Shown here: positions 1 to 64,000 of the stretch, one piece after another | Numbering within the stretch: position 1 is the stretch's first letter | How the letters are laid out: each line of letters opens with the position of its first letter | DNA from: Bacteroidota bacterium | GTDB lineage: Bacteria; Bacteroidota; Bacteroidia; NS11-12g; UBA9320 | Assembly (NCBI GenBank): GCA_947468275.1 | Contig: CANIKO010000005.1 | Coordinates: 124,001 to 188,000, forward strand | Length of the DNA: 64,000 nucleotides | Direction of reading: 5' to 3' | The notes under the pieces: generated by a model | What the model saw: only the letters and a program-made list of their open reading frames with translations | The model's database searches: none | Told to the model about the DNA's origin: nothing | Program-made: the position numbers and the translations under genes

Positions 1-742
1 ATACATCGTAATCTTTAATTGGTTTTACGTCAATTTGTGAACCTGGAAGGAATGTATCCATTCCCATGATATCTACTACTAATCCACCTTTTGTACGAGA
101 TTTAATAAATCCTCTTACGATTTGGTTTTCATCTTTAGCAGCAATGATTTTATCCCAAGCACTTTCAGCTATCGCTTTTCTGCGCGATAAAATTAGTTGA
201 CCTAAAGAATCTTCAGTTTTTTCTACAAATACTTCAACTTCATCACCAACTTTAAGGTCAGTAAATTCTCTGAATTCAGTACGGTTAACAATACCGTCAG
301 ATTTGTAGCCTACATTTACTACAACATCTTTGCTGTTTAAGGCAACAACAGTTCCTTTTACAACTTGGTTTTCGGCTAATTGGTTGAATGTACCTTTGTA
401 CATGTCAATCATTGATTGTCTTGATCCGTCATCATAACTTGCAAAACCTTCTTTGTCCATACTCCAATCGAAGTCACTTGATGGTTCAGGTGTTGCGGTT
501 GTTTCAGTTTTTGATTTGTGGTTTTTGGGAGCGACTTCGGCAATAGGTGCAGTCTGTGGTGCCTCAACTTCAGAAATAATTTCTTCTGGCGTTGATTCTA
601 CTAAGGCTTCTGGTGATTCTGTTTCTGCAGTTACTTCGATTGTTTCTTCTGCAATTGGTGTTTCAGTAGTGGGTACTTCCTCGTTGTGAGTAGATTCCGG
701 GGCTACATTCCCCTCTTCGATTTCTTGTGTGTTTTCGGTCAA
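1..742 (-). CDS. rpsA: 30S ribosomal protein S1, N-terminal part (cut by window edge)
   Basis: RNA-binding protein of the small ribosomal subunit that helps mRNA engage the ribosome. The visible 247 codons begin with an acidic, Thr/Pro/Glu-rich extension of about 85 residues. The first S1 (OB-fold) repeats follow, with stretches such as QVVKGTVVALNSKDVVVNVG and SDGIVNRTEFREF that are characteristic of Bacteroidota S1. The C-terminal repeats lie outside the window. I chose the TTG at 740-742 because AAAGGAGG sits 10 nt upstream and a TAGATTTG -7 box precedes it. The first in-frame ATG would remove the whole extension. An SD this strong is unusual in this phylum. The product is secure; the start is less so. 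Confidence 0.9.
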   Translation of the reverse strand, partial: MTENTQEIEEGNVAPESTHNEEVPTTETPIAEETIEVTAETESPEALVESTPEEIISEVEAPQTAPIAEVAPKNHKSKTETTATPEPSSDFDWSMDKEGFASYDDGSRQSMIDMYKGTFNQLAENQVVKGTVVALNSKDVVVNVGYKSDGIVNRTEFREFTDLKVGDEVEVFVEKTEDSLGQLILSRRKAIAESAWDKIIAAKDENQIVRGFIKSRTKGGLVVDIMGMDTFLPGSQIDVKPIKDYDV

Positions 743-752
743 ACTTTTTGTT

Positions 753-760
753 CCTCCTTT
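753..760 (-). promoter_or_regulatory. strong Shine-Dalgarno site before rpsA
   Basis: AAAGGAGG on the minus strand is a full match to the anti-SD, 10 nt before the TTG start. I found no other start in the window with a comparable site, so this is an exception and may matter for how S1 is translated. Confidence 0.55.
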
Positions 761-770
761 GATTGGGCGG

Positions 771-801
771 CAAATCTAAAATTTTATCCCCAAATAAACA
801 A
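771..801 (-). promoter_or_regulatory. rpsA promoter (Bacteroidota type)
   Basis: On the minus strand a TTG (801-799) is followed after 20 nt by TAGATTTG (778-771), matching the TTG/TAnnTTTG consensus. The start codon lies about 28 nt further on, leaving room for the SD. Confidence 0.5.
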
Positions 802-896
802 TTATAAATTGTGGTTTTATTTGAGGTTTACTCACTTTTTATAATAAGTCTAAATAAATTATATATTAGATATTTTTTTTATACGTATTACTCCTT

Positions 897-904
897 TATT
901 TTTG
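897..904 (+). promoter_or_regulatory. -7 promoter box
   Basis: TATTTTTG fits TAnnTTTG and lies 23 nt before the ATG at 928. No clear -33 TTG is visible, so this is a partial match. Confidence 0.35.
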
Positions 905-927
905 TTTAATAATATTTTCTTGAATTT

Positions 928-2196
928 ATGAATAAACTATTCTTTACAACCCTTTTATGTACCGTATCAATTGTTGCTTTTTCTCAACCAACTAAAGCAA
1001 TTATATCTAATGGTGCCTTTTTGCAAATGGGAGATTTTAATCCTGGCAATGGCACTTTTGCGGGTTTACAGGATATTGGCTATTTGCCTACCCCGCCACA
1101 TGATTTTATTTACGATGCCAAAAATGGAAAAGCAATTTATCAAAATTCTATGAATGGATTTGTAGTTAGCACCTTTAACGGAAAATCAATTGATTCAAAA
1201 GATTATGACTTATTAAATAACCTGATTGCCCCAACTTTTATGCCTGCTAACAAAAAAATAGCATTTTTTAGCGTTCAAAAAGAATTTAATGGATATGGAA
1301 GCAACGAGGAAACTTTGACCTTTTCAACATTTGATGTAAATAATGGTGAGACCAATACGCTTCTAAAATTTAACGACCTTTCTTTTGATAATGTTTCAGC
1401 CCCATTTTATGGAAAAGTAACCATGTTGGATCGTTTCACAAACAGTAATATTGAAAAGGAAGTAGCCATCAGCAAACCATTATATATTGCTCAAAAGGAT
1501 TTATATATAATTATGATTCGTGATGTAACGGGCACCAACCGATTGTATAAAATTCATGTAAACTCGCCTAATCCTAATTTTACCAGTACCCGTTGTGAAT
1601 ATAATATTATTGATATGACTAGTGTGGCGGGAACCGATATTGTAAAAGCATTGTATTTTGAAAAATCAGGTTCTTTGATTCTTTTAAAGGTTGGTGATTT
1701 TAATATTGCGAATAATACAATGACTAATAGTTCGGATATTTCTTCTTTTAATGCGTCTTCCATTGATAATGGGTCATTGAAGTTTAATACCGACCAATCC
1801 AAGCTTTTTGTTACCCGTTTTGATGGAAGTAAAACAAATATTTATAGCCTGAATGTGGAAAGTAATCTGTTGAATTCTGCAGCCACTTATTCAGGAAATA
1901 TTCAATTTGATTATGGTTTTAATGAATCCTATTATATTCCAAAAACCTATTTAGATTATTTGGGATTGTATCCAAACCCATCTACTGGATTGGTTTATTT
2001 TAAAAACAATAGTGGCATAATTCCTAACTCAATTAAAGTTTATAATAATGTTGGGCAATTGGTGCGTTCCATTAAAGTGGAAGAAATGGTAGCCCAAACA
2101 CTAATAGATCTTTCAGGTATGGCTAGAGGAATTTATCATATAAGAGTAGATATGTTGGGCCCTGATTTTATAGGTAAAGTAGCCGTTTCAAACTAA
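928..2196 (+). CDS. secreted protein with T9SS type A sorting domain
   Basis: A 422-residue exported protein. A signal peptide (residues 1-20, ending VAFSQ) leads to about 320 residues with no recognised enzymatic motif; repeated short beta-rich segments suggest a propeller-like fold (inference). The C-terminus from about residue 345 (LGLYPNPSTG, then a GQLVRSI segment and ARGIYHIRV) is a clear T9SS type A sorting domain, so the protein should cross the outer membrane through the T9SS and be attached or released at the surface. A terminator follows, so it appears monocistronic. The specific function is unknown. Confidence 0.85.
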   Translation: MNKLFFTTLLCTVSIVAFSQPTKAIISNGAFLQMGDFNPGNGTFAGLQDIGYLPTPPHDFIYDAKNGKAIYQNSMNGFVVSTFNGKSIDSKDYDLLNNLIAPTFMPANKKIAFFSVQKEFNGYGSNEETLTFSTFDVNNGETNTLLKFNDLSFDNVSAPFYGKVTMLDRFTNSNIEKEVAISKPLYIAQKDLYIIMIRDVTGTNRLYKIHVNSPNPNFTSTRCEYNIIDMTSVAGTDIVKALYFEKSGSLILLKVGDFNIANNTMTNSSDISSFNASSIDNGSLKFNTDQSKLFVTRFDGSKTNIYSLNVESNLLNSAATYSGNIQFDYGFNESYYIPKTYLDYLGLYPNPSTGLVYFKNNSGIIPNSIKVYNNVGQLVRSIKVEEMVAQTLIDLSGMARGIYHIRVDMLGPDFIGKVAVSN

Positions 2197-2213
2197 AAAA
2201 AAATAATATACTG

Positions 2214-2249
2214 AACGGGTTTGGTGTATGGCATTAAACCCGTTTTTTT
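2214..2249 (+). terminator. intrinsic terminator after the 928-2196 gene
   Basis: AACGGGTTT (2214-2222) pairs perfectly with AAACCCGTT (2236-2244) and is followed by a T run. It overlaps a possible TTG start at 2221, which argues that the next gene starts downstream, at 2272. Confidence 0.8.
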
Positions 2250-2271
2250 ATTGAAAAAAATAAAACTCAAA

Positions 2272-3336
2272 ATGATTCTCAACAAACAAATCCTTTATAA
2301 TTTAATGTTTGTTGCATTAGCTTTTGCATCGTGCAAACCTGATGAACCTGATACAATCGTAAAAAATCAAAAGAACGACACTGCTCTCATAAGCGTTTCC
2401 AGCGAAATGCCTCCGATTGTTAAATTTTCGGATAACCCAATAACCAAGGCGGGTTTGGATTTAGGGCGGTTTTTATTTTATGATACATTACTTTCACAAA
2501 ACAATACCATAAGCTGCGCCTCATGCCACAATCAGGCCATGGCTTTTACCGATAACAACAAAAAACTGAGTGAAGGAACTGTAAAACAATTGGGCACCCG
2601 CAATGCCATGCCCACCTTTAATTTAATGTGGTTTGATAGCTTGTTTTGGGATAGCCGAGCTTCACGCCTAAAGCAACTGGCTTTAATGCCTATCCAAAAT
2701 CCTTTGGAAATGAACACCACACCCGTGGCGGTGGTTGAAAAATTGAAATTATCAAGTCTTTATAAATTGAAATTTAAAAATGCTTTTGGCAGTGATACCA
2801 TTACGCCTGAAAGGATGGCTATGGCGTTGGAGCAATTTTTAATGTCAATAGTTTCTGATAATTCACGGTTTGACAAGTCAAAGCGAGGTGAACTAGCATT
2901 AACGCCTGAAGAAAACCGTGGCTTTGAAATTGCCGGCCAAAAAGGATGTTTCAATTGCCACAAAACCTCTTTGTTTACCGATAATTTATCGCACAATACC
3001 GGGCTTGATTTATATTTTACGGATAAAGGATTGGGCGGGTTTACCAAAAAATACAATCAGGAAGGAGAGTTTAAAACGCCTAGCCTGCGCAATGTGGCAC
3101 TCACTGCTCCGTATATGCACGATGGCCGGTTTGAAACCTTAGAAAAAGTGATTGAATTTTATGACCACGATGTTATTCCTAATCTAAATTCCCGAAATAT
3201 ATCCCGCACCTTTATTGAGCAAGCCACCCGCAATAGGATAAGCCAAGAGGATAGCAAAGCCTTAATTGCTTTTTTAAATTCGTTAACGGATTATGATATG
3301 GTGACCAATCCTAAATTTTCTAATCCGTTTAAATAA
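2272..3336 (+). CDS. di-haem cytochrome c peroxidase (MauG/CCP family), lipoprotein
   Basis: Predicted envelope peroxidase reducing H2O2 with electrons from a c-type cytochrome or donor. The 354-residue protein starts with a lipoprotein signal (FASC, Cys21, followed by acidic residues), so it is probably membrane-anchored. Two CxxCH haem sites are visible, CASCH near residue 81 and CFNCH near 225. The family stretch TPSLRNVALTAPYMHDGR is present near the C-terminus. I chose the ATG at 2272 because the upstream TTG at 2221 lies in the terminator hairpin and would bury the lipobox. Neighbours are secreted T9SS proteins; no maturation genes are nearby. Confidence 0.9.
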   Translation: MILNKQILYNLMFVALAFASCKPDEPDTIVKNQKNDTALISVSSEMPPIVKFSDNPITKAGLDLGRFLFYDTLLSQNNTISCASCHNQAMAFTDNNKKLSEGTVKQLGTRNAMPTFNLMWFDSLFWDSRASRLKQLALMPIQNPLEMNTTPVAVVEKLKLSSLYKLKFKNAFGSDTITPERMAMALEQFLMSIVSDNSRFDKSKRGELALTPEENRGFEIAGQKGCFNCHKTSLFTDNLSHNTGLDLYFTDKGLGGFTKKYNQEGEFKTPSLRNVALTAPYMHDGRFETLEKVIEFYDHDVIPNLNSRNISRTFIEQATRNRISQEDSKALIAFLNSLTDYDMVTNPKFSNPFK

Positions 3337-3400
3337 TTTGTAAGGTTCCTGGAATCGTAATTAATCAACTATTAACAAAACTAACCATCTATTCCTGAAA

Positions 3401-3427
3401 AATTTGATAGCTTTGTATTATCAAATT
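3401..3427 (+). promoter_or_regulatory. -7 box within a 9-bp inverted repeat (possible operator)
   Basis: AATTTGATA (3401-3409) and TATCAAATT (3419-3427) form a perfect inverted repeat with a 9-nt spacer. TAGCTTTG (3408-3415), a good -7 box, overlaps it. The start codon is at 3435. The arrangement suits binding of a dimeric repressor, but no regulator is identified. Confidence 0.45.
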
Positions 3428-3434
3428 ATAAAAT

Positions 3435-4436
3435 ATGAAAACAAAATTTCTACTTCTTTTTATTTTATTTAGTCCTGTTATTCTTCTGGCTCAAAATACC
3501 AGCAGCATTCGCTTTGATGGGGTGGATGACCATGTTTATATTGGTACGGATGCAGTTTTTAATATCAGTGATAGCATCACATTAGAAGCTTGGGTAAAAT
3601 GCGATTCAATACAAACCAACAACTTTGCCCGTATCATTGATAAGCTGGATTATGCAAACAAAAAAGGATTTAATATTCGTTTAGATTATGGAAGTGTTTT
3701 ATTTCAGTGTTTTATTTCAAATGGCTCCGGCAATAACCTGAGAAGTACAAAAAAAATACAAGACAATAAATGGCATCATATAGCCGGAACCTATGATAGC
3801 CGGATAATGAGGCTTTATATTGATGGGAAATTAGAAAAATTTGGAGATTTAGTAGGGACTTTTAGTATAAATGTAAATAGCCAACAACCCTTAGCTATTG
3901 CTAAATCGTATGATAGTGCCACGGCCAATCCGTTTAAAGGCTCTATTGATGAAGTTCGTATTTGGAATACAGCCCGCGATTCAGCACAAATACGAAAGGT
4001 TAAAGACAGTTGCCTTAGTGGTAACGAAAAAGGTTTGATTGGTTATTGGCAGTTTAATGAAAATAAAGACACTGTTGCCAATGATAAAAGTAAATATAAT
4101 AATACTGGAATTTTAAAAAATGGGGCGGCTTGGAGTAATAATGTAGGTTTTAAGGAATTATGCAAAACCAATGGAATTAATAGTATTGCTGGTAAAGCTG
4201 TATTTCTTTGCCCAAATCCCTTAATAGAAGAAAGTTTATTGGATTTAGGCCAATATCAGCTACCATCAATTGTTTTGATTTATAATGCTTATGGGCAATT
4301 AGTTTTCGAAACTACAGCCTTGTCAAATGTTCTTTTGCTAAAGAGAATCGACTTTAAATCTGGAATCTATTTTGGTTCTATCTCAAATAAAACTATGTCT
4401 GGCTATCTTACCCAATTCAAATTTATTGTTCAATAG
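3435..4436 (+). CDS. secreted LamG/concanavalin A-like domain protein, probable T9SS cargo
   Basis: A 333-residue protein with a signal peptide (cleavage after LLAQ, about residue 20). A LamG-type jelly-roll domain spans roughly 25-235, with typical elements SITLEAWVK, KWHHIAGTYD, LYIDGKL and GSIDEVRIWN; such domains usually bind carbohydrate or mediate adhesion. The C-terminus from about residue 250 has a degenerate sorting-domain pattern (CPNP, YNAYGQLVFE, SGIYFGS) lacking the usual YPNP, so T9SS export is likely but not certain. It has its own promoter with a possible operator. Confidence 0.8.
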   Translation: MKTKFLLLFILFSPVILLAQNTSSIRFDGVDDHVYIGTDAVFNISDSITLEAWVKCDSIQTNNFARIIDKLDYANKKGFNIRLDYGSVLFQCFISNGSGNNLRSTKKIQDNKWHHIAGTYDSRIMRLYIDGKLEKFGDLVGTFSINVNSQQPLAIAKSYDSATANPFKGSIDEVRIWNTARDSAQIRKVKDSCLSGNEKGLIGYWQFNENKDTVANDKSKYNNTGILKNGAAWSNNVGFKELCKTNGINSIAGKAVFLCPNPLIEESLLDLGQYQLPSIVLIYNAYGQLVFETTALSNVLLLKRIDFKSGIYFGSISNKTMSGYLTQFKFIVQ

Positions 4437-4506
4437 GCAAGGGAGGTATAAATAAACTGTATTATTTGTAAAGATTCTATTTAATGGTAGAATTATTAAA
4501 ATCTGC

Positions 4507-4536
4507 TTGCCAATGTTAAATGTTTATTTAGTTTCG
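4507..4536 (+). promoter_or_regulatory. promoter for the beta-helix protein gene
   Basis: TTG (4507-4509), 19 nt, then TAGTTTCG (4529-4536): close to TTG-N19-TAnnTTTG. The TTG could be misread as a start codon extending the downstream frame by 25 codons; its spacing makes it a better -33 element. Confidence 0.55.
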
Positions 4537-4581
4537 TTGCGCCTTATTAATGAACGTTTTATTTATTTAATTTTAATTACA

Positions 4582-6675
4582 ATGAAAAAACAAGTACTTA
4601 AAAGTCGATTTATTAATCCCCCCCTTCAATCACGCGGATTTACAATAGGGGCTGTTTACTACAGAAGTTTAACTCTTAGCTTCTGCTTTTTATTTCTCTC
4701 TATGGTTTGTGTGCATGATGTATTTGGACAGTATACATATTCAACACCTGGGACCTATTTAATTGATGATAATGGTAATAATCCACCTACGGGATATGAT
4801 GATGGAATAACCATTGAAGTAGGGGTAACTCTTATCATCGAAAATCGTGAGGCAGGCTTGAATTTAGTTTTTAATAACAACAAAGGAATAACAGTAGATG
4901 CAGGGGCACACCTTATTGTAAGAAACTCAGTACTTGAAACCAGTACTTCTTACCAATGGAGTGGTATTTTAGTTAGTGGCGGTGGTAATGGTACGGAGCA
5001 GTATTTAGTTGCACCTTTAATCCCAGCAGTGCCGCTTGGCACTTCTACGGTTAATGAATGGGAAGGTGTTATAAATAATACGGATATGGGTTGGGTGGAA
5101 TTTTATGGGTCAACAATTATCAATTCTTCTACGGGAATAAAATCAACAAATGGTGGTGTAATATGGGTGGATGGAAAAAATTCAAACCAAGATGCCACAT
5201 TTTTAAATTGCAGAAATGGTGTACTAATTGAGCCTTATCTTTCAACCCAATGCCCCAATGTGAATGCTTGCCATATAATGCAAGCTGATTTTTTATGGGA
5301 TACCTATAATACAGTTATTGGTTATGGTATAAGGAAGGTTTTAACTGGTATTGAATTACAAGGGGTAAGAGGAATAAATATTGGAGGATGTAATTTCAAA
5401 AATACAATTAGTGGTCAATTTTGCTTAACTGACAGAGCTACAGGAATTAGGTCGTTAAGTTCTGATTTTACATTGTCCAAATCAGGAAATGCATTTAGTT
5501 ATGATGAACAAGGTTGCTTAGATAATTTTTATTTCAATTTAACTCCACCTCCAACAAGTCGTGGCAATACTTTTGAGCAGTTATCAACTGGAATTGAAAT
5601 AAAGTTAGACGCAGGAAACGGAAATTCTTATCGCAGTTTTAATTCTATCAGACATTCCACTTTTACGAATAATTTCAGTTCCATTGTTTCCGCAAACAGT
5701 AATTCTTTAATTGTCAATAAATGTTCTTTTACTGGTCAACGGAGTGTGATAAATGCTTTATTTGGCTTATTTATTTATGGAGTGAGTCCAGCAATAGGGT
5801 GTGAATTGGGTTATACCTCCACAGTTACAATTTGTGATATTGATGCAGTTGAAAGCTGTGGTGTTCGAATACTGGATAATACGTTCGAATTTGATAAAAG
5901 AAATATAAATCACATCAGAATAGTTGGTTCTGACATTTCACCTAATTATTCATCATTTATTAAAAAGAATACCTTTACAAACACATACCTCTCACTAGGC
6001 TCAGTTCACGCAATAAATAGCGATAATGTTAAGGCCATTGTATTGGATGGTGTTTGTACAAATTTAGATGTGACTTGTAATATATTTAATGACTTTGGAA
6101 ACGATATTTATATAGAGACAGCAGGAGTAGTTTCGGATTTTGTAACGGATGGTATTGTTTTAAAAGCACCAAGCAACACTCATTCATCAGCATTATCAGG
6201 ACGAGACCAGCTTTATAGTGCAAGCACGGTAATGTCCCCATATCCTGTATATAAAAGTAAGCTTGGTGGGGTATATGCACCGCCAGCTTCCGCTCGTTGG
6301 GTAACTTTATCCTCAGATTTTATTGATGAAATAGATTGCGACTATACTTGTACTGATTTATTGGATGGTTTGCCTGATCCAGAACCTTGTACTTTAGGCA
6401 CTGTAGCTAGAATAAGAACGATTCCATCCAATGTATTAAAAATTTATCCAAACCCAACATCAGGCGAGATTTATTTAGATATAGTATTTAGGGGGAGTGA
6501 CATGCATTATAATGTTCAGGTATTAAGTCTTGATGGCAAAGTAGTAAAAGAAATAGCAATTAAAGATTTAGGAAATAACAATTCTATAAGCTTTCATGAA
6601 CTTAAGGCAGGCCTATATTTGGTAAAGGTGGCAACTGCTAATTACAATTTATCAGGTAGGGTTCTTTTAAAATAA
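4582..6675 (+). CDS. large secreted protein with parallel beta-helix-like repeats and T9SS type A domain
   Basis: A 697-residue exported protein. An unusually long positively charged n-region precedes the hydrophobic signal core (about residues 30-50, ending VFGQ). The middle part has irregular Asn/Gly-rich repeats of the form NxFxNTxxG typical of right-handed beta-helices, with several Cys clusters (near residues 223, 415 and 590). The last 75 residues (LKIYPNPTSGEIYLDI to AGLYLVKVA) are a T9SS type A sorting domain. Only 5 nt separate it from the next gene, suggesting one transcript. The start at 4582 fits the promoter at 4507-4536. Confidence 0.82.
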   Translation: MKKQVLKSRFINPPLQSRGFTIGAVYYRSLTLSFCFLFLSMVCVHDVFGQYTYSTPGTYLIDDNGNNPPTGYDDGITIEVGVTLIIENREAGLNLVFNNNKGITVDAGAHLIVRNSVLETSTSYQWSGILVSGGGNGTEQYLVAPLIPAVPLGTSTVNEWEGVINNTDMGWVEFYGSTIINSSTGIKSTNGGVIWVDGKNSNQDATFLNCRNGVLIEPYLSTQCPNVNACHIMQADFLWDTYNTVIGYGIRKVLTGIELQGVRGINIGGCNFKNTISGQFCLTDRATGIRSLSSDFTLSKSGNAFSYDEQGCLDNFYFNLTPPPTSRGNTFEQLSTGIEIKLDAGNGNSYRSFNSIRHSTFTNNFSSIVSANSNSLIVNKCSFTGQRSVINALFGLFIYGVSPAIGCELGYTSTVTICDIDAVESCGVRILDNTFEFDKRNINHIRIVGSDISPNYSSFIKKNTFTNTYLSLGSVHAINSDNVKAIVLDGVCTNLDVTCNIFNDFGNDIYIETAGVVSDFVTDGIVLKAPSNTHSSALSGRDQLYSASTVMSPYPVYKSKLGGVYAPPASARWVTLSSDFIDEIDCDYTCTDLLDGLPDPEPCTLGTVARIRTIPSNVLKIYPNPTSGEIYLDIVFRGSDMHYNVQVLSLDGKVVKEIAIKDLGNNNSISFHELKAGLYLVKVATANYNLSGRVLLK

Positions 6676-6680
6676 ATACT

Positions 6681-9530
6681 TTGAAAAACTTCTATCTCAT
6701 ATTATTAACTGTATGTTTCCATACTGCATTGGGTCAAACCAATGCGGTATGGGGTTTATACGGTGATGATGGATTAACCTTTCAGAACGGCAAAATTAGC
6801 ACATTCAAAATGTCGGGTTTATGGAGTAGAAGCGATGCTATTAGTACTTATCAGGGTAAATTGGACTTATACGTTAATGGAAACAAACTTTATAATTCCG
6901 CTAACCTGCAAGTAGATGGATGGACAGGAATAGCCTATGATTCTATCCAATCGGTTTGCTTTTTAAAAATTGATATTAACAGAATTGGCATATTATACAT
7001 TTATATTGGTCAGAAAGATACATTTAGTAAAATATTGCTAAGTGAATATGATAAAAGGTTAAATGGCGGAAAGGGAGGCATTATTACAGGAAGGCATAAG
7101 TTAAAAATTGGGTCTGTGCCTGTTAATAAAGCCCTACTGGCACATAATTTAGTAAAACGCTTATATGATAATAAGTTTGTAATAGTTTTGAACAATTATG
7201 ATGAACTTAATTTGCTGGTATATGAATATGGGAAACCTATTGAGTATAAGGATACCTTACTTATAAAAGAATATTATAATGAACCAATAATCCCTAAGGG
7301 GTTTGAAAACTTTTACCAGACCGGGAAAGGCACATTTCAAAGTTTATCTCATTCGGGCAATACGGTAATATTGCGTTCACATTATGGCTTGTATAAACAA
7401 AATTTATATACGACTAAGTTTGACACCCTTGTTCAGGATTATTCCACTATTACAACGGTAAAGATTGATAAAATAAATTTAAAGTTTGGACAGAGCAGGC
7501 TTGTATATAAAGGTTCTTACAATTATAAAACTGATTCAATTTTAGATATTATTGGCGGATGGCAAGAGGAAACCAGCCCTAATGACAGCTTTTATTATAA
7601 TAGAAATACACGTCAATATATTAAATTTGGAAGAGTGGGGCTTTCAGGTCCTCCCGATACTTGTATATACCAGTTTAATTTGAATAAATTAAATACCATC
7701 AATTCTATTCCTAAATATTCGGGATTAGGCCAACAATTCAATTATTGTGCTTTTAAATTAATGCCCGATGGTAAACTTTATTTTACAGATAATACCTTGG
7801 TTAATAAAATAAGAAAATCATATATTCATTGCAATGAAGCCCCCAATATTTATGGAAATGGTAATTTTAAACGCAATATTTATCCTTTCACTTTGCAAGA
7901 TGGAAATATCCTTGACAACTACAATTCACCTGCCAACCGCTGGTACGATTATGTAAAGCCGAAGCCATCCATTGACTATGGCTGTGATGCTAAGGTAACG
8001 GTAAAAAACAATTCAGACCTTAGCCTAAAGATGGATAAGTTTACATGGTATTTTAGTAGAACAAAAGCAGGGAATTTTGAAGATACCATTACCACTTTTG
8101 AGCCAACAATAATTTACACCAAAAGTGGAAAATATCCTTATAAAGTGTATGGATATAGTACAGCCGCAGTATATGGTGAGTGGTATGAGGATACTTTGTT
8201 TATTGATATTCCCAAAAAACCAATCACGGTTTTTAATGCTGGCGATACAATTATATGTCGCTACCTCCCTTTACAGTTTAAAAATTTTAGCTATTCATTG
8301 GGTTCAAAGCCGGGTTCCATTCCATTATATGTTTGGACATTTGGCGATGGAACAACTTCAAATGACAAAGAGCCAACCCATATCTACACCAAACCCGGTA
8401 TTTATACTGTAAGTTTATTTTACAGCAATGGGTATTGTGATAGCACACTTGTAAAAAATCAATATATCAGGGTAGTTGATGCTCCAATGCCGGGATTTAT
8501 CGTGGCAAATAAGCAAGGCTGCGTTCCTTTTTTAGCAGAAATAACGGATACAGTAACATTAAACGTAACCAAAAAAGAATACCTGTTTACCGATTCGGCC
8601 AAATGGAAAACTATTTCGGTTCCTAAATTTAATTATACCTTTAATAAACCCGGTCACTATTGGGCAGTTCAAAAATTATATGGCTATACAGGGTGCATTA
8701 TTAGAACGGATTCCGTTCAGTTTTTTGTTTCCAAAGGTCTCTTGCCAACCGATAGTATAGCTATAACTTTGGCTTCATTCGATACACTTAATCAGTTGCA
8801 TTTGCAATGGCAAAGCCACTCGGCTGCTATTTCTTACAACGTTTACCGTTCAGCAGATGGAAGCAATTTCAGTTTATTAACCAATACAACCCAAACCAAT
8901 GCTACGGATATTGGTAGCTTCAAAAAACCTAATTACTACAAAGTATTAGCCTTGGATAGTTGCGGTAAATTATCATCCACCAAAAACACAGTAAAACCCC
9001 AATGGATAAGCGGTGAACGATTGCCTGAAAATGAAGCCGCGATACTAACATTAAATCAAGACGAAGGGCTAGGAAATACTCAAACCATAGAATTGGAATG
9101 GACCTACCAAGATGCCATCAACCTAACATTGGGTGAAACCAATCCTACTAACCCTTATCGTGATGAAAACTTTGCAAACCCCGGCTATTTAAAAAAGTGC
9201 TACAGGGCTGAGGCCATTCATGATGGGGTGAAAATGTACAGTAACTATGAATGTTTAAATTTTGAACCCCAAACATTTATCCCCAACTCATTTACTCCCA
9301 ATGGCGATGGGCTTAATGATAAGTTTTTGCCCACAATGATGGGCATTGTAAGTTATGATATGAAAATATTCAGCCGTTGGGGTCAGTTGGTGTATAGCGG
9401 CACAACTCCATGGAACGGAACGATTGAAGGAAAACCCGCCGAAGGTGAAGTATATATGTACACAATACAGATTATGCGCAATGATAGAATTAGCGAATCG
9501 TATAGAGGAATGGTGCATTTACTAAGGTAA
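6681..9530 (+). CDS. PKD-domain protein with gliding-motility-type (type B) C-terminal domain
   Basis: A 949-residue secreted protein. It begins at a TTG 5 nt after the preceding stop; the resulting N-terminus (MKNFYLILLTVCFHTALGQ) is a good signal peptide and no ATG gives one. The first 430 residues are unrecognised. A PKD domain sits near 535-605 (VWTFGDGTTS, HIYTKPGIYTVSL), followed by a fibronectin-III-like stretch near 690-760. The last 85 residues (FIPNSFTPNGDGLNDKF to YMYTIQI) form the CHU_C/gliding-associated C-terminal domain, a type B T9SS signal. Probably a large surface adhesin-like protein co-transcribed with its upstream neighbour. Confidence 0.87.
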   Translation: MKNFYLILLTVCFHTALGQTNAVWGLYGDDGLTFQNGKISTFKMSGLWSRSDAISTYQGKLDLYVNGNKLYNSANLQVDGWTGIAYDSIQSVCFLKIDINRIGILYIYIGQKDTFSKILLSEYDKRLNGGKGGIITGRHKLKIGSVPVNKALLAHNLVKRLYDNKFVIVLNNYDELNLLVYEYGKPIEYKDTLLIKEYYNEPIIPKGFENFYQTGKGTFQSLSHSGNTVILRSHYGLYKQNLYTTKFDTLVQDYSTITTVKIDKINLKFGQSRLVYKGSYNYKTDSILDIIGGWQEETSPNDSFYYNRNTRQYIKFGRVGLSGPPDTCIYQFNLNKLNTINSIPKYSGLGQQFNYCAFKLMPDGKLYFTDNTLVNKIRKSYIHCNEAPNIYGNGNFKRNIYPFTLQDGNILDNYNSPANRWYDYVKPKPSIDYGCDAKVTVKNNSDLSLKMDKFTWYFSRTKAGNFEDTITTFEPTIIYTKSGKYPYKVYGYSTAAVYGEWYEDTLFIDIPKKPITVFNAGDTIICRYLPLQFKNFSYSLGSKPGSIPLYVWTFGDGTTSNDKEPTHIYTKPGIYTVSLFYSNGYCDSTLVKNQYIRVVDAPMPGFIVANKQGCVPFLAEITDTVTLNVTKKEYLFTDSAKWKTISVPKFNYTFNKPGHYWAVQKLYGYTGCIIRTDSVQFFVSKGLLPTDSIAITLASFDTLNQLHLQWQSHSAAISYNVYRSADGSNFSLLTNTTQTNATDIGSFKKPNYYKVLALDSCGKLSSTKNTVKPQWISGERLPENEAAILTLNQDEGLGNTQTIELEWTYQDAINLTLGETNPTNPYRDENFANPGYLKKCYRAEAIHDGVKMYSNYECLNFEPQTFIPNSFTPNGDGLNDKFLPTMMGIVSYDMKIFSRWGQLVYSGTTPWNGTIEGKPAEGEVYMYTIQIMRNDRISESYRGMVHLLR

Positions 9531-9552
9531 TCTGTCAAAAATTTTATTTTAC

Positions 9553-9578
9553 AAAAAGGGCTGCAAAAGCCCTTTTTT
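9553..9578 (+). terminator. intrinsic terminator
   Basis: AAAAAGGGCT (9553-9562) pairs with AGCCCTTTTT (9568-9577) around a 5-nt loop, with the T tract as tail. It ends the 4582-9530 transcript. Confidence 0.85.
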
Positions 9579-9599
9579 ATTGATATTTGAACCCGCAGT

Positions 9600-10529
9600 A
9601 TGAGCATTCGTTTTACTATAAAATTCCCTATAGAGCCTTTTAAAATTATTAATGAGGACAGTGAAATGGTATTGATAGGTTCGTGCTTTACCGAGCATAT
9701 TGGCAATAAACTGAACCAAGCCGGATTTAAAACTACCATCAATCCGTTTGGGATTTTGTTCAATCCCTTGTCCATAGCCAATTCTATTCAACGAATTCTG
9801 AATTTGGAGGTTTATAAAAAAGAAGATTTAACACAAAATCAGGAAGAACGATTTGTGTCGTTGGATCATCACGGGCGGTTTTCGGGCCATGATGCCGATA
9901 AAGTAATAGAAGAAATAAATGTCTCATTATTGGCCGCCAATCATAGTATTAAAACTGCGGATGTAATGATTATAACTCTTGGCTCGGCCTGGGTTTATAA
10001 GCATTTAGAAAAAAATAAAATAGTGGCCAATTGCCACAAAATAGCCAACCATCAATTTGAAAAACAACTGCTAAGTATTGACGCAATTGTAACTGCATTA
10101 AACCAAACCATAAAAGCTTTAAAAATTCAAAATCAGGGATTGAGAATTGTGTTTACCATTAGCCCTGTAAAGCATTTGCGCGATGGCGTTATCGAAAATC
10201 AGCGCAGCAAAGCCACCTTGATTTTAGCACTAAATGAGGTGTTAAAATCCGGGGAAGAAAACCTTTATTATTTTCCGGTGTATGAAATAGTGACGGACGA
10301 ATTACGCGATTATCGTTTTTTTGAAACCGACCATGCTCATCCCAATCAGCTGGCTATAGACTATGTTTGGCAACGATTTACCGAAACTTGTTTTACCGAG
10401 AAAGCTATTGAAAAAGCCACAGAAGCTGAAATTTTGAGCAAAGCCTTGGCTCATAAAACATTGCATACAGAAAGTGCGAATGAAAATTTGGAGCAAAAAA
10501 TTAAAAGGTATTTAGACCGATATAAGTAG
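9600..10529 (+). CDS. GSCFA family protein (SGNH-like hydrolase fold)
   Basis: A 309-residue protein of the GSCFA family, named after the motif seen here as IGSCFTEHIG (about residues 26-35). Further conserved segments are NPFGILFNPLSIA, ITLGSAWVY, FTISPVKHLRDG and the C-terminal ETDHAHPNQLAIDYVW, whose Asp-x-x-His arrangement could complete a Ser/Asp/His-type site. The family is thought to be SGNH-hydrolase-like, but no substrate is established. No signal peptide is seen, so it is probably cytoplasmic. It is separated from the cargo cluster by a terminator. Confidence 0.88.
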   Translation: MSIRFTIKFPIEPFKIINEDSEMVLIGSCFTEHIGNKLNQAGFKTTINPFGILFNPLSIANSIQRILNLEVYKKEDLTQNQEERFVSLDHHGRFSGHDADKVIEEINVSLLAANHSIKTADVMIITLGSAWVYKHLEKNKIVANCHKIANHQFEKQLLSIDAIVTALNQTIKALKIQNQGLRIVFTISPVKHLRDGVIENQRSKATLILALNEVLKSGEENLYYFPVYEIVTDELRDYRFFETDHAHPNQLAIDYVWQRFTETCFTEKAIEKATEAEILSKALAHKTLHTESANENLEQKIKRYLDRYK

Positions 10530-10576
10530 GTACTAAAATTTAGAAGAACTATGTGAAAACCTATGCTCCTATGGTA

Positions 10577-10679
10577 CTATGTGGTTCAAAAAAAAGGTTT
10601 ATACCAAAAGTTGAACCACATAGGACATAGAAAACATAGAAGGCCACATAGAAATTTATTGATTTGCTATGTGGTTCAA
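10577..10679. repeat. CTATGTGGTTCAA intergenic repeat with hairpin
   Basis: CTATGTGGTTCAA occurs at 10577-10589 and 10667-10679, and its exact reverse complement at 10611-10623. Between them ACATAG recurs four times. The first two copies can form a 13-bp stem; CCACATAG (10644-10651) can pair with the last copy. It resembles degraded intergenic palindromic repeats and makes the small plus-strand reading frame here non-genuine. Confidence 0.75.
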
Positions 10680-10720
10680 AAAAAAATAAATAATAAAAGA
10701 CATCTTCAACCCCAGCCGTC

Positions 10721-10728
10721 TATTTTTG
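10721..10728 (+). promoter_or_regulatory. -7 promoter box
   Basis: TATTTTTG fits TAnnTTTG and ends 9 nt before the ATG at 10738, implying an almost leaderless transcript. No clear -33 element. Confidence 0.4.
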
Positions 10729-10737
10729 TAATAGGTA

Positions 10738-11661
10738 ATGAAAACAGTTTTAGTAACAGGAAGCAATGGATTGCTCGGCCAAAAGTTAACGGATTTATAT
10801 CTTCAAAATTTGGAGGTAAAACTAATTGCTACGGGCCGCGGCATTAATCGGCATCCTATAAAACAAGGCTATACTTATTCTGAATTGGATATTACCAATC
10901 CGCAGCAAGTGCAGCAAGTGATTGAAAAATACCTCCCCGATTGCATTATTCACACTGCCGCCATGACCAATGTTGATGCTTGCGAACTGGACCATGAAGC
11001 TTGTGTATTGCAAAATATAAGGGCTGTGGAAAATGTAGTAAATGCTGCAAAAAATGTAAATGCTCATTTGATTCATTTGTCCACTGATTTTATTTTTGAT
11101 GGTACTGCAGGGCCGTATAAGGAAGATGCCACGCCCCATCCTTTAAGTTTTTATGGCGACTCAAAATTGCAAGCCGAACAAATTGTGATGAATGGTTCTG
11201 ATAATTGGGCTATAGCCCGAACAGTGCTGGTGTATGGACTGGTGGCCGATATGAGCCGCAGCAATATAGTATTGTGGGCCAAAGATGCTTTAGAAAATAG
11301 AAAACCTATAAAAGTGGTGGATGACCAATACCGTACCCCAACATTAGCCGAAGATTTAGCAATAGGTTGCTGCCTTTTAGAGCAACACGAAGCCAAAGGT
11401 ATTTATAATATTTCGGGTAAAGATTACATGAATATTTATGAATTGGTGAGCCGTGTAGCCAATTATTTTGGGTATGAAATGGATAATGTAACCAAGGTAA
11501 ACAGCGATACCCTTAGCCAACCCGCCAAGCGACCTCCAGTTACAGGATTTGATATTTCAAAAGCTATGAAGGAATTACAATATAATCCGCATAGCTTTGA
11601 AGAAGGAATTGAAATTGTGCAAAAGCAATTTGAAAATTTTACCGGTTTAAAAGCAACGTAA
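10738..11661 (+). CDS. RmlD-like NAD(P)-dependent sugar-nucleotide reductase/epimerase
   Basis: A 307-residue extended SDR protein. The Rossmann signature GSNGLLG is at residues 8-14, an IHTAAMTNVDACE segment typical of dTDP-4-dehydrorhamnose reductase (RmlD) is near 76-88, LSTDFIFDG is near 115, and the catalytic YxxxK is YGDSK near 138-142. The family reduces dTDP-4-keto-6-deoxysugars, but no rmlA, rmlB or rmlC gene is adjacent, so the exact substrate is open and I give no symbol. It could supply a deoxysugar donor to the glycosyltransferases elsewhere in the window (inference). Confidence 0.85.
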   Translation: MKTVLVTGSNGLLGQKLTDLYLQNLEVKLIATGRGINRHPIKQGYTYSELDITNPQQVQQVIEKYLPDCIIHTAAMTNVDACELDHEACVLQNIRAVENVVNAAKNVNAHLIHLSTDFIFDGTAGPYKEDATPHPLSFYGDSKLQAEQIVMNGSDNWAIARTVLVYGLVADMSRSNIVLWAKDALENRKPIKVVDDQYRTPTLAEDLAIGCCLLEQHEAKGIYNISGKDYMNIYELVSRVANYFGYEMDNVTKVNSDTLSQPAKRPPVTGFDISKAMKELQYNPHSFEEGIEIVQKQFENFTGLKAT

Positions 11662-11686
11662 TATTTACAAAAAGACTCTAATCATT

Positions 11687-14029
11687 ATGAATAAAAAAAT
11701 TCTTGCACTACTATTAATAGCATTTTCAAGTTCGCTATTTGCTTATGACAAGCCTAATAGTATAGCCTATTATCCGTCAACAAAAGCTTATTTTATTTCT
11801 AATTTGGTAGGGAAAACAATTACCCGATTGGACTCGAATTATGATAAAACTGAAGTTATTACAGGGTTAATACGGCCAAAAGATATTTTATTTGCCTCTT
11901 TTGGTCCTTATAACGGATTATTGATTTTGGACAGCAATGAAGTTAAAGTATATGATGCCGATGGATATTCATTTATAAATTCCTTTGTAGTTCCTGGAGC
12001 TATAGATATGGAGGATGCCGAAGCCGATAAAACTACAAGTGGAGTATTTTATATCAGCGATCCTAAGGCCCACAAAATTTTTAGGGTTGAAATTGGTCCC
12101 GCGCCATTTTATCAGCCTAGCTTTGCAACATTAAGTACAGCTGTCCGCAATCCAAAAGCTTTATTATTTGATAGTAAAAATCGGTTATTGGTAACTTCCG
12201 ATACTACAAAAACACCAGTTTATTCAATAAATACCACTACTGGAAATGCCACACTTATCAATACAACAACCATTGATAATATTAATAGTATAGAAGAAGA
12301 TGTTCAGGGGAATTTTTATGCAACAAGTTGGGGCGACAATTATTTTTATAGGTTGGATAAGAATTTTAATAATGCTCAAGGGTTGGCTATGTATAGCAAA
12401 CCGGCCGGATTGCTATTCAATAAAGTATACGATGTAATTGTAATAGCGTGTTCCAATTGCAATAAAGTGGAGTTTTATAAATTGCACATGGTTTATATTA
12501 ACGATGTGGATACCGCGCAGTGTCCAAGTGATAGTTTTAATATCAATATCAGTTTACAATATAAAGGAAAGGGGACATACAATTCGGGCAATACATTTTA
12601 TGCTGAACTGTCGGATGGTAATGGTAAATTTTCTTCAGCTTTAATAATTGGTAGTGTAAAGTCTACTGTTGAACCTTCCTATTACCGAGTGACATTGCCA
12701 AAAGGCAAACGCTTTTATGGAAGTAATTATAAAATTAGGATTCGCAGTACAAGCCCGGCTTTTTATAGTATTAATGAAATAGAAACCGCGGTTCCTTATG
12801 TGCCAACCATTGATATCAGTATTAAGGATACCCTGTTATTTTGCAAAACTACAACCTTAACATTAGGGACAAATAAAGATATAGACTCAGGTTTTGTGAA
12901 TTATTTATGGTATGAAAACGGCAAAAAAATAAGCAATTCATCAAGCACTTATCTGAAAACATATACATCCCAAGCTAAAATTAGATTACTGAAGTCTCCA
13001 ATTTCTAGTAAATGTGTTTTAAGAGATTCGGTGGTTATAAAGCCCTCTTCTACACTATTAATTCCGTTTAAAGACACTCTAAAGGCGTGTGAAAAGTCAT
13101 GGATAAATATAGGTGGAGATTCTATAAGCAATACAAAAATAGAATGGACAAGTAAAAAATATCCAGTTGTAAAGACAGAATTTAATCCAAAATATCAATT
13201 AAATTTTAACGATACATTTTTAGTGAAAGTGACATCAACCACAGGTTCTTGCTCGTCACAGAAAAATATTTATGCTTATGCACAACCGAGACCAGGTTAT
13301 TATTTGAGCAAAACAAAGTGGATGGCATGCAATACAAATCCAGTGGGGATTAATCCTCAATATATAGCCGGCAATGAAAATAATTTGAAGTTCAAGTGGC
13401 AACCGGGAGCCAATTTGTTGGATTCAACAAATGTATATTCCATGTTTACAAACAAGAACGGTGGAATATATAACTACAAATTTTTAGCAATTGATACGGT
13501 TTATAATTGCTATGATTCTCTGTTGGTTACTATCAATAATTTTGAACAGCCTGCTAAACCAATATTAAAAGAAAATACGAACGGAGTTGTAATTGGAAAT
13601 TATGAATCCAAAGTTTCTTATCGATGGCTAAAAAACGGGAAAATTGTTTCTCAATCTGCCAAAGATTCACAATTTGTAATACAATCCGGCGATACCAAAT
13701 GGGGAAGTTATAGGGTAGTTGCATCGTCATCTGATAGCGTTTATTGTGCAGATACATCTGCTATATTTACTTTAACCAACCCCAATGCTATAAATACTTT
13801 AAATAAAAATGCTTTGATAGTCTACCCAAATCCTGCTAGTAATAAGATTTTTATTAATGGTTTAAGAAACGGAATTGAAATAAAAATAATAGATATAAGT
13901 GGCAGGGAAATGAAATCTGAAAAGTTGGTGAACAATGAAATAAATATTAATGGCCTTGTGGCAGGATTATATTTTATTAGGATTAATTTTGAAGGCACAA
14001 TTATCTCAGCTAATTTTATAAAACAATAG
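11687..14029 (+). CDS. secreted propeller-like protein with T9SS type A sorting domain
   Basis: A 780-residue exported protein. After the signal peptide (residues 1-19, ending SLFA) come about 250 residues with NHL/SMP-30-like propeller repeats (KPNSIAYYPSTKAYFISN, NPKALLFDSKNRLLVTSD, INSIEEDVQGNFYATSWG). Next is a region with a CSNCNK motif and Ig-like beta segments containing isolated Cys. The last 75 residues (LIVYPNPASNKIFINGL to AGLYFIRINF) form a type A sorting domain. It lies 25 nt after the RmlD-like gene and may share its promoter. Binding or sensing at the cell surface is plausible; no catalytic residues are evident. Confidence 0.82.
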   Translation: MNKKILALLLIAFSSSLFAYDKPNSIAYYPSTKAYFISNLVGKTITRLDSNYDKTEVITGLIRPKDILFASFGPYNGLLILDSNEVKVYDADGYSFINSFVVPGAIDMEDAEADKTTSGVFYISDPKAHKIFRVEIGPAPFYQPSFATLSTAVRNPKALLFDSKNRLLVTSDTTKTPVYSINTTTGNATLINTTTIDNINSIEEDVQGNFYATSWGDNYFYRLDKNFNNAQGLAMYSKPAGLLFNKVYDVIVIACSNCNKVEFYKLHMVYINDVDTAQCPSDSFNINISLQYKGKGTYNSGNTFYAELSDGNGKFSSALIIGSVKSTVEPSYYRVTLPKGKRFYGSNYKIRIRSTSPAFYSINEIETAVPYVPTIDISIKDTLLFCKTTTLTLGTNKDIDSGFVNYLWYENGKKISNSSSTYLKTYTSQAKIRLLKSPISSKCVLRDSVVIKPSSTLLIPFKDTLKACEKSWINIGGDSISNTKIEWTSKKYPVVKTEFNPKYQLNFNDTFLVKVTSTTGSCSSQKNIYAYAQPRPGYYLSKTKWMACNTNPVGINPQYIAGNENNLKFKWQPGANLLDSTNVYSMFTNKNGGIYNYKFLAIDTVYNCYDSLLVTINNFEQPAKPILKENTNGVVIGNYESKVSYRWLKNGKIVSQSAKDSQFVIQSGDTKWGSYRVVASSSDSVYCADTSAIFTLTNPNAINTLNKNALIVYPNPASNKIFINGLRNGIEIKIIDISGREMKSEKLVNNEININGLVAGLYFIRINFEGTIISANFIKQ

Positions 14030-14044
14030 CTTTACTTACTCATT

Positions 14045-14188
14045 ATGAAACCTAATCCAACCCGAAACGAATTTATTAATCAGATGCTAATATCTGAAGT
14101 ATTGGTTACTGCAATAGTCTTTATTGGGGTTTATTTTATTTTCCGTAATTTCATGAAAAAGGGGAATACCGACAAGGATAATAAGTAA
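14045..14188 (+). CDS. small single-pass membrane protein (47 aa)
   Basis: ATG at 14045 opens a 47-codon frame ending TAA at 14188. A polar N-terminus of 17 residues is followed by one hydrophobic helix (about residues 18-36, VLVTAIVFIGVYFIF) and a Lys-rich tail. It lies 16 nt after the cargo gene and 16 nt before the next membrane protein gene, so co-transcription is likely. No homolog recognised; the clear helix and tight spacing are the support. Confidence 0.55.
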   Translation: MKPNPTRNEFINQMLISEVLVTAIVFIGVYFIFRNFMKKGNTDKDNK

Positions 14189-14204
14189 ACTTAATAACCT
14201 AGGC

Positions 14205-14711
14205 ATGCTGCCATATATTCGTTTAATTCACATAGTTTTTGGGGTGATTTGGGCAGGTGCTAATATCTTTTTAACCTTATTTGTTTATCCTGCTGCCCAA
14301 AAAAGTGGCAAGGCCGGAAATGAGTTTTTAAAAATTCTTCCAAAAACAAATAATATGCCAATGTTTATGACTGCTTCAGGGCTTATTACAATTGTTTCAG
14401 GCATTTGGATGATTTATTATTTTTCAGCAGGATTCAATCTTAGTTATTTTAATTCCTCGTTTGGTAAGTGTATTTTAACCGGAGGAATATTGACAATTAT
14501 TGCATTTTTAAACGGAGTATTAATTATTCGCCAAGCAGGTTTAGAACTTGATAAAATAGGAGCGCAGCTGGAAAAATCAAATGAATTACCTCCCTTAGAA
14601 GTCTTAAATAAAATAGAACTATTGAGTAACAGAATAATAAAAGCCACGGCTTTTGAAGCACTACTATTATTTCTAGCCACACTATTAATGGCGGCCGCTA
14701 GATATATTTAA
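14205..14711 (+). CDS. four-helix integral membrane protein (DUF2269/CopD-like)
   Basis: A 168-residue inner-membrane protein with four predicted helices (about 3-25, 52-72, 86-107 and 145-165). The first carries a His followed by GVIWAGANIF, a pattern seen in DUF2269 and related CopD/HemJ-like membrane families where the His may bind haem or metal. A hydrophilic loop lies between helices 3 and 4. Family placement is by pattern only and the role is unknown. It ends 18 nt before the convergent lspA stop. Confidence 0.7.
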   Translation: MLPYIRLIHIVFGVIWAGANIFLTLFVYPAAQKSGKAGNEFLKILPKTNNMPMFMTASGLITIVSGIWMIYYFSAGFNLSYFNSSFGKCILTGGILTIIAFLNGVLIIRQAGLELDKIGAQLEKSNELPPLEVLNKIELLSNRIIKATAFEALLLFLATLLMAAARYI

Positions 14712-14729
14712 GAGAATTTTAGAAATGAA

Positions 14730-15416
14730 TTAAATATCGGCACTATTAGCCGAAACGTCTGATACGTCTTCCGTTTCTTTTTCTGAAACATCATTATCAT
14801 TACTAATAATTGGTTCTTCCAATTTATTTCCAAAAAACTTTTTCTGAAACACGATGATAGAAATAACTCCTGTGCTTATACTGGCATCAGCGATATTAAA
14901 AATAGGACGGAAAAAAGTAAAATCCTGACCTGCCCAAAAAGGAAACCAGGATGGATAGTGGGTTTCAACAATTGGGAAATACAACATATCAACTACTCTT
15001 CCTAAAAAGAATTTTCCGCTGCCATAAGTTACAAGTTCTTTAAACCAAACCCCATAAAAAACACTGTCGATTATATTACCAATGGCTCCGGCAAGAATAA
15101 GAGCAATACATGCAATTAATCCAACATGTGCCTGCGAACGAATTTGTTTTAATAGATACCAAACTATTCCGGCAACTGCCAATAAACGAAAAGTTGTGAG
15201 GATTAATTTTCCGCTTACACCACCTAATTCCACACCAAACGCCATACCGTTATTTTCAGTAAAATGGAGATAAAACCAGTTGCCTAACATTGATTTTGTT
15301 TGGCCCAAATACATGTGTTTAAGTACCCAAATTTTTAAAGATTGGTCAATAGCAAGTACTGATATTAAGATAATAGCTGCTAAAACGTAGGAGTACTTTT
15401 TATTTAATGCTTTCAA
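14730..15416 (-). CDS. lspA: lipoprotein signal peptidase (signal peptidase II)
   Basis: Inner-membrane aspartic protease that removes the signal peptide from diacylglyceryl-prolipoproteins. The 228-residue protein has four helices and the family motifs: FTENNGMAFGV, GNIIDSVFYG, GRVVDMLYFP with the first catalytic Asp, and FNIADASISTG with the second. It is longer than usual LspA because of an insert in the periplasmic loop (THYPSWFPFWAGQDF) and an acidic C-terminal tail of about 38 residues. It is the last gene of the ileS-DksA-like-lspA operon, 5 nt after the preceding stop. Confidence 0.95.
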   Translation of the reverse strand: MKALNKKYSYVLAAIILISVLAIDQSLKIWVLKHMYLGQTKSMLGNWFYLHFTENNGMAFGVELGGVSGKLILTTFRLLAVAGIVWYLLKQIRSQAHVGLIACIALILAGAIGNIIDSVFYGVWFKELVTYGSGKFFLGRVVDMLYFPIVETHYPSWFPFWAGQDFTFFRPIFNIADASISTGVISIIVFQKKFFGNKLEEPIISNDNDVSEKETEDVSDVSANSADI

Positions 15417-15421
15417 AGGTT

Positions 15422-15808
15422 CTATTTGTATTGTTTAAGTTTAGCTTCCATACTTTGTGTTGTATGGGGCACCGCCATCAACCTTTCTTTAGCTATTAAT
15501 TTGCCAGTAATTTTACAAATTCCATAGGTTTTATTTTCAATTCTAAGAAGCGCCATTTCAAGGTTATCAATAAACTTTCTTTGTCTGCCTGCTAATTGCG
15601 AATTGCTTTCTTTTAATAAAGTGGAACTACCGTCTTCCATTGTTTTGTATACACTTCCAGTGTCATCAGTTCCGTTTGAATTATTGGCCGATTCGGTAAG
15701 GTCCTTTAATTCAGCCTTGGCTGATTCTAATTTTCTTAAAATAAGTGCTTTAAATTCCTGAAGTTCTTGGTCGTTGTAGCGTGTTCTTTCTTTATTTTCT
15801 AATTCCAT
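15422..15808 (-). CDS. TraR/DksA-family protein lacking the zinc-finger cysteines
   Basis: A 128-residue protein with an N-terminal coiled-coil-like region (about 10-45) and the DksA/TraR C-terminal motif (RIENKTYGICKITGKLIAKERL, then AVP). Related proteins act on RNA polymerase through the secondary channel. The four zinc-binding Cys of classic DksA are reduced here to one (YGIC); the others are T, T/H and M/K residues, so zinc binding is unlikely. It overlaps the 3' end of ileS by 17 nt and is followed by lspA, indicating coupled translation. Confidence 0.85.
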   Translation of the reverse strand: MELENKERTRYNDQELQEFKALILRKLESAKAELKDLTESANNSNGTDDTGSVYKTMEDGSSTLLKESNSQLAGRQRKFIDNLEMALLRIENKTYGICKITGKLIAKERLMAVPHTTQSMEAKLKQYK

Positions 15809-18800
15809 AAACCTTATTAATTAATATTTTTACTTCAATTCCGTTTATATCTGTAATTTCACCTTCTGTTAATTCTTCTAAAATTATAGAATCTGCCAAA
15901 ATTTCGTTGCAAATATAATTTTTGAAAAGCAATAAGGTGCTATCGATATCTTGATGTGGAGTAATCTTAACCGTTATACGGTCATTTACCTCATATCCAT
16001 TGTCTTTGCGCATGTTCTGAATTTTATTCACAATTTCGCGAGCCAATCCTTCCAGTTTTAATTTATCAGAAATTGTAAGGTCTAAGGCTACTGTAATTTT
16101 GCCATTAACCGCTACTTGCCAGCCTTCTACATCCTTTGTGACGATCTCTACTTCATCTCTGTTAATGGTAAACGAACCATTAGATAATTTGATATCTAGA
16201 CTGCCATTTAGATCTAAAATATTTAAATCTTTATCTGTAAACGTATTGACGGCAATACTAATTTCTTTCATGGCGGAACCAGCTCTTGGACCTAATTTTT
16301 TAAAATCAGGTTTGGCCGATTTAATGATTATAGATTCCTCTCCGTCGTGCAAAAAGTTTATTTCCTTAATATTTACTTCTGATAAAATAAGGTCTTTTAC
16401 TAATTCCACCTGTTCTTCAAAATGTTTGTCGAGTACTGGAATAAGTATGCTTTGTAATGGTTGGCGAACTTTTATTTTTTCCTTTTTACGTATAGCCAAT
16501 ACCATGCTGCAAATTTGCTGTGCCAGTTCCATTCGTTCTAAAAGTGCTGTATCTATTCGTTCTAAATTAGCGTGTAACAAATCGGTTAAATGAACGGACT
16601 CATGCTTTAAAGGTGTATTATTGGCAATAGCTTTTTCTCTAATGTTTAACGTCATATTGTTGTATAACCATTCTGAAAAGAAAGGGGCAATCGGGCTCAT
16701 CAATTGACTAACAACTACCAAACATTCTTGTAACGTTTCAAAAGCGGCTTGTTTATCTTCAGAAGATTCACTCTTCCAAAAACGGCGACGTGACAGGCGA
16801 ACAAACCAATTACTTAAATTGTCATTTACAAAATCCTGAATGGCTCGTGTCGCAATATGGGGTTCAAAATTATCAAGGCTTTCTCTCACATCTACCAAAA
16901 GTTTATGCAGAGCAGATAAAATCCATTTGTCGAGTTCTGAAAGTTTATCCCAACTTATTCGGTTGTTTTCATAATCGGTAAATCCATCTAGATTGGCATA
17001 CAAGGCAAAAAAAGAATAGGTATTATAAAGAGTCCCGAAAAATTTACGCTGAGTTTCAGCTAACCCCTCTATATCAAATTTTAAGTTTTCCCACGGAGCA
17101 GCATTTCCAATTAAATACCAACGGGTGGCATCGGCTCCAAATTGATTTATTGTTTCAAATGGGTCAACGGTATTGCCCAATCGTTTACTCATTTTATTGC
17201 CGTTTTTATCCAATACAAGTCCGTTGGCCACTACATTTTTATAAGCCACAGAATCAAAAAGCATAGTGGAAATTGTGTGTAATGTAAAGAACCAACCACG
17301 AGTTTGATCAACACCTTCGGCGATAAAGTCGGCAGGGAAGGCCCCATCAAATCCTTTGCCAAATGGTGAGTTTGAATCAGACTTATTTAATCCCCATTGG
17401 GCATAAGGCATAGCACCGCTGTCAAACCATACATCAATTAGGTCTGTTTCTCGGGTCATCGGCTTGCCACTTGATGAAACTAATATGATATTATCGACAT
17501 ATGGACGATGTAAATCCAAACCATGTCCGCTTTCAAAGGCAGATTCCGTCATAAATCCGGCTTTAACAGATTTGGCTGCTTCCTCTTTTAATTCTTCAAT
17601 AGAGCCTATGCAGATTTCTTCTGTTCCGTCTTCCGTTCTCCAAATTGGCAATGGTGTTCCCCAATAACGGCTGCGGCTAAGGTTCCAGTCTACAATATTT
17701 TCTAACCAATTACCAAAACGCCCTTCGCCCGTATGTTCCGGCTTCCAGTTAATCGTTTTGTTAAGTTCTATAAGTCGGGCCTTAACGGCAGTGGTTTTAA
17801 TAAACCAACTTTCCATTGGGTAGTATAAAATCGGTTTATCGGTTCTCCAGCAATGCGGGTAACTGTGCTCGTATTTTTCTACTTTAAAGGCCTTATTTTC
17901 TTCCTTTAATTTTATGGCTAATTCTACATCCACTGATTTTTCAGGCGGAGTGGTGTAATACTCGTTTTTAACAAATTTCCCTGCAAACTCGCCCATTTCC
18001 TTAACAAATTTTCCTTGTAAATTTACTAAAGGAACCAATTTGTCATCCTCGTTCATTATCAACATAGCTGGAACACCGGCTTGTTTGGCAACACGAGCAT
18101 CATCAGCCCCAAAGGTTGGAGCGATGTGAACAATGCCAGTTCCTTCCTCCGTACTTACAAAATCTCCAGCAATAACTACAAATGCTTTATTAGGATTTTC
18201 AGCCGGTAAGGTATAAGGCAAAAGTTGTTCGTAGGAAGAACCAATTAGGTCTTTACCTGTAAATTCAGTAATTATCTGGAAAGGGATTTTTTTATCACCC
18301 GGTTTATACTCTTCAAAATTCAGTTCCGAATCGTCTTCTGAAAAGAATTTTTTAACCAAATCTTTGGCCAATATGACTTGAACAGGTTGGAAGGTATATT
18401 GGTTATAGGTTTTAATTAAAGTATATTTAATTTTAGGGCCAACGGCCAAGGCGGTATTGCTGGGTAAAGTCCATGGAGTGGTGGTCCAAGCAAGAAAATA
18501 TGTATTAAGTTCTAAAAGGTTATTAAATTCAATAAGATTTCCTTTTAGTTTAAATTGAGCTACAACTGTGGTGTCTTTTACGTCTCTGTATGTTCCAGGT
18601 TGATTTAATTCATGAGAACTTAATCCCGTGCCAGCGGCAGGCGAGTATGGCTGGATGGTGTAGCCTTTGTATAGATATCCTTTTTTATAAATCTCTTTAA
18701 GCAGGTACCAAACGGTTTCAATGTATTCATTTTCATAGGTTACATAAGGATTATCAAGATCTACCCAATAACCAATTCGTTCGGTTAATTCATCCCAGAC

Positions 18801-19208
18801 TCCTTTAAATTTCATTACATCCTTGCGGCATGCAGCGTTATAATCTTCAACACTTATTTTTTTGCCAATATCATCTTTGGTAATACCCAATGATTTTTCC
18901 ACTTGAAGTTCAATAGGCAAACCGTGAGTATCCCAACCAGCTTTTCGATCCACTTTAAATCCTTGTAAGGTTTTATACCTACAAAAAAGGTCTTTGATAG
19001 TTCGGCTCATCACGTGGTGAATGCCAGGCATTCCGTTGGCAGAGGGAGGGCCTTCATAAAAAACAAAGTCCTCCGCCCCATTGCGGTTATCAATGGATTT
19101 TTGAAAGATATTTTTGTCTTTCCAAAACTGGGCCACTTCCTTTTCAAATTCAGGAAAGTTTGCGTGTTTGTATTCAGGGTATAGTTTTTGGTTGGCGGCT
19201 TTCTGCAC
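15792..19208 (-). CDS. ileS: isoleucyl-tRNA synthetase
   Basis: Cytoplasmic class I synthetase charging tRNA-Ile. The 1138-residue protein shows the HIGH-equivalent GIHH at 62-65 (in PPSANGMPGIHH), the CP1 editing domain with WTTTPWTLPSNTALAV, and the KMSKS-equivalent KMSKR near 671, followed by the anticodon-binding region and a C-terminal domain typical of the longer Bacteroidota/eukaryote-type IleRS. The start is GTG at 19208; the next residues match the usual family N-terminus (YPEYKH, then FWKDKNIFQKS). It leads the operon with the DksA-like gene and lspA. Confidence 0.96.
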   Translation of the reverse strand: MQKAANQKLYPEYKHANFPEFEKEVAQFWKDKNIFQKSIDNRNGAEDFVFYEGPPSANGMPGIHHVMSRTIKDLFCRYKTLQGFKVDRKAGWDTHGLPIELQVEKSLGITKDDIGKKISVEDYNAACRKDVMKFKGVWDELTERIGYWVDLDNPYVTYENEYIETVWYLLKEIYKKGYLYKGYTIQPYSPAAGTGLSSHELNQPGTYRDVKDTTVVAQFKLKGNLIEFNNLLELNTYFLAWTTTPWTLPSNTALAVGPKIKYTLIKTYNQYTFQPVQVILAKDLVKKFFSEDDSELNFEEYKPGDKKIPFQIITEFTGKDLIGSSYEQLLPYTLPAENPNKAFVVIAGDFVSTEEGTGIVHIAPTFGADDARVAKQAGVPAMLIMNEDDKLVPLVNLQGKFVKEMGEFAGKFVKNEYYTTPPEKSVDVELAIKLKEENKAFKVEKYEHSYPHCWRTDKPILYYPMESWFIKTTAVKARLIELNKTINWKPEHTGEGRFGNWLENIVDWNLSRSRYWGTPLPIWRTEDGTEEICIGSIEELKEEAAKSVKAGFMTESAFESGHGLDLHRPYVDNIILVSSSGKPMTRETDLIDVWFDSGAMPYAQWGLNKSDSNSPFGKGFDGAFPADFIAEGVDQTRGWFFTLHTISTMLFDSVAYKNVVANGLVLDKNGNKMSKRLGNTVDPFETINQFGADATRWYLIGNAAPWENLKFDIEGLAETQRKFFGTLYNTYSFFALYANLDGFTDYENNRISWDKLSELDKWILSALHKLLVDVRESLDNFEPHIATRAIQDFVNDNLSNWFVRLSRRRFWKSESSEDKQAAFETLQECLVVVSQLMSPIAPFFSEWLYNNMTLNIREKAIANNTPLKHESVHLTDLLHANLERIDTALLERMELAQQICSMVLAIRKKEKIKVRQPLQSILIPVLDKHFEEQVELVKDLILSEVNIKEINFLHDGEESIIIKSAKPDFKKLGPRAGSAMKEISIAVNTFTDKDLNILDLNGSLDIKLSNGSFTINRDEVEIVTKDVEGWQVAVNGKITVALDLTISDKLKLEGLAREIVNKIQNMRKDNGYEVNDRITVKITPHQDIDSTLLLFKNYICNEILADSIILEELTEGEITDINGIEVKILINKVYGIRK

Positions 19209-19227
19209 AGTAAAAGTAAAAAGGCTG

Positions 19228-19235
19228 CGAAGATA
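19228..19235 (-). promoter_or_regulatory. ileS -7 promoter box
   Basis: On the minus strand TATCTTCG (19235-19228), a TTCG variant of TAnnTTTG also seen upstream of mdh and the 4582 gene, lies 19 nt before the GTG start. Confidence 0.4.
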
Positions 19236-19492
19236 AGAATTTTTAAAGTGAAATTATTTCCAAGTTTTAATAGTCAATTGGATACTAATTCGGCAAGCTT
19301 ATATCTGTTTTTTTTACCATGTGGGTTATTCGTATAGTGCCAAATGTCTTGATTTATACTTCCGCACTCTATGTTTTTTTTTTGTTCTGCAACTAGTTAA
19401 TAGTAAATTGATTTCCATAGAATTCAACAATTATGCCGTTTAAGTAGGATTGAAGTAAAAACCGTGAAATATTAGTTATAAATTTAGAACTA
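19236..19492. other. intergenic region between divergent ileS and WG-repeat gene
   Basis: About 260 nt without a supported gene, RNA or strong hairpin. It is AT-rich with two T runs. Only the two flanking promoters are recognisable. Confidence 0.6.
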
Positions 19493-19521
19493 TTTGGAAT
19501 CTCTAAATTATCCTAAGTTTG
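19493..19521 (+). promoter_or_regulatory. promoter of the WG-repeat gene
   Basis: TTTG (19493-19496), 17 nt, TAAGTTTG (19514-19521). Both elements match the Bacteroidota consensus. The TTG at 19494 is in frame with the gene but is better read as the -33 box. Confidence 0.6.
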
Positions 19522-19538
19522 CCGAAACTTTAAAAAAA

Positions 19539-20756
19539 TTGATAAACAAAATAATTTGTACCCTTCTAATATTAGTTTCATACTTGCAATTGAAAGCCCA
19601 AAATCCTTGGTATAGAGTAGATGACCCTGAAAGTAAAACATGCTATTTTATTGATACTTTTGGAAAACAACTGCCCATTGGTGTACATGATAAACTTAAG
19701 ATTAATGAGATATTTTCGGGTGGATTGATTTGTATAAATTTTAAAAAAAAGGCAGAAAAAAAAGATGCATGGGGTTGCCTTAATGAAAAAGGGGATACCA
19801 TTATTAGTGGTAAATATTTAGAACCTTTTTATTTTTATAATGGGGTTGCAAAAGTCTCTGTAGAGCCAATTCCTTTAAAAGTTTCGGTGGACGGGGATGA
19901 ACCTGCCTTTTACTGCAAATACATTAATACCAGGGGGGAACTTATTATTGATAAATTATTTGAAGGTGACAATAGCTATGATATGGATCACAGTTGGACG
20001 GTTACAAAGTTTGGGATTCAGTGGTATATTCTTTCAAAAAATGGTAAGTTAAAAGAATTGTCTGTGGATTATGCCTATGTAACTGCTTTTAGTAATGGGC
20101 TTGCAAAATGTAAACGAATGAACCATTACACGGTTTACATTGATACAACGGGTTGGCCAGCAGCAGAAATTAGAAATGAAAATTATACCGGAGATTTTTT
20201 TAATGGCTTTGCTGAATATTCTACCGTGAAAGGTAAATTTGGTTTTATAAATAAATCAGGCCAACCTGTATCTCCCTGCATTTATGATGAAGTATCTTAT
20301 TTTAGTGAAAATCTAGCGGCAGTTAAAATGTATGGTAAATGGGGTTTTATTGATGAGAAAGGCAAAATAGTTATTAAACCAGAGTATGATGCAACGGATG
20401 CCTTTTATGAAGGTTTAGCTTGCGTTTGTTCAAATGGAAAATGTGGATTTATTAATAAACTAGGAAAGCTTGTAATACCATTAAAATTTAATACCACGCA
20501 TAGTTTTTTTCCAAATGGATTAGCAGCTGTAAGCCAAGAAAATAATAAATGGGGATTTATAAATAAAAAAGGCGATTGGGTTATAAAACCTCATTTTATA
20601 CAAGGCGAAAAGTTTGATCAGTATGGATTTTCTACCGTGTTTTATACCGATAAAAATAGTTACAAAAAAGGGAAAATTGAAACGTATGAAAAAGCGTTAA
20701 TAAGCAAACATGGAAGAGTTGTCTGGTGTTCGGGTGAGAAATTAATTTTAAAATAA
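19539..20756 (+). CDS. secreted WG-repeat protein
   Basis: A 405-residue protein starting at TTG 19539, which lies 18 nt after the -7 box and gives a clean signal peptide (INKIICTLLILVSYLQLKAQ). An in-frame TTG at 19494 would add 15 polar residues and lies inside the promoter. The body consists of WG repeats, clearest in the second half: GKFGFINKSGQPV, GKWGFIDEKGKIVIKPEYD, GKCGFINKLGKLVIPLKF and NKWGFINKKGDWVIKPHF. WG repeats form propeller-like structures of uncertain function. No sorting domain is seen, so the periplasm or cell envelope is likely. Confidence 0.82.
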   Translation: MINKIICTLLILVSYLQLKAQNPWYRVDDPESKTCYFIDTFGKQLPIGVHDKLKINEIFSGGLICINFKKKAEKKDAWGCLNEKGDTIISGKYLEPFYFYNGVAKVSVEPIPLKVSVDGDEPAFYCKYINTRGELIIDKLFEGDNSYDMDHSWTVTKFGIQWYILSKNGKLKELSVDYAYVTAFSNGLAKCKRMNHYTVYIDTTGWPAAEIRNENYTGDFFNGFAEYSTVKGKFGFINKSGQPVSPCIYDEVSYFSENLAAVKMYGKWGFIDEKGKIVIKPEYDATDAFYEGLACVCSNGKCGFINKLGKLVIPLKFNTTHSFFPNGLAAVSQENNKWGFINKKGDWVIKPHFIQGEKFDQYGFSTVFYTDKNSYKKGKIETYEKALISKHGRVVWCSGEKLILK

Positions 20757-20791
20757 CTTAAAAAATATCTTAAAATTTCCCAATCAAGCCT

Positions 20792-23134
20792 CTATTCAAA
20801 ACTATCTAAATCTACCAGTCCACTTCCTTCATTCTTTTTGGCCTTAGCAACATCATAACTATGAAGCAAAGCTGGTAGTAAAATAAGATTGGAAAATAAT
20901 GCAAGGATAAGATTAATACTAGTAAGTATTCCCAGCATTATAGTTCCTCCAAACGAGGAAAATGCAAATATTAGAAACCCGAAAAATAATACTACCGCTG
21001 AGTAAATCATGCTAACCCCTGATTCCTTTAAAGCACTCCTTACCGCCTCCGGAATATTATATTTATGCTTTTTAAGTTCCTGCCGGTATTTGGCTAAAAA
21101 ATGAATGCTATAATCCACGGCGATACCATAAGCTATTGAAAAAACAATGATACTACTTGGTTTAAAATCAATGCCGCTAAATCCCATAATAGCAATGGTC
21201 ATTACCAAAGGAATAATATTGGGGATAAATGAAATTATAATCATCCGCCAATTAAAAAATATAAATGCCATAATAAGCGAATTGGCTAGCAATGCGTATA
21301 TGACACTTGAAAAAAGACTATTAAACAAATACTTATTCCCTTCCAAAAATATAACGCTGCTTCCCGTAAGTGAAATTTTGAAATCTGATTGAGGGAAAAT
21401 CTCGTTCGCCATTTTTCTAACACTATCTTTTACTTCAGGAATACGTTTAGAACCAATATCAGCCATTTGGAAACTGATACGCGCCTTACGAAAGTTACTG
21501 TCGACAAGGTTATGTAAAATGTTTCCATTTTTTTGCCCAGCCGGCATCATACCCATAATGGTGCTTAAATCCATGATGCTAGGTATTAAATATCGAATGG
21601 AGTCTCCTTCATAATAAGCCTGATTGGCAAATCGAAGCATTTTGGCTAGAGATATCGATTTTGAAAACTCGGGCATTAATCCTACCTCGTGCTCTAGTTT
21701 GTCAATTCGCTGAAGTGTTCTAACATTTTTTATTCCTCCGTTTTTTTTCGAATCAATCACAATTTCAAAAGGCATAACCCCTTTAATGTTTGTTTCAAAA
21801 AATTTCAAATCTGTATAAAGAGGGTCGTTTTTAGATATATCATCTACCATATAACCCACAGATGTTATAAAAAACAAACCTACAACTGAAACAATTGAAA
21901 TTATTATTGTGACAGCATAGATAAGCTTACGTCTGTAGGTTATTAAATTAACAGTCCAATCAACAATTACCTGCAAAAATCTACTATCAAGATGTTTGGT
22001 TTGTTTTTTTGAAGGTGGTGGCAGATAACTAAAAATAATAGGAATCAATACCATTGAAATAACATAAACGGCCATTATAGCCCAAAATGAAACCAACCCG
22101 AACTCGCGAAGGGATGAACTGCCCGAAAAATAGAATACTCCAAAGCCAAAAGCTGTGGTTAAGTTAATAAAGAAAACAGCGGCTCCAACTTTTGAAATCA
22201 CCCGATGAAGTGCCTTCATTTGATTCCCATGTTTTCTATATTCATCATGATATTTATTCAATAGATATATACAGTTTGTAATACCAATAACCACCATCAA
22301 TGGAGGCATTAAACCGGTAAATAATGAAATTTTAAAGTCATAGATTGCATTAATTCCTAAGGTCCAAATTACTCCCATAATTACTACTAATTGAGCAAAT
22401 ATGAGAGTGTAAAATGATCGAAAGAAAAAGAGCATTATAAGCGAAGTAATTGCGAAAGAGAGTACTGTGAATAAAATTATTTCATGTTTAATCTTATTTG
22501 AATACTCGGTCCTTATGAATGGTAAACCAGAAAAATGGGGTTCAACATTGTTCTTTTTGCAAAGCTCATTAACCTGTGTTTGTATTTTCTTAACAAAATT
22601 TATTCTCTCCCGACTATCCAACAGTTTTGACTCCATCGTTATTGCCATTATTGTTAGGTCGCCGCTTTTGTCATAAATTAATCCCTCATAAAATTTAAGG
22701 GTATGCATTTTTGCCAATTGAGAATCAAGATCGGCTTGGTTTTCAGGACGGTGCTTAAATATTTTGGATTGACCGAAAGTATAGGATGAATCAATGATTA
22801 CTAATTCTTGTAAATTGGCAATTGATAGGATCCGTTTTATTCCCGGTGTCTTTTCAATTTGGGTGGTTAAATCATACCAATCATTAAAAAAACCTAATTC
22901 CTTGATTTTGGGATTTTTGATTCCAATGACCATTACGCTGCCATCATCACCAAATATTTTTTTGAAATCTTTATATACTATTAGATCAGAATCGTCATCG
23001 GGGATGAATTTTGGATTGTCATAAGCCATTTTACTGTACTTAGATTCATAACCCATATATCCTGTGGCTAGAATAAGAATTATTATTAGCCAGAGCCTAT
23101 TGCGAAGTAAAACATTGGCAATTTTTTCCCACAT
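20792..23134 (-). CDS. RND-superfamily exporter (MMPL/SSD type)
   Basis: A 780-residue inner-membrane protein with twelve predicted helices in the RND arrangement: one helix, a large periplasmic domain, five helices, then the same again. Motifs typical of the predicted exporters of the RND superfamily (sterol-sensing/MMPL-like) include GLMPPLMVVIGITNCIYL in the first half and GIAVDYSIHFLAKYRQE in the second. No adaptor or outer-membrane partner is adjacent, so it is more like lipid or hydrophobic-compound exporters than AcrB-type pumps. It has its own promoter and is convergent with the WG-repeat gene. Confidence 0.88.
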   Translation of the reverse strand: MWEKIANVLLRNRLWLIIILILATGYMGYESKYSKMAYDNPKFIPDDDSDLIVYKDFKKIFGDDGSVMVIGIKNPKIKELGFFNDWYDLTTQIEKTPGIKRILSIANLQELVIIDSSYTFGQSKIFKHRPENQADLDSQLAKMHTLKFYEGLIYDKSGDLTIMAITMESKLLDSRERINFVKKIQTQVNELCKKNNVEPHFSGLPFIRTEYSNKIKHEIILFTVLSFAITSLIMLFFFRSFYTLIFAQLVVIMGVIWTLGINAIYDFKISLFTGLMPPLMVVIGITNCIYLLNKYHDEYRKHGNQMKALHRVISKVGAAVFFINLTTAFGFGVFYFSGSSSLREFGLVSFWAIMAVYVISMVLIPIIFSYLPPPSKKQTKHLDSRFLQVIVDWTVNLITYRRKLIYAVTIIISIVSVVGLFFITSVGYMVDDISKNDPLYTDLKFFETNIKGVMPFEIVIDSKKNGGIKNVRTLQRIDKLEHEVGLMPEFSKSISLAKMLRFANQAYYEGDSIRYLIPSIMDLSTIMGMMPAGQKNGNILHNLVDSNFRKARISFQMADIGSKRIPEVKDSVRKMANEIFPQSDFKISLTGSSVIFLEGNKYLFNSLFSSVIYALLANSLIMAFIFFNWRMIIISFIPNIIPLVMTIAIMGFSGIDFKPSSIIVFSIAYGIAVDYSIHFLAKYRQELKKHKYNIPEAVRSALKESGVSMIYSAVVLFFGFLIFAFSSFGGTIMLGILTSINLILALFSNLILLPALLHSYDVAKAKKNEGSGLVDLDSFE

Positions 23135-23145
23135 ACCTTATGGCG

Positions 23146-23176
23146 CAAAAGTAAACAATACATAAGGATGAGCAAA
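23146..23176 (-). promoter_or_regulatory. promoter of the RND exporter gene
   Basis: TTTG (23176-23173), exactly 19 nt, TACTTTTG (23153-23146) on the minus strand; the ATG follows 11 nt later. A complete match to TTTG-N19-TAnnTTTG. Confidence 0.7.
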
Positions 23177-23218
23177 TAAATATTTTAGCATAAAATAGCT
23201 TGAAATTATGCTGTGGCT

Positions 23219-24508
23219 TTATTGCTCAATTTTTAAAATACTTTGATGGAAAGGTGCTTTATTCTCCAATAATTTATAGAAATAAAGGCCAGGACAAAGA
23301 GGTATTTCAAAAGGTATATTAGGCGTGAATGAGGTGTGAAATACCAAATTTCCTGCTAAGCCATAAACCATCATTGAAGGATTGCTAATGCTATTATTAA
23401 TACTAAGGGTTACAAAACCTTGACTCGGATTTGGAAAAATAGTAACCCCCTTGTTTTTTATAGAATTGAGATGAGATAAAGTTAAACCGCAACTATCGGC
23501 AATCCTTGAAGCTTCGGCTTTTATTTTTGGTAACATGGCATAGAGTGAATCTCCTGGACAATCGGTGCTGCAACCATCGCGGTGGCCACAAAGATTGTTT
23601 AGTAAGCTTCCTGATGGCTTAGGATGGTTGGTTTGTCCGAAGGCATTAATTCTGTCTTTTTTTAGTTTCCAAGCGAGCAAATATTTTAAAGAAAAAACGG
23701 CTTTTTCTGTTGGCCTTGCGTTCATAAAATCGCCCATCAAACACACTCCCATGGTATTTTGATTTTTACCACAAAAATGGGCGCCTAATATATTGTCTTC
23801 ATCTGCCACTCCCTGTGGATCGCGGCCTTTAAAAATTAACCCATTGGGGGCAATTAAAAAATTGTATCCAATATCATCCCAGCCATTACTTTGGGTATGA
23901 AGCAAATAAATATTGCGAACGGTATTTATATAATTAGTATCGGTATTACTGCCGGCTGAATGATGAACCACGAGATGTTCCACTTCAGTGGCTTCTTTTG
24001 GTGGTTTTGGGTCGGGCAATCCAGCTCGCCATTCGGTGTAACTAATCATTTGTGGTTTATCACATGGATTGGTTGTTTTATTAAGGTTAGAGACGATAGA
24101 ACCATTGATAGGTTTGGCATAAAAAAGATGAATTTTTACATAACCTTTTATATTTCCAAAGTCCAACTTCACCTCCTTTTGGGGTATTTCAAAAACTTGC
24201 AATGGAGTAGAAAAAGATCCATTAAATCCTTCATCAGCATGATCTGAGATATGAGCTGTTAAATAATTTTGGCTACCATCAGTTTTTTTATAACCAATTT
24301 TTAAAGGTAATTCTGTCGGCTGCTGAAATTCTAATTTAATTGAGGTGAATAAAATATTTTCACTAATCACCAATGGTTCATTGTTCGAAATTTCAACAGA
24401 AATAAATGAGTAGAAATTATTAAGTTTGGTAAGTTTGTAATTTTGCTGAGCCGCAATAAAAAAAGGGATTATTAGGGTAATTAGTCCATATAATCTGTTC
24501 AATTTCAT
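23219..24508 (-). CDS. secreted N-acetylmuramoyl-L-alanine amidase (PGRP/Amidase_2) with T9SS type A domain
   Basis: A 429-residue protein with signal peptide (1-20). Residues 20-150 form an unrecognised beta-rich domain. The amidase domain (about 170-335) shows zinc ligands His182 or His183 (VVHHSAG), His309 and Cys317 (GHRDGCSTDCPGD), and the conserved Tyr215 (DDIGYNFLI). It should cleave the MurNAc-L-Ala bond of peptidoglycan. The C-terminus from about 355 (GVTIFPNPSQGFVTLSI, CPGLYFYKL) is a T9SS sorting domain, so it acts outside the cell, perhaps on foreign walls. It overlaps the upstream glycosyltransferase-IMPase gene by 4 nt (ATGA). Confidence 0.88.
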   Translation of the reverse strand: MKLNRLYGLITLIIPFFIAAQQNYKLTKLNNFYSFISVEISNNEPLVISENILFTSIKLEFQQPTELPLKIGYKKTDGSQNYLTAHISDHADEGFNGSFSTPLQVFEIPQKEVKLDFGNIKGYVKIHLFYAKPINGSIVSNLNKTTNPCDKPQMISYTEWRAGLPDPKPPKEATEVEHLVVHHSAGSNTDTNYINTVRNIYLLHTQSNGWDDIGYNFLIAPNGLIFKGRDPQGVADEDNILGAHFCGKNQNTMGVCLMGDFMNARPTEKAVFSLKYLLAWKLKKDRINAFGQTNHPKPSGSLLNNLCGHRDGCSTDCPGDSLYAMLPKIKAEASRIADSCGLTLSHLNSIKNKGVTIFPNPSQGFVTLSINNSISNPSMMVYGLAGNLVFHTSFTPNIPFEIPLCPGLYFYKLLENKAPFHQSILKIEQ

Positions 24509-26187
24509 TCTTTATTATTGAAGTTTTTATGAATAATAGAATAAAAAGGTGGATAGATATGGCTGCTAGCGGCTACCATAGTTTTGCCAAAAATATAATC
24601 GGTGCCTCCATTAAAATCGGTCACTTTTCCCCCGGCTTGTTTAATAATATACGCTCCGCCGGCCACATCCCAAGGCTGTAACCCATACTCAAAAAAACCT
24701 TCAAATTTTCCGCAAGCCACATACGCCAAATCAATAGCTGCACTTCCCAATCGCCTGAGTCCATGAGTGTGTTGCATTAATTCCTTTAACACATTCATAT
24801 AATTTTCCATACCATCAAAATCATAATAAGGAAACCCAGTGGCCAATAAACTTGTATTTAGATTTGTGTTTTCTGAAACTGTAATGGATTTATTATTACA
24901 ATAAGCCCCAGTTTCATCAGCATAAAACATGTTATCGTTACACACATCATACACCACGCCCAGCAAGGTTTCATTTCCTTTTTGCAAGGCAATACTCACA
25001 GCAAATACAGGAATACCATGCATAAAATTGGTAGTGCCGTCCAGTGGATCAATAATCCAATTTAGTGAATCAGAAATTTTGGAAATGGTATTTTCTTCGG
25101 TAATAAATCCGGCTTCAGGTACTAATTTACTCAATCCAGCCACCAACATTTTTTCAGCAGTTATATCCACATAACTTACCAATTGATTGTGTGATTTTAC
25201 CTCAATGGCCGTTTGATTAAAGGTTTTAAATTCTTGAAGTAAATACAATCCGGCTTGTTTTGTTATCTCTAAGGTTTCAGCAGTTAGTTTTTGAATTGGC
25301 ATTAGGCAAAGGTAAGGATATTTAGGATTTGTAATTTGTTGCTTTAATTTTCTAATGTCTGTAAATCGTAAAAGCAGGAAAACAACAGTTAACTTATTTA
25401 ATAGTGCCTTTTTGAAATTTAATTTTAAAATAGAAGCTATTATTCCTTTGTAAAGCGAACTTAAAATGGATAGAATAGAAACTTTAGTTTCAGGATTTAG
25501 AAGCAAAGCTAAATAATAAGTGTTGTGAATTTTAATAGTTTTTATTAAGCTATTTTGGTAGTCACTGTCTTCTTTTTTATGAATTATTTTGGCTTCTAAA
25601 TTGAGTCCTATTTTATACCCTGAATTTATTACACGATGGCAATAATTAAGATCGCTGCCATAGTTTTTAAATATTGGATATAAATTACCAATTTGCTTCA
25701 CCTTACTCAAATCCATTAACCAACAAGCTGCGTTAACAAAGGGAACTTCCAGTGTACTAGATTTTTTAGAGGCAATATCAATCCCCCAATTATTACAATT
25801 CAGTTTAAACTGATATTCGGGTTGGTTTTGCTCATTAATATGAATTGGCGAAACAATAGCAATGGTTAGATTTTCTTTAAAACTTTTTTGCAGAAATGAA
25901 ACCATTTTTGAATCAAACTCTGTATCCTGATTTAAAAGAAGCAGGTATTCAAAATTATGATTAATTGCATATTCAATGGCTTGGTTGGCGGCTTTTGTAA
26001 AACTGAAATTTGATTTATTTTTTATTAGTTTTACTTCATTTAGCGATGATAAATAATCCATGCTTCCATCTTTTGAATAATTGTCAATCACTAATATTTC
26101 TATATCAGATAACCTACATGAATTAATACAAGCTGGCAGAAATTCTTTTCCATTGTATGATACTATTCCTGCGATAATTTTCTTCAT
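24505..26187 (-). CDS. fusion of family 2 glycosyltransferase and inositol-monophosphatase-family domain
   Basis: A 560-residue protein with two domains that are normally separate. Residues 1-215 are a GT2 domain (GIVSYNGKEFLPACINS, EILVIDNYSKDGS, LLLLNQDTEFD), with a C-terminal region to about 290 as in rhamnosyltransferase-like GT2s. Residues 296-560 are a complete IMPase-family enzyme: EEN 364-366, DPLDGTTNF 380-388, WDVAGG 506-511; all metal and phosphate motifs are present. Met296 falls where free-standing IMPases start, and TACCTTTG lies 4 nt before its codon (25302-25300), so the phosphatase may also be made alone. One base separates the gene from the next GT2 gene upstream. A sequencing or assembly artefact at the junction cannot be excluded. 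Confidence 0.85.
   Translation of the reverse strand: MKKIIAGIVSYNGKEFLPACINSCRLSDIEILVIDNYSKDGSMDYLSSLNEVKLIKNKSNFSFTKAANQAIEYAINHNFEYLLLLNQDTEFDSKMVSFLQKSFKENLTIAIVSPIHINEQNQPEYQFKLNCNNWGIDIASKKSSTLEVPFVNAACWLMDLSKVKQIGNLYPIFKNYGSDLNYCHRVINSGYKIGLNLEAKIIHKKEDSDYQNSLIKTIKIHNTYYLALLLNPETKVSILSILSSLYKGIIASILKLNFKKALLNKLTVVFLLLRFTDIRKLKQQITNPKYPYLCLMPIQKLTAETLEITKQAGLYLLQEFKTFNQTAIEVKSHNQLVSYVDITAEKMLVAGLSKLVPEAGFITEENTISKISDSLNWIIDPLDGTTNFMHGIPVFAVSIALQKGNETLLGVVYDVCNDNMFYADETGAYCNNKSITVSENTNLNTSLLATGFPYYDFDGMENYMNVLKELMQHTHGLRRLGSAAIDLAYVACGKFEGFFEYGLQPWDVAGGAYIIKQAGGKVTDFNGGTDYIFGKTMVAASSHIYPPFYSIIHKNFNNKE
25307..25314 (-). promoter_or_regulatory. possible internal promoter for the IMPase domain
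   Basis: TACCTTTG (25314-25307, minus strand) lies inside the coding frame (Tyr-Leu-Cys) 4 nt before the internal ATG at 25302. It is identical to the -7 box used upstream of four other genes here. No -33 TTTG is present at 19 nt, so it may be chance. Confidence 0.3.
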
Positions 26188-26188
26188 A

Positions 26189-27097
26189 TTAAAAAATTTT
26201 GCGACTGAAATAATACAATTCTTTATACTCGTTTAATGTTAACCATTTCTTTAACATTAACCATTGGTAAAAAAAATTAAGGAAAAGAAATTTTAAAGGT
26301 ACCTTATGTGTGATTAAAGTTATCATATACCCCTTAAGGTGATCGTATAATGCTTCATCAATAAATTTATGATAGTTAGAAGCAAACTGTTTTTTCATAA
26401 TGGAATAAAGTAACTGGTGTTTTGCATATATAATGTCCGCCTTTTCTGAATTTGAAATACTAATATCGTGCTTTCTATAAACCGCCATAGGTTTATTGAT
26501 GCAAAAAATAGTTCCATGTTTGGCTAAAAGGGTATAAACTACCTTATCATTAGAAATAGTATTTTTAAATTCATCGGGAATAGTTGGTAAAAATGCATGT
26601 CTATAAACTAATGTTCCAATCTGAAAAGGTGGGATGGAGAAAAGTTCAGCCAATGTATATTCCGTTTTTAGATGATTATTATAAAGGTCTGCAAAGGATG
26701 CGTTACTTTGGTTATAAACCAATGAATTTGCTGCACATCCCGAATATTTTCGGTTTGCTTTTAAAAAATCAACCTGTTCTTGTAGTTTGTTTTCATCCTC
26801 CCAATAATCATCACCCTCAAGCAAGGCAACAAACTGAGCGTTACACTCATTAACTGCTTTTTGAAGGTTGGCAAAAGTTCCAATATTTAGTTTAGAGGTT
26901 TGTAAATAAAGATGGCTATATTCCTTTGTATAGTTTGTAATAATATCAATTGTGTTGTCAGTTGAACAATCGTCATAAACATTGATAGTGAAGAGAAAAT
27001 TTGTCTTTTGATTAACCACGCTTTCTATGGCTTGTTCAATATACTTTTCAGCATTGAAAGAAACTATTATAACATTTACTTCAGCCTGTTGAATCAT
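26189..27097 (-). CDS. family 2 glycosyltransferase
   Basis: A 302-residue GT-A fold enzyme transferring a sugar from a nucleotide donor, probably in surface polysaccharide or glycoprotein assembly. It shows VNVIIVSFNAEKYIEQAIES at the N-terminus, the nucleotide-binding VYDDCSTDNT (about 40-49), and the DXD-type metal motif in LEGDDYWEDENK (about 94-105). An amphipathic C-terminal stretch (PLKFLFLNFFYQWLMLKKWL) could bind the membrane. The start codon overlaps the upstream gene by 4 nt and the downstream gene follows after 1 nt, so translation is coupled. Confidence 0.88.
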   Translation of the reverse strand: MIQQAEVNVIIVSFNAEKYIEQAIESVVNQKTNFLFTINVYDDCSTDNTIDIITNYTKEYSHLYLQTSKLNIGTFANLQKAVNECNAQFVALLEGDDYWEDENKLQEQVDFLKANRKYSGCAANSLVYNQSNASFADLYNNHLKTEYTLAELFSIPPFQIGTLVYRHAFLPTIPDEFKNTISNDKVVYTLLAKHGTIFCINKPMAVYRKHDISISNSEKADIIYAKHQLLYSIMKKQFASNYHKFIDEALYDHLKGYMITLITHKVPLKFLFLNFFYQWLMLKKWLTLNEYKELYYFSRKIF

Positions 27098-27993
27098 AAA
27101 AATAGTTGTCTTATTTGGTTATAAAATTCTTCTTTTTGATTCCAAATTTGTTTTCGGTAGGAATCAAAATCATGCTTAAGTATGTTGTGATTTGATAAAC
27201 ATTCCCTGATTTTTGAAGCAATTTCAGGAAGTTGATATTCCTCAAATTTATAATTTTTGCTAATTGGAATATCTATATCATTTTGAGCTGCCCCTAAATT
27301 TGAAGTTAGGATACAATTATAAAAAAGAACTGCTTCTCGTGGAATTCTATCTTTGCCAGGATGATGACCAAAATCTATATAAACTTTTGAACTTTTCAAT
27401 AACTTAATCACCTCATTTGAGGACATATTTTCAATTGGCACAAATTTAACATCTGGTAATAAAGCCATTATTTTATTGGTAAATTCTAAACCTTTTTTAG
27501 GGTTGAAGCAAACAATATCCTGTTTGGGAGTGTCATACGAAATATGCCCAAAAAAATCATCTTTTAAGTAATCAAAAAGATTAAACACTGAATTACAACC
27601 TTTCTCTTTTAAGTAATTATAAGCATAGTGGGACTGACTGAAATGGCCAATTGATGAATTACTAAAATCCGCAAATGTTCCAAAGTTATTATCAATACTG
27701 AGCCACCAAATGGCTTTATTTATTTTTTTATAGGAATCTAAATATTCGGTCCAAATTTCAGGAACAATTAAAAGATTCTCTTCTGAGTCAGCAATAGTTT
27801 TGCTTCGTTTGATTTTATAATTTTTATAGGTTTCTTGAATTGTATCTTTAGCATTGGGATGAAAAACCGAACTTGCATTTCCTTTAAGTAAATTAATAGC
27901 ATGTGCCAATTGAAAAAGAGCTTCAACGCCACCGGTTTCTGCACCATTGGGTGTTAAGATATATATGTTTTTATATGCTTTTTTCAAGTGCAA
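27094..27993 (-). CDS. GT-B-like glycosyltransferase
   Basis: A 299-residue protein, first gene of the minus-strand sugar operon. The N-terminus (IYILTPNGAETGGVEALFQLAHAI) has the GG loop of GT-B enzymes. The C-terminal half carries VYIDFGHHPGKDRIPREAVLFYN, which resembles the donor-binding region of small GT1/GT4-like transferases. The start is TTG at 27993 (an alternative TTG lies two codons later); there is no suitable ATG. A CAATACTA on the plus strand at 28007-28014 reads as a weak -7 box on the minus strand. Acceptor and donor are unknown. Confidence 0.7.
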   Translation of the reverse strand: MHLKKAYKNIYILTPNGAETGGVEALFQLAHAINLLKGNASSVFHPNAKDTIQETYKNYKIKRSKTIADSEENLLIVPEIWTEYLDSYKKINKAIWWLSIDNNFGTFADFSNSSIGHFSQSHYAYNYLKEKGCNSVFNLFDYLKDDFFGHISYDTPKQDIVCFNPKKGLEFTNKIMALLPDVKFVPIENMSSNEVIKLLKSSKVYIDFGHHPGKDRIPREAVLFYNCILTSNLGAAQNDIDIPISKNYKFEEYQLPEIASKIRECLSNHNILKHDFDSYRKQIWNQKEEFYNQIRQLFL

Positions 27994-28092
27994 ATTATAT
28001 TCAATGCAATACTATGGATAATGATGGGAGTATCAAACATGGAATGCTCTTTTTAGAAACAGATTTATTAGTTTTCGTAATATTTAAAATTC

Positions 28093-28100
28093 TACTTTTG
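28093..28100 (+). promoter_or_regulatory. -7 promoter box
   Basis: TACTTTTG matches TAnnTTTG, 76 nt before the ATG at 28177; no TTTG at the expected -33 distance. Confidence 0.35.
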
Positions 28101-28176
28101 TTTTTTGCTAAAATCTATAATTTAAAACATATTGATTGCTTTCCGAACAAAAAATAATAGTGGTCAAACTCTGGAT

Positions 28177-29625
28177 ATGATTCAGTTCGCATCATTACTA
28201 TATCTTGGAATGCCGCTTTTTCTTTTTTTTATTAGTTGGCTAAAATGGTATTATGCCTTAGTAATGGTTACCTGTCTAATAGTTCCTTTATTAAGTTTTA
28301 ATTATAATATAAACCTTAAGGGAGTCAAGAAATTTGGTCTTTATTTTTTAGTATTCTGTGGCTTTTTATTGCTTTTGGGTTATGGCGAAGTGTTTCCCCA
28401 ATCAGGTGACTGGGGGAAGCACAATGCTATATTTTCGCAATTATACCATAGTTGGAATCAGCCTATATTAATTAACTATAAAGAAACAAATCATATTCTT
28501 TGCTATGGCTTAGGTTTTTATATGATTCCATCGTGGATAGCTGGTTTGTTTAAAAGTTATTCTATAATAAGGTGGCTGGTACTTATTAATTCTGCGATTG
28601 GATTATCGCTCATTGGGTTTTGGTTAAATAGGATTTGGAAGTTGCCTTTATGGGCAATTGTTTTGGTATATTTAGTAGGTAGTTTAAATTGGGTAGGACA
28701 ATTAGAATGGTGTTTGAACCACTATCAAAATGGTTGGGATATCTTTTATAATATTGGAAATATTCAGTTTTTAACAGTTGTTGATCAAACGCCTCAACAC
28801 CAAATAGCTATGCAATTGGTTTTGATGGTATTTTTAAATCAAATACTTTTTAAAAAAAATCAAAATATATACCTGTTTTTTATAGTAGTAGTGGGTTTTT
28901 TTTGGAGTCCATTTATTGTCTTTGCTCTTTTTCCACTTATTTTTTTTATTAAAATTAATAGAGAAGAAATTTTAAATTTCAGGATATCTCTAACTTGTTT
29001 CTTTTCAATTCTGCTAGTAGGACTTTTTTTGTTCTATTATTATAGTTTGCATCTTAAAGTGGATTCTGTTTCTTCAAAAGGTTTAAGTTTTAAACAAATG
29101 GTTTATGAATTTATTACAGTATATTCATTGTTATACGGTATTCCGTTGTTTTTTATATTCCTAGTTAATTATAAAAGAAGTTTTATAAAACCAATTGAGA
29201 TCAAATTGATATTTAGTTTTTTAATAGTAACAATTATTTATAAACAAATAAATTATGGATATTACCATGATTTTGAAGGCAAGACTACATTTTTAATATT
29301 TTTTATTTTCAATGTTTTTATTCTTAGGTTATTAATTCAATATTTTTTGTCGTTCAAATTAGTACCTAAAATTTCAATAGCCATTTTAATATTTATATTG
29401 ACTTTTATGCCACTGAAAATAGTTGGTTTTAAAATATATGTGCTAAATTCCAAAGAATTACGTAAAAAATTTTACAACAATCCAGACTTACTATCCCAGA
29501 GTGAAAATATTGCAATCAAAGCTGTTTTAAAAAATGTTTCAGAGGAAAAAAATTATCCTTTTATTATTCAGTATTTGGGTAAGCCAAATGTAATAAGTAA
29601 TGAACTGATTAAGAAAAGTAAATAG
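28177..29625 (+). CDS. polytopic membrane protein, possibly GT-C-type
   Basis: A 482-residue protein with about ten to twelve hydrophobic helices. The first loop contains EVFPQSGDWGKHNAIFSQ, an acidic/polar loop in the position where GT-C lipid-linked-sugar transferases keep catalytic Asp residues; this is only suggestive. The neighbours (two glycosyltransferases on each side and an acyltransferase) place it in a surface-glycan locus, where it could be a transferase, a polymerase-like protein or a flippase-like protein. I prefer the ATG at 28177 over the TTG at 28132, which would add a polar leader before helix 1. Confidence 0.65.
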   Translation: MIQFASLLYLGMPLFLFFISWLKWYYALVMVTCLIVPLLSFNYNINLKGVKKFGLYFLVFCGFLLLLGYGEVFPQSGDWGKHNAIFSQLYHSWNQPILINYKETNHILCYGLGFYMIPSWIAGLFKSYSIIRWLVLINSAIGLSLIGFWLNRIWKLPLWAIVLVYLVGSLNWVGQLEWCLNHYQNGWDIFYNIGNIQFLTVVDQTPQHQIAMQLVLMVFLNQILFKKNQNIYLFFIVVVGFFWSPFIVFALFPLIFFIKINREEILNFRISLTCFFSILLVGLFLFYYYSLHLKVDSVSSKGLSFKQMVYEFITVYSLLYGIPLFFIFLVNYKRSFIKPIEIKLIFSFLIVTIIYKQINYGYYHDFEGKTTFLIFFIFNVFILRLLIQYFLSFKLVPKISIAILIFILTFMPLKIVGFKIYVLNSKELRKKFYNNPDLLSQSENIAIKAVLKNVSEEKNYPFIIQYLGKPNVISNELIKKSK

Positions 29626-29651
29626 ACTTGGTAAAACCTAAAATCCGTTAA

Positions 29652-30710
29652 ATGAAAACTGCAAAATATCCCAGTATAAATGGATTAAGAGCCATAAGTA
29701 TTGTATTCGTGCTTATGAATCATTTGTGGTTAGATAATATTCAGTTTAAAGAATTAGTAGAAATTATTTGGATAAAACCCTTAGCCCAAATTTTAATTGA
29801 TGGTCAACTAGGTGTTAATGTTTTTTTTGTGATTTCCGGTTTTTTAATTACTTCATTAATGCTCAAGGAAGAAAAAATAGCAAATACAATATCATTAAAA
29901 AAATTCTATTTGCGGAGGATTTTACGAATCTTCCCTGCCTATTATTCACTTTTACTTATTTACTTTTTTTTGCAAATTTTAGGATATTTAGAAATCAGTA
30001 AAGAATCATGGCTTACTGCATTGACTTTGACAAAGTATTTCAATTTAAATTTAGACTGGATAACTAATCATGCATGGTCACTTAGTATTGAGGAACATTT
30101 TTATATTCTATGGCCACTTGTTTTTATAAATGGTAAAATATTAAGAAAAAGGATTGCTTTCTTTTTAATCCTTTTCGTTCCTGTTTTAAGAGGTTATCTT
30201 TATTTTTATCCAATTGAATGGATGGGTGAATTAACTATATTTCAAAGAATTGATGGTATTGCAATTGGATGTTTATTTGCTTTAAACAAGGATGAAATAC
30301 TAAAAAAAATTAATGGGTATTGGAACACTATATTTTACTTATCATTAATTACGTTATTATTACTTCCCTATTTTCCTGCAATTGCAAATAAATTACATTT
30401 GGCATTTTTATTTATTCCTCTTGGCCTTACCCATGGCACAATTGCTAATATTGTAGTAGCATTAATAATGATGTATTCTGTTTTTGGCCCTAAAGGAATT
30501 TGGTATAAAATGTTAAATCTTAAATGGATTAATTATATTGGAATATTATCTTATAGCATATACTTGTGGCAGCAAATTTTTGTTTTGAGAACAAAGTATT
30601 GGGCAACTCATTTTCCACAAAATATCTTTATTATATTTTTGGTTGCTATGTTATCTTATCATTTTATTGAGAAACCATTTTTAAAACTTAAAACCAAATT
30701 TGCAGTATAG
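29652..30710 (+). CDS. acyltransferase 3 family protein (OafA/YrhL type)
   Basis: A 352-residue inner-membrane protein with about ten helices that probably adds acyl (often acetyl) groups to a surface glycan. Family motifs are present: NGLRAISIVFVLMNH with the catalytic His (about residue 23), LGVNVFFVISGFLITSLM, a cytoplasmic RRILRIFPAYY segment, and HAWSLSIEEHFYILWPL near 137. No SGNH domain is attached. It lies 26 nt after the polytopic protein gene and 15-33 nt before a GT2 gene, consistent with one operon. Confidence 0.92.
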   Translation: MKTAKYPSINGLRAISIVFVLMNHLWLDNIQFKELVEIIWIKPLAQILIDGQLGVNVFFVISGFLITSLMLKEEKIANTISLKKFYLRRILRIFPAYYSLLLIYFFLQILGYLEISKESWLTALTLTKYFNLNLDWITNHAWSLSIEEHFYILWPLVFINGKILRKRIAFFLILFVPVLRGYLYFYPIEWMGELTIFQRIDGIAIGCLFALNKDEILKKINGYWNTIFYLSLITLLLLPYFPAIANKLHLAFLFIPLGLTHGTIANIVVALIMMYSVFGPKGIWYKMLNLKWINYIGILSYSIYLWQQIFVLRTKYWATHFPQNIFIIFLVAMLSYHFIEKPFLKLKTKFAV

Positions 30711-30743
30711 TTTAAGGTATTCATTTTGTTAAGAAAAGAAGTA

Positions 30744-31595
30744 GTGAAAATTTCAATAATAACCTCAGTTAAAAATTCGGGAAAGTACATAACTGAAACT
30801 ATTGAAAGTGTAATTAATCAAAGAGGAGATTTTGAAATAGAATATTTAATAATTGATGGAGGTTCTGAAGATAATACTTTAAAAATTTGCAAGGAATATG
30901 AATTACAAATCGGAAAATTAAATCGAAAAATATTCTGTAATTCAATACAACTAACAGTAATTTTAGAAACTGATAATGGAATGTATGAAGCCTTGGCTAA
31001 AGGTTTACAATTGGCTACCGGTGATATTATTAGTTATATAAACGGAGATGATTTCTATTTGCCAAATGCGTTTAGTTGCGTAGTAGATATATTTTCAAAA
31101 TATGATAAAATTTATTGGCTTACAGGATTACCCCTAAGATATAATGAACAAGGACACATCATTAATTTCCAAGTTCCGTGGTTGTATAATTCAGATTTAA
31201 TTTTAAAAGGATTTTATGGTAAACAATTACCATTTATTCAGCAAGAATCCGTTTTTTGGCGTAATGAATTAAACAAAGATTTAGACTTTGATAAGTTGGA
31301 AAATTACAAAATGGCTGGGGATTATTTTCTGTGGCATTCGTTTGCCAAGCAACAAATGCAATTGTATTTGGTTGATTCTTTTTTGAGTGGAAATAGATTA
31401 AGAAAGGGGCAGCTTTCGGAAAATAAAGAAGGATATTACAAAGAGTTTGATATTATTAAGTCAAAGGCAAATCTCATTGATTTTATTAGGGTCTCCATTT
31501 ATTGGATTATAGAAAAATTTGCTGGGAAACCTTTAAAAAGACGGTTGTCAAAAAGCAGAGTTTCCTTTAAAAAAGGAAACTGGATTCTAAAGTAA
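30744..31595 (+). CDS. family 2 glycosyltransferase
   Basis: A 283-residue GT-A enzyme: KISIITSVKNSGKYITETIE at the N-terminus, IIDGGSEDNTL as the nucleotide-binding motif, ETDNGMYEALAKGL, and the DXD-like YINGDDFYLP. This is the pattern of WcaA/colanic-type GT2s. I place the start at GTG 30744 because family members begin at that residue; TTG 30726 would add six residues. The stop codon directly abuts the stop of the convergent porU2 gene, leaving no intergenic space. Confidence 0.86.
   Translation: MKISIITSVKNSGKYITETIESVINQRGDFEIEYLIIDGGSEDNTLKICKEYELQIGKLNRKIFCNSIQLTVILETDNGMYEALAKGLQLATGDIISYINGDDFYLPNAFSCVVDIFSKYDKIYWLTGLPLRYNEQGHIINFQVPWLYNSDLILKGFYGKQLPFIQQESVFWRNELNKDLDFDKLENYKMAGDYFLWHSFAKQQMQLYLVDSFLSGNRLRKGQLSENKEGYYKEFDIIKSKANLIDFIRVSIYWIIEKFAGKPLKRRLSKSRVSFKKGNWILK
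31559..31581 (-). terminator. hairpin downstream of porU2, inside the convergent gene
   Basis: AGTTTCCTTT (31559-31568) and AAAGGAAACT (31572-31581) form a 10-bp perfect stem with a 3-nt loop. On the minus strand it lies 15 nt after the porU2 stop and is followed four bases later by five Ts. It is coding sequence on the plus strand. Confidence 0.4.
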
Positions 31596-34500
31596 TTATC
31601 GCATGATATAAAGCTTACCAAACCCTTTTTTAAAGAAGGAATCACCGGCGGATTCACCTAATTCAATATCTTTACCATCAAGTTTGGCAGTTACTTTATA
31701 AAGATAAACTCCGTTGGCCAATTTATCGCCATAAGTATCGGTGCCATCCCATTCATATTTGGTAATGTTATTTCCAATATTTATTGGTCCCAATTCATCC
31801 AAAGTAATTTCTTTTACCACAGTTCCCGAAACCGAAATTACGGCTATTTTAAAATAATCTGGTACTTTTTCACCGGTTAGCGTAAATATGAATTTGGTTT
31901 TAGTTGTGAACGGATTAGGGTAAGGATATACATTGGTAATAGTTGATTTTGTTATTACCTGAAATGAAATTTTGTAATCTTCATCAGAAGCAAAATTGCC
32001 TTTTGCATCCCTTACAGTAACAGAAAGTTCATAAATTCCATCTCTCAAGTTCAATGGGCTAAAAACCAATTTGCTTTTATCATTAGGCCCTTTGGCAGCA
32101 ACAAAACTAAAGGTATCTGAAGTTACATCTAATTCTCTATAGGTTGAACTGCCCGGCTCTTTAAGTTTAACTCTGAAATAAGAGGGGTCATTTAAGTAAA
32201 AAAACTTATTTTCATCTACAGCAGTTATAGTAATGGCGAGGTTGGGCGATACTATTTCAAGATTTGTAATATGCCGGCCATCAAATACTACATCCAGATA
32301 TGGATTGTGTTGATCCGTTTTAATATAATATGGGAATTGCCAGGTATTATTAAAAAGGTATTCTTCGGGTTGAGCCATTTCAGGATTAACCGAAACGGTT
32401 AAAATATTTAAACCGGATAGTCCCTTGGTATCAATTTTCCTAACAATTAATAATGAATCATTCGATTTTAAAAGTTTATACTTTTTAAGTTCAATGGTAT
32501 CTTTTGTGTTTTGATCGTTTAGGGAAGTAGTTAGCACTAGTATGCTATCCATATCAAAGGCTGAAACGTTATTGTAAGCTATTTTTACTTCTAATGTATC
32601 TCCTTCTTCCAAGGTATCCTTATTTTGAAATAGAGAAACTGAAGGATTAATCAAACCTTCAGGATATCCATCAAATAAAACTGTCCAGCGACTAATGTCA
32701 GTAGGTGTTTTGGTAATACTGTCTTCAATATCAGCCTCAATTTTAAGGTAAGGAAAAGCAGTGGCATCAATACTACTAAGATTGATTTCTCTTTCGGAAA
32801 TATCACTAATTATTAACGTGGAACTTCCATTATTGTTAATTCCATAAATATTAAATTTTACTTTATCAGTTGTATTATCCGGTTTCTTTAAAGTTCTGTA
32901 AAAATATTTCCAAGATTTAGCCGGTCCAATAATAGATGATGTAATTTGACCTGAATCAGCTAAAACATCAAAATTTTGGGTCACGGTGAAAGACTGTTCT
33001 GGTCCAGGAGATGGATTTAATTTGTCTGCCAGTTTCTCAAAAGCATCGCCAGGATTCTTACCTCTCTGACCAATTAGAATATAAGGTTCTCCTTCCTGAA
33101 CTGTTCTTATTTTTAAAGCACCAAATTTCCCTAATTCATCCAAAAGTTCAGGTTCCCAATTGGCAACGTTCATTTCAGTTCCGTTAAACATTACAAGGTT
33201 GTAGTTTTTTGGTATACTTCGTAATAAAAACAATAAACTGTCTCTGTCTGTTTTGTTGAAAGTGTTATAGGTATAATAGCATGTTTTAGCTACGCCCGGA
33301 GGATAGAAATATTTTGTTTGATATTGAAATGGAGTTGTCCACCAAGGGTTTTTAGCAGTCTGGTTATAATTACTAGATAAATAAAATCTTTCTTCATTAA
33401 AGACACTATATGCTACAACTCCAACCCCTTTGCTCTGAAAGTAGCCCCAGTTGAGAAAAAAACCATCGTGATAGATTGTTCTATCTTGAAAAGAAGAAGT
33501 TTTACCCCCTGTGGAAATAAAATATGGTACGGACTGTCGAGAGCTGAATTTCAAGGCGTTGGTTGAGTCATATCCAATATTATTTTTTGACGTAGCTAAA
33601 AACTTACGAATATCGCCCTGACTCCAACCTTGAGGGCTGTTATAAATCATTGAAAATGTAGATACATCCCAATCCCCTGAACCAGAACCGTCATCAATTT
33701 TTACACGCCAATAATAATCTAAACTATCTATTGGCAAAAGAGCAAAGTTGGCTTTGGCTATATAGGTCGAATAAATAGAACCTGAATTCTTTTTGTATGG
33801 GCTATTAAATTCAGGAGTAGTATCTAACTCAAAAATAAAGTTATAATTTGTATGATTATAAATTAAGGATTGAGCAACTAACTCTACATAGGTTGAGTTA
33901 ACAATCCCCTCTTTTCGTGGAAAAAGAATTTGGGCACTGCTTGAACCGAAATAATAATTTAAGGTAGACACATTATTAGATTCACCAAGTGGGGGCTGCT
34001 CTGTTATTTTATTTATTGAATCCAGAGTTATTGTAAAAGTATTGGAACCTTTAATATTTAAGCCTTTTGGTTTTTTTATCCAAAAAACCACTGTATCAAT
34101 ATTGCCTATTCCCTTTGCAAATATTTCGGGGTAATAAATTGTTTGACCATTTGGTAATTTTTGTTTTACTTTTATCCCAAAAGAATCACTAGTAAACAAC
34201 GCAGTATTTTGAATTGTTAAAACTAATGCAAATGAATCTGCTTCAGCAGTAACTTTCTTTGGAAATACGCTACTTTTGGAAATGTCTACCGTATAATCAG
34301 GGTTTGAAGCGTCAAATATTGTAATGGATGGATCGCCCATGTAAAGCATTTGTTGACATTGAGCTTTATTGTAAGGATTACTAGGGTTTTGATAACTATT
34401 AATAGTATTTGCAATGTTTTGTGCAAACGAGGATGAAGTATTTTCTGTTAATTTCTGATGAAAATCTAAACCATAATAATATAACTCGGATATAAATCCA

Positions 34501-36578
34501 AATGTAGTTTGTGCCATCCAGCCTATGGCTCCTTTATCTTTTGTAAATAAAAAATCTTCTGCAATAGAACTACCATCAAAGGTGTTGCCTAGCCCACAGC
34601 CATTGAAGTAGAAAAATGGGTATTTATTGGTGTTGTTTAATTGGTAAGCGTCTCCAAAATCGATATCGGAGGCCTGAGTAGAACCATGACCGAAATAATC
34701 TACCAGTGCATAGCCAGAATTTATCTCACTTTGAATTTTTGTTTTAAGTGAAGAATCTACGGGACTGGGATCCTGCTTTGTAATCAATTTTTTAGAGGCA
34801 CCCCATTGTTCTTGACTTACAATATTGTGAAATGAATTTTGGTAGGCTGAAAATTGGGTAACTTCTGAAGAATTGTTACCACCTGCTAAATGAAGTATCT
34901 TTTTTTTCCAGGGTTGATATCCATAGGTTTGGTGATCATTTAATTTTTTTAGATAATTGGCTATTTGATTATTATTTGCGGACGGAATCCTGCCAGTGGC
35001 CAAAAGTGGATTTAAAGTTGATCCATTATAACCAGAAACAAAAAAATAATCGGTTGGAGGTGTTCCATAGGTTGGTACTAAATCAAAATTAGTATTAACA
35101 ATTGAGTTAAATCGCGTATTGTTATATTTTTGACCTTTGCCCAAAAGCAATAAGTATTTTAAACTTGGCGAATTATTTATCGAAAACTTGCAAAAGTTTT
35201 TCAAAGCCATTGGATGTTTTAATCCATAATAAAATTGGTCATAAATATCATTAACAAAAGCAAGATACGGAACCTGATTTCCTCCTAAAGACGTAGCTAA
35301 AAAATTCTGGTAGGCATGAGCACCTGAATCTAGTCGTTGATTAGAAATTATTAAATAAGTATAAGTCGATTGAAGTTTTATCTCATTAAATTTATAAAAT
35401 TTTATGGTTGAAGGTTGCACAGAAATAATTGAGGATTCATCCAATACCAGAAGTGCCTTATTAGAACCTGTACTTGAAAGATTACAATACATTTCTCCTG
35501 TGTTAATTTCCCCTATTGACTTTGTGAAATTTAAATAATCATAAATAATAGGTTTTGATTTTGTTGGTGAGTATTTGGTAAACTTGATAAATGTATTGTT
35601 GGAGGTAGAATTAAATTTAAGATTAGATGAATCGCCAAGGTTGAATAATCGAGGGTAAATTAGTTTAAAGTAAGATACTGAATGAGGTGATTTGGCAAGT
35701 AAATACGAGGTAGTTCTAAAGGATGTACTTGTTGCTCCTATTAAACTTCTATCAGTAATTGAATCTTGAAAAAAATACCGGGCAATACCTGTAACCCGTT
35801 GTGAATTAATAATTGTTCCTGAAGGTTGAATGCTGAGTTGAAGGCCATTATTAAATCCGTCTGCATCATAGGATGAGGTGTTGTTACCTCTTGGATGTGC
35901 TAAAACTTCAATATAAGGGTTGGGTCCAATTGTACTTAAAAATTTAGTAGAAAATGTTGCATTAATCCCTGAGTTGTAACTATAAAACAACCATCCCTCA
36001 CCTTCAGTATAATCTGAATGAAAGCCTTCATTAGAAAAACCAAAACCATCCCAAAATGTAGCCCCATTTTTATTATTATACCAAACCGATTGTTCATACA
36101 TAAAATATGGATCAGCCGTTTTTCCACTGTAATCTTTATCATTGTTTACTATTATTCTTTTTCCCTTGGTGGAAGATGAAACTGTTAAAAAATAAGTAGC
36201 AGTATCCGAATACAAGCTCATGTATTGGTGAGGTTGTTCGGATGGATTAGAGAATAAAGGAGCATCTAATTTACCGTCATTATAAGTGCCGTAAAATTCG
36301 ATAAAATCACCGGCGTCTAATTTTCCGTCAATTTCACCTTCAATAAGAATAGGTTGTTCATTACCGTTAATCCAAAGTTGAATATATTGTGGGTCAGTAG
36401 AACTTAAAGGAAAACCAATGGTTTGCAGGGTGTTATAATCAATTCTATAAATACCCTCTTTTCCTATTTTAATTTTATAATAATCCTGATTAAAATTTAT
36501 CCATTCGTTGCCATAAGTTTGGGCATGGACAAGGTTTGAAAAAAGTATGTAAAATCCAATAAGTAGAAATTTCTTCAT
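31596..36578 (-). CDS. porU2: type IX secretion sortase-like C25 peptidase PorU2
   Basis: A 1660-residue envelope protein. Signal peptide at 1-19 (VHAQ), then a long beta-rich N-terminal region. A gingipain-type (C25) caspase-like domain lies around 420-760 with the catalytic pair visible: His631 (VDYFGHGS) and Cys661 (FNGCGLGN), 30 residues apart as in gingipains. Several Ig/CARDB-like beta domains follow, ending in an FlgD-like module (YPYPNPF, then WDGTDTYGDKLANGVYLYKV). Length and architecture fit PorU2, thought to process or attach a subset of T9SS cargo, rather than the shorter PorU. No porV-like gene is adjacent. Confidence 0.85.
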   Translation of the reverse strand: MKKFLLIGFYILFSNLVHAQTYGNEWINFNQDYYKIKIGKEGIYRIDYNTLQTIGFPLSSTDPQYIQLWINGNEQPILIEGEIDGKLDAGDFIEFYGTYNDGKLDAPLFSNPSEQPHQYMSLYSDTATYFLTVSSSTKGKRIIVNNDKDYSGKTADPYFMYEQSVWYNNKNGATFWDGFGFSNEGFHSDYTEGEGWLFYSYNSGINATFSTKFLSTIGPNPYIEVLAHPRGNNTSSYDADGFNNGLQLSIQPSGTIINSQRVTGIARYFFQDSITDRSLIGATSTSFRTTSYLLAKSPHSVSYFKLIYPRLFNLGDSSNLKFNSTSNNTFIKFTKYSPTKSKPIIYDYLNFTKSIGEINTGEMYCNLSSTGSNKALLVLDESSIISVQPSTIKFYKFNEIKLQSTYTYLIISNQRLDSGAHAYQNFLATSLGGNQVPYLAFVNDIYDQFYYGLKHPMALKNFCKFSINNSPSLKYLLLLGKGQKYNNTRFNSIVNTNFDLVPTYGTPPTDYFFVSGYNGSTLNPLLATGRIPSANNNQIANYLKKLNDHQTYGYQPWKKKILHLAGGNNSSEVTQFSAYQNSFHNIVSQEQWGASKKLITKQDPSPVDSSLKTKIQSEINSGYALVDYFGHGSTQASDIDFGDAYQLNNTNKYPFFYFNGCGLGNTFDGSSIAEDFLFTKDKGAIGWMAQTTFGFISELYYYGLDFHQKLTENTSSSFAQNIANTINSYQNPSNPYNKAQCQQMLYMGDPSITIFDASNPDYTVDISKSSVFPKKVTAEADSFALVLTIQNTALFTSDSFGIKVKQKLPNGQTIYYPEIFAKGIGNIDTVVFWIKKPKGLNIKGSNTFTITLDSINKITEQPPLGESNNVSTLNYYFGSSSAQILFPRKEGIVNSTYVELVAQSLIYNHTNYNFIFELDTTPEFNSPYKKNSGSIYSTYIAKANFALLPIDSLDYYWRVKIDDGSGSGDWDVSTFSMIYNSPQGWSQGDIRKFLATSKNNIGYDSTNALKFSSRQSVPYFISTGGKTSSFQDRTIYHDGFFLNWGYFQSKGVGVVAYSVFNEERFYLSSNYNQTAKNPWWTTPFQYQTKYFYPPGVAKTCYYTYNTFNKTDRDSLLFLLRSIPKNYNLVMFNGTEMNVANWEPELLDELGKFGALKIRTVQEGEPYILIGQRGKNPGDAFEKLADKLNPSPGPEQSFTVTQNFDVLADSGQITSSIIGPAKSWKYFYRTLKKPDNTTDKVKFNIYGINNNGSSTLIISDISEREINLSSIDATAFPYLKIEADIEDSITKTPTDISRWTVLFDGYPEGLINPSVSLFQNKDTLEEGDTLEVKIAYNNVSAFDMDSILVLTTSLNDQNTKDTIELKKYKLLKSNDSLLIVRKIDTKGLSGLNILTVSVNPEMAQPEEYLFNNTWQFPYYIKTDQHNPYLDVVFDGRHITNLEIVSPNLAITITAVDENKFFYLNDPSYFRVKLKEPGSSTYRELDVTSDTFSFVAAKGPNDKSKLVFSPLNLRDGIYELSVTVRDAKGNFASDEDYKISFQVITKSTITNVYPYPNPFTTKTKFIFTLTGEKVPDYFKIAVISVSGTVVKEITLDELGPINIGNNITKYEWDGTDTYGDKLANGVYLYKVTAKLDGKDIELGESAGDSFFKKGFGKLYIMR

Positions 36579-36749
36579 ATATAGTTTTGTATTTTGAATT
36601 TTAGTTAGTCAAGATTATTAATGCAATAATAAACTTACTTTTTCAATATACTATTGATAGTAAAGTTTAGTTTAAATTTTAATACAAACATCTTACAATT
36701 TATAAGACACAATTTTATTAGCATATAAAAAATTAGTGAAATGCAATGT
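36579..36749. other. intergenic region upstream of porU2
   Basis: AT-rich divergent spacer with no gene. No convincing minus-strand TAnnTTTG box is found for porU2; the nearest is a one-mismatch TAAGTTTA about 60 nt upstream of its start. Confidence 0.4.
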
Positions 36750-36757
36750 TACTTTTG
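36750..36757 (+). promoter_or_regulatory. -7 box for the CoA-transferase genes
   Basis: TACTTTTG followed by CAC matches the -7 consensus. The ATG is 122 nt downstream, giving an unusually long leader that carries a tandem repeat. Confidence 0.4.
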
Positions 36758-36776
36758 CACTCGTTAATTTTTAATT

Positions 36777-36876
36777 AAATCGCAGATTATATAATACCTT
36801 AAATTAAAAATAGATATAAATTAATTATCAAATCGAAGATTCAATAATGCCTGTAATTAAAAAAAATAATTATCAA
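36777..36876 (+). repeat. imperfect tandem repeat in the CoA-transferase leader
   Basis: Two copies with a 53-nt offset, each running from AAATCG(C/A)AGATT to TTATC: 36777-36829 and 36830-36876. The second copy has a short deletion. It fills the leader up to the start codon at 36880. Confidence 0.6.
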
Positions 36877-36879
36877 TAA

Positions 36880-37572
36880 ATGAACAAAGTAGTGAAAAAT
36901 GCCGATGAGGCAATTAGCAATATTAAAGATGGAATGACCTTGTTATTAGGAGGTTTTGGATTATGCGGAATTCCTGAAAACTGTATAACAGCCTTGGTTA
37001 AAAAAGGGGTAAAAAATCTTACCTGCATTAGTAATAATGCCGGAGTGGACGATTTTGGAATTGGATTAATGCTTCAACAAAAACAGGTTAAAAAAATGAT
37101 TTCGAGTTATGTGGGTGAAAATGATGAGTTTGAACGCCAAATGCTAAGTGGTGAATTAGAAGTGGAACTTATTCCGCAGGGAACTTTAGCCACCCGAGCC
37201 TTAGCTGCCGGATATGGGATGCCCGTAATTTATACACCCGCGGGTGTTGGAACAGAAGTAGCCATAGGAAAGGAAACCAGAGATTTTAACGGGAAAACCT
37301 ATTTAATGGAATATGCTTTTGATGCTGACTTTGCTATAGTAAAAGCTTGGAAAGGTGATACAATGGGAAATTTGGTTTTCAGAGCTACCAGCCGTAATTT
37401 TAATCCATTGATGGCTATGGCAGGAAAATATACCATTGTGGAAGTTGAAGAATTGGTGCTTGCCGGGGAGTTAGACCCTGACCAAATTCACACCCCGGGA
37501 ATTTATGTGAACTGTATTTTTCAGGGAAGTGATTATGAAAAACGAATTGAACAACGAACAGTTCGAATTTGA
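36880..37572 (+). CDS. scoA: 3-oxoacid CoA-transferase subunit A
   Basis: Alpha subunit of a family I CoA-transferase, which moves CoA between succinyl-CoA or acetyl-CoA and a 3-oxoacid such as acetoacetate. The 230-residue protein has the family's [17 protein letters not shown] near residue 20, [15 protein letters not shown] near 57, and the IYTPAGVGT and [15 protein letters not shown] segments. Its partner, subunit B, is at 38073, separated by a 500-nt segment holding an unrelated gene; the two subunits are normally adjacent. Confidence 0.94.
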
Positions 37573-37582
37573 AAATTAGTCA

Positions 37583-37601
37583 ATTTGAAAATTTGAAAAT
37601 G
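37583..37601 (+). repeat. left arm of 19-bp inverted repeat
   Basis: ATTTGAAAATTTGAAAATG, the exact reverse complement of 38050-38068. Together they flank the four-helix-bundle gene. Confidence 0.75.
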
Positions 37602-37672
37602 GGCAATTCGGAACAAGAGTTGAATAATTTCATGAAGCAATTTTTAAATTGGCGCATTAACTAAATGCAAAA

Positions 37673-38035
37673 ATGCAAGACAATAAAAAGAACATCATTG
37701 TAGAAAAGACTTTAAACTTTGCTCTTCAAATAATTGAGTTTGCAGAATTATTGGAAAGTAAAAAGAAATATATAATTTCTAATCAACTTTTAAAAGCAGG
37801 AACCTCAATAGGAGCGAATGTTCGTGAAGCGCAAAATGCTGAAAGTAGAGCAGATTTTATACATAAATTAAAGATAGCTGCTAAAGAAGCGGACGAAACT
37901 GAATATTGGTTGTTTTTATGTCAACATTCAAAAAGCTATCCTAATTGTGATTCACTCGAATCCGAGATTCAAGAAATAATAAAAATACTATCAAAAATTA
38001 TTGCATCCTCAAAAATAAATAAGCTAAATCCATAA
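37673..38035 (+). CDS. four-helix-bundle protein (23S rRNA IVS-type, S23 family)
   Basis: A 120-residue all-helical protein of the family first known from 23S rRNA intervening sequences. It shows the conserved ISNQLLKAGTSIGANVREAQ (about 36-55), NAESRADFIHKLKIAAKEADE and TEYWL segments. The biochemical function is unknown; the fold suggests RNA or protein binding. It sits between the two CoA-transferase subunit genes inside a 19-bp inverted repeat, which suggests insertion as a unit. Members of this family are often found inserted at odd positions in Bacteroidota genomes. Confidence 0.9.
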   Translation: MQDNKKNIIVEKTLNFALQIIEFAELLESKKKYIISNQLLKAGTSIGANVREAQNAESRADFIHKLKIAAKEADETEYWLFLCQHSKSYPNCDSLESEIQEIIKILSKIIASSKINKLNP

Positions 38036-38049
38036 TTTTCAAATTAACA

Positions 38050-38068
38050 CATTTTCAAATTTTCAAAT
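38050..38068 (+). repeat. right arm of 19-bp inverted repeat
   Basis: CATTTTCAAATTTTCAAAT, the reverse complement of 37583-37601, ending 4 nt before the subunit B start. Confidence 0.75.
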
Positions 38069-38072
38069 CAAA

Positions 38073-38726
38073 ATGCTTGATAAAAACCAAATAGCAAAAG
38101 TAATAGCCCGCGAATTAAAGGATGGGTATTATGTGAATTTAGGAATTGGTATTCCTACTCTTGTGGCCAATTATATTCCTGAAGGGGTAGAGGTTCAACT
38201 TCAATCGGAGAACGGATTGCTGGGTATGGGGCCTTTTCCTATTGAAGGAGAAGAAGATGCCGATTTAATAAATGCGGGAAAGCAAACGATCACAACCATT
38301 CCCGGTTCGGCTTTTTTTGATTCGGCCATGAGTTTTGGAATGATACGTGCCGGACGAGTTGATTTAACTGTTTTGGGAGCTATGGAAGTGGCTGATAACG
38401 GTGATATAGCTAATTGGAAAATTCCGGGTAAAATGGTAAAGGGAATGGGCGGTGCTATGGATTTAGTAGCCAGTGCCAAAAATATTATTGTTGCCATGCA
38501 GCATACCAATAAAGCAGGTGAAAGCAAATTGTTAAAAAAATGTTCTTTACCAATTACAGGCTTGGGCTGTGTTAAAAAAGTAGTTACCGAATTAGGCGTT
38601 TTTAATATTACCGAACGTGGCTTTGAACTAAAAGAATTGGCTCCGGGAGTTACTGTTGAAGATGTTAAAGCAAAAACGGAAGGTAGATTGGTTGTAGAAG
38701 GAGAAATTCCGCAAATAGTTTTATAA
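38073..38726 (+). CDS. scoB: 3-oxoacid CoA-transferase subunit B
   Basis: Beta subunit of the CoA-transferase, 217 residues. The catalytic Glu, which forms the glutamyl-CoA thioester, is Glu46 in QLQSENGLLGMGP. GIGIPTLVANYIP precedes it, and IPGSAFFDSAMSFGMIRAG and GAMEVADNGDIANWKIPGK follow. All expected segments are intact, so the enzyme should be functional despite the inserted gene between the subunits. The next gene, 30 nt downstream, is an unrelated membrane protein. Confidence 0.95.
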   Translation: MLDKNQIAKVIARELKDGYYVNLGIGIPTLVANYIPEGVEVQLQSENGLLGMGPFPIEGEEDADLINAGKQTITTIPGSAFFDSAMSFGMIRAGRVDLTVLGAMEVADNGDIANWKIPGKMVKGMGGAMDLVASAKNIIVAMQHTNKAGESKLLKKCSLPITGLGCVKKVVTELGVFNITERGFELKELAPGVTVEDVKAKTEGRLVVEGEIPQIVL

Positions 38727-38756
38727 AAGTTAAACAACCCTAAGTTCTAAAAAAAT

Positions 38757-40232
38757 ATGTTTGATTTAGAAATGAAGGGCGGTTTTAATTTTAACCATTT
38801 GAAAGATAACAAATGGTTGTGGCTGTCATTCTATGCTATTATTTTGAGTGTTGTTATATTCAGAAATATTAGCAATTCGGGAATTGATCATGAAGAAGCA
38901 GGTCAGTTTTGGATGGCTAAAGGATTAAATCATTTTTCAGATTTAGGCGAACCGGATGGAAATATTTCAGAATTAATTAACAATAATAGAATTTTCAATT
39001 TAGACCCGGGTGGGTTTACCTTATTACTGAGATTTTGGACTGGTATTTTTGGAAATAGCATTGTCTCTCTAAGGTTTTTGCCATTTTTATTTTTATTGAT
39101 TAGTGCTGTAACATTTAGAAGTTTGTTAAATCTTTTTAGTTTTAATAAGTGGATTGTAAATTTAAGTCCTCTATTATTTCTTTTATCAAAAGATTTAATT
39201 TCATTTGGGTTTACAGTTAGAGCATATAGTTTTGAAATATGTGGAATCATTCTTTCTCTCTATTTTTTAAGCCAGTCTGTATTGTATTATAAAAATCGTC
39301 ATCTGATTTATCTATTTATGATATTGTCAATTTTTGCCTTTAGTAGATATGGCTTTTTTATAGAAATTGGAGCATGTTTAGTTTTGCTTTTGGCAAGCTA
39401 TATTAAGCGATTGCCAATATTGTTTAATAATAAAATAGTTGTTTCAGGTTTTTTGATACTAGGGATTTCATTAAGTATCATTTATTATTTTTCATTACAA
39501 TATCAATTAAAAAATACAAATTTTCATGGTCCTGAATATGCTTATCTGAAAACTTTAAAAGGACAAGCCAGTTTTAAAGATGGACTAGAAATATTCTTTG
39601 CAAATTTTACCAAACTGAGAATTATTCCTTTCTCAATTTTAATCCTAATTGTAATTTTTGGGATTTTTATTAAAAAGATTCCGCAATTTGGAAAATACAA
39701 AATATTACTTAGTTATTTTTTGATATACACAATTTTAGCTATTTTTCTTTCAATAGTTGGATTGTATCCGTGGGATGTAACTTCTCGGAATTCATTGCCT
39801 TTTCAGTTTTTTTCAATTTTATCAATTTGTATATTACTAGATTGGTCTCATCAATTTATCAGTTTACATGTAATGAATTTTATCGCTTTGGGGTTAATAA
39901 TAATTGTTACTTCTATCTCCTTTATACGTGGCTATATTCGTTATGATTACTCAAGTTTAATGTATGAAGGAGGAGAAAATTCAAAAGATACCTGGGTAGA
40001 CTGGATGATATATCCGGTTTTGAAATATAATATTAAATACGGAACACTTAAAAACTTTAAGGATTTGCATTATCCAAGTCTTTCCAACGATACCTTTAAA
40101 AAAAATTATAAATATTTGGTTATTGACATGGAACCCAAAAATAAAGAAGCGAGTTTAAAAAGGTATGGCATTGAAAATTATAAAGTTCTTAAAAATGTTG
40201 AAAATGATTATTTAATTGAAATACTAAAATAG
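38757..40232 (+). CDS. polytopic membrane protein, probable GT-C-type glycosyltransferase
   Basis: A 491-residue protein with about eleven hydrophobic helices. The first periplasmic loop carries NSGIDHEEAGQFWMAKGL, an Asp/Glu-containing loop after helix 1 as in ArnT/PMT-like GT-C enzymes that use polyprenyl-phosphate sugars. A hydrophilic C-terminal domain of about 90 residues follows. Family membership is by pattern and not certain. A second start, Met6, is possible. The gene lies between CoA-transferase and mdh genes, so context gives no substrate. Confidence 0.65.
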   Translation: MFDLEMKGGFNFNHLKDNKWLWLSFYAIILSVVIFRNISNSGIDHEEAGQFWMAKGLNHFSDLGEPDGNISELINNNRIFNLDPGGFTLLLRFWTGIFGNSIVSLRFLPFLFLLISAVTFRSLLNLFSFNKWIVNLSPLLFLLSKDLISFGFTVRAYSFEICGIILSLYFLSQSVLYYKNRHLIYLFMILSIFAFSRYGFFIEIGACLVLLLASYIKRLPILFNNKIVVSGFLILGISLSIIYYFSLQYQLKNTNFHGPEYAYLKTLKGQASFKDGLEIFFANFTKLRIIPFSILILIVIFGIFIKKIPQFGKYKILLSYFLIYTILAIFLSIVGLYPWDVTSRNSLPFQFFSILSICILLDWSHQFISLHVMNFIALGLIIIVTSISFIRGYIRYDYSSLMYEGGENSKDTWVDWMIYPVLKYNIKYGTLKNFKDLHYPSLSNDTFKKNYKYLVIDMEPKNKEASLKRYGIENYKVLKNVENDYLIEILK

Positions 40233-40291
40233 CTTTAACCTAATAAATATGAATTTCGTCATAACCCTTTTAAACCTAAAAATATTAATTG

Positions 40292-40299
40292 TAGCTTCG
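40292..40299 (+). promoter_or_regulatory. mdh -7 promoter box
   Basis: TAGCTTCG (TTCG variant of TAnnTTTG), 32 nt before the mdh ATG. The same variant precedes ileS and the 4582 gene. Confidence 0.45.
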
Positions 40300-40331
40300 C
40301 GCAAAATTTAATAACCATTAATAAATTAAAT

Positions 40332-41252
40332 ATGAAAATAAGTGTAATAGGTGCAGGAAATGTAGGAGCTACAACTGCAGATGCATTGGCTTGCAGAAGT
40401 ATTGCAAGTGAAGTTGTTTTACTTGACATCAAGGAAGGTTTGGCTGAAGGAAAAGCATTGGATATAATGCAGACAGCTACCCTTAACGGATTCAATACCC
40501 GTGTATCAGGTGCAACAAATGATTATTCAAAAACTGCCAATAGCGATGTAGTTGTTATCACAAGTGGTATTCCTCGCAAGCCCGGAATGACCCGTGAAGA
40601 ACTTATCGGTATTAATGCAGGTATTGTTAAAACTGTTACTGAAAATGTTTTGACTCATTCTCCAAATGCGGTTATTGTGATTGTAAGTAACCCAATGGAT
40701 ACTATGACTTATTTGGCTCTTAAATCATCAGGTCTTCCTAAAAACCGTATCATTGGTATGGGCGGAATTTTGGATAGTGCTCGTTTTAAATGCTACATGT
40801 CACTAGCCTTAAATTGTTCTCCAGCCGATTTGAATGGTATGGTAATAGGTGGTCATGGTGATACTACAATGATTCCTTTAACGCGTCTTGCTTCTTATAT
40901 GGGTGTTCCTGTTTCTCAGTTTGCAAATGCTGAAACTATAAATAAAGTAAGTGCTGATACAATGGTTGGAGGTGCTACTCTTACAGGATTGTTAGGCACT
41001 TCGGCCTGGTATGCTCCGGGAGCTGCCGTTGCCAGTTTGGTAGATAGTATTGTGAACGATCAAAAACGTTTGTTCCCTTGCTGCGTATACCTTGATGGGG
41101 AATATGGTCAAAAAGATATTTGCATAGGAGTGCCTGTAGTTATTGGTAAAAATGGTTGGGAAAAAATTATAGAACTTGACCTTAACGAAACTGAAAAAGC
41201 TGCTTTTGCAAAAAGTGCTGAGGCTGTGAGAAGTATGAACAGCGTGCTTTAA
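40332..41252 (+). CDS. mdh: malate dehydrogenase
   Basis: NAD-dependent oxidation of malate to oxaloacetate in the TCA cycle. The 306-residue protein is of the LDH-like MDH type: GAGNVGATTA (residues 7-16), Asp in LLDIKEG for NAD, substrate Arg residues in IPRKPGMTREEL, VSNPMDTMTYL, Arg in SARFKCYM and the catalytic His in IGGHGDTTMIPL. It has its own promoter and a strong terminator, so it is transcribed alone. Confidence 0.96.
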   Translation: MKISVIGAGNVGATTADALACRSIASEVVLLDIKEGLAEGKALDIMQTATLNGFNTRVSGATNDYSKTANSDVVVITSGIPRKPGMTREELIGINAGIVKTVTENVLTHSPNAVIVIVSNPMDTMTYLALKSSGLPKNRIIGMGGILDSARFKCYMSLALNCSPADLNGMVIGGHGDTTMIPLTRLASYMGVPVSQFANAETINKVSADTMVGGATLTGLLGTSAWYAPGAAVASLVDSIVNDQKRLFPCCVYLDGEYGQKDICIGVPVVIGKNGWEKIIELDLNETEKAAFAKSAEAVRSMNSVL

Positions 41253-41278
41253 TATTTAAAAACTATTCGGTTAATATT

Positions 41279-41315
41279 AAACGTTCGAGGTTTTTAAAAC
41301 CTCGGACGTTTTTCT
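41279..41315 (+). terminator. intrinsic terminator after mdh
   Basis: AACGTTCGAGGTTT (from 41279) pairs with AAACCTCGGACGTT through a 14-bp stem containing one T-G wobble, followed by a T run. Confidence 0.85.
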
Positions 41316-41327
41316 TTATAAAACAAC

Positions 41328-42212
41328 ATGTCAAAAGGAGTAAAAAGTATTTTTATAGCCACCTTCCTTTTTGCTGGTATGAATGTGTTTGTGAAATTGC
41401 TTTCGCATCTTCCTGTTTTTGAACTCACTCTTTTTCGTTCAATTTTTACCTCTGCTATTTGTTATATTCTTATCAAACGGAAAAATATTCCTTTGTTTGG
41501 AAGCCGCAGGCCGATACTTTTTTGGAGGGGACTTTTTGGTTCGATTTCACTTATTCTTTTTTTAAAAAGTGTTCAAACTTTGCCCTTGGCAACAGCCACC
41601 TTGGTTCATTATATCACCCCTTTTTTTACAACCTTATTCGGGTTTTTGTTTTTGGGCGAACGGTTTTATAAAATTCAGTGGTTGTTTTTAATCATTTGTT
41701 TTACTGGTATTTTTATTACCCAAAGTTCTAATACTGATTTATTTGAATTGAGTATTTCAAATATCGGGTTATTGTCGGGTTTGGGTGGAGCTTTAGCAGC
41801 AGCAGCAGCTTATAATTGCATCCGAAAAATTGGAATATCAGAAGACCCCAATGTTATCCTAATCCACTTTTCAATTGTTACCATTCCAATTTCTGTTATC
41901 CTGTTAGCTTTTTTTGGAGGATTTCAATGGCCAACTTTACTTGAATGGTTTTATGTGATATGTATGGGGATTTTAACCCAGGGAGCTCAATATTTTATGA
42001 CTAGGGCTTATCAAAATGAGAAGGTAGGAACTATCGCTATTTTTACCAATATGGGAATTGTTTATGCGATAATAAATGGGATGTTATTTTTTGATGAAAT
42101 TCCAACTCCTATCGCTTGGGTTGGGATCACAGTAGTTTTGATTGGATTAATTATGAATATTTTTTCAGAAAGGATTTTGGCTTTATTGAAAATACAATCA
42201 CCCAATCCCTGA
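41328..42212 (+). CDS. DMT-family transporter (EamA type)
   Basis: A 294-residue inner-membrane protein with ten helices in two EamA repeats. The first repeat shows FELTLFRSIFTSAICYILI and LPLATATLVHYITPFFTTLFGFLFLGE, the second ends with AIFTNMGIVYAIINGMLFFDE and PTPIAWVGITVVLIGLI. Such proteins export metabolites or amino acids; the substrate is unknown. The gene begins 13 nt after the mdh terminator, so its promoter must overlap the terminator region or it relies on read-through. Confidence 0.9.
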   Translation: MSKGVKSIFIATFLFAGMNVFVKLLSHLPVFELTLFRSIFTSAICYILIKRKNIPLFGSRRPILFWRGLFGSISLILFLKSVQTLPLATATLVHYITPFFTTLFGFLFLGERFYKIQWLFLIICFTGIFITQSSNTDLFELSISNIGLLSGLGGALAAAAAYNCIRKIGISEDPNVILIHFSIVTIPISVILLAFFGGFQWPTLLEWFYVICMGILTQGAQYFMTRAYQNEKVGTIAIFTNMGIVYAIINGMLFFDEIPTPIAWVGITVVLIGLIMNIFSERILALLKIQSPNP

Positions 42213-42277
42213 AACATATAATTCCATTAAACCTTTCTAATTCTTTGTGCCGTTGTGTTTTAGTGCTAAGTTAATTT

Positions 42278-42285
42278 TACCTTTG
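42278..42285 (+). promoter_or_regulatory. -7 promoter box
   Basis: TACCTTTG lies 10 nt before the ATG at 42296. TTG at 42253 is 22 nt upstream of it, within the wider spacing range. Confidence 0.5.
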
Positions 42286-42295
42286 AAACGAACAA

Positions 42296-43426
42296 ATGAA
42301 TCCCATTAAATTTGTATATTTATCTGTAATTTTTATTAGTCATGGCCTTTTTGCACAATCTATTACCTTAAGAAAAGTTGCAGAATTGCCTGGTCTTGTT
42401 CAGGAAACTTCGGGAATTGAAACATCCAATCCGCTTTATATCTGGACCCATACCGATAGTGGCGGAGAACCTGCACTTTATAAGGTCGATACCTTTGGTG
42501 TCATTCTAAAAACAATAGTAATAAAAAATGCCAAAAATACTGATTGGGAGGATATTGCCAATGATGGGCAACATTATTATATTGGAGATTTTGGTAATAA
42601 TGCGAATAGCAGAAAAGACCTTAAAATTTATAAAATTACGAATCCTGATAATATACTTGGCGATACTGCTGAGGCCGAAATTATCAACTTTTACTACCCC
42701 AATCAAAATCAATTTCCTCCTGATAATGCCCATAAAAATTTTGATGCCGAGGCTTTAATTTGCATTGATAGCAGCCTTTATATTTTTTCGAAAAACTACA
42801 CCAATCCTTTTACGGGTTATACCTATTTGTATAAAGTTCCTTCCAAGCCAGGCCAATATGAAGCCATACTTTTAGATTGTTTTAAAACAGGGATTGGCTA
42901 CAAGGAACAATGGTGGATTACTGCCGCTGATATTTCTCCCGATAACAAAAAATTGGTTTTACTATCTAGCGACAAAATTTTTGTGTTTTCCGATTTTACA
43001 GGCGATAATTTTTTTAAAGGAAAAGTTAAAACTATTGATTTGGGCTCGTTTACCCAAAAAGAAGCCATCGTTTTTTACAGCAATACTGAATTTTATATTA
43101 CGGATGAATATTTTGATATTCTTGGTGGCCGAAACCTTTATCAGGGAAGTATAAAAAATTTGTATACTTCCAATTATATTGAAACTCCAAAGTCCCGAAA
43201 TTTATTAATTAATTATAAACATCAGTTTGGCGAACAGGTAATTTCATTGATCGATGAAACCAGAAAAGTAAGTGTAAGGGTAATCGATATGAATGGAAGA
43301 GAAGTTAAAAAATATTTATTAGACGCCACTCAACCTATTGCTATTATTGATGTTCCGTTCGGTTATTATACTTTGTTGGTAAGTGATGGAAAGTGGAAAC
43401 AGGAAATATTGATTTTTATAAATTAA
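42296..43426 (+). CDS. secreted propeller-like protein with degenerate T9SS-type C-terminus
   Basis: A 376-residue exported protein, signal peptide 1-20 (LFAQ). The body has beta-propeller-like repeats (TSGIETSNPLYIWTHTDSGGEP, TDWEDIANDGQHYYIGDFG, WITAADISPDNKKLVLLSSD) reminiscent of SdiA-regulated/esterase-like or YncE-like folds. The last 65 residues (VRVIDMNGREVKKYLL, VPFGYYTLLVSDG) resemble the second half of a type A sorting domain, but the YPNP box is missing. T9SS export is therefore likely but unproven. Function unknown. Confidence 0.75.
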   Translation: MNPIKFVYLSVIFISHGLFAQSITLRKVAELPGLVQETSGIETSNPLYIWTHTDSGGEPALYKVDTFGVILKTIVIKNAKNTDWEDIANDGQHYYIGDFGNNANSRKDLKIYKITNPDNILGDTAEAEIINFYYPNQNQFPPDNAHKNFDAEALICIDSSLYIFSKNYTNPFTGYTYLYKVPSKPGQYEAILLDCFKTGIGYKEQWWITAADISPDNKKLVLLSSDKIFVFSDFTGDNFFKGKVKTIDLGSFTQKEAIVFYSNTEFYITDEYFDILGGRNLYQGSIKNLYTSNYIETPKSRNLLINYKHQFGEQVISLIDETRKVSVRVIDMNGREVKKYLLDATQPIAIIDVPFGYYTLLVSDGKWKQEILIFIN

Positions 43427-43450
43427 TGTTTTACCCAACGCTTCTTAAAG

Positions 43451-43466
43451 TTCCAAAACTTTGGAA
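43451..43466. repeat. short perfect inverted repeat
   Basis: TTCCAAA and TTTGGAA separated by 2 nt in the spacer after the 42296 gene. It may be a weak terminator or a degraded intergenic repeat; it has no long T tail. Confidence 0.35.
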
Positions 43467-43559
43467 AAGTTTTACAAGTACCGTGAAAAAATCTCCGTTT
43501 CTTTGCACCTTGTAAAAACGAAATGTCCCAATCATTTGTTTAACTAAGCATTACTGTAA

Positions 43560-45314
43560 ATGAACATTCTTAAAAAATATTTAAAATACCACTGGAAACT
43601 TCTGACTTTGGCCCTTGTGCTGGCTACCGTAAACATCGGTTTTTCATTGATGGATCCATATATTACGGGTCATGTGGTTGATCAGGTTATCACTAAATTT
43701 GATAAACTTACCAAAGAACAATACGTGCATTTGGCCTTATTCTGGATTGGGTGTTCGGTGGGAGTGTCGATGGTAAGCCGGATTGCCAAAAATTTTCAGG
43801 ATTATTTTACCAATGTCATTATCCAAAAACTAGGAGCCCAAATTTATGCCGATGGCTTAAAACACAGTTTGGAATTGCCTTATCAAGTGTTCGAAGATCA
43901 ACGAAGTGGTGAAACTCTTTCTGTTTTACAAAAAGTACGACTTGATATTGAAAAACTTTTAACAGCGTTTATTGGAGTGCTTTTTACAAGTATGGTAGGA
44001 ATCATTTTTGTCATGGTGTATGCATTTAGTATTACTTGGACCGTTGGAATAGTTTATCTTTTTGCCATTATGGTAATTGGGGTGCTTAGTAGTTATTTTA
44101 GTAAACGAATTAAAATAATGCAACAAAAAATTGTGGGTGCTACCACGGCTCTGGCCGGCAGTACAACTGAATCTCTGCGCAATATTGAATTGGTGAAAAG
44201 TTTGGGATTGGCCAATCAGGAAATCGAAAGGCTAAATAAAACCACTTACCAAATTTTAGAATTGGAACTTAAAAAAGTGAAATTCATTCGCAGTCTTGGA
44301 TTTTTGCAAGGCACTACCGTGCAATTTGTAAGAAGTTTGATGGTTTTTATTTTATTAATGCTAATTTTTAAAACAGAGATTTCTCCTGGGCAGTACTTCA
44401 TGTTTCTTTTCTTCTCATTTTTTATTTTTAATCCGCTTCAGGAATTGGGAAATGTAATTTTGATTTATAGGGAAGCTCAGGTTTCTTTGGAGAACTTTAA
44501 AGAAATAATGGATAAACCTAAAGAGGAAAAACCTCTGCGACCAAGGGCCATTACAAAACTTGATAATTTCGAGTTTCACAATGTGACTTTTAAACATTTA
44601 ACTGCAAAATATCCCGCCTTGAAAAATATAGATTTTAAGGTAAGTAAAGGCGAGACTATAGCATTTGTCGGTCCAAGTGGCTCCGGTAAAACCACCTTGG
44701 TAAAGCTGTTGGTGGGATTGTATCAACCGTTGGACGGAACAATAACATATGACGGGATAAATGGTAAGGAAATTGATTTGGATAATTTGCGTGAACAAAT
44801 AGGATTTGTAACTCAGGATACCCAACTTTTTGCAGGAACAATAAAAGAAAATTTATTGTTTGTAAAACCTAATGCAACCGATGAACAAATACTGGATGTA
44901 CTGCAAAAAGCCAGTTGCCATGCGTTGCTAGGCAGAGCAGACAAAGGGATTGATACGATGATTGGAGAAGGAGGGGTGAAAGTGTCTGGTGGCGAAAAAC
45001 AACGACTTTCTATAGCCCGCGCCTTATTGCGTAGGCCAAGCCTTTTGGTGTTTGATGAAGCGACCTCATCCCTCGATAGTATTACCGAAGATGAAATTAC
45101 CCAAACCATAAAAGGGATAAACAATACCCAAGATATGGTGACCATTTTGATAGCTCACCGCCTAAGTACCATAATGCACGCCAACCGGATTTTTGTACTT
45201 GAAAAAGGCAAAATAATTGAAGAAGGAAACCATTTTGATTTGCTAGACAGCAAAGGGCTTTATTATGCCATGTGGCGTCAGCAGGTAGGTGAAGGTAGAG
45301 AAGTTGAGATTTAA
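43560..45314 (+). CDS. ABC transporter, fused permease and ATPase (exporter type)
   Basis: A 584-residue half-transporter that should work as a dimer. Six helices lie in residues 15-310. The ATPase domain shows Walker A GPSGSGKTT (371-379), the Q-loop FVTQDTQLF, the signature VSGGEKQRLSIARA (about 474-487), Walker B LLVFDEATSSLD (about 495) and the switch His in IAHRLST (about 531). It resembles MsbA/lipid or peptide exporters, but no substrate can be assigned and neighbours do not help. A one-mismatch -7 box (TTTCTTTG) lies 54 nt upstream. Confidence 0.93.
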   Translation: MNILKKYLKYHWKLLTLALVLATVNIGFSLMDPYITGHVVDQVITKFDKLTKEQYVHLALFWIGCSVGVSMVSRIAKNFQDYFTNVIIQKLGAQIYADGLKHSLELPYQVFEDQRSGETLSVLQKVRLDIEKLLTAFIGVLFTSMVGIIFVMVYAFSITWTVGIVYLFAIMVIGVLSSYFSKRIKIMQQKIVGATTALAGSTTESLRNIELVKSLGLANQEIERLNKTTYQILELELKKVKFIRSLGFLQGTTVQFVRSLMVFILLMLIFKTEISPGQYFMFLFFSFFIFNPLQELGNVILIYREAQVSLENFKEIMDKPKEEKPLRPRAITKLDNFEFHNVTFKHLTAKYPALKNIDFKVSKGETIAFVGPSGSGKTTLVKLLVGLYQPLDGTITYDGINGKEIDLDNLREQIGFVTQDTQLFAGTIKENLLFVKPNATDEQILDVLQKASCHALLGRADKGIDTMIGEGGVKVSGGEKQRLSIARALLRRPSLLVFDEATSSLDSITEDEITQTIKGINNTQDMVTILIAHRLSTIMHANRIFVLEKGKIIEEGNHFDLLDSKGLYYAMWRQQVGEGREVEI

Positions 45315-45399
45315 AAATAGAAATGTGAAGGTGGTCAATTCTTTAAGAAATTGGGAGCATCTAATTTCTCTATACTCATAATCTCTGTACTAAAAAATC

Positions 45400-45407
45400 T
45401 ACCTTTG
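45400..45407 (+). promoter_or_regulatory. hflX -7 promoter box
   Basis: TACCTTTG ends 7 nt before the GTG start, implying a nearly leaderless mRNA. No -33 TTTG at the usual spacing. Confidence 0.45.
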
Positions 45408-45414
45408 TATATAA

Positions 45415-46590
45415 GTGAAAGGACAAATTTTTGACACCGCGGTAAAGCCTGAACAAGCCATTTTGGTAGCGGCAGATTTATATAGCTATCGCAAAGGTAA
45501 ATGCGCAGAGTATTTGGAAGAACTTGCTTTTTTGGCTGAAACTGCAGGCGCTGAAACTGTAAAAGTATTTACCCAAAAAACCGACCGACCGCATCCTAAA
45601 ACGTATTTAGGTCAGGGAAAATTGGAGGAAGTGGCTTTATATGTTAAAGAAAACGCAATTGATGTAGCCATTTTTGATGATGAACTAAGCCCTTCTCAAA
45701 CCCGAAATTTAGAAGATGCTTTGATGTGTAAAATCATTGATAGGAGCATGCTTATCCTTGATATTTTTGCAAATAATGCCAAGACAGCAACGGCTAAAGC
45801 CCAAGTGGAACTGGCCAGAAATGAGTATCTTTTGCCACGACTTACCCGAATGTGGGGTCACTTGGATAGGCAAAAAGGCGGAATTGGTCAACGTGGTGCG
45901 GGTGAAAAAGAAATTGAAACCGACCGACGAGCCATTCGCCATACCATTTCTTTATTAAAAGAAAAACTTAAGGATATTGACAGCCAAAATCAGGTTCGCC
46001 GCAAAAACCGTGATGCCATGAAAAAAGTAGCTTTGGTGGGGTATACCAATGTGGGCAAATCCACCATTATGAATGCCTTGACAAAAGCGGGGGTTTTAAC
46101 CGAGAATAAATTATTTGCAACGTTGGATTCCACAGCTCGTAAAGTGGTTTTTCCTAACCCTGACCCAATGCAACAACCAATTGCTTTTATACTTTCTGAC
46201 ACGGTAGGTTTTATTCGCAAGTTACCTCATCAATTGGTCGAAAGTTTTAAATCAACCTTGGATGAAGTGGTAGATGCTGATGTTCTATTGCATGTGGTAG
46301 ATGTTTCACATCAAGGGTTTGAAGATCAAATGGAAGTAGTAAATAATACATTGGCCGAAATTGGCGCAGCCCAAAAACCAACGATTATTGTATTTAATAA
46401 AACGGATCAATACAATCCTGACCCAACGGCTGAAGATATTTTTGAAGATACCACCATTTATGATTTAGATTTATTAAAGAAAAGCTGGATGTCGAAGGAA
46501 AATTCTCCAGTAGTTTTTATATCCGCCCTTAACAAAACCAATATGGATGAGTTAAAGGAAAAGATAATTGATAAATTGGAGTATTCTTAA
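45415..46590 (+). CDS. hflX: GTPase HflX
   Basis: Ribosome-associated GTPase that can split stalled or hibernating ribosomes. The 391-residue protein has the HflX N-terminal domain (KTYLGQGKLEEV, IFDDELSPSQTRNLED), the linker RGAGEKEIETDRR, and the G domain: G1 GYTNVGKST (about 206-214), G3 DTVGFI, G4 FNKTD, with FISALNKTN near the C-terminus. The start is GTG at 45415, directly after a -7 box; no upstream ATG fits. It is convergent with the beta-helix cargo gene, 21 nt apart. Confidence 0.95.
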   Translation: MKGQIFDTAVKPEQAILVAADLYSYRKGKCAEYLEELAFLAETAGAETVKVFTQKTDRPHPKTYLGQGKLEEVALYVKENAIDVAIFDDELSPSQTRNLEDALMCKIIDRSMLILDIFANNAKTATAKAQVELARNEYLLPRLTRMWGHLDRQKGGIGQRGAGEKEIETDRRAIRHTISLLKEKLKDIDSQNQVRRKNRDAMKKVALVGYTNVGKSTIMNALTKAGVLTENKLFATLDSTARKVVFPNPDPMQQPIAFILSDTVGFIRKLPHQLVESFKSTLDEVVDADVLLHVVDVSHQGFEDQMEVVNNTLAEIGAAQKPTIIVFNKTDQYNPDPTAEDIFEDTTIYDLDLLKKSWMSKENSPVVFISALNKTNMDELKEKIIDKLEYS

Positions 46591-46611
46591 GTGTACTATT
46601 AGTTTAAAAAT

Positions 46612-47985
46612 CTAATAATGAACTATTCTTGACTTGTAGAGTCTTCCATCTGCCGAAGTGATTTCTATAAAATATAAACCCGATTTAAGCGAAGAAATAT
46701 CCAATGTACTCAATTGCGATTGTATTGTTTGGGTTTTAACTACTTGACCTGTTACATCAATAACTTTAAGCTGTGAATTGCCATTAAAGTTAGTTTCTAC
46801 ATTTAATGTATTATTGGCAGGATTAGGATAAAGCCTTGTATTTACTTGACTAAAAGTGGTTGGTTTAATATCTGCCTCAATCATCCCCGCATCATTTGAA
46901 GACGATGGCCAGCAGTTGCTCGTTTTACTGCTTCTGAAAGAAGTAAAATCAATCATAAACGGAATTTTTTTATCCGTCCTAAAATCCATTATAGAACCTT
47001 TAATTTTAGTTGTATCATTAGTATTCCAATAGTTGGAAGTAAAGTCAGAAAAATGATAGGTGCCTGTGGTAGATGAGCAGCTATTAAAAAAGACAGCCTT
47101 ATAAGTATAATTCATGAAATTATTATTATTAATGTTAATAGTATCATTAGTATAATAATAACAAGGCATATTGATAAATATAGCCATTGAATCAAATTCG
47201 TTATTCTCAATTTTAAAATTACATCCATAGTTGTTTACCGAACTTAAATCAATAGCTCCCGAGTAAGGATATTTGCCGTTTTTAAAATAATTGCAACTTA
47301 TTATTGCCTTTTTAGAGTTAGTAAATGAACTGATGCTGGCATAATACCTATCGCCATAAAAATAATTATTTTTAATAATACTGTTTTCGGCCAATGCAAC
47401 ATATCCATAGCTATGAATTAAATTGTCTGTAAAATAAAGACTGGTATTTTGTTTTAATCCATAAATTAAAAATCCAAATCCGTCGCCGGTAAAATTGCAA
47501 TGAGACACCCAAAGGGTTATTGAATCGGAAGTGGTGCTTCCTATTGGGTAATTTATTTTATTAAAATGCGAATATTCTACTATCAAACTGGTTCTGTCCA
47601 ATGTCAATTCATTTCCTGATAAGGGGCCATCAAAACTGCAATATTTAATTTGACATCCAGTTTTTGTAGAAGGATTATAATCCATAGCGGTATCCGAAAA
47701 AACGATAGACAAAGCTTTAAATTTTACCAATGAATCTTTGTTGCCAATGGCTATGAGGCAGCCATTCACAGTTAATTTATAACTGGCACTGGCAATTACC
47801 TCAACTCCAGGTTTAATAGTAACGGTTACACCCTGATTGATAATTACCTGGCTGTTTATTAAGTAAGGACTGCCCGACGGGGTCCACACTTGATTGCTGC
47901 TGATAACTGAACTTACCGTAGTAGAAGCACTGGCAAATCCGCAGATGAGGAATAAAAAAATAGGTAAAAGTAATTTTGTTTTCAT
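46612..47985 (-). CDS. secreted beta-helix protein with T9SS type A sorting domain
   Basis: A 457-residue exported protein. The signal peptide (1-20, ending ASAS) is followed by VWTPSGSPYLINSQVIINQG and a GVTVTIKPGVEV-type cap, the usual entry of right-handed parallel beta-helix domains. Repeated NxFxN/GxYY segments run to about residue 340. The last 75 residues (TRLYPNPANNTLNVET, SLKSGLYFIEITS) are a canonical sorting domain. Such proteins often bind or degrade polysaccharides, but no catalytic residues can be assigned. It ends 21 nt from the convergent hflX stop. Confidence 0.85.
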   Translation of the reverse strand: MKTKLLLPIFLFLICGFASASTTVSSVISSNQVWTPSGSPYLINSQVIINQGVTVTIKPGVEVIASASYKLTVNGCLIAIGNKDSLVKFKALSIVFSDTAMDYNPSTKTGCQIKYCSFDGPLSGNELTLDRTSLIVEYSHFNKINYPIGSTTSDSITLWVSHCNFTGDGFGFLIYGLKQNTSLYFTDNLIHSYGYVALAENSIIKNNYFYGDRYYASISSFTNSKKAIISCNYFKNGKYPYSGAIDLSSVNNYGCNFKIENNEFDSMAIFINMPCYYYTNDTININNNNFMNYTYKAVFFNSCSSTTGTYHFSDFTSNYWNTNDTTKIKGSIMDFRTDKKIPFMIDFTSFRSSKTSNCWPSSSNDAGMIEADIKPTTFSQVNTRLYPNPANNTLNVETNFNGNSQLKVIDVTGQVVKTQTIQSQLSTLDISSLKSGLYFIEITSADGRLYKSRIVHY

Positions 47986-48217
47986 GGGGTAAATATTAAG
48001 GTTTGTTTTTTTTATGTTTTCGAATAAAGGTTTTATTGAAGGGATGAAATCAATTTATTTTTTTTTTAACATGAAAATGACATGGGATTTGTTCTCTGAC
48101 CTTAATTTGTGGGGACATGAATAATGGCTATGGAGTTTAAATATTGCGAAATGGATACCCTTAAATTTAATTATTACTAAATTAATTTTATTATGCTCAA
48201 TTAGTCAATTAGAATGA

Positions 48218-48225
48218 TACCTTTA
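48218..48225 (+). promoter_or_regulatory. possible -7 box for the Cys-rich protein operon
   Basis: TACCTTTA, one mismatch from the TACCTTTG used elsewhere in the window, 12 nt before the preferred ATG at 48238. An in-frame ATG at 48214 lies at the edge of this box and is therefore disfavoured. Confidence 0.35.
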
Positions 48226-48237
48226 CAAAAAAATATT

Positions 48238-48897
48238 ATGAAAATAAAAAATAAACTTATCTTTTTTGTCTGTGCTTTTTTCTTCTTTGGGGATTCTTAT
48301 GCTGACCCAAATCAAGACACCGCATATACTATTGCGGATGCCTTGGCTGCTCAAGCAATAGCCGTAAATAGCTTATCTGGAGCAGATTTTTGTATACTCA
48401 ACACTGCGATGAATAGTGGGTTGACTGATGAACAGATTTTAGAAGCTATTGATGGTAACTCTGGGATTGATGGAATTAGGACTATTTTAATTGCTACTCA
48501 AGAAAGTTTAGCCAATTTTGGAGCAATCACTTTTATTGGCAGGAATTCAGCAAACGCATCACTTGTTAAGGAAAGACTTTATTGGGATTTGGATGGAACA
48601 ATTAATGCTGGATGCGCGGCTCATAAAGCTGCGATAAGTTCATGTATGTGGGCTTTTGCACAGTATAACTTTGCTGCTGCCTTGTCATGTACAATATTTT
48701 CAGTCTTTTATGAGGTGTGTTATTTAGCCGCTCTAATTATAAATACTGGCGCAATGAATTCCTGCTGTGATGTAGCAGATGCTGCTTCTCCTGGCTGCGC
48801 TGGTACCACTGCAGGAGGTGGAGGCGGAGGAGGGCCAGTTTATCATAATCCTTTACTTCAAAGTTGGACTGAAATACCAAATTCAAACTGCAATTGA
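48238..48897 (+). CDS. unrecognised Cys-rich secreted protein
   Basis: A 219-residue protein I cannot assign to a family. A good signal peptide (residues 1-22, ending DSYA) precedes an Ala-rich helical region with LSGADFCILNTAMNSGLTDE. The C-terminal third has about nine Cys, including GCAAHKAAISSC, LSCTIFSVFYEVC and NSCCDVADAASPGC. A Gly7 run leads to a short tail ending NSNCN. Hydrophobic helices with many Cys suggest a compact disulfide-bonded secreted domain. Its stop overlaps the TTG start of the next gene (TTGA), and that gene overlaps a delta-60 cargo gene. Some Cys-rich bacteriocins have this general look, but no homology is claimed. Confidence 0.7.
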   Translation: MKIKNKLIFFVCAFFFFGDSYADPNQDTAYTIADALAAQAIAVNSLSGADFCILNTAMNSGLTDEQILEAIDGNSGIDGIRTILIATQESLANFGAITFIGRNSANASLVKERLYWDLDGTINAGCAAHKAAISSCMWAFAQYNFAAALSCTIFSVFYEVCYLAALIINTGAMNSCCDVADAASPGCAGTTAGGGGGGGPVYHNPLLQSWTEIPNSNCN

Positions 48898-49157
48898 TAA
48901 GTATTAAGTCGATTAAATATAAATACATTAGTTATATAATTGGTTTTCTTGGATTATCAATTTATGCATATTTTCAGTATGTCTATATTTTATTTTTAAC
49001 AAGTTGCTTTATGACTTGGTTGAAATACATTTATTATCACAGGTTAATCCAAGAAGATAATGACTCCTCTTTAATTGAAAGTTCTAAAAGTGAATTTAAA
49101 AACGCATTTTATATTACTATTATGTTCTTAATTATTACGATATTTAAATTTTTATGA
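48894..49157 (+). CDS. small membrane protein (87 aa) coupled to the Cys-rich protein
   Basis: An 87-residue hydrophobic protein starting at TTG 48894 inside the stop codon of the preceding gene and ending in the ATGA overlap with the next gene. Two to three helices are predicted (about 10-30, 28-45 and 70-86), with a charged middle (QEDNDSSLIESSKSEFKN). No family recognised. The 4-nt overlaps on both sides are strong evidence that it is a real, translationally coupled gene. By position it could be a chaperone, anchor or immunity-like partner of the upstream protein (speculative). Confidence 0.6.
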   Translation: MISIKSIKYKYISYIIGFLGLSIYAYFQYVYILFLTSCFMTWLKYIYYHRLIQEDNDSSLIESSKSEFKNAFYITIMFLIITIFKFL

Positions 49158-50683
49158 CCATAAAAGTTAATATAATTTTAAGTGTTTTACAAATATTTAA
49201 TTGTCTGGTATCAAAAGGACAAGCAGGTAATCTTGATAATTCTTTTGGAAATAATGGAATTGTAATCACAACAATAAGTACTGGTAATGATCAAATTCTT
49301 GCTTCAAAAATACAATCAGATGGCAGAATTCTAGCTGCTGGACACGTTTATAATGGTACTAACTACGATTTTGCAATTGCCAGATACAAAGTGGATGGTA
49401 AGTTGGATACAAGTTTTAATTTAAATGGAAAAGTAACTTTTGGAGTAGGTATAGAAAACGATTTTGTATATTCAATGGTAATTCAAAATGATGGCAAGAT
49501 TTTAATTGGAGGACAATCAATATCTAGCTCAAAAGGATACTTTGCTTTAGCTAGAGTTAATTTAAATGGTTCTTTAGATAATAGTTTTGGCAATAATGGA
49601 AAAGTAGTAACTTCTCTAAGTGGGAAAAAAGATTTAGCCTATGCAATAGCAATTAAAGATGATAAAATTATTTTGGCTGGATATTCTACTATTAATAATG
49701 GCAATAGTATTGCAATAGCAAGGTATAATATTAACGGTGAAATTGATACAACATTTAATAGAACGGGAAAGTTAATAAAGAAAATAACTATTGATAGTTT
49801 AAATGAGATTCAATCAATAGCAATACAACCAAATGGGAAAATTGTAATTGCAGGGTTTTCAGGTTCTTCTACAGTATCCAAATTTCTTATTGCAAGATAT
49901 AATGAACAAGGCACATTAGATACAGGTTTTGCTAAAAAAGGTTATACATTAACAGATTTTGGGAACAGCTATAACAGAATATCTTCAGTTGCAATTCTTA
50001 ATGATGGGAAAATTTTAGCATGTGGTACTGTATCAAGCCTGTTTGGTTATGAGTTTGCCTTAGTAAAGTATAAATACAACGGAATGTTGGATACTACTTT
50101 TGGAAATAAAGGTAAAGCAACTTCAGAAATTAATGGATTTAATATTGCAACATCTATGGCTTTGCAACCTGATGGAAAAATTATTTTAGCTGGCTATTCG
50201 CAAATTAATTCTACTATCCAATTCTGCATGATAAGATTTGATAGTGTAGGATTTGTAGATACCAATTTTGGTAAAAAAGGTTTTTCTTCTACTGCAATTG
50301 GATCAAAAATGGATATCGCAAATAGTATTTGCCTTCAATCAAACGGTAGAATTATTGTTGCGGGTGGGTCAAATAATGGTATAAAAAATGATTTTGCTAT
50401 TGTAAGATATTTGGGAGGAGAAACTAGCTCCATACAAAATTTAAAAATACCCAAGTGTTTGGTTAATATTTATCCCAACCCTTCAACAGGTATTATTAAC
50501 TTTGATTGTGATGAAAACATGAATATTCGGATTTACAATTCTATTGGGTCATTGGTTAAAGAAATAAATTGCTCTGGTATTCAAACTTTGGATATGTCAA
50601 ATCAGTCCGCAGGATTGTACACAATAAAAATTAAAACAAGTAGCAGGCAGATTATTCAGAAGGTTTTTATTATTGAAGAATAA
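49154..50683 (+). CDS. delta-60 repeat beta-propeller protein with T9SS type A domain
   Basis: A 509-residue exported protein. The signal peptide (1-23) is followed by about seven delta-60 repeats between residues 25 and 430. Each has the pattern DxSFGNNGxV, then IQxDGKIxxAG and FALARYxxNGxLDTxF. Delta-60 units probably build a large propeller. The C-terminus (VNIYPNPSTGIINFDC, SAGLYTIKIKT) is a type A sorting domain. It is the third gene of a tightly overlapping operon and a paralog of the protein at 60216-61778. A perfect palindrome ends the transcript. Confidence 0.88.
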   Translation: MTIKVNIILSVLQIFNCLVSKGQAGNLDNSFGNNGIVITTISTGNDQILASKIQSDGRILAAGHVYNGTNYDFAIARYKVDGKLDTSFNLNGKVTFGVGIENDFVYSMVIQNDGKILIGGQSISSSKGYFALARVNLNGSLDNSFGNNGKVVTSLSGKKDLAYAIAIKDDKIILAGYSTINNGNSIAIARYNINGEIDTTFNRTGKLIKKITIDSLNEIQSIAIQPNGKIVIAGFSGSSTVSKFLIARYNEQGTLDTGFAKKGYTLTDFGNSYNRISSVAILNDGKILACGTVSSLFGYEFALVKYKYNGMLDTTFGNKGKATSEINGFNIATSMALQPDGKIILAGYSQINSTIQFCMIRFDSVGFVDTNFGKKGFSSTAIGSKMDIANSICLQSNGRIIVAGGSNNGIKNDFAIVRYLGGETSSIQNLKIPKCLVNIYPNPSTGIINFDCDENMNIRIYNSIGSLVKEINCSGIQTLDMSNQSAGLYTIKIKTSSRQIIQKVFIIEE

Positions 50684-50721
50684 ATCTATTGCCGTTGCTT
50701 TAAAGCAACGGCAATAGATTT
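50682..50721. terminator. 20-bp perfect palindrome between delta-60 gene and thrS
   Basis: AAATCTATTGCCGTTGCTTT (50682-50701) is followed at once by its exact reverse complement (50702-50721). The hairpin overlaps the stop codon of the upstream gene. It lacks a long T tail, so it may act as a terminator in either direction or be an intergenic palindromic repeat. Confidence 0.6.
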
Positions 50722-50747
50722 ATATAAAAAAACATCTCCCAAAAACT

Positions 50748-50755
50748 TAAATTTG
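50748..50755 (+). promoter_or_regulatory. thrS operon -7 promoter box
   Basis: TAAATTTG, followed by CAC, 19 nt before the ATG of thrS. Confidence 0.45.
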
Positions 50756-50774
50756 CACTCTTTTTAAAAAATTT

Positions 50775-52697
50775 ATGATTAATGTAACACTTCCTGATGG
50801 CTCGGTGAGGCAGTACCCAAAAGGTACTACTGCCATGGACATAGCCAAGGGGATTAGCGAAGGATTGGCTCGCAATGTTTTGGCGGCCAAAGTAAACGAC
50901 GAGGTTTGGGATAGTTTTCGCCCAATTAATAACGATAGTTCATTAAAATTATTGACTTGGGACGATAAGGAAGGGAAATCTACCTTTTGGCATAGCTCTG
51001 CACATATTATGGCTGAGGCTTTAGAAGCCATTTATCCGGGGGTTCAACTTGGAATTGGTCCTCCCATTGAAAATGGTTTTTATTACGATGTGGATTTTGG
51101 AGGAATGCCATTTACTGCTGACCAACTGCCCGCAATTGAAGCAAAAATGCAGGAATTGGCGAATGCTGATAATACATTTACCCGTCAGGATGTTTCTAAA
51201 AATGATGCTATTGATTATTTTACCAAAAAAGGCGACCCCTATAAACTGGAACTAATTGATGGATTGCAAGACGGACAAATTACGTTTTACCATCAGGGCA
51301 ATTTTACCGATTTATGCCGAGGGCCACATATTCCTTCTACAGGAAAAATAAAGGCTGTTAAATTATTAAACATCGCCGGAGCCTATTGGCGTGGGGATGA
51401 AAAAAATAAACAGTTAACTCGTTTGTATGGAGTTACGTTTCCAAAAGCAAAAGAATTAGCAGAATTTCTTTTTGTGTTAGAAGAAGCCAAAAAACGCGAC
51501 CACCGAAAGTTGGGCAAGGAACTGGAATTGTTTATGTTTTCGGATAAAGTAGGAGCGGGGTTACCCATCTGGTTGCCGCGCGGTACTATGATTCGTGAAC
51601 GCTTGGAACGTTTTATGCGCCAAGAGCAATTGGAAAGAGGCTACGTGCAAGTAGTAACGCCGCACATTGGAAAAAAGGATTTATATGTTACTTCAGGTCA
51701 TTATGAAAAATATGGTAAGGATTCATTTCAGCCAATTCATACACCAGAAGAAGGAGAAGAATTTTTCCTGAAACCAATGAATTGCCCGCATCATTGTGAA
51801 ATATATGGACATAAGCCAAGGTCGTATAAAGAATTGCCGGTGCGAATAGCCGAATTTGGAACAGTTTACCGTTATGAACAATCGGGCGAATTGAATGGAT
51901 TAACTCGCGTACGAGGATTCACCCAAGACGATGCTCATATTTTTTGTACTGCCGACCAAATAAAGGATGAATTTAAATCGGTGATAGATTTAGTGATTCA
52001 TGTACTAAAGAAATTGAATTTTGAAAATTACACTGCACAAATTTCTTTGCGTGATCAGGTAAATCGTGAAAAATATATTGGAAGCGATGAAAACTGGGAA
52101 AAGGCTGAAAATGCAATTATTGAAGCTGCCGCTGAAAAAGGTTTGATAACAGTAACTGAATACGGTGAAGCTGCCTTTTATGGTCCTAAATTAGACTTTA
52201 TGGTGAAAGATGCCTTGGGCCGTTCATGGCAATTGGGCACTATTCAGGTGGATTATAATTTGCCTGAACGTTTTGAATTAGAATATATAACTTCTGAAAA
52301 TACAAAGGCTCGTCCTGTTATGATTCACCGTGCACCGTTTGGTTCATTGGAGCGATTTATCGGAGTTTTAATAGAACATTGCAGTGGAAATTTTCCGCTT
52401 TGGCTAACCCCTGACCAAGTTGCAATATTGCCAATCAGTGAAAAGTTTGAGGAATTTGCAAAAAGCCTTTTAATTTATTTAGAAAAAAACGATATTCGCG
52501 GCCTTGTAGATTTTAGGAGTGAAAAGGTAGGCAGAAAGATTCGGGATGCAGAAATGAAAAAAATCCCCATCATGCTTATTATTGGTGAAAAGGAACAAGA
52601 AAATAATGAAGTATCAGTGAGGGTGCATGGAGAAGGAGATGTTGGTTCAATGAAACTTGAAGATTTTGTAAGTTATTTTAAACAGAAGCTAAATTAA
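50775..52697 (+). CDS. thrS: threonyl-tRNA synthetase
   Basis: Class II synthetase charging tRNA-Thr. The 640-residue protein has an N-terminal TGS domain (1-60, [19 protein letters not shown]), the editing domain with [11 protein letters not shown] (about 72-83), and the catalytic core with zinc-ligand Cys337 (MNCPHH), motif 2 [13 protein letters not shown] and motif 3 [18 protein letters not shown]. The C-terminal anticodon-binding domain ends the protein. It leads the conserved thrS-infC-rpmI-rplT operon; infC begins only 3 nt after its stop. Confidence 0.97.
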
Positions 52698-52700
52698 TTA

Positions 52701-53333
52701 ATTATAGAAAACCCAATTAAAAATACTCCGCCTGAAATACCGGCAGTTCCCGCAGGGAATGACCGACCGATAGTTCCGGCTCCTCAGGTTCGTACACCCG
52801 GTTTTAGAAGACCGCCTGTTAAGGTTGAACTCCACAAAATAAATGGCAAAATTACTGCTGACCCGATCCGTTTGGTTGGTGAAAATGTTGAGCCTGGTAT
52901 TGTTAGTTTAAGTGAAGGTATTGAGCTAGCAGAAGAGTTTGGATTGGATTTGGTTGAAATATCGCCAAAAGCTGATCCACCAGTTTGTAGAATTGTAGAT
53001 TACAATAAATTTTTATACGAACAGAAAAAGAAGGCAAAAGAAATAAAGGCCAATAGTTCTCGAGTAGAAATAAAAGAAATACGATTTGGACCAAATACTG
53101 ATGAGCATGATATTGAATTTAAAACCAAACATGCTACTAAGTTTTTGAGTGAAGGCCATAAAGTTAGAGCTTACGTATTTTTCAGAGGAAGGACAATTGT
53201 TTATAAAGAACGTGGTTCAAAACTTTTAGAGGAATTTGCAGCCAGCCTAAGTGACATAGCAAAAGTAGAAATGGAACCTAAGATGGAAGGGAAAAAAATG
53301 TTCATCATGCTAGGACCAAAAGTTAAAAAATAA
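52701..53333 (+). CDS. infC: translation initiation factor IF-3 with non-canonical start
   Basis: IF-3 binds the 30S subunit and checks start-codon fidelity. Conserved family sequence (KINGKITADPIRLVGENVEPG, LVEISPKADPPVCRIVDYNKFLYEQKKKAKE, KEIRFGPNTDEHD) begins well upstream of the first TTG (52872), which would cut off the N-terminal domain. Reading back, the frame stays open to the thrS stop at 52695-52697 and contains no ATG, GTG or TTG. The likely start is ATT 52701 or ATA 52704, giving about 210 residues. The extra first 45 residues are Pro-rich. An AUU start used for IF-3 autoregulation is known from E. coli infC. Confidence 0.9.
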   Translation: MIENPIKNTPPEIPAVPAGNDRPIVPAPQVRTPGFRRPPVKVELHKINGKITADPIRLVGENVEPGIVSLSEGIELAEEFGLDLVEISPKADPPVCRIVDYNKFLYEQKKKAKEIKANSSRVEIKEIRFGPNTDEHDIEFKTKHATKFLSEGHKVRAYVFFRGRTIVYKERGSKLLEEFAASLSDIAKVEMEPKMEGKKMFIMLGPKVKK

Positions 53334-53357
53334 AAAGAATTAAGAACGAATAGAATC

Positions 53358-53552
53358 ATGCCAAAATTAAAAACCAATTCAAGTGCCAAGAAGAGATTTA
53401 AAGTTACCGCTACCGGTAAAGTTAAATTTAAGCACGCTTTTAAAAATCACATTTTAACAAAGAAGTCTCATAAACGTAAAAAAGGTTTAGGTGCACCTGC
53501 TTATGTAGATGATACCAACATGGCTAACGTTAAGTTCATGCTAAGAATGTAA
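53358..53552 (+). CDS. rpmI: 50S ribosomal protein L35
   Basis: A 64-residue basic ribosomal protein of the large subunit. It begins [20 protein letters not shown] and contains the L35 pattern [24 protein letters not shown]. Full length for the family. It lies 25 nt after infC in the standard infC-rpmI-rplT order and is followed by a 154-nt spacer carrying a dispersed repeat. Confidence 0.96.
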
Positions 53553-53594
53553 TTAGATTTTAGATTTTGAGTGCAGAGATATGAGACTTTAAAA

Positions 53595-53630
53595 CATTTT
53601 CAAATTTCCAAATCTTCAAATTTTCAAATC
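53595..53630. repeat. CATTTTCAAATTT-type dispersed repeat
   Basis: A run of CAAAT(C/T)TTC-like units in the rpmI-rplT spacer. Its ends, CATTTTCAAATTT and TTTTCAAATC, match the repeat beside the four-helix-bundle gene (38050-38070). Confidence 0.65.
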
Positions 53631-53706
53631 AAAAATAATTTAACCCGCAATGGCACTTAAGATTGTTGAAACATTACAGCGCCGTGCATTAATCAAATAA
53701 AAAAAA

Positions 53707-54210
53707 ATGCCAAGATCAGTAAATCATGTTGCCTCAAGGGCACGCAGAAAAAGAATCCTCGAATTTGCCAAAGGCTATTGGGGTCGTAGAAAAAACGTTT
53801 GGACGGTTGCTAAAAATGCCGTAGAAAAAGCATGGGGCTATGCCTATCGTGACCGTAAAACCAAAAAACGCAACTTTCGTGCATTATGGATTCAGCGTAT
53901 TAATGCTGCCACCCGTATGGAAGGATTGTCTTATTCAAAGTTTATGAGTTTATATCACAACTCAGGAATGGAATTGAACCGTAAGGTATTAGCTGATTTA
54001 GCTATGAATCATCCTGAAGCTTTCAAAGCTGTAGTGGATTATGCAAAAGCAAACGGTGCTAAAGTAACCGTGGCTGCTAAACCAGCAGCGAAAGCCGCTC
54101 CTAAAGCTCCTAAAAAGGAAGCAGCAGTAGCAGCAGCCGAAGCACCTGTAGTAGCTGAAGTTGAAACAGCAACAGAAGAAACTTCAACTGAAAACGATTC
54201 AGCAGAATAA
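53707..54210 (+). CDS. rplT: 50S ribosomal protein L20 with long C-terminal tail
   Basis: Large-subunit assembly protein that binds 23S rRNA. Residues 1-115 are a full L20 ([60 protein letters not shown]). Residues 116-167 form an extra tail rich in Ala, Lys, Pro and Glu ([19 protein letters not shown], then an acidic end). Standard L20 is about 115-120 residues, so the tail is an addition. Last gene of the thrS operon, followed by a terminator. Confidence 0.96.
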
Positions 54211-54234
54211 TATTCTTTAACGATATTTAAAATG

Positions 54235-54262
54235 AAAGCCTCGAGAAATCGGGGCTTTTTTA
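54235..54262 (+). terminator. intrinsic terminator after rplT
   Basis: AAAGCCTCGA (54235-54244) pairs with TCGGGGCTTT (54249-54258), including one T-G pair, around a GAAA loop, followed by Ts. Confidence 0.8.
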
Positions 54263-54925
54263 TTAAAGAAGAAATCCAATCTTTAAATTTCCAATTATTA
54301 CATTATTGATGGGTTTAGGATAAAAAGGCTGGACATTAACTAGTCCAATCATACCTGGCAATTTTAAAAAATGATAATACCCAATATCTGCTGTTAAATA
54401 AAAACGTTTACTGACCTTATAATTTATTCCATTTCCTAAACCCAAGCCTAACTGGTGGTTGTAATATATTACATCATATTCAGGCAAATACCAACGTAAA
54501 TTACCGGCTGCTCCTTCAACACCATCTCTATAGTTTATGCTAATTTGTCCAAAATATTTAAAATTATTTTTTTGAATCAGTTTTTTTTGTAGATCAAGTG
54601 AAATAAGGATAAAATAGACACTGATAACATCACCCTTTACTTCTTTCGAATTAAATTTTTGAAGATATTCTGAAGTTGATATACTGGCTTTATAATTTTT
54701 ATTGATTTGATATCCGAATCCTAATGAAGAAATACCTATGAAGTAAAAATGCTTATTTTTGGGATCAAGATATACATTTTTGTAATTATTTTTAATTCTA
54801 TTTGTTAAAAGAATACTGGTATTAACTCCGGGTTCAATTGAAAATCGCCTTTGCCTTTTTTTTGTGTCATTTCCAAATGAAGGTATGATTTTTAAAATTA
54901 AAAGAATTAGTATTATAAATCGCAT
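54263..54925 (-). CDS. predicted outer-membrane beta-barrel-like protein
   Basis: A 220-residue protein with signal peptide (1-18, ending PSFG). The mature part is made of alternating hydrophobic/polar stretches separated by Gly/Asn turns (FYFIGISSLGFGYQINKNYKASIS, YNHQLGLGLGNGINYKVSKRFYLTADIGYYHF), typical of a small eight-to-ten-stranded outer-membrane barrel, and it ends in Leu-Leu rather than Phe. No specific family recognised. It has its own promoter and is convergent with rplT. Confidence 0.7.
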   Translation of the reverse strand: MRFIILILLILKIIPSFGNDTKKRQRRFSIEPGVNTSILLTNRIKNNYKNVYLDPKNKHFYFIGISSLGFGYQINKNYKASISTSEYLQKFNSKEVKGDVISVYFILISLDLQKKLIQKNNFKYFGQISINYRDGVEGAAGNLRWYLPEYDVIYYNHQLGLGLGNGINYKVSKRFYLTADIGYYHFLKLPGMIGLVNVQPFYPKPINNVIIGNLKIGFLL

Positions 54926-54945
54926 TTTACCAACTGATAGCGAAT

Positions 54946-54953
54946 CAAAATTA
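54946..54953 (-). promoter_or_regulatory. -7 box of the barrel-protein gene
   Basis: TAATTTTG on the minus strand (54953-54946), 20 nt before the ATG; a TTG lies 16 nt further upstream. Confidence 0.4.
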
Positions 54954-55013
54954 ACAATTTAATTTGGATCAAGGGAATTAAAAAAATCAGTTTATTCAGT
55001 TATTTGCTTGAGA

Positions 55014-57668
55014 TTACAAATAAATCTTTTCAAAGAAAGTTATGTAAGTGCCTTCTTCCATTTCCCGCATCAGGGTTTTTAAATTATCTGTGGAGATAAC
55101 AAAATACTTAACCGTAGTACCCATATCAGGAACAAATTCTTTAAAATTAACAATGAAAGATTTGTAATAATCCATTGCTTCTGATTTGTTGGCAAATAGC
55201 TCAACACCCAGCATATCCTTGGTTCCAAGCAAAAATGATTTGGTTTTTAAACTATTGGAAGCAAAGTATTTAGTATTGAAATTGGATAAGGCAACTTTTA
55301 TTCGGTCGGATTGGCCCTCTTCGGTTACAATTGCAAAATAGTGTGATTGTGCGCCATCGTATTTATAAATAGATTTTGGATCTATCTTGGCTACTTTATT
55401 TCTGTTTTCTACTATTTCTAATGTATAACCTGCTTGAACTCCTATTTCTGTACCGGGATAATTATCCCTAATTTGTTTCAGCAATTCCATAAATTTTTCT
55501 ACATTTTCAGTTTTTGCTACAGCTAATGCATATAGATAATCAAACTGAGCCTGAATGGCATTGCCGGCATATTTACTATCTACTTCTTGTTTTATTTTTT
55601 TTACTAAAGCATAATCCCCTGCATTGAAAGCATTATACATATTTTCATAAGCATCCAATACGTCTTTCTTTTCATTTTTATTGTTTTTTGATGGGGCTTT
55701 AGGTTGGGTTGAATCGTTAGCATTAAGAACCTGATTGTAGGGCGATTCGGGATATTTGGTTGAAAGCTTATCCTTGTTTAGCTTGCTTAATGCCTTATCG
55801 GTAAGTGCATCATAGCATTTTGTTAAATAGTAATAAATTTCGGCTTCAAAAACATTGGCGGGATAACGATTATTAGCTTCCTCAAAATGATAAATGGCTT
55901 CCTTATATTCCTTAAGCTTTTCATTATAAATTTTACCCGCTTCATAATGACTTTCTAATATTTTTTTGTTGGCGAGTTCTTTATCCTTAGCGTTAAATGG
56001 TATTCCTGTATAGTATTTTTTTAGATCATCAGGTGCATTTTCTCCTGTACTGGTATTCTCTGCTTTTTTATCAGGAGCAGTTTCTTTTGGTTGATCAGGA
56101 TTTTCAGGTTCTATAGTTAAGTCTTTTTTGATAGAAGTAATTCGCCAATTATCAGTCAATTTTCGGTTGCCCCATCGTTTCAAAAATTCATTATACTCTT
56201 TGCCTAATAAAGATTGATTATCAAAGATAAACATGTCAGTACTGCTATAGGTGGTGGTGTTAGTATTAATGATTTGCATATCAGGTGCAGTTTCATTGTC
56301 CTTAGCTTTCTTTTCTGCTTTTCTCTTGGCAGCTTTTTCATTTTCAATAATTTTTCTTATTTCCGCTTCTAGTTTTTCCTTTGGTAATTCTGCAAGGCTT
56401 AATAAACTGTCTTGGGTATGAATTGTTATTAGATGGTCAATCAATGTAGAAAGTATGGATTGCTGCAACTTGATTTTTTCGTATTCAGGATGAGTTTCTT
56501 TTATAAATAATGCGGTGCTATCAAAAAACTTTTCTGCCAATCTGTAATTTTTATTTTCATAATAAATTTTTGCAATTATTAAATATGAGTTGGTTTTAAG
56601 GTCCTGATTTTTGGTAGCTTTTTTTGCTGCTAATTGATAGTTTTTAATGGCCTTACCATAGTTTTTATCGGCGTAATCCAAGTTGCCTAATTCAAAATAT
56701 AATTGATCGAAATAATCAATATTTTTATCATCCTTAAGCATCTTTTTTAGGTTTTTGCGACTTTCTCGTGTATCCGTTTTTCCTGCTAATGCATTTGCTT
56801 TTACTAGGCCAATATTTGACTGAAAGGCAAATTCATAAGGGGCATTCATTTTAGAAACGGTCCTGAAATGGCTTCGGGCCGCTGCATAGTCTTTAGTAAT
56901 TAGGTAAAGTTGTGCTAGTAAAAAATTAATACGGTACTTAAGTATTTTGTCTTTCGTTCCTTTTAATCCAGCCTCAAGGTATTTTTGAGCTTCGGTATAA
57001 AGCCCCATTTTAGTATAAATATCTCCCGCTATATTATTTAAATCATTCTTAAACTTACTTGGAAATTTCTCTTCCCGTTGAAATGTTTTAAATATTGCTT
57101 CAGCGTCATTTATCTTGCCGCTTCTAACTATGGTCTTTAAAATCCAAATTTTAGCTTCATAATGAATGGGTTGGTCAGCATATTGAGAGTTTACAAACTG
57201 AAAATTTTCATCAGCGGAAAACAAATCCCCTCTAAAAAAGTGAGCTTTTCCGGCGAGCAGCCAGCAATCATCAACCCACTTACTTTTACTTTTTTTGTTA
57301 ATAATAAAAGAAGTTTTTTTCATTACTTCTTCCATTTTTGGTTTTAGTGTGGTGGCAGTGGCTTCATCTCCATAGGGATAGACCTCTATGGGTTTGCTGA
57401 AATCATCTTTGTTCAACAATACCAAATCTTGAACGGTCTCGTCCAATATTTTTTGGCCATGATAAAATACGTTGTATCGCGCCACCATATTGGTAAAGTT
57501 TCGGCGCAACCATGTGTTTTTCTTCTGGGCAATAGACCCGAAAGATGAAAATATTATGAGTAATGTAATTAACCGGAGCTTTATCAAATCAGGATTATTT
57601 ATTAATCTACTTAGTATATAACTTTGTAACCGCAAAAATATTTCTTTACACCGTAATATTTTTATCAT
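55014..57668 (-). CDS. porW: type IX secretion system TPR protein PorW/SprE
   Basis: An 884-residue periplasmic TPR protein required in other Bacteroidota for T9SS function and gliding. After the signal region comes the family-specific NTWLRRNFTNMVARYNVFYHG (about 50-70). TPR helices follow (for example ADENFQFVNSQYADQPIHYEAKIW and AIYHFEEANNRYPANVFEAEIYYYL), with a Lys/Glu- and Pro-rich disordered stretch near 440-560. In well-studied species PorW/SprE is a lipoprotein; here the signal ends SFGSIAQ with no Cys nearby. It is divergent from an M23 peptidase and bactofilin, a common arrangement. Confidence 0.85.
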   Translation of the reverse strand: MIKILRCKEIFLRLQSYILSRLINNPDLIKLRLITLLIIFSSFGSIAQKKNTWLRRNFTNMVARYNVFYHGQKILDETVQDLVLLNKDDFSKPIEVYPYGDEATATTLKPKMEEVMKKTSFIINKKSKSKWVDDCWLLAGKAHFFRGDLFSADENFQFVNSQYADQPIHYEAKIWILKTIVRSGKINDAEAIFKTFQREEKFPSKFKNDLNNIAGDIYTKMGLYTEAQKYLEAGLKGTKDKILKYRINFLLAQLYLITKDYAAARSHFRTVSKMNAPYEFAFQSNIGLVKANALAGKTDTRESRKNLKKMLKDDKNIDYFDQLYFELGNLDYADKNYGKAIKNYQLAAKKATKNQDLKTNSYLIIAKIYYENKNYRLAEKFFDSTALFIKETHPEYEKIKLQQSILSTLIDHLITIHTQDSLLSLAELPKEKLEAEIRKIIENEKAAKRKAEKKAKDNETAPDMQIINTNTTTYSSTDMFIFDNQSLLGKEYNEFLKRWGNRKLTDNWRITSIKKDLTIEPENPDQPKETAPDKKAENTSTGENAPDDLKKYYTGIPFNAKDKELANKKILESHYEAGKIYNEKLKEYKEAIYHFEEANNRYPANVFEAEIYYYLTKCYDALTDKALSKLNKDKLSTKYPESPYNQVLNANDSTQPKAPSKNNKNEKKDVLDAYENMYNAFNAGDYALVKKIKQEVDSKYAGNAIQAQFDYLYALAVAKTENVEKFMELLKQIRDNYPGTEIGVQAGYTLEIVENRNKVAKIDPKSIYKYDGAQSHYFAIVTEEGQSDRIKVALSNFNTKYFASNSLKTKSFLLGTKDMLGVELFANKSEAMDYYKSFIVNFKEFVPDMGTTVKYFVISTDNLKTLMREMEEGTYITFFEKIYL

Positions 57669-57840
57669 TCCTAAATTGAATTTTTACCTCAATATGAAAT
57701 GTCATTTAGATTGCACTTTTATTAAAAACAATAATAATTGGGGGATTCCATGTGACCTTAATTTTATATTTAGACATTAACAACCAATCTCGTATTCGTA
57801 AAATACTTCCAATAGAAAAATAAATATTAAAAAATATCGT

Positions 57841-58695
57841 ATGAATTTTAAAGACTTTAGAAATTATTTGGCTGTAAAAAGCAGAACCCATTATATTCTT
57901 GTTTTACGTAATCGTGAAACCTGGGAAGATAAGTTTAGTGTTATCCTTACACCACTTAATTTGTTATTAATTTTAAGTAGTATCATAGTCTTATTTACTA
58001 TGGTAATATTATTGCTTTTAACCCGAACTCCATTGCGTGAATACGTTTATGGAAGCAGTTCTGATAATGGTTATAAAGTAGAATATTTAAAATTAAATCA
58101 TCTTAAGGATTCGTTGGAGCAAAAAGTTCAAACTATCGACAATGAAAGAAATAATCTACTTAATATTTTAATGGGTCGTGATTCAATCTATAGGAATGCC
58201 CCAAAGGCCGACTCAGCTGATATTAGTAGTAATGTTGATTTAGATAATATTAGTCCTGAAGAACAGGAATTGCGCAAGCAACTAGAAAACGGAGATATAA
58301 ATGAAATGGATATTGTGGCTTACAACGGTAATACTATGTTCACACCATTGCAAGGGTTTATAACCGACACCTTCAACATTAAAAAGAATCATTATGCGTT
58401 AGATATCGCCGCACCTGAAAACAGTGCTATAAAAAGTGTACTCAATGGAACAGTTATTTTAAGCACATGGACTCCCGAAAACGGCAATACTATTATAATT
58501 CAACACCCCAATGATTTAATTTCGGTGTACAAGCACAATTCGGCATTATTAAAAAAGAATGGCAATTATGTAAGCGCTGGTGAGCCAGTAGCATTGGTAG
58601 GTAATACAGGTGAGCTTTCCTCGGGTTATCATCTTCATTTTGAACTATGGCAAAACGGAATACCAGTTAATCCAAAGGATTTTATATTGTTTTAA
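57841..58695 (+). CDS. membrane-anchored M23 metallopeptidase
   Basis: A 284-residue protein: cytoplasmic N-terminus, one helix (about 40-62), a coiled-coil-like linker (about 82-108), and a LytM/M23 domain (about 170-284). The zinc ligands appear as HYALDIAA (the HxxxD motif, with Ala where Gly is usual) and HLHFELW (HxH). Such enzymes cut peptide cross-links in peptidoglycan or act as regulators. It is followed by a bactofilin gene after 56 nt; M23-bactofilin pairs are associated with cell-shape control. Confidence 0.9.
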   Translation: MNFKDFRNYLAVKSRTHYILVLRNRETWEDKFSVILTPLNLLLILSSIIVLFTMVILLLLTRTPLREYVYGSSSDNGYKVEYLKLNHLKDSLEQKVQTIDNERNNLLNILMGRDSIYRNAPKADSADISSNVDLDNISPEEQELRKQLENGDINEMDIVAYNGNTMFTPLQGFITDTFNIKKNHYALDIAAPENSAIKSVLNGTVILSTWTPENGNTIIIQHPNDLISVYKHNSALLKKNGNYVSAGEPVALVGNTGELSSGYHLHFELWQNGIPVNPKDFILF

Positions 58696-58751
58696 TAATC
58701 TTACTTTTAACTTTTAGTTATTAACTTATAACTTTTATTATATTCGCCGCT

Positions 58752-59111
58752 ATGTTTGGTAAACAAGATAAAGTAGCCACATTTGGCCCGGGATTGGTTC
58801 TTAATTTGGTGGGTGACGGAACTGAAATAAAAGGGAATATTAATTCTGACGGTGATATACGAATTGACGGACGAGTTATAGGAAATGTAATTACCAAATC
58901 TAAAATGGTATTGGGAACTTCGGGTTCTATTGATGGCGATGTGTCGGCTAATAGTGCTGATATCTCAGGAGCTATAAAAGGAAATTTAACAATTACCGAC
59001 ATACTTTTTTTAAAAGCTTCAGGCCATATTGATGGCAATATTTCTACCTCAAAAATGGTGATAGAATCGGGTGGAGAATTTAACGGAAGCTGCCACATGC
59101 ACGGGCAATAA
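58752..59111 (+). CDS. bactofilin
   Basis: A 119-residue polymer-forming cytoskeletal protein. The DUF583/bactofilin right-handed helix repeats are clear: VGDGTEIKGNINSDGDIRIDGR, VIGNVITKSKMVLGTSGSIDG, DVSANSADISGAIKGNLTI, SGHIDGNISTSKMVIESGGEF and NGSC. Filaments usually scaffold envelope-modifying enzymes at the inner membrane, here probably the neighbouring M23 peptidase. Normal length for the family. Confidence 0.94.
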   Translation: MFGKQDKVATFGPGLVLNLVGDGTEIKGNINSDGDIRIDGRVIGNVITKSKMVLGTSGSIDGDVSANSADISGAIKGNLTITDILFLKASGHIDGNISTSKMVIESGGEFNGSCHMHGQ

Positions 59112-59181
59112 GCAAATGGCCAAAAAATATTCAATAAGCAATGCTCAAATTTCAAAGTCCAATGCAGCTTGCGCCAGCCGT

Positions 59182-59204
59182 CCCCCTTTGAAGGGGGTAG
59201 GGGG
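59182..59204. repeat. CCCCCTTTGAAGGGGG intergenic palindrome
   Basis: CCCCCTT (59182-59188) pairs with AAGGGGG (59191-59197) around TG, followed by TAGGGGG. GC-rich in an AT-rich spacer. It resembles a short palindromic repeat seen widely in Bacteroidota intergenic regions (general knowledge); only one copy is in the window. Confidence 0.55.
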
Positions 59205-59225
59205 ATGACCTTAATAGTTAAATAA

Positions 59226-59435
59226 ATGCAAACTCAAAAACAACCCAACTCCTTCCTAAAATATAGTGGTCTTGCTTTGCAAATGATAGGAACGCTTTTG
59301 CTGTTTACTTGGCTGGGCCGCAAAGGTGATACTTATTTCAAAACAAAAACTCCGTGGTTCATTATTTCGGCTATGTTGCTAGGCTTGGTTGGGATAATGT
59401 ATAAATTGATTAAGGATTTTTCGAAGAAGGGGTAA
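59226..59435 (+). CDS. AtpZ/AtpI-family membrane protein
   Basis: A 69-residue protein with two helices (about 12-32 and 40-62) separated by the charged hairpin GRKGDTYFKTKTPW, the AtpZ pattern. These proteins accompany the ATP synthase and may aid c-ring assembly or act as Mg/Ca transporters. In this window it is cut off from the AtpI-like gene and atpB by about 3.3 kb of accessory DNA. Confidence 0.85.
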   Translation: MQTQKQPNSFLKYSGLALQMIGTLLLFTWLGRKGDTYFKTKTPWFIISAMLLGLVGIMYKLIKDFSKKG

Positions 59436-59444
59436 ATTGCCGGA

Positions 59445-60068
59445 CTAAATCCCAGTATATGCTTCCCAGGCTGAACTGGCAGCGGAATGAAATAGAGCTT
59501 TGTCTGCATCATCATTTGAAAAATTCCCATCTTCTCCGATAGCATCGGCCCAAGCCTCTAGGTAAGCTAAAACATCTTCAAAGGCAACTTTCTTTACCTT
59601 GTTAGTTGAAATCATAAAAGAATGCCAAGGATCAAGAGCATTACTATATGCTCCTTCCCAGTAAAGACCGCTATTCATCCCAATTGCAACAGCACCTAAT
59701 AAAATTCTTGATTCTCTTGGTGTAAGTGATGAGCTAAAAATATCATCCTGAATACTACTGTAATATGGCTCAGGTGGATAACTGGGTTCAGTTAAAAGTT
59801 GCTCAAGGAAAATAAGTTGTTGCCCATTCCACCTAATATTTGTTTTGACAATATTTTTATCTACATACGAAGTGTTCATTGCAAGACCCGCAAGCATTTT
59901 ACAGTTACTATTAAATGCCGGTATAGTATTTACAAAATAATCCGACATATAATCCGCAATCATTTGCTGAAACTCATCTTCAGTAGGGTCAGCATTATGA
60001 GCAATGCAGTAGTCGAGTACATCATTATGAATTCTGCCAAGTTCGGTGTAGGGGTTAATTTGAGCCAT
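59445..60068 (-). CDS. hypothetical protein, divergent from a delta-60 cargo gene
   Basis: A 207-residue soluble protein without signal peptide or membrane helix. I use the ATG at 60068 (MAQINPYTELGRIHNDVLDY); an upstream TTG-type extension to 60113 adds a basic stretch of 15 residues. It is Asp/Glu/Tyr-rich, with segments SLTPRESRILLGAVAIGMNSGLYW and KVAFEDVLAYLEAWADAIGED. I do not recognise a family. It lies inside the insertion between AtpZ and the AtpI-like gene and is divergent from the propeller gene. Confidence 0.7.
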   Translation of the reverse strand: MAQINPYTELGRIHNDVLDYCIAHNADPTEDEFQQMIADYMSDYFVNTIPAFNSNCKMLAGLAMNTSYVDKNIVKTNIRWNGQQLIFLEQLLTEPSYPPEPYYSSIQDDIFSSSLTPRESRILLGAVAIGMNSGLYWEGAYSNALDPWHSFMISTNKVKKVAFEDVLAYLEAWADAIGEDGNFSNDDADKALFHSAASSAWEAYTGI

Positions 60069-60215
60069 AGTTTTATAATTTTGATAACAAACTTTTTTTT
60101 TACGCAAAATCAAAGCATTGTTAATAACTTTTTATTATTTAGAATTCAAATTAGAAATTTGTTTTTAGCAATTTGAATAAATTTGAATACTATTTTATTT
60201 AAAATCAATAACGGC

Positions 60216-61778
60216 ATGAAGAGAATTTGGATTATCTTAATAAATTTGGTTATTTTATCCTCTAAAATTTACTCTCAACCCGGATCATTAGATAATACCT
60301 TTGGTAATAAAGGGATTTTAATAGAATCTGTAGGGAAAGGAAGTGATTACGGAAAAGCAGTTTCCTTAAATAAAGATGGTAAAATAATATTGGCCGGTTA
60401 TAGTCACAATGGAACAAATTATGACTTTGTCTTAGCACAATTTAAGGAGAACGGAACCTTTGATAGCAGTTTTGGTATAAATGGATTTACCACTGTTGCT
60501 ATAGGTTCTGACAATGATTATGCTTATACTTTAGCTTTACAACCAGATGGTAAAATTCTAATGGCAGGTGCTTCAAAAAATGTCTCAGATTATGATTTTT
60601 CATTAGCAAGATTTAATTTTAATGGAAGTTTGGATACTAGTTTTAGTAAGGATGGGAAGTTGACATTATCTTTTGGTTCAATGGATGATGTTGCCTACTC
60701 AATTGCGGTGCAAGCAGACAATAAAATTGTAGCCGCCGGATTAACAAAAACTAGTATCGGGGAGAGTTTTGCCCTTGCAAGATTTCTTTCCAATGGAACA
60801 ATTGATACAAGTTTTAGTAATGATGGAAAACTTACTACATCTTTTGGTACGAATTTTATAGATGAAGGAATATCGATGGCTATTCAAAAGGATAATAAAA
60901 TCTTAGTAGGAGGCAACACAGGCCCTTCATCTATTTCCTACTTTGGTTTAGTAAGATATTTATCCAATGGAAGTTTAGATACCGCTTTTAGCAACGATGG
61001 ATTGTTAACTACTGATTTTGGAAATAAGGCCTATTTACGTGCTATTGCAATTCAATCAGATGACAAAATAGTAGCTTCTGGAACTGTATTTAATGGTGTT
61101 ACCTACGACTTTGGTTTAGTAAGATATAATAAGAATGGTTCAATTGATAATAGTTTTGATAATGATGGCAAAATAATTACTTCAATTAGTGATGGCGAGG
61201 GCACAGATGGTGCTTATGCTATTGTAATACAAACTGATGGAAGAATAATTTTGGCTGGTGATGCTCAAGTCGGAAATGGTTTTCAAATTGGGATGATTAG
61301 GTACAATAAAAATGGGTCTGTTGATACAGATTTTGGAACTGATGGTATTGTAAGGACAAATGTTTATGGGAAAAATGATAAGCCTTATAGCATTGCTTTA
61401 CAATCCGATGGTAAAATTATTTTGGGAGGCTATACTTATAACGGAACAGATTATGATTTAGTGTTAGCTAGGTATATTGGGGGAGATAATATCGGAATTA
61501 TAGACTTTTCTGTTTCTAAATATTCGGTATTAATTTATCCTAATCCTATTTTTCAGAGTTTAACTTTAGAATACACCTTAAAAAGTGAAGAAGAAATCTC
61601 GATTCAATTCTTAGATATGCAAGGCAAACTTGTAAAGACATTCACAAATAAAGAAAAGCAATCCGCCGGTAAATATGAGAAGACTTTTTGTTTTCCTGAG
61701 AACGTAGAATGCGGGAATTATATTCTTAATATTTCTTCACCCAATGGGCAGTTAAGTTTAAAAATAGTAAAGCAATAA
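60216..61778 (+). CDS. delta-60 repeat beta-propeller protein with T9SS-type C-terminus
   Basis: A 520-residue exported protein. The ATG at 60216 gives a clean signal peptide (MKRIWIILINLVILSSKIYS); the TTG at 60183 only adds a polar leader. About eight delta-60 repeats follow (SLDNTFGNKGIL, LNKDGKIILAGYSHNGTNYDFVLAQF and similar). The C-terminus has VLIYPNPIFQSLTLEY and ECGNYILNISS, a type A-like sorting domain. It is a paralog of the 49154-50683 protein, with the same repeat design and length. It is part of the accessory block in the atp locus. Confidence 0.86.
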   Translation: MKRIWIILINLVILSSKIYSQPGSLDNTFGNKGILIESVGKGSDYGKAVSLNKDGKIILAGYSHNGTNYDFVLAQFKENGTFDSSFGINGFTTVAIGSDNDYAYTLALQPDGKILMAGASKNVSDYDFSLARFNFNGSLDTSFSKDGKLTLSFGSMDDVAYSIAVQADNKIVAAGLTKTSIGESFALARFLSNGTIDTSFSNDGKLTTSFGTNFIDEGISMAIQKDNKILVGGNTGPSSISYFGLVRYLSNGSLDTAFSNDGLLTTDFGNKAYLRAIAIQSDDKIVASGTVFNGVTYDFGLVRYNKNGSIDNSFDNDGKIITSISDGEGTDGAYAIVIQTDGRIILAGDAQVGNGFQIGMIRYNKNGSVDTDFGTDGIVRTNVYGKNDKPYSIALQSDGKIILGGYTYNGTDYDLVLARYIGGDNIGIIDFSVSKYSVLIYPNPIFQSLTLEYTLKSEEEISIQFLDMQGKLVKTFTNKEKQSAGKYEKTFCFPENVECGNYILNISSPNGQLSLKIVKQ

Positions 61779-61810
61779 ATCATTTCTTTAACAAACAGTT
61801 CTCAACACAA

Positions 61811-61841
61811 TTTGCCAATTAGCATCATCCTCTTACCTTTG
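61811..61841 (+). promoter_or_regulatory. promoter of the Bro-N gene (duplicated copy)
   Basis: TTTG (61811-61814), 19 nt, TACCTTTG (61834-61841). Complete consensus. Nearly identical to the promoter at 62725-62755. Confidence 0.65.
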
Positions 61842-61878
61842 CCCCTCCAATTCCCTATGTCAAAATTTGTATCTTAAC
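61811..61878 (+). repeat. 68-bp direct repeat, copy 1
   Basis: Matches 62725-62792 with 10 differences in 68 positions, and only 5 in the first 58. It carries the promoter plus the start ATGTCAAAATTT, which here runs into a stop after six codons. Confidence 0.85.
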
Positions 61879-61879
61879 T

Positions 61880-62704
61880 ATGAGTAATATAAAATTATTT
61901 GAAACCAAAAAGGTACGCAGCCATTGGGATGGAGAAAAAGAAACATGGTATTTTTCGGTTATTGATGTTATTGAAATATTAACCGATAGTCCTCGACCGA
62001 GGAAATATTGGAGTGCCTTAAAAACCAAGTTGCAAAGTGAAGGGAGTGAACTGTCCCAAAAATTGGGACAGTTGAAAATGGCCGCCGAAGATGGGAAAAT
62101 GCGGGAAACAGATGTAGCAGATACTGAAACCCTACTTCGTATTATTCAATCCATTCCTTCGCCCAAAGCTGAACCTTTTAAACAATGGCTGGCAAAAGTA
62201 GGCTACGAGCGAATGCAGGAAATAGCGGACCCAAGCCAAAGTATAGATAGAGCCAGAGAGAACTGGCAAAAATTGGGACGTTCTGAAAAATGGATTCAGC
62301 AGCGCATGACTGGGCAGGAAACGAGAAATAAACTTACAGATTATTGGAAAGAAAGTGGGGTGGAAAAATCGGATGAGTTTGCTTTGCTTACAAATATTAT
62401 CCATCAGGAATGGACCGGGTTAACGGTAAAAAAACACAAAGATTTAAAAGGCTTAAAATCGCAAAACCTAAGAGACCACATGAGCGAAGCCGAATTGATT
62501 TTCACAGCCTTGGCAGAACTATCCACTCGCCAAATAGCCGAAACTGATGAAGCAAAAGGATTGCAAGAAAACGCAAAGGCAAGCAAAAAAGGAGGAAAAA
62601 TAGCCAAAGATGCCCGATTGAAACTGGAACAACAAACCGGAAAAAAAGTGGTAACGGGAGAAAATTTTTTACCACCAACAAAAGAAAAAAAGAAATTGAA
62701 TTAA
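61880..62704 (+). CDS. Bro-N domain protein (phage-antirepressor-like family)
   Basis: A 274-residue protein. The N-terminal Bro-N domain (about 5-110) has IKLFETKKVRSHWDGEKETW, YFSVIDVIEILTDSPRPRKYW and the ADTETLLRIIQSIPSPKAEPFKQWLA block. The second half (GRSEKWIQQRMTGQETRNKLTDYW, HKDLKGLKSQNLRDHMS) is the helical region conserved in this bacterial/archaeal Bro-N group. Such proteins are thought to bind DNA and are common cargo of phages and mobile DNA. The gene lies between two copies of a 68-bp repeat derived from the next gene's promoter and start, so it looks like an insertion. Confidence 0.88.
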   Translation: MSNIKLFETKKVRSHWDGEKETWYFSVIDVIEILTDSPRPRKYWSALKTKLQSEGSELSQKLGQLKMAAEDGKMRETDVADTETLLRIIQSIPSPKAEPFKQWLAKVGYERMQEIADPSQSIDRARENWQKLGRSEKWIQQRMTGQETRNKLTDYWKESGVEKSDEFALLTNIIHQEWTGLTVKKHKDLKGLKSQNLRDHMSEAELIFTALAELSTRQIAETDEAKGLQENAKASKKGGKIAKDARLKLEQQTGKKVVTGENFLPPTKEKKKLN

Positions 62705-62724
62705 ACGCTAATTAATTGCAATTG

Positions 62725-62755
62725 TTTGCCATTTAACCTCATCCCCTTACCTTTG
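62725..62755 (+). promoter_or_regulatory. promoter of the AtpI-like/atp operon
   Basis: TTTG (62725-62728), 19 nt, TACCTTTG (62748-62755); the ATG follows at 62771. Complete consensus. Confidence 0.65.
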
Positions 62756-62792
62756 CCCCTCCAATTACCTATGTCAAAATTTTATACTCAAC
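62725..62792 (+). repeat. 68-bp direct repeat, copy 2
   Basis: The functional copy: promoter, leader and first codons of the AtpI-like gene. It starts 914 nt after copy 1. Confidence 0.85.
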
Positions 62793-63160
62793 TTTTATTA
62801 ATAACCCTTGTTTGCGGAGCTATTCTCTTTAGTTCTGATCTAACAGGTTTTACCCATATCGGCTTTATCGGCTGGATAGCTTTAGTTTTTTTTGCATTGC
62901 TTACTACAGTGCTTACCAATATGTCGTTAAAGTCGGCAGCCAAAAGCGGCTCGCGGTTTGTTACCGGCGTAATGGGCGGGGTAGGCTTGCGAATGATGTT
63001 CTGTGTTTTGTTCGTAGTTGTTTATTGGGTAACCGCCAAAGAACGGGACACATTTTTCATCATTTATTTTTTTATTTTATATTTATTTTTCACAGTATTT
63101 GAAATTCAGTTTTTACTACATAAATTGCGCACCGATAAAAAGGATGGCCTTGAATCTTAA
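62771..63160 (+). CDS. AtpI-like small membrane protein of the ATP synthase operon
   Basis: A 129-residue protein with four helices (about 5-22, 27-48, 69-90 and 95-118) and a Lys/Arg-rich C-terminus. Position directly before atpB (31 nt) and size fit the poorly conserved AtpI-like protein of Bacteroidota atp operons. I use the ATG at 62771, the one placed 15 nt after the -7 box; an upstream in-frame ATG at 62726 lies inside the promoter. The assignment rests more on context than on sequence. Confidence 0.75.
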   Translation: MSKFYTQLLLITLVCGAILFSSDLTGFTHIGFIGWIALVFFALLTTVLTNMSLKSAAKSGSRFVTGVMGGVGLRMMFCVLFVVVYWVTAKERDTFFIIYFFILYLFFTVFEIQFLLHKLRTDKKDGLES

Positions 63161-63191
63161 AGTAACTGAAAAACAGAATTTTATATCAAAT

Positions 63192-64000
63192 ATGAATTTT
63201 AAAAGAAACATAGTATTTGTTCTTTTTACGCTTTTTTCATTAGTATCGTTTGCTTCGCATGATACTATTTATCATGAAAATGTAGCAATAGAAGCTCATT
63301 CTTCAGAAGTTTCGCACGAACAAAAATTTGATGCTGGTGAAATGATTATTCATCACATCACTGATGCGCACGAAATTCATTTCTTTACGCTAAATGAAGG
63401 AACCGAAAATGAAACCCATTATTCCATTTATCTTCCAGTAATAATTAAAGATGAAACAGGTTTTAAATGTTTCTCTGCTTCCCATTTTTATCATAATAAA
63501 AAGAATGTAGAAGTGAATGGTAAGCATCAGCATTACTATGAGCATGATGGTTATATATTGCAGGGGGAAAAAATATATAAAGCCGAAGGAGTAGAAGGTA
63601 TTGCATTTAATGCCGAAGGTAAAGTAACCAATACTTCTGTTTTAGATTTATCGCCAACCAAGAGTGTTGTGGGGATGTTTATCACCATTGCAATTTTGCT
63701 ATTATTATTTGGTGGTGCTGCTCGCAAATACAAAAAGAATCCTAATATGGCTCCGAATGGAGTTCAAGGATTATTGGAACCATTGATTTTATTTATAAGA
63801 GACGAAGTTGTTATTCCAGCCATCGGTCCAAAACACGCCCATCGGTTTATGCCATTTTTATTAACTACTTTCTTTTTTATATGGATAGCTAATATTTTAG
63901 GTATGATTCCTTTTATTGGTGGCTTCAATATTATGGGAACTCTTGGGGTAACAATAGTTTTAGCAACTATAGTTTTTATAATTACAATAGTTAACGGAAA
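63192..64000 (+). CDS. atpB: ATP synthase subunit a (F0), C-terminus beyond window
   Basis: Proton-channel subunit of the F1F0 ATP synthase. The visible 269 residues include a signal-like N-terminus (residues 1-21) and a His-rich periplasmic extension of about 150 residues typical of Bacteroidota subunit a. Then comes the first core helix (VVGMFITIAILLLLFGGAARK), VQGLLEPLILFIRDEVVIPAIG and FMPFLLTTFFFIWIANILGMIPF, all characteristic of the family. The essential Arg helix lies beyond position 64000. The frame is open to the window edge. Confidence 0.95.
   Translation, partial: MNFKRNIVFVLFTLFSLVSFASHDTIYHENVAIEAHSSEVSHEQKFDAGEMIIHHITDAHEIHFFTLNEGTENETHYSIYLPVIIKDETGFKCFSASHFYHNKKNVEVNGKHQHYYEHDGYILQGEKIYKAEGVEGIAFNAEGKVTNTSVLDLSPTKSVVGMFITIAILLLLFGGAARKYKKNPNMAPNGVQGLLEPLILFIRDEVVIPAIGPKHAHRFMPFLLTTFFFIWIANILGMIPFIGGFNIMGTLGVTIVLATIVFIITIVNG

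Follow-up and report, generated by a model that had tools for sequence, protein, structure and literature searches.

A solitary Bro-N gene between direct repeats of a host promoter suggests single-gene spread with long target duplications and no transposase

Introduction

Restriction-modification genes are known to insert with long target duplication (Nobusato et al. 2000, Gene 259:99, cited in PMC3874152, PMC3031569 and PMC1643837), as reportedly also described by Furuta et al. in 2010. The Bro-N locus described here resembles these cases in lacking a transposase, in its long direct duplications, which are variable in length and of the order of 100 bp, and in the existence of a relative with one copy, but differs in that the cargo is a solitary Bro-N gene rather than a restriction-modification system and in that the hosts are mostly Bacteroidota. 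Transposed genes with flanking repeats are also found in Arabidopsis, where the authors discuss excision of a circle and recombination between the repeats (PMC2869330). These are plant genes, but they share with the Bro-N loci the movement of non-transposon genes, direct target repeats and the restriction of such repeats to a similar minority of cases. A search of the literature for long target duplication around Bro-N genes returned no report. This kind of gene mobility is known, while a solitary Bro-N gene as its cargo appears to be new.

The Bro-N protein and its predicted fold

The window, i.e. the whole 64-kb stretch of DNA that was analysed (G000:C5:124001-188000), harbors a Bro-N gene (61880..62704; plus strand), the 274 amino acid product of which is predicted by Pfam, PADLOC and AlphaFold to comprise a Bro-N domain and a helical C-terminal domain. 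The translated product matches Pfam PF02498 above the curated cut-off of 25.6 (Bitscore: 41.5; e-value: 2e-10) and, over its full length (residues 2-272), the PADLOC model PDC-S13 (Bitscore: 425.8; e-value: 1.8e-128), a candidate defence model on which no paper was found in the literature. It differs from Escherichia coli DinD, reaching only 24 bits against the cut-off of 242 for the NCBIfam DinD equivalog NF008573. The dN/dS value against locus L052 is approximately 0.04, which is rough given a dS of approximately 1.1, and suggests that strong purifying selection acts on the family and that the gene is not decaying.

A sequence profile search for a solved relative of the Bro-N product yielded nothing convincing. 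Structure prediction from the single sequence was unusable (pLDDT: 41), and an AlphaFold model based on a 35-sequence alignment (pLDDT: 86.7) was used instead. This model aligns with three PDB entries of Deinococcus radiodurans DdrC (7udi, 8u0g and 7qvb; VIA-align Z: 15.2, 15.1 and 12.9), the alignment with a Z of 15.2 covering 217 residues, almost the entire protein, at an rmsd of 11.1, while unrelated folds score 6.5 or below, the next of them after DdrC at 6.5. Foldseek furthermore relates the model to DdrC with an e-value of 6e-7. The Bro-N product differs from DdrC in sharing only 14% identity with it, and in the large rmsd, which presumably stems from a different arrangement of the domains. 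The modelled structure thus points to the overall fold of Deinococcus DdrC for the Bro-N/PDC-S13 family.

A duplicated promoter and gene start at the ATP-synthase locus

The Bro-N gene is flanked by two direct repeats on the plus strand, copy 1 (61811..61878) and copy 2 (62725..62792), which are identical at 58 of 68 positions without gaps and at 53 of 58 in the core; once gaps are allowed, the aligned similarity reaches approximately 61889/62803. The ungapped flank score of the locus is 43, as opposed to a maximum of 13 among 800 mispaired flank pairs, and the repeat is thus beyond chance. Copy 1 comprises a promoter, a leader and the truncated start of the membrane protein gene in the AtpI position, a region present as a single copy in G005, while copy 2 comprises a promoter together with the beginning of the intact gene (62771..63160; plus strand), which is followed by atpB and has orthologs in 27 of 39 relatives.

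Both copies contain a putative promoter of the Bacteroidota type, with a -33 TTTG (61811-61814 in copy 1; at 62725 in copy 2), a spacer of 19 and a -7 TACCTTTG (61834-61841 and 62748-62755, respectively); TTTG-N19-TACCTTTG and ATGTCAAAATTT are retained in both. Within the 64-kb window only four occurrences of TTTG-N19-TANNTTTG were found when both strands were searched. At the orthologous site, the -7 TACCTTTG recurs in all four of G005, G004, G006 and G003, but the -33 does not recur in every one of them, which gives the element the look of a conserved promoter core. The start codons are located at 61857 in copy 1 and 62771 in copy 2. A 1-nt insertion after AAATTT in copy 1, relative to copy 2, shifts the frame into a dead-end mini-ORF (MSKFVS and a stop codon; 61857..61877; plus strand), which stops 2 nt before the ATG of Bro-N. 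At the opposite end, a 20 bp spacer (62705..62724; plus strand) separates the Bro-N stop codon from copy 2, and the homologs show no similarity beyond approximately 62705.

Bro-N is the sole gene between the copies; in the window, no transposase or integrase was found between them and no inverted pair at the ends of the insert. The preliminary description of this DNA, which had reported direct repeats with TTTG-N19 in both, a start in copy 1 that stops after six codons beside an intact copy 2, the Bro-N gene between them and no visible transposase, is borne out on these points. It had further named wide dispersal of the repeat as an observation that would speak against its reading; a search of G000 returned just the two copies and one 21-bp match to the promoter core, and a dispersed repeat is thus ruled out.

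Neither Pfam nor NCBIfam yields a match for the 'AtpI-like' gene, which owes its name to its location between AtpZ (PF09527) and AtpB (PF00119). The AtpZ-type gene, identified by Pfam (59226..59435; plus strand), forms the left border of the ATP-synthase locus, and in G001, G002, G003 and G006 it lies directly upstream of the AtpI-position gene with no insert. The gap between the two genes (59436-61810) is a variable spot among the relatives. Its contents in G000 are a 207 amino acid minus-strand ORF without a family, a delta-60 repeat T9SS protein and Bro-N, while in G004 and G005 it contains a minus-strand gene for an ExeM-like T9SS nuclease of 968-969 amino acids, no full-length copy of which was found in G000.

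The empty site in relatives and the age of the copies

In the nearest genomes of the same genus, G005 and G004, the promoter is present once and Bro-N is missing from the locus, which corresponds to the empty site envisaged in the preliminary description. The AtpI-position protein of G005 is 89% identical to that of G000, and no Bro-N homolog was found anywhere in the G005 genome. The single copy and the lack of Bro-N in both relatives suggest that the gene and the second repeat copy were gained in the G000 lineage. We suggest that the Bro-N gene probably arrived by insertion with long target duplication in the promoter/start region of the AtpI-position gene.

Alignments of the 58-bp core show five differences between the two copies and four between either copy and G005. 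The copies thus differ mutually about as much as from G005, so that they need not be sisters; the duplication may date back to roughly the time of the split from G005, or copy 1 may have come from outside. The earlier claim of an insertion that duplicated a host promoter is consequently strengthened by the single copy in Bro-N-free relatives, but qualified by this divergence. Furthermore, as the left flanks differ, with the ExeM-like nuclease gene in G004 and G005 and two other genes in G000, the original left junction is not visible.

The main rival explanation, which we consider unlikely, is a Campbell-type single crossover, in which a circular molecule with Bro-N and some short promoter homology would have recombined into the locus, copy 1 being imported from a related species. 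Such an import would account for the fact that the copies resemble each other no more than they resemble G005, but it needs a donor in which Bro-N was already joined to the AtpI-position promoter, and none was seen. The age of the copies would also suit a tandem duplication of the promoter/start region that came first, with Bro-N landing between the copies later. This order of events is very improbable, since no relative with the duplication and without Bro-N was seen among those compared, and the recurrence of repeats around Bro-N genes described below would demand many coincidences.

Flanking repeats at other Bro-N loci

Homologs of the Bro-N gene, many of them broken, are scattered over 83 of 295 genomes of the class, and homologous proteins with 67-93% amino acid identity are found across phyla. 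Similarity at the DNA level starts and stops at the ORF boundaries, or at most tens of bases away from them. Phages or plasmids as the usual vehicle are unsupported, as the Bro-N homologs found there share less than 60% identity.

Direct repeats with an e-value below 1e-6 were sought in the 400-bp flanks of Bro-N loci and of ordinary ORFs on the same contigs. They flank 17 of 101 Bro-N loci, compared to 7/167 ordinary ORFs (Fisher p=6e-4), one of which reads as a KilA-N gene; with an earlier, smaller set of ORFs the counts were 19/101 and 5/92, respectively. The background of 4% among ordinary ORFs comprises tandem paralogs and terminators, and approximately 80% of the Bro-N loci have no detectable flanking repeat. 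At least six of the 17 repeats at Bro-N loci are intergenic rather than gene ends. Intergenic repeats are observed at L065, L081, L093, L108, L121, L055 and L034 and may have other causes. At L065 a third, partial copy lies upstream (approximately 3123-3213, 4634-4896 and 6004-6265), and these repeats could be an integron-like cassette array. The 53-bp repeat of L108 adjoins what reads from its sequence as a tRNA 3′ end and terminator, a target of the integrase type, as would be expected if a decayed site-specific integrase element had left att-like repeats. For the Bro-N gene of the window this origin is hardly likely at all: the copies do not enclose an integrase, the window contains no tRNA, the repeats of different loci have no core in common, and those that are clearest extend over gene ends.

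In the clearest cases, one end of a neighbouring gene is duplicated, with the intact gene on one side. At L132 the duplicated segment is the 5′ end of rmuC (116 bp), with 8 and 2 bp separating the repeats from Bro-N; copy 1 abuts the stop codon of the upstream gene, and the second copy starts 2 bp past that of Bro-N. At L075 a glycosidase-like gene has its promoter and 5′ end duplicated, while 3′ ends are duplicated for the genes encoding VanZ (L067), an isochorismatase (L094) and an S24 repressor (L123) and for an aminotransferase-like gene (L036). In all six loci, as in the window, the duplicated gene is co-directional with Bro-N. The proposal that other Bro-N genes would be flanked by duplicated host promoters therefore stands in so far as gene ends are duplicated at unrelated loci, but the 3′ end is involved at least as often as the promoter/start. 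The Bro-N gene of L132 lies within a row of DUF3584, DUF7281 and RmuC genes (L132 80-3521), possibly a defence operon.

An empty site is also present for rmuC, as G284, of the same genus as L132, has a single rmuC start and no adjacent Bro-N gene. The copies of L132 share 85% amino acid identity with each other and 53% with the nearest relatives, and those of L036 share 87% and 52-58%, respectively, which is consistent with local duplication. This grouping of the copies against the relatives argues against a single crossover, as does the lack of relation between the sites in different genomes. The repeats of L067 are, however, mosaic, with approximately 100 near-identical bases beside a diverged part, as such a crossover could leave.

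Flanking repeats in other solitary gene families

The same test found flanking repeats around RhuM (4/24; p=0.03) and AAA_14 genes (6/28; p=0.004), each p value being taken singly, while KilA-N (2/24) and Fic (2/26) are indistinguishable from the background. A scar special to Bro-N is ruled out by the RhuM and AAA_14 counts, which also exceed the background and equal or surpass the Bro-N rate. The AAA_14 repeats are mostly intergenic, the clearest Fic case reads as hsdS, and gene-end duplications were seen mainly in the Bro-N and RhuM sets, at small numbers. The scar thus appears to reflect the mode of arrival of such genes, and not that of Bro-N alone.

A KilA-N-like gene near another Bro-N locus (L057 2294-3121) lies between 130-bp direct repeats with 83% identity. 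Furthermore, the repeats around a KilA-N gene and a RhuM gene in two different genomes (L173 and L197) resemble each other in a CCAACCATTTA-GCTTAT-GTTG core, which may be an element that they have in common.

Proposed mechanism and implications

Under insertion with long target duplication, a near-bare Bro-N ORF would have entered the AtpI-position gene at its promoter/start region, leaving approximately 60-80 bp of the target duplicated on both sides. We infer that insertion and duplication were simultaneous, and that the long duplication would stem from a staggered break or from paired nicks, with fill-in on either side of the captured gene. Through copy 2 the AtpI-position gene would retain its promoter and start, so that the essential locus is not broken, while copy 1 would place a promoter and the six-codon mini-ORF, with its stop-start junction, ahead of Bro-N. 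As the 5′ cases leave a host promoter or start before the new gene, expression of Bro-N from copy 1, and with it a takeover of host expression, is plausible.

DdrC is reported to hold nicked or broken DNA. By analogy, the DdrC-like Bro-N protein might keep hold of such DNA and so make it easier for its own gene to be captured at paired nicks, a suggestion that we regard as highly doubtful. If true, Bro-N would represent a mobile element made up of a single gene, which leaves long target duplications, has no transposase and is helped by its own protein.

These loci bear on the question of how single accessory or defence genes spread without a recombinase, and suggest that Bro-N spreads as a single gene, leaving long target duplications and using no transposase. 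As natural insertions whose scars can be seen, they open target choice, duplication length and the intermediate to testing. They would furthermore illustrate how a gene may enter essential operons without breakage, as the gene that was interrupted is restored by the duplication, which in the 5′ cases also sets a host promoter or start ahead of the newcomer.
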